A stretch of DNA of 7,996 nt from Nitrospinota bacterium (GCA_003696125.1 RFHZ01000504.1:1-7996); one strand, 5' to 3'; counted from the first letter of the stretch, positions 1-7,996 are shown. Translations and numbers: made by a program. Notes: generated by a model from the sequence alone, not told the origin.

Positions 1-10
1 GCTCCTCTGA

Positions 11-57
11 AAGTAACGAGTAACGAGTAACGAGTAATGAGTGATGAGGACTGAGGA
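11..57 (-). repeat. Heptamer repeat array A
   Basis: Six consecutive 7-base units plus a partial one. On the minus strand they read AGTCCTC, ATCACTC, ATTACTC, GTTACTC, GTTACTC, GTTACTT. Units differ in the first four bases and, except for the last, end in CTC. The unit types and their order match arrays B and C elsewhere in the window, but this copy is in the opposite orientation. Its AGTCCTC end runs directly into the palindrome at 57-80. The array is non-coding: a 7-base period shifts frame at every unit. Confidence 0.85.
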
Positions 58-80
58 GGGGCGCAGCGCGCTGCGCCCCT
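57..80. repeat. 24-base perfect palindrome (REP-like)
   Basis: Two 12-base arms, AGGGGCGCAGCG and its exact complement, meet with no spacer, giving a very GC-rich self-complementary element. On a single strand the central bases would open as a loop. No T-run follows on either strand, so it is not a textbook intrinsic terminator. The position at the end of heptamer array A, downstream of the minus-strand secreted-protein gene, suggests a dispersed intergenic palindrome of the REP type. That class assignment is inference. Confidence 0.75.
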
Positions 81-233
81 ACCAGACGCCTGTGCCTCTG
101 TGCCTGGTCTTTACCTCCTGGCTTTTAGGGCCTTTATTATCACATGCCCGGGGTGATGTCAAGGCAGAGGTGGGAGAGAAGATGAGGTCAAGAGGAGGGG
201 TAGTGGGGAAGGAAAAGGAGAAGAAAACCTGGT
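81..233 (-). other. Intergenic region, pyrimidine-rich 3' flank of secreted-protein gene
   Basis: No gene is seen here. Just beyond the stop codon of the minus-strand gene, about 175-230 is almost pure purine on the plus strand, so the transcript would be C/U-rich and poor in G. This composition is typical of Rho-utilisation stretches. A very small inverted repeat (AAACC/GGTTT) followed by TCTTCT lies at the stop codon, but its loop is too short to be convincing. Termination in this region is an inference from composition only. Confidence 0.3.
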
Positions 234-824
234 TTAATGACTATAACCAGAGAAGAACTGAACCCCGTCGGCAGTCAGATCGACGGGAGGGTTGGCCAGG
301 GGATGGGTGGGGTCGGTATCGGTAGGAGAGGTGGTGGTGTTAAAGGTATCCGGTCTACAGTCTCCACTGACATCATCGCCCCAGGGACCGCGACTGTATA
401 CGGCAAAGAAGCCGGCGTCGGTAGTGCCTACCGCCGTGTGCATGCTGACGATCGGTCCGCTGATAACATCGATGGGAGCAGAGATCTCCCGTAAGAGGGT
501 GACTGCATTGCCATTACAGTCAGTAGCGAAGTTCCCGACAAAGATGGCATCGGTAATACTCGCTCCTACCGGTACCCAGTACACCTCATAGAGGGTGAAG
601 GGATCGGCGAGCGCTCCCTTGACCAGGACCCGTACCCTTCCCGATCCGTTGACCATGATCATCCCCTGGGAGAGGGAATCCCCTCCGCAGGTACCGGTGT
701 AACTCGTCTCTGCACAACGCACCAGTTGGGTAACCCAGATGGCCTGGGCTTCCGGCGTGAAGAAAAAGGTTACCAGAACGAGACCAAGAACCAAGAAGCC
801 GAGAGAGAAACGATGTGTAGGCAT
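234..824 (-). CDS. Secreted protein of unknown function, four cysteines in the mature part
   Basis: The 196-residue protein begins with a clear Sec signal peptide: basic MPTHR, a hydrophobic core of about residues 7-22, and a likely signal peptidase I site after AQA (residues 26-28). The mature part has four cysteines (37, 46, 103, 156), which could form two disulfides in the periplasm or outside the cell. Residues 60-107 have an alternating beta-strand look, with a GRVRVLVKGAL strand, a TLYEVYWVPVG strand and a TDCNGNA turn. The C-terminal quarter is rich in Thr, Pro and Asp. The start chosen is the second ATG: GGAGG lies 5 bases before it, while an ATG 12 bases upstream overlaps that same ribosome site. 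It is on the same strand as the cytochrome genes but separated from them by 179 bases containing array B. I do not recognise the family and assign no function. Confidence 0.75.
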   Translation of the reverse strand: MPTHRFSLGFLVLGLVLVTFFFTPEAQAIWVTQLVRCAETSYTGTCGGDSLSQGMIMVNGSGRVRVLVKGALADPFTLYEVYWVPVGASITDAIFVGNFATDCNGNAVTLLREISAPIDVISGPIVSMHTAVGTTDAGFFAVYSRGPWGDDVSGDCRPDTFNTTTSPTDTDPTHPLANPPVDLTADGVQFFSGYSH

Positions 825-829
825 ATACA

Positions 830-834
830 CCTCC
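830..834 (-). promoter_or_regulatory. Ribosome binding site deciding the start at 824
   Basis: GGAGG on the minus strand with a 5-base gap to the ATG at 824. The first in-frame ATG (836) partly overlaps this site, so translation from there would lack a Shine-Dalgarno sequence at the right distance. Confidence 0.7.
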
Positions 835-916
835 ATCCAGAGAGACAGGGCTTCCTCTCCTTATCCTTCCCTTCTCTCTCTTCTCGGCACATGGACAGGA
901 AAACTTTAGTCATCTC

Positions 917-1009
917 AGTCCTCAGTCCTCATCACTCATTACTCATTTTACTCAGTCCTCAGTCCTCATTACTCATTACTCGTTACTCATTACTCGTTAC
1001 TCATCACTT
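917..1009 (+). repeat. Heptamer repeat array B
   Basis: Thirteen tandem units, twelve of 7 bases and one of 9 (ATTTTACTC at 945-953). The order is AGTCCTC x2, ATCACTC, ATTACTC, the 9-base unit, AGTCCTC x2, ATTACTC x2, GTTACTC, ATTACTC, GTTACTC, ATCACTT. The final unit contains the stop codon of the minus-strand diheme cytochrome gene (TCA at 1004-1006), so the array begins exactly where that gene ends. It shares unit types and order with arrays A and C. Translated by chance it gives HSLLIT/YSLLVT-like peptides that should not be annotated. Confidence 0.9.
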
Positions 1010-1894
1010 GGCCAGCACCTTATGCCTGATCGGGGGCAGGGAGCGGAGATAGACAGCAATGGCGGTGAGATCGGCTTCGCTGAGGTGCCGGTACCCCTGC
1101 TCGATCATCTCTGCCATCAGTCCCTGCGCATCATCCCCGTCTGGTTTGAAGCCGGTCTGCAGGAACCAGACGATATCCGGGATGCTCCAGGTACCGATAC
1201 CGGTGGCCTCATCCGGGGTGATGTTGGGAGCCAGTTGTCCCTCAGGACCATCAACCGAACCGGCCAGGAAGAGTTCTTCTTTAGGTCCACCCAAAAAGTT
1301 ACGTGGAGTATGGCACTCTCCACAGTGACCCAAAGCCGTTACCAGGTATGCTCCCCGGTTCCACTCTGCCGAGCGCCGGGGATCGGGTTGAAAGGGACCG
1401 GGACGGAAGTAGAGCCATTTCCATCCGCGCAGTGCCGGTCGCCAGCCCAAGGGGGGAATAAGCTCCGGAGCCCTGTTCTCCTGCCTGATAGGGGGGACAG
1501 AGAAGAGGTAGGCTTTCAGATCGAGGAGATCCTGCCTGGTCATGCGGGTAAAGGAGGTATAGGGGAAGACGGGAAAGTAGTGCTTCCCGTCCGGTCCCTT
1601 CCCTTCGGTCATCGCCCTGATAAAGTCGGCATCGCTCCAGCGCCCGATACCGGTCACCGGATCAGGGGTGATGTTGGTGCTGTACACAACCCCAAAGGGG
1701 GTTTTCAGGGGGCGTCCCCCGGCCAGGAACGCCCCCTTCTTCGGATCGGTATGACAGCCACACCCGCCACTGGCCCGGAAGAGGTATTCCCCTCGTTGCA
1801 CCGCTGATGCCTCCTGAGCCAATGCCGGACAGGCAGGAGACCAGAGCAAGACAAAGAGGAAAAAGAGCCGGTACCACATCTTCCCACGCATCAT
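1004..1894 (-). CDS. Diheme class I cytochrome c, periplasmic
   Basis: The 296-residue protein has an N-terminal signal peptide (MMRGKMWYR, then a hydrophobic stretch, probable cleavage after ALA at 24-26) and two cytochrome c domains. Domain 2 has a normal heme site, CGECH at residues 191-195. Domain 1 has CGCH at 45-48, one residue shorter than CxxCH. The domains are an internal duplication: NITPD-x-x-TGIG-x-W occurs near residues 74-86 and again near 224-236. Likely axial methionines are Met118 in domain 1 and Met260 or Met263 in domain 2. The layout resembles the cytochrome subunits of membrane alcohol/sugar dehydrogenases, but those usually carry three hemes, and no dehydrogenase gene is adjacent. 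It follows the cytochrome c' gene closely and is probably cotranscribed with it. The start is uncertain: no good ribosome site is visible, and a GTG at 1933 (9 bases after the upstream stop) or an ATG at 1879 are alternatives. Translational coupling is likely. Confidence 0.88.
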   Translation of the reverse strand: MMRGKMWYRLFFLFVLLWSPACPALAQEASAVQRGEYLFRASGGCGCHTDPKKGAFLAGGRPLKTPFGVVYSTNITPDPVTGIGRWSDADFIRAMTEGKGPDGKHYFPVFPYTSFTRMTRQDLLDLKAYLFSVPPIRQENRAPELIPPLGWRPALRGWKWLYFRPGPFQPDPRRSAEWNRGAYLVTALGHCGECHTPRNFLGGPKEELFLAGSVDGPEGQLAPNITPDEATGIGTWSIPDIVWFLQTGFKPDGDDAQGLMAEMIEQGYRHLSEADLTAIAVYLRSLPPIRHKVLAK

Positions 1895-1942
1895 GAGCAA
1901 AAGGCGGCAGAAATCTCTGCTGCCCTTCTCCACTCTTCAACG

Positions 1943-2422
1943 CTACTGCTGTCGTTTATAGCTTTCCTCTTTCGGCTTGCGGAACGGTTTGTGGCAGTCT
2001 CCACAGGTCCCACCCAGTTTTTTCACCTGGGCCACTATGGCCTGCATATCACCCGATTGGGCTATTTCGGCCAGCCTGGCACTCTCTTTCCCCATCGCGT
2101 CTGCCGCTGCGGTGAATTTCTCCCAGTCCTGCCAGATCTCCGGCTTGGCATCGGTTTTTCCTGCCGTAATCTCCTTCTTAAAGGCATCGGCAATCAGTTT
2201 GCTGACGAGATGGATGCCCTGGGCATGGGTGGCGATGTGGTCTGTATAGGGGAGCTTCTTCTTCAGGATATCGGCAATCGCTCCCATGTGAGCCCCGTTG
2301 GCGCGCATCAGTTTTTGGCGATAGATAATAAACGCTTCATCACTTTGGGCCTGAACGGACAGGGGGAAAAGCAACAGGGTGAAAGCGATCAGGGTAAGCA
2401 CACCGATAGACCATCGCTGCAT
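1943..2422 (-). CDS. Cytochrome c' / c-556 family protein
   Basis: The 159-residue protein has a signal peptide ending at VQA (residues 23-25) and a mature part of about 134 residues, the usual size for the cytochrome c' four-helix-bundle family. The single heme site, CGDCH, is at 140-144 near the C-terminus, as in that family. In helix 1, YRQKLM (34-39) puts Met39 where low-spin c-556 proteins carry their methionine ligand, so six-coordinate low-spin heme is more likely than a gas-binding five-coordinate c'. The start is the ATG with AGGAGG 7 bases upstream. A longer ORF reaching 2530 is rejected because its first codon lies in the -35 box of the promoter at 2502-2530. The leader of about 70 bases contains a small hairpin (GAGGAG/CTCCTC, 2451-2466). 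This is the first gene of an operon with the diheme cytochrome. A periplasmic electron-carrier role is inferred. Confidence 0.9.
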   Translation of the reverse strand: MQRWSIGVLTLIAFTLLLFPLSVQAQSDEAFIIYRQKLMRANGAHMGAIADILKKKLPYTDHIATHAQGIHLVSKLIADAFKKEITAGKTDAKPEIWQDWEKFTAAADAMGKESARLAEIAQSGDMQAIVAQVKKLGGTCGDCHKPFRKPKEESYKRQQ

Positions 2423-2429
2423 AAACCAT

Positions 2430-2435
2430 CCTCCT
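2430..2435 (-). promoter_or_regulatory. Strong ribosome binding site of the cytochrome c' gene
   Basis: AGGAGG on the minus strand, 7 bases before the ATG at 2422. Together with the promoter at 2502-2530 it fixes the start and removes a spurious N-terminal extension of 36 residues. Confidence 0.8.
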
Positions 2436-2501
2436 TTTTTTCTAAGCATTGAGGAGAGAGCTCCTCTTTCCTTCCCATTTACCGTTGATGATGAGTCAGG
2501 C

Positions 2502-2530
2502 AATATACCATGCCCTCTCCGGGGTGTCAA
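2502..2530 (-). promoter_or_regulatory. Sigma70-like promoter of the cytochrome operon
   Basis: On the minus strand, a perfect -35 TTGACA (2530-2525), a 17-base spacer and -10 TATATT (2507-2502, five of six consensus bases). Transcription would start near 2495 and run through the cytochrome c' and diheme cytochrome genes. It lies in the 171-base gap after the HDOD gene, so the cytochromes need not depend on upstream transcription. Confidence 0.75.
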
Positions 2531-2561
2531 GCAAAACCGGAGGCAGGGGAAATGAGGAGGG

Positions 2562-2586
2562 CCTGGACAGAGGGGGCACGTCCAGG
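2562..2586 (-). terminator. Possible terminator hairpin after the HDOD gene
   Basis: A perfect 7-base inverted repeat, CCTGGAC/GTCCAGG, with an 11-base loop begins 7 bases past the HDOD stop codon and ends before the cytochrome promoter. The place is right for a terminator, but C/T-mixed sequence rather than a T-run follows on the minus strand, so intrinsic termination is uncertain. Confidence 0.35.
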
Positions 2587-2593
2587 AGGAAAT

Positions 2594-3949
2594 TCAGGCA
2601 GAGAGAGGGGGACGCAGGATGGCTTTGAGCTGGGTACGGATACTTTCCGGGAAACGCTTCAGGTTTTTCTGCAATATGGGAGCGATTGTTTCTTCACAGA
2701 AGTACCGGCTCTTGTGAGGGGGGAGACCCAGCAGGGTCATGTATTCGGAGAAAAAGATCTCCGAAGGTGGGTCCTGTTGCAGGAGGATATCATGACAGAC
2801 ATGGGCGATATAGAGGATGGCGATGGCTGACCTGTACTCTGAATCGAGCCGGTCAGGAGGGGTAAACTCTGGTTCGTAATGCCGGGCAATAACCAGGTAG
2901 ATGTTCTCCGGGAGTCCCCAGGCCTGCAGCAGGTGGGCTCCGATTTGCGCATCGTCGAGTACGGCAAACAGATCCCGGATATTGGAGTATTTCCGCTGTA
3001 GGAGGAGAAGCACGATCTTCCCGATATCGTGTAACAGGCCTATGGTGGTGATCATCGATGGGGGAGCTGCCTTGCTCAGCCGGGCGATTTCGTATGCGAT
3101 GGAGGAGACCAGCAGGGAGTGGTTGAGGATCTTATACGCTTCTGGATCGCGAGGCATCACACTTCCCAGGGCATGGCTCAGGATCAGTTGATAGATGTTG
3201 TTAAATCCCAACAAGAGGACGGCACGATATACATCGGCCACTTTTTCCCGCAGTCCATAGTAGGCAGAATTGACCGTCTTTAAAACCAGGCTGGCCAGCG
3301 GGGGATCGTTCTGGATGGCCATGACCACTTCCCGTGTATCGACCGCCTCCTCTTGTAGCTTCATGGCCAGGTCGTAGGCAAAGGTGGGAAGCCTGGGGAT
3401 TTTCCGGATGATACTCTGCACGAGATCGGATCGGCTGATGTCACTCGACCGGGATCGAACGGTTGCAATATAGGAGAGCAGCTTTTCCTCTCTGTCCAGG
3501 AGATGGACCTGCTCGGACAGGGTCTTTTGCAGGAGCCTGTACAGAGAGGTTCTGGCTTTGGCGTACAGGATCGACCGGACCCGGGAGGAGAGGGAATCGA
3601 TGAGGTGGTGATCGATCCCCAGCAGCATCGATTCCTCCTGGGCACTAAGCGTACAGGCGTCAATATCAGGAGAGGAAAGGGGCAAAAATTCCCAGACATC
3701 CCCTTCTCGTAATTCGATGGACTGGGGAGACCCTCGCAGAGAGAGGGAGACCTGCATCGTTCCTCTCAGGAGGAGAAAGAAGGTGTGCGTTGTCTCCTGG
3801 TGCAGGGGAAGGCTCTGATGAGGAGAGAGCTTTTGGATCTGTCCGGCACTATAGAGGGCAGAGAGCTCTTCTTCATCGAGTCCCTGCAGAACAGCAGGAC
3901 AGGGTTTATCCTGCGTCACTACCGGGGTTGACTTGGTAAAGAGTTTCAT
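2594..3949 (-). CDS. HDOD domain protein with N-terminal cyclic-nucleotide-binding-like domain
   Basis: This 451-residue cytoplasmic protein is probably regulatory. Residues about 30-120 look like a cNMP-binding beta-barrel (HTFFLLLRGTMQVSL, then REGDVWEF). The phosphate-binding loop is degenerate: the usual GELAL and the following Arg are replaced by WEFLPL and DIDA, so binding of cAMP or cGMP is doubtful. A helical linker (about 120-165) leads to an HDOD domain (about 175-390) with the family's NSAYYG segment (227-232), His277, GLLHDIGK (304-311, HD pair 307-308), AWGLP (343-347) and RHYEPE (356-361). The position where the family often has H-x-E before the glycine reads D-A-Q (333-335), so metal-dependent phosphodiesterase activity is unlikely. 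HDOD proteins are linked to signalling, often without known catalysis. The start has AGAGAGG 8 bases upstream; a 17-residue longer ORF lacks a better site. It precedes the cytochrome operon on the same strand, separated by a hairpin and a promoter. Confidence 0.88.
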   Translation of the reverse strand: MKLFTKSTPVVTQDKPCPAVLQGLDEEELSALYSAGQIQKLSPHQSLPLHQETTHTFFLLLRGTMQVSLSLRGSPQSIELREGDVWEFLPLSSPDIDACTLSAQEESMLLGIDHHLIDSLSSRVRSILYAKARTSLYRLLQKTLSEQVHLLDREEKLLSYIATVRSRSSDISRSDLVQSIIRKIPRLPTFAYDLAMKLQEEAVDTREVVMAIQNDPPLASLVLKTVNSAYYGLREKVADVYRAVLLLGFNNIYQLILSHALGSVMPRDPEAYKILNHSLLVSSIAYEIARLSKAAPPSMITTIGLLHDIGKIVLLLLQRKYSNIRDLFAVLDDAQIGAHLLQAWGLPENIYLVIARHYEPEFTPPDRLDSEYRSAIAILYIAHVCHDILLQQDPPSEIFFSEYMTLLGLPPHKSRYFCEETIAPILQKNLKRFPESIRTQLKAILRPPLSA

Positions 3950-4141
3950 GGAACAATCCTCTCTGACCTGTCCAGTGAACCGGTTTTCGTTTCGATGCAC
4001 ACGAGAAATAGACTGCCGGGCTCATCAGGGATGTAGAGACTTTTGTTTCTGTATCGGCAAAAAGCCTCTCGCACTTTACGTACTCTTCATAAATTTTCTC
4101 CCAGGGACTCCCTCTCCCCGCTTCCCCCTTACTCACCCCTC
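3950..4141. other. Intergenic region upstream of the HDOD gene
   Basis: Together with array C and the liv promoter this forms a gap of about 346 bases between divergent genes. The HDOD promoter must lie here or further upstream on the minus strand, but I find no convincing -35/-10 pair; a TTGCCG near 4065 has no good partner. A minus-strand ORF of 76 codons (4136-3906) overlaps the HDOD start in another frame, begins at the edge of the repeat array and has no ribosome site, so I do not call it a gene. Confidence 0.5.
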
Positions 4142-4232
4142 ATTACTCCTCACTCATTACTCCTCACTCAGTCCTCAGTCCTCATTACTCATCACTCATT
4201 ACTCATCACTCGTTACTCATCACTCGTTACTC
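4142..4232 (+). repeat. Heptamer repeat array C
   Basis: Thirteen tandem units, every one exactly 7 bases and ending in CTC: ATTACTC, CTCACTC, ATTACTC, CTCACTC, AGTCCTC x2, ATTACTC, ATCACTC, ATTACTC, ATCACTC, GTTACTC, ATCACTC, GTTACTC. From the AGTCCTC pair onward the order parallels array B. A degraded copy (TTACTC) begins at 4129. The array ends 12 bases before the -35 box of the liv operon promoter. No conserved repeat/spacer pattern of the CRISPR kind is present. Confidence 0.9.
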
Positions 4233-4244
4233 AACCGTTTCGAC

Positions 4245-4274
4245 TTGACAATACGGGAGAGGGATGGGTAACAT
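4245..4274 (+). promoter_or_regulatory. Sigma70-like promoter of the livGFM operon
   Basis: A perfect -35 TTGACA (4245-4250), an 18-base spacer and -10 TAACAT (4269-4274, four of six consensus bases). The predicted transcription start is near 4281, leaving a leader of only about 15 bases to the ATG at 4296, or about 45 to the alternative ATG at 4326. Confidence 0.65.
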
Positions 4275-4295
4275 AGCAATCCGGAAAGAGCAGGA

Positions 4296-5066
4296 ATGAT
4301 CCCCGTATTTCCAGAGCATCGGTCTATGGGTACACAGGCACTCTTGGAGACGCAAAACCTCAGCAAACGTTTTGGGGGCTTGACCGCGGTCCACAGGGTC
4401 TCCCTGCGGCTCGAGCCAGGGGAGATCCGGGGGGTGATCGGACCCAATGGATCGGGCAAGACCACCCTGGTCAATCTCCTCTCCGGCCTTTACGATCCCA
4501 CAGAGGGGATGATCTTCTTTGGAGGAGAGCGGATCGATCGCCTCCGTCCCAACCTCCGTACCGCCCGCGGCATGATCCGTACCTTCCAGATTCCCAAGCT
4601 GTTTCGCCATATGACCGTCCTGGAGAATATGATGGTGCCCGCCCTTGCCGATAGCCAGCAGGCCCACAAGACAAGCATAGAAGAGGTGGAAGAGAAGGCC
4701 TGGAATCTTTTGCGCTTCGTGAAGCTCGATCACCTGGCCCGGGCCCAGGCGGCCGACCTCTCCGGTGGCCAGGCCATGCTCCTCCAGATCGCCCGCGGCT
4801 TTATGATCGAGCCGCTCAAACTCTATCTCATGGATGAACCCTTTGCCGGTGTCAACCCGGTGATCAAAGAGGTGATCATGGAATCGATCCTGACCATGAA
4901 TCGAGAGCAGGGAGTCACCTTCCTGGTGGTCAGCCATGAGATGCCGACCATCCGGCGCCTCTGCCAGAAGATCTCTGTGATGCACGAAGGAGCAATAATC
5001 GCGGAAGGGGGAATCGAAGAGGTAGCCAACGACCCGCTCGTGATCGAAGCCTATCTGGGGAGTTGA
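4296..5066 (+). CDS. livG: Branched-chain amino acid ABC transporter ATPase LivG
   Basis: One of two cytoplasmic ATPases that drive import through the LivH/LivM permeases. All ABC elements are intact in the 256-residue product: Walker A GPNGSGKTT (49-57), Q-loop Gln97 in RTFQ, signature LSGGQ (154-158), Walker B LYLMDE (175-180) and the H-loop His213 in VSHEM. The opening NLSKRFGGLTAV and the phrase MTVLEN are characteristic of LivG. Length is normal for the family. The start is uncertain: ATG 4296 has a weak purine-rich site (AAAGAGCAGGA) just upstream, while ATG 4326 gives an N-terminus closer to family length. Either fits the promoter at 4245-4274. It is the first gene of the livG-livF-livM operon; the next start is only 2 bases past this stop. 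Confidence 0.93.
   Translation: MIPVFPEHRSMGTQALLETQNLSKRFGGLTAVHRVSLRLEPGEIRGVIGPNGSGKTTLVNLLSGLYDPTEGMIFFGGERIDRLRPNLRTARGMIRTFQIPKLFRHMTVLENMMVPALADSQQAHKTSIEEVEEKAWNLLRFVKLDHLARAQAADLSGGQAMLLQIARGFMIEPLKLYLMDEPFAGVNPVIKEVIMESILTMNREQGVTFLVVSHEMPTIRRLCQKISVMHEGAIIAEGGIEEVANDPLVIEAYLGS
5057..5062 (+). promoter_or_regulatory. Ribosome binding site of livF inside the end of livG
   Basis: GGGGAG lies within the last codons of livG, 6 bases before the livF ATG at 5069. It favours ATG 5069 over an in-frame TTG at 5063 and implies translational coupling of the two ATPase subunits. Confidence 0.7.
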
Positions 5067-5068
5067 AG

Positions 5069-5791
5069 ATGGCCATTCTCACCGTCAACGATATCCATGC
5101 CGGTTATTATGCCGGGATAGAGATTTTAAACGGGATTTCCTTGCAGGTCACCCCTGCCTCCATCACCGGGATCATCGGTCCCAACGGAGCCGGAAAATCG
5201 ACCCTCCTGAAGGTCATCTTCGGCTTTCTCTCCCCCTGGCAGGGAGCGATCAGCTTTGAAGGAGCGCCGATTGCCGGCCTTTCTCCTGCCCAGATAAAAC
5301 GACTGGGGATCAGTTACGTGCCGCAGGGGATCAACATCTTCCCGCAGATGACGGTGGAGGAGAACCTCTTGCTCGGTGCCTGGACCTTCCGCGGCGAGAA
5401 ACAGCGGGTCAGAAGCGCCCTGGAGCAGGTCTATAGCCTGTTTCCTGCCCTGGCAGAACACAGGCATCGCCGTGCCGTGTTCCTGAGTGGAGGACAGGCC
5501 AAGATGCTCTCCATCGCCAAGGAGGTGATCTCTGCGCCTCGTCTCCTCCTGGTGGATGAGCCCTCGGCCGGTCTGGCTCCCCGTATTGCCGGGCAGGTGT
5601 ACGATTTTCTCCTCCAGAGCCAGGCAGCCGGGTTATCCATCCTGCTGGTCGATCAGAACATCAACAAGGCGGTCGAAATCTCCGGGTATCTCTACATGAT
5701 CGAGATGGGTCGGGTCAAACTGGAAGGGGAACGCACCCTGTTTGCGGATAACCTCCGGCAGATCGTGCGCGATTCCCTGATCGGTGTCTGA
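5069..5791 (+). CDS. livF: Branched-chain amino acid ABC transporter ATPase LivF
   Basis: The second ATPase of the importer, 240 residues, normal for LivF. Motifs in order: Walker A GPNGAGKST (37-45), Q-loop in SYVPQG (82-87), the LivF-type segment FPQMTVEENLLLG (91-103), signature LSGGQ (139-143), Walker B LLLVDE (159-164) and VDQN (194-197). The usual H-loop histidine is Gln196, which is normal for LivF proteins. The gene begins 2 bases after the livG stop, with its ribosome site inside livG. It is followed by livM after 11 bases, so the three genes are surely one transcript. Confidence 0.94.
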   Translation: MAILTVNDIHAGYYAGIEILNGISLQVTPASITGIIGPNGAGKSTLLKVIFGFLSPWQGAISFEGAPIAGLSPAQIKRLGISYVPQGINIFPQMTVEENLLLGAWTFRGEKQRVRSALEQVYSLFPALAEHRHRRAVFLSGGQAKMLSIAKEVISAPRLLLVDEPSAGLAPRIAGQVYDFLLQSQAAGLSILLVDQNINKAVEISGYLYMIEMGRVKLEGERTLFADNLRQIVRDSLIGV

Positions 5792-5802
5792 GGAGAGAAA
5801 CG

Positions 5803-6756
5803 ATGCGTCTGGGTAAGGTACAGCTCCTCCTCCTGCTGCTCGGTGTGTACCTGCTGCTTTCTCCCCTCCCCCTGTGGGCAGGGGAGTACTACACGCATAT
5901 CTTTGTCGTCAGCCTGTACTACGTCATCCTGGCTGCAAGCTGGAATCTTTTGGCCGGGTACACCGGCCAGTTCTCCCTGGCCCATCACGCCTTTGCCGCG
6001 ATGGGAGGCTATACCTCGGCCCTCCTGGCCCGTTACTTCCAGGTCCCGCTCCTGGCCGGTATCGCCACCGGTGGGATCCTGGCCATGGCTGTCGGATACT
6101 TTCTCGGCACGCTTTGCCTGCGCATGCGCGCGATCTACCTGGCCCTGGCCACCTGGGCCTTTGCCGAAACCTTCCGTATCCTGATTGCCATGGAGTACCA
6201 GATCACGCGGGGAGACCTGGGGCTCAGCACTCCCCTTCTCTTCGGAACCCCCCACGCCACCCCTTACTTCTACCTCTTCCTCTTTTTGACCCTGTTTTCC
6301 CTCTACCTCATGTACCAGATCGTGACCTCCCGCATCGGGTACTACATGCGGGCGATCAGGGATGATGAAGAGGCGGCGGTGGTCATGGGAGTGGATACGG
6401 TAAAGTGGAAACGGTTTGTCTTTGCCGTCAGCAGCCTCTTTGCCGGGATTGCCGGGGGATTCTACGCCCACTATATCGGGCTGCTCAGCCCGGTCTCCAT
6501 CCGCTTCAACGAGATGGCCCTCATCATCATCATGGTCATCATCGGTGGCCTGCGGAGCTTCCTGGGACCGATTATCGGTGCCGTCTTTATCGAGATCCTC
6601 TCCGAGCTCCTCCGCCAGTACGGGGAGATCCGCATGGTCCTCTTTGCCCTCCTGGTCATCCTGATCATGCGGGTCTACCGGGAGGGGATCATGGGGATGC
6701 TGACCCAGCTCTACTCCCGTATCCGGCTCAAGACCGGGCAAAGCAAGGCCCTCTAA
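5803..6756 (+). CDS. livM: Branched-chain amino acid ABC transporter permease LivM
   Basis: The 317-residue inner-membrane permease has about eight to ten hydrophobic segments. Family hallmarks are NLLAGYTGQFSLAHHAF (48-64), followed by GGYTSALL, and the ATPase-contact loop RAIRDDEEAAVVMGV (183-197). The C-terminal segment IIIMVIIGGLRSFLGPIIGA (241-260) is also typical. AGGAG lies 7 bases before the ATG. Gene order is unusual: the ATPase genes come first, and neither LivH nor a periplasmic binding protein (LivK) is encoded on either side. The next gene is convergent and the upstream side is a promoter and repeat array, so the operon looks complete as livG-livF-livM. The missing parts must come from another locus, or this transporter pairs with shared subunits. 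Confidence 0.93.
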   Translation: MRLGKVQLLLLLLGVYLLLSPLPLWAGEYYTHIFVVSLYYVILAASWNLLAGYTGQFSLAHHAFAAMGGYTSALLARYFQVPLLAGIATGGILAMAVGYFLGTLCLRMRAIYLALATWAFAETFRILIAMEYQITRGDLGLSTPLLFGTPHATPYFYLFLFLTLFSLYLMYQIVTSRIGYYMRAIRDDEEAAVVMGVDTVKWKRFVFAVSSLFAGIAGGFYAHYIGLLSPVSIRFNEMALIIIMVIIGGLRSFLGPIIGAVFIEILSELLRQYGEIRMVLFALLVILIMRVYREGIMGMLTQLYSRIRLKTGQSKAL

Positions 6757-6764
6757 GAGGCCTT
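6745..6764. terminator. Hairpin between convergent livM and aminotransferase genes
   Basis: AAGGC-C-CTC pairs with GAGGCCTT around a TAA loop: an 8-pair stem with one bulged C. The livM stop codon (6754-6756) is the loop, and the opposite stop codon overlaps the other arm (6763-6765). No T-run follows on either strand. A second inverted repeat, ATCCCG/CGGGAT (6766-6786), lies directly beside it. Bidirectional termination at this very tight junction is plausible but unproven. Confidence 0.4.
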
Positions 6765-7758
6765 AATCCCGATACGGTACCGGGATCAGTTGCCCTTCGC
6801 CTTTCTGCTGGTCTTCCAGCCACAACTCATAGAGCGCTTTGGCAACCGGGCCCGGCTTGCCATTCCCGATCGGCTGGCCGTCCCACTCGACAATGGGCGC
6901 GACCTTGATCGAGCTGCCAAAAAAGAGCATTTCCGCCGCCGCTTTTCCCTCTTCTACCGAAATATCATCAACGACCACATCTTTGAGGAGTCCCTGCTCC
7001 ACCAGTCTCCTGGCCAGCACCAGCATCCGCTGGGCCGTGATGCCGGAGAGGATACGATCGAATTTGGGATGACGAAGCACCTGGTCTTTGGTCACAAAGG
7101 CGACGTTCATGTTGGGACCTTCCCCTACCATCCCCCGTTCATCGATGAAGATCCCGCTGTCGACCCCCTTCTCTTTTGCTTCCAGGACCACCAGCACGTT
7201 GGGGAGATAGTTGGTCGATTTCACCCGGGCAAAGAAGGGGGGCTTGATAGGCACGGTACTGGTGATGACCCGCAAGCCCTCTGTGTAGTAGGAGTCAGGG
7301 TACTGGAGTCCGGCAAAGATCATCACATAGAAGCTACTCCCCACGCACTCGGACGAAGAGAGACCAAAGCCGCCCGGACCGGCGGAGAGCCAGTAGCGGA
7401 CCGAGGCTTTCCGCTGTTTGCTGGCCGCGATGGTCTCCAGAATGATCTCGCGCATCTGCTCGCGTGAGAAGGGGAGAGGGATTTTGGCCATCTCTGCCGA
7501 CCGGATGAAACGGTCCAGATGCTGATCGAGCTGGTAGACCATGCCGTTCACCACGGCCGCCGTATCAAAGACCGCATGTCCCCGGTGCACCATGTGGTCA
7601 TCCATGGGGAGAACCATCAAGGCCGGATCGGTGACAATCCCCCCCAGGATGCTGGAGTACATGGCATAGTAGGTTTGGGCTTTGGGATGAACCGCTGCTT
7701 TCAGGCGGGCCAGAGCCTCTTCGGAAGACAGAACCGGAATCGTCGCTGTTTGTCCCAT
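6763..7758 (-). CDS. Class IV PLP aminotransferase (D-amino acid / branched-chain type)
   Basis: The 331-residue cytoplasmic enzyme moves amino groups between amino acids and 2-oxo acids with pyridoxal phosphate. Fold-type IV features are in order: HRGHAVFDTA (58-67), HLDRFIRSA (80-88, with the phosphate-binding Arg83 region), the catalytic lysine Lys180 in RVKSTNYLPN, Glu213 in EGPNMNVAF (which pairs with the PLP ring nitrogen), and SGITAQR (238-244). The segments MDDHMVHRGHAVFDT, KSTNYLPN, EGPNMNVAF and EWDGQPIG, and the ending IPVPY, closely resemble plant-type D-amino acid aminotransferase (DAT1-like) proteins as I remember them. Branched-chain aminotransferase is the alternative, so no gene symbol is given. 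The start is an ATG with GAGGAGAG 8 bases upstream; a longer ORF from 7776 overlaps that site. The gene has its own promoter and converges on livM, so it is not in that operon. Confidence 0.87.
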   Translation of the reverse strand: MGQTATIPVLSSEEALARLKAAVHPKAQTYYAMYSSILGGIVTDPALMVLPMDDHMVHRGHAVFDTAAVVNGMVYQLDQHLDRFIRSAEMAKIPLPFSREQMREIILETIAASKQRKASVRYWLSAGPGGFGLSSSECVGSSFYVMIFAGLQYPDSYYTEGLRVITSTVPIKPPFFARVKSTNYLPNVLVVLEAKEKGVDSGIFIDERGMVGEGPNMNVAFVTKDQVLRHPKFDRILSGITAQRMLVLARRLVEQGLLKDVVVDDISVEEGKAAAEMLFFGSSIKVAPIVEWDGQPIGNGKPGPVAKALYELWLEDQQKGEGQLIPVPYRD

Positions 7759-7766
7759 AGGTATGA

Positions 7767-7774
7767 CTCTCCTC
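7767..7774 (-). promoter_or_regulatory. Ribosome binding site deciding the aminotransferase start
   Basis: GAGGAGAG on the minus strand, 8 bases before the ATG at 7758. The upstream in-frame ATG at 7776 overlaps this site and would have none of its own. Confidence 0.7.
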
Positions 7775-7824
7775 ATGGTGAAAAGGGTTATTCATGCGTA
7801 TACACCAAGCCAGATCTCTGCCGC

Positions 7825-7854
7825 ATTATATACCGAAGCGCTCCCCGAATGCAA
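7825..7854 (-). promoter_or_regulatory. Sigma70-like promoter of the aminotransferase gene
   Basis: On the minus strand, a perfect -10 TATAAT (7830-7825) preceded by an 18-base spacer and a partial -35 TTGCAT (7854-7849, matching TTG). The predicted transcription start near 7818 gives a leader of about 60 bases before the ATG at 7758. Confidence 0.65.
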
Positions 7855-7863
7855 CTTCCTGCA

Positions 7864-7996
7864 GAGCTTACCACTCCAGAAGTTCTTTACCGCCGAGGCT
7901 GCTGAGCATGCAGACACGCGGAGAGGAATAAAATTCCCTTTCTCTTTTCGCCTGTATCCTGTTAAAAAAAAAAAAAAAAGCGGGTAGGGACTTCGA
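7864..7996. other. Intergenic region with 16-base A tract
   Basis: No gene is supported at the right edge. An uninterrupted run of 16 A lies at 7964-7979. Before it, 7874-7926 (ACCGCCGAGGC..., then CGCGGAGAGGAA) resembles one degraded half of a GC-rich dispersed intergenic element; this likeness is from memory only. On the minus strand the A run would be a T tract, possibly the tail of a terminator for a gene beyond the window, but no hairpin is visible in the 17 bases available. Confidence 0.45.

Follow-up and report, generated by a model that had tools for sequence, protein, structure and literature searches.

Tandem arrays of seven-base units have been noted in bacterial genomes for decades, and we know of no agreed account of their origin or role. 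The DNA considered here (the window: 7,996 nucleotides, one contig of a 4.18-Mb draft genome of a Nitrospinota bacterium in 990 contigs) raises this question in a compact form, as three such arrays lie within it. An earlier note, made from the sequence of the window, had proposed that the three share an internal order and spread as copies. We asked how these arrays arose, and why they persist where they do.

All three arrays are real, A on the minus strand and B and C on the plus strand, and their previously given limits agree with ours, which were set by reading the units, to within about ten bases (Table 1). CTC recurs at 7-base spacing in runs of 6 (array A), 5 + 8 (array B) and 15 consecutive units (array C), well above chance: when the window was shuffled 500 times with its dinucleotides preserved, no run exceeded 4.

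Table 1. Arrays and neighbouring features of the window. Units are read 5' to 3' on the CTC strand: S, AGTC; c, ATCA; t, ATTA; G, GTTA, each followed by CTC.
Feature	Position	Strand	Remarks
Array A	12..56	-	S c t G G + partial GTTACT; tail exits window at base 11
REP-type palindrome GGTAGGGGCGCAGCGCGCTGCGCCCCT (anchor)	57..83	-	immediately before array A
CAGGCACAGAGGCACAGG short repeats (mosaic backbone)	86..110	-	upstream of the palindrome of array A
Array B	914..1008	+	S S c t (ATTTTACTC) S S t t G t G; two S-led blocks with ATTTTACTC as junction; palindrome not adjacent
c-type cytochrome gene	1004..1933	-	PF00034; 3' end enters tail of array B
TGA stop of c-type cytochrome gene	1004..1006	-	made by terminal partial unit of array B
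HDOD-domain gene	2594..4000	-	PF08668; on head side of array C
Array C	4130..4233	+	t CTCACTC t CTCACTC S S t c t c G c G; 14-bp superperiod
Branched-chain amino acid ABC transporter ATPase gene	4296..5066	+	PF00005, PF12399; downstream of tail of array C

A run of 16 A residues (7964-7979) lies near the right end of the window and of the contig.

The arrays are not confined to the window. Unit-based patterns gave 255 overlapping six-CTC matches in the genome, and the match-bearing contigs (the window and 40-odd others) hold at least 54 arrays that draw on a single vocabulary of AGTCCTC, ATCACTC, ATTACTC, GTTACTC and ATCCCTC. Unit order is non-random elsewhere in the genome as well, and neither outcome that the note had set as its refutation was obtained. 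Across 30 complete arrays, the mean relative position of AGTCCTC was 0.24 and that of GTTACTC 0.66, against 0.50 expected for each (0 of 20,000 within-array shuffles in both cases); AGTCCTC is the first unit in 16 of the 30 and GTTACTC the last in 18. The claim that GTTACTC comes at or near the end was thus borne out, while the claim that AGTCCTC comes first holds as a genome-wide tendency but fails in array C, where four units precede it, and array B contains another AGTCCTC block midway. Hereafter, we call the AGTCCTC end the head and the GTTACTC end the tail. On balance, we think it probable that the arrays are STRR-type heptamer tails on dispersed, non-coding intergenic elements, which spread as passengers and are tolerated at gene borders since all reading frames are closed.

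Anchors beside the array heads

When the 90 bases before each array were aligned, the left flanks fell into two conserved types, GCGCCCCTACTC and AAGGATTTACTC; the 3' flanks are variable. The first type terminates a palindrome, GGTAGGGGCGCAGCGCGCTGCGCCCCTAC (or its core, GACGCATGCGTC), and the second, in many copies, is the end of a stretch, CGCGCTACACGGAACACTTGACTATAATAAACCAGGCACAAAGG, located after the same palindrome, of which the genome contains about 32 strict full copies. Many arrays are joined at the head to a dispersed mosaic of CAGGCACA repeats and this REP-type palindrome, GTAGGGGC..GCCCCTAC. In the fetched contigs, which were partly selected for bearing arrays or palindromes, the palindrome reaches a density of 1.58 per kb within 400 bp of arrays and 0.12 per kb elsewhere, and CAGGCACA pairs 0.61 per kb near arrays and 0.009 per kb elsewhere. 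The proposal of spread as copies is supported by the shared order and the conserved left flanks, but the copied object exceeds the array and takes in the mosaic. Palindromes are also found without arrays and arrays without palindromes; arrays B and C of the window are examples of the latter, so the REP link is not required for every copy. Because the arrays draw on one vocabulary whichever of the two unrelated left flanks they follow, array and anchor can be separated. We identified no duplication of a target site for the arrays.

A promoter-like TATAAT in the type-II flank was rejected as it is not conserved among copies. At the end of contig C810 (L102 8838-8971), an inverted array duplicate includes the outer flank (TATCTAAGT / ACTTAGATA) and was set aside as probably a fold-back assembly artefact.

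The genome also has at least three resident genes for REP-associated tyrosine transposases (RAYTs), one above the curated cut-off of NF047646 (89.9 bits) and two below it (54.8 and 60.2 bits), both with the HUH motif. Two RAYT genes each hold, in frame, one of the two palindrome types of the genome, 38-39 bases past the start of the HUH motif, which ties the palindrome to this transposase family; the transposase would, we infer, move palindrome and array together.

RAYT genes with an in-frame palindrome shortly past the HUH motif lie at L275 2103-2768 (minus strand), L102 4036-4665 (plus strand) and L306-L335. Among 23 RAYT genes, nearly all homologues from unrelated families, stems reach 15 bp in the 132 nt after the motif but do not exceed 7 bp in the 132 nt that precede it (P = 5e-7), and a GTAG..CTAC stem follows the motif within these 132 nt in 8 of the 23. 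As judged from these sequences, a RAYT gene may carry its own substrate.

In this genome, one of two anchors often adjoins the AGTCCTC head, either the GTAG..CTAC palindrome of REP type or a CAGGCACAAAGGATT stretch, and the GTTACTC or ATTACT tail end meets a gene border. In the mechanism that we propose, such elements would be non-autonomous passengers that were copied round the genome. Their palindrome would probably be mobilized by the REP-associated tyrosine (HUH) transposases that the genome encodes, and the arrays would later change by two-unit (14-bp) blocks. Copies would persist at the edges of genes because the GAG strand, which is the one that an incoming reading frame meets, has TAA or TGA in every frame within about ten codons; an element inserted at a gene's 3' end would thus be nearly harmless and would provide a new stop codon.

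Stop codons and polarity at gene borders

The intergenic bias on which the earlier note had asked for a check is present: arrays lie between genes, and the few 'inside' cases are at contig ends, in frames that the CTC strand leaves open. The CTC strand is stop-free throughout, for up to 51 codons, and on the GAG strand the longest open run is 5-10 codons in any frame. When genes within 60 bases run towards a tail, the array or its edge provides the stop codon in 9 of 10 cases, the window cytochrome gene among them. Long frames (at least 150 codons) enter tails more frequently than heads, both in this genome (13 of 44 versus 3 of 41; Fisher P = 0.012) and in other genomes (29 of 144 versus 14 of 132; Fisher P = 0.032), a count weakened by the antisense position of some of these frames. 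Inverted array pairs are common at the named loci of other organisms, from several phyla, with tails outward 22 times and inward once; counted by genome, the polarity is 13 to 1 (P = 0.002). As a consequence, an incoming reading frame hits the stop-rich strand from either side.

This arrangement could reflect a host function, in which the arrays act at gene ends as bidirectional stop cassettes, halting translation in all frames while a hairpin ends or protects the transcript. The outward-facing pairs, the stops given to incoming genes and the hairpin by the head in this genome would all fit such a role. However, the distribution is rare and patchy, the three-unit form being present in 9 of 386 genomes of a domain-wide sample and in 1 of 9 within one family, and class-mates (four genomes of another family) manage without such arrays, none of the four having any. 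Furthermore, no U-run lies behind the palindrome, an Rfam search of the window gave no match, and insertion tolerance predicts the identical pattern. We consider a host function unlikely, though worth bearing in mind, and it is tolerance that would underlie the polarity.

The arrays might instead serve as regulatory repeats in 5' leaders, bound by an RNA-binding protein, as has been proposed for the TAACTGA repeats of Beggiatoaceae. Where the downstream gene is in sense, the tail lies 8-143 bases ahead of the start codon, and array C, with a gap of 63 bp to the ABC transporter start codon, is one of many such cases. Yet the orientation of arrays relative to the downstream gene is only weakly biased (22 sense, 13 antisense) and nine arrays adjoin stop codons, and we find a leader function improbable.

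Units in other organisms and the making of tails

The exact 24-mer CTCATYACTCATYACTCGTTACTC is present in at least 93 stretches, where about 0.01 would be expected in the collection by our own arithmetic under uniform base composition. The records span about eleven phyla and include Chloroflexi/Anaerolineae, Elusimicrobia, Thermodesulfovibrionales/Nitrospirae, Armatimonadota, Chlamydiae, Bacteroidales, Proteobacteria, Acidobacteria (Pyrinomonadaceae, Aridibacter), Paenibacillus, Bifidobacteriaceae and, among cyanobacteria, Richelia, Nostoc, Symploca, Sphaerospermopsis, Spirulina, Pleurocapsa and Calothrix. Many are metagenome bins, so individual names may be wrong; the cultured isolates Nostoc KVJ20 and Paenibacillus shirakamiensis also have the array vocabulary. 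In the search of relatives that the note had suggested, class-mates were array-free, and most of the vocabulary was found beyond this genome. AGTCCTC was seen in none of the arrays examined from named genomes, and the head unit may therefore be local to this genome. A search near the arrays of other phyla found neither REP palindromes nor CAGGCACA repeats, so an HUH transposase moving those arrays would need other anchors. Viral contigs held no arrays with the exact 24-mer, which leaves phage carriage unsupported.

Two lineages illustrate how such elements may behave. Nostoc sp. KVJ20 has three copies (L172, L192 and L200) of an element of ~190-240 bp that contains an inverted heptamer pair; the copies occupy different sites with different flanking DNA and differ in unit number. 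Judged by its right-end hairpin, the element looks like a non-autonomous relative of IS200/IS605. In the unrelated lineage G184, we compared four copies of a dispersed anchor ending ..CCGTGTTCCGCCGAATTGCGATTCTGCGATT. One continues as (C)CACTC-GTTACTC-GTCACTC.., and the others are followed by five CGCACTC units, by a degenerate array or by no array. In the sister genus G396, the orthologous site between genes lacks the G184 anchor and tail and bears a period-7 tail of TTCATTC, CACATTC and ACCATTC (lag 7; 0 of 400 shuffles). The anchor-and-tail plan therefore recurs, and the vocabulary can change at one site.

These observations suggest a variant in which a process common to many phyla writes, or rewrites, the tails outward from element edges, and the tails are not copied with the element. 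Its basis is the four G184 copies and the one orthologous site, across which period and outward position are constant, and we hold it to be doubtful. Were tails indeed rewritten in place, this would represent an undescribed bacterial route to short tandem repeats.

Our preferred reading, that the tails travel with dispersed elements, also has to be set against ordinary 7-bp microsatellites, growing in place from chance seeds by polymerase slippage. Whole-unit indels in period-7 arrays distinguish cyanobacterial strains (PMC4679880), and the copies of the Nostoc element vary in unit number, as slippage would have it. For this genome, a slippage origin is already contradicted by unit order and neighbour statistics. 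A polar order is common to 30 arrays, the left flanks are conserved, and array 3' ends favour certain phases (after NTNACT in 15 of 43, after NTNA in 11 of 43). Unit transitions are far from random (GTTACTC-GTTACTC, 7 versus 22 expected); adjacent identical units fall below the shuffled level, mostly past the AGTCCTC block (in tails, 64 versus 96 expected; 0 of 3,000 shuffles), and identity at lag 2 rises above it (103 versus 84, P = 0.002), in agreement with the 14-bp period of array C. Given that single-unit slippage predicts the opposite, simple 7-bp slippage was not the builder, and we give this origin very little credence; the note's preference for copying over random slippage is supported. 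False repeat joins in the assembly or binning of a 990-contig draft are scarcely credible, because even though many arrays lie at contig ends and the C810-end inverted pair resembles a fold-back, about 30 arrays are contig-internal, between genes, and the vocabulary is present in cultured isolates.

Comparison with known heptamers and REP elements

The likeness to the short tandem repeats (STRR) of filamentous cyanobacteria, which the earlier note had mentioned, is partial. Cyanobacterial STRR units are CCCCAGT, TTGGTCA and CAACAGT; the arrays described here match none of them, and the host lineage is not a filamentous cyanobacterium. What the two have in common, as far as the accessible accounts of STRRs describe them (Mazel et al. 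1990, cited in PMC4692102), is tandem 7-base units, multiple copies and a small vocabulary. Those accessible accounts say nothing of a polar order, of anchors or of a supply of stop codons.

The TAACTGA direct repeats of Beggiatoaceae, Cyanobacteria and Bacteroidetes (PMC4679880) are likewise heptamers by gene borders, patchy in distant phyla, with TAA/TGA on one strand and indels in 7-nt steps. In their type genome, a single unit is repeated 2-6 times and its stop-bearing strand has the sense of the gene downstream, whereas here several units stand in polar order, the stop-rich strand is turned towards incoming genes and dispersed anchors are attached. Neither TAACTGA nor TCAGTTA was found as a unit of the arrays of this genome. 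Xanthomonas and Nostoc have intergenic heptamer arrays as well, with GGGNATC as the unit; a Xanthomonas genome contains about 180, often by start or stop codons. GGGNATC is a G-quadruplex motif (PMC4692102), but the units here lack G-runs.

The palindrome resembles GTAG-tagged REPs and their RAYTs (PMC3733652, PMC2817692) in being short, in having GTAG at one end, in its many copies between genes and in the presence of resident RAYT genes. It departs from them in that the GTAG tag of classical REPs is unpaired (PMC3733652), whereas GTAGGGGC pairs with GCCCCTAC in most copies here (GTAG with CTAC), and in the heptamer array on one side; the accessible parts of both papers mention no heptamer array. 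REP ends are known to give flanking genes stop codons (PMC3733652).

STRR-type heptamers, TAACTGA repeats (PMC4679880), GGGNATC repeats (PMC4692102) and stop supply by REP ends (PMC3733652) are already known. In the literature open to our search, which left subscription papers outside, we found no description of this unit set and no precedent for its polar order, two-unit signal or outward rule. Heptamer arrays of the STRR-like kind are not restricted to cyanobacteria, and the polar order, the rule of head to anchor and tail to gene, the 13-to-1 outward polarity and the stop supply are constraints on any account of their origin, each testable by counts in closed genomes.
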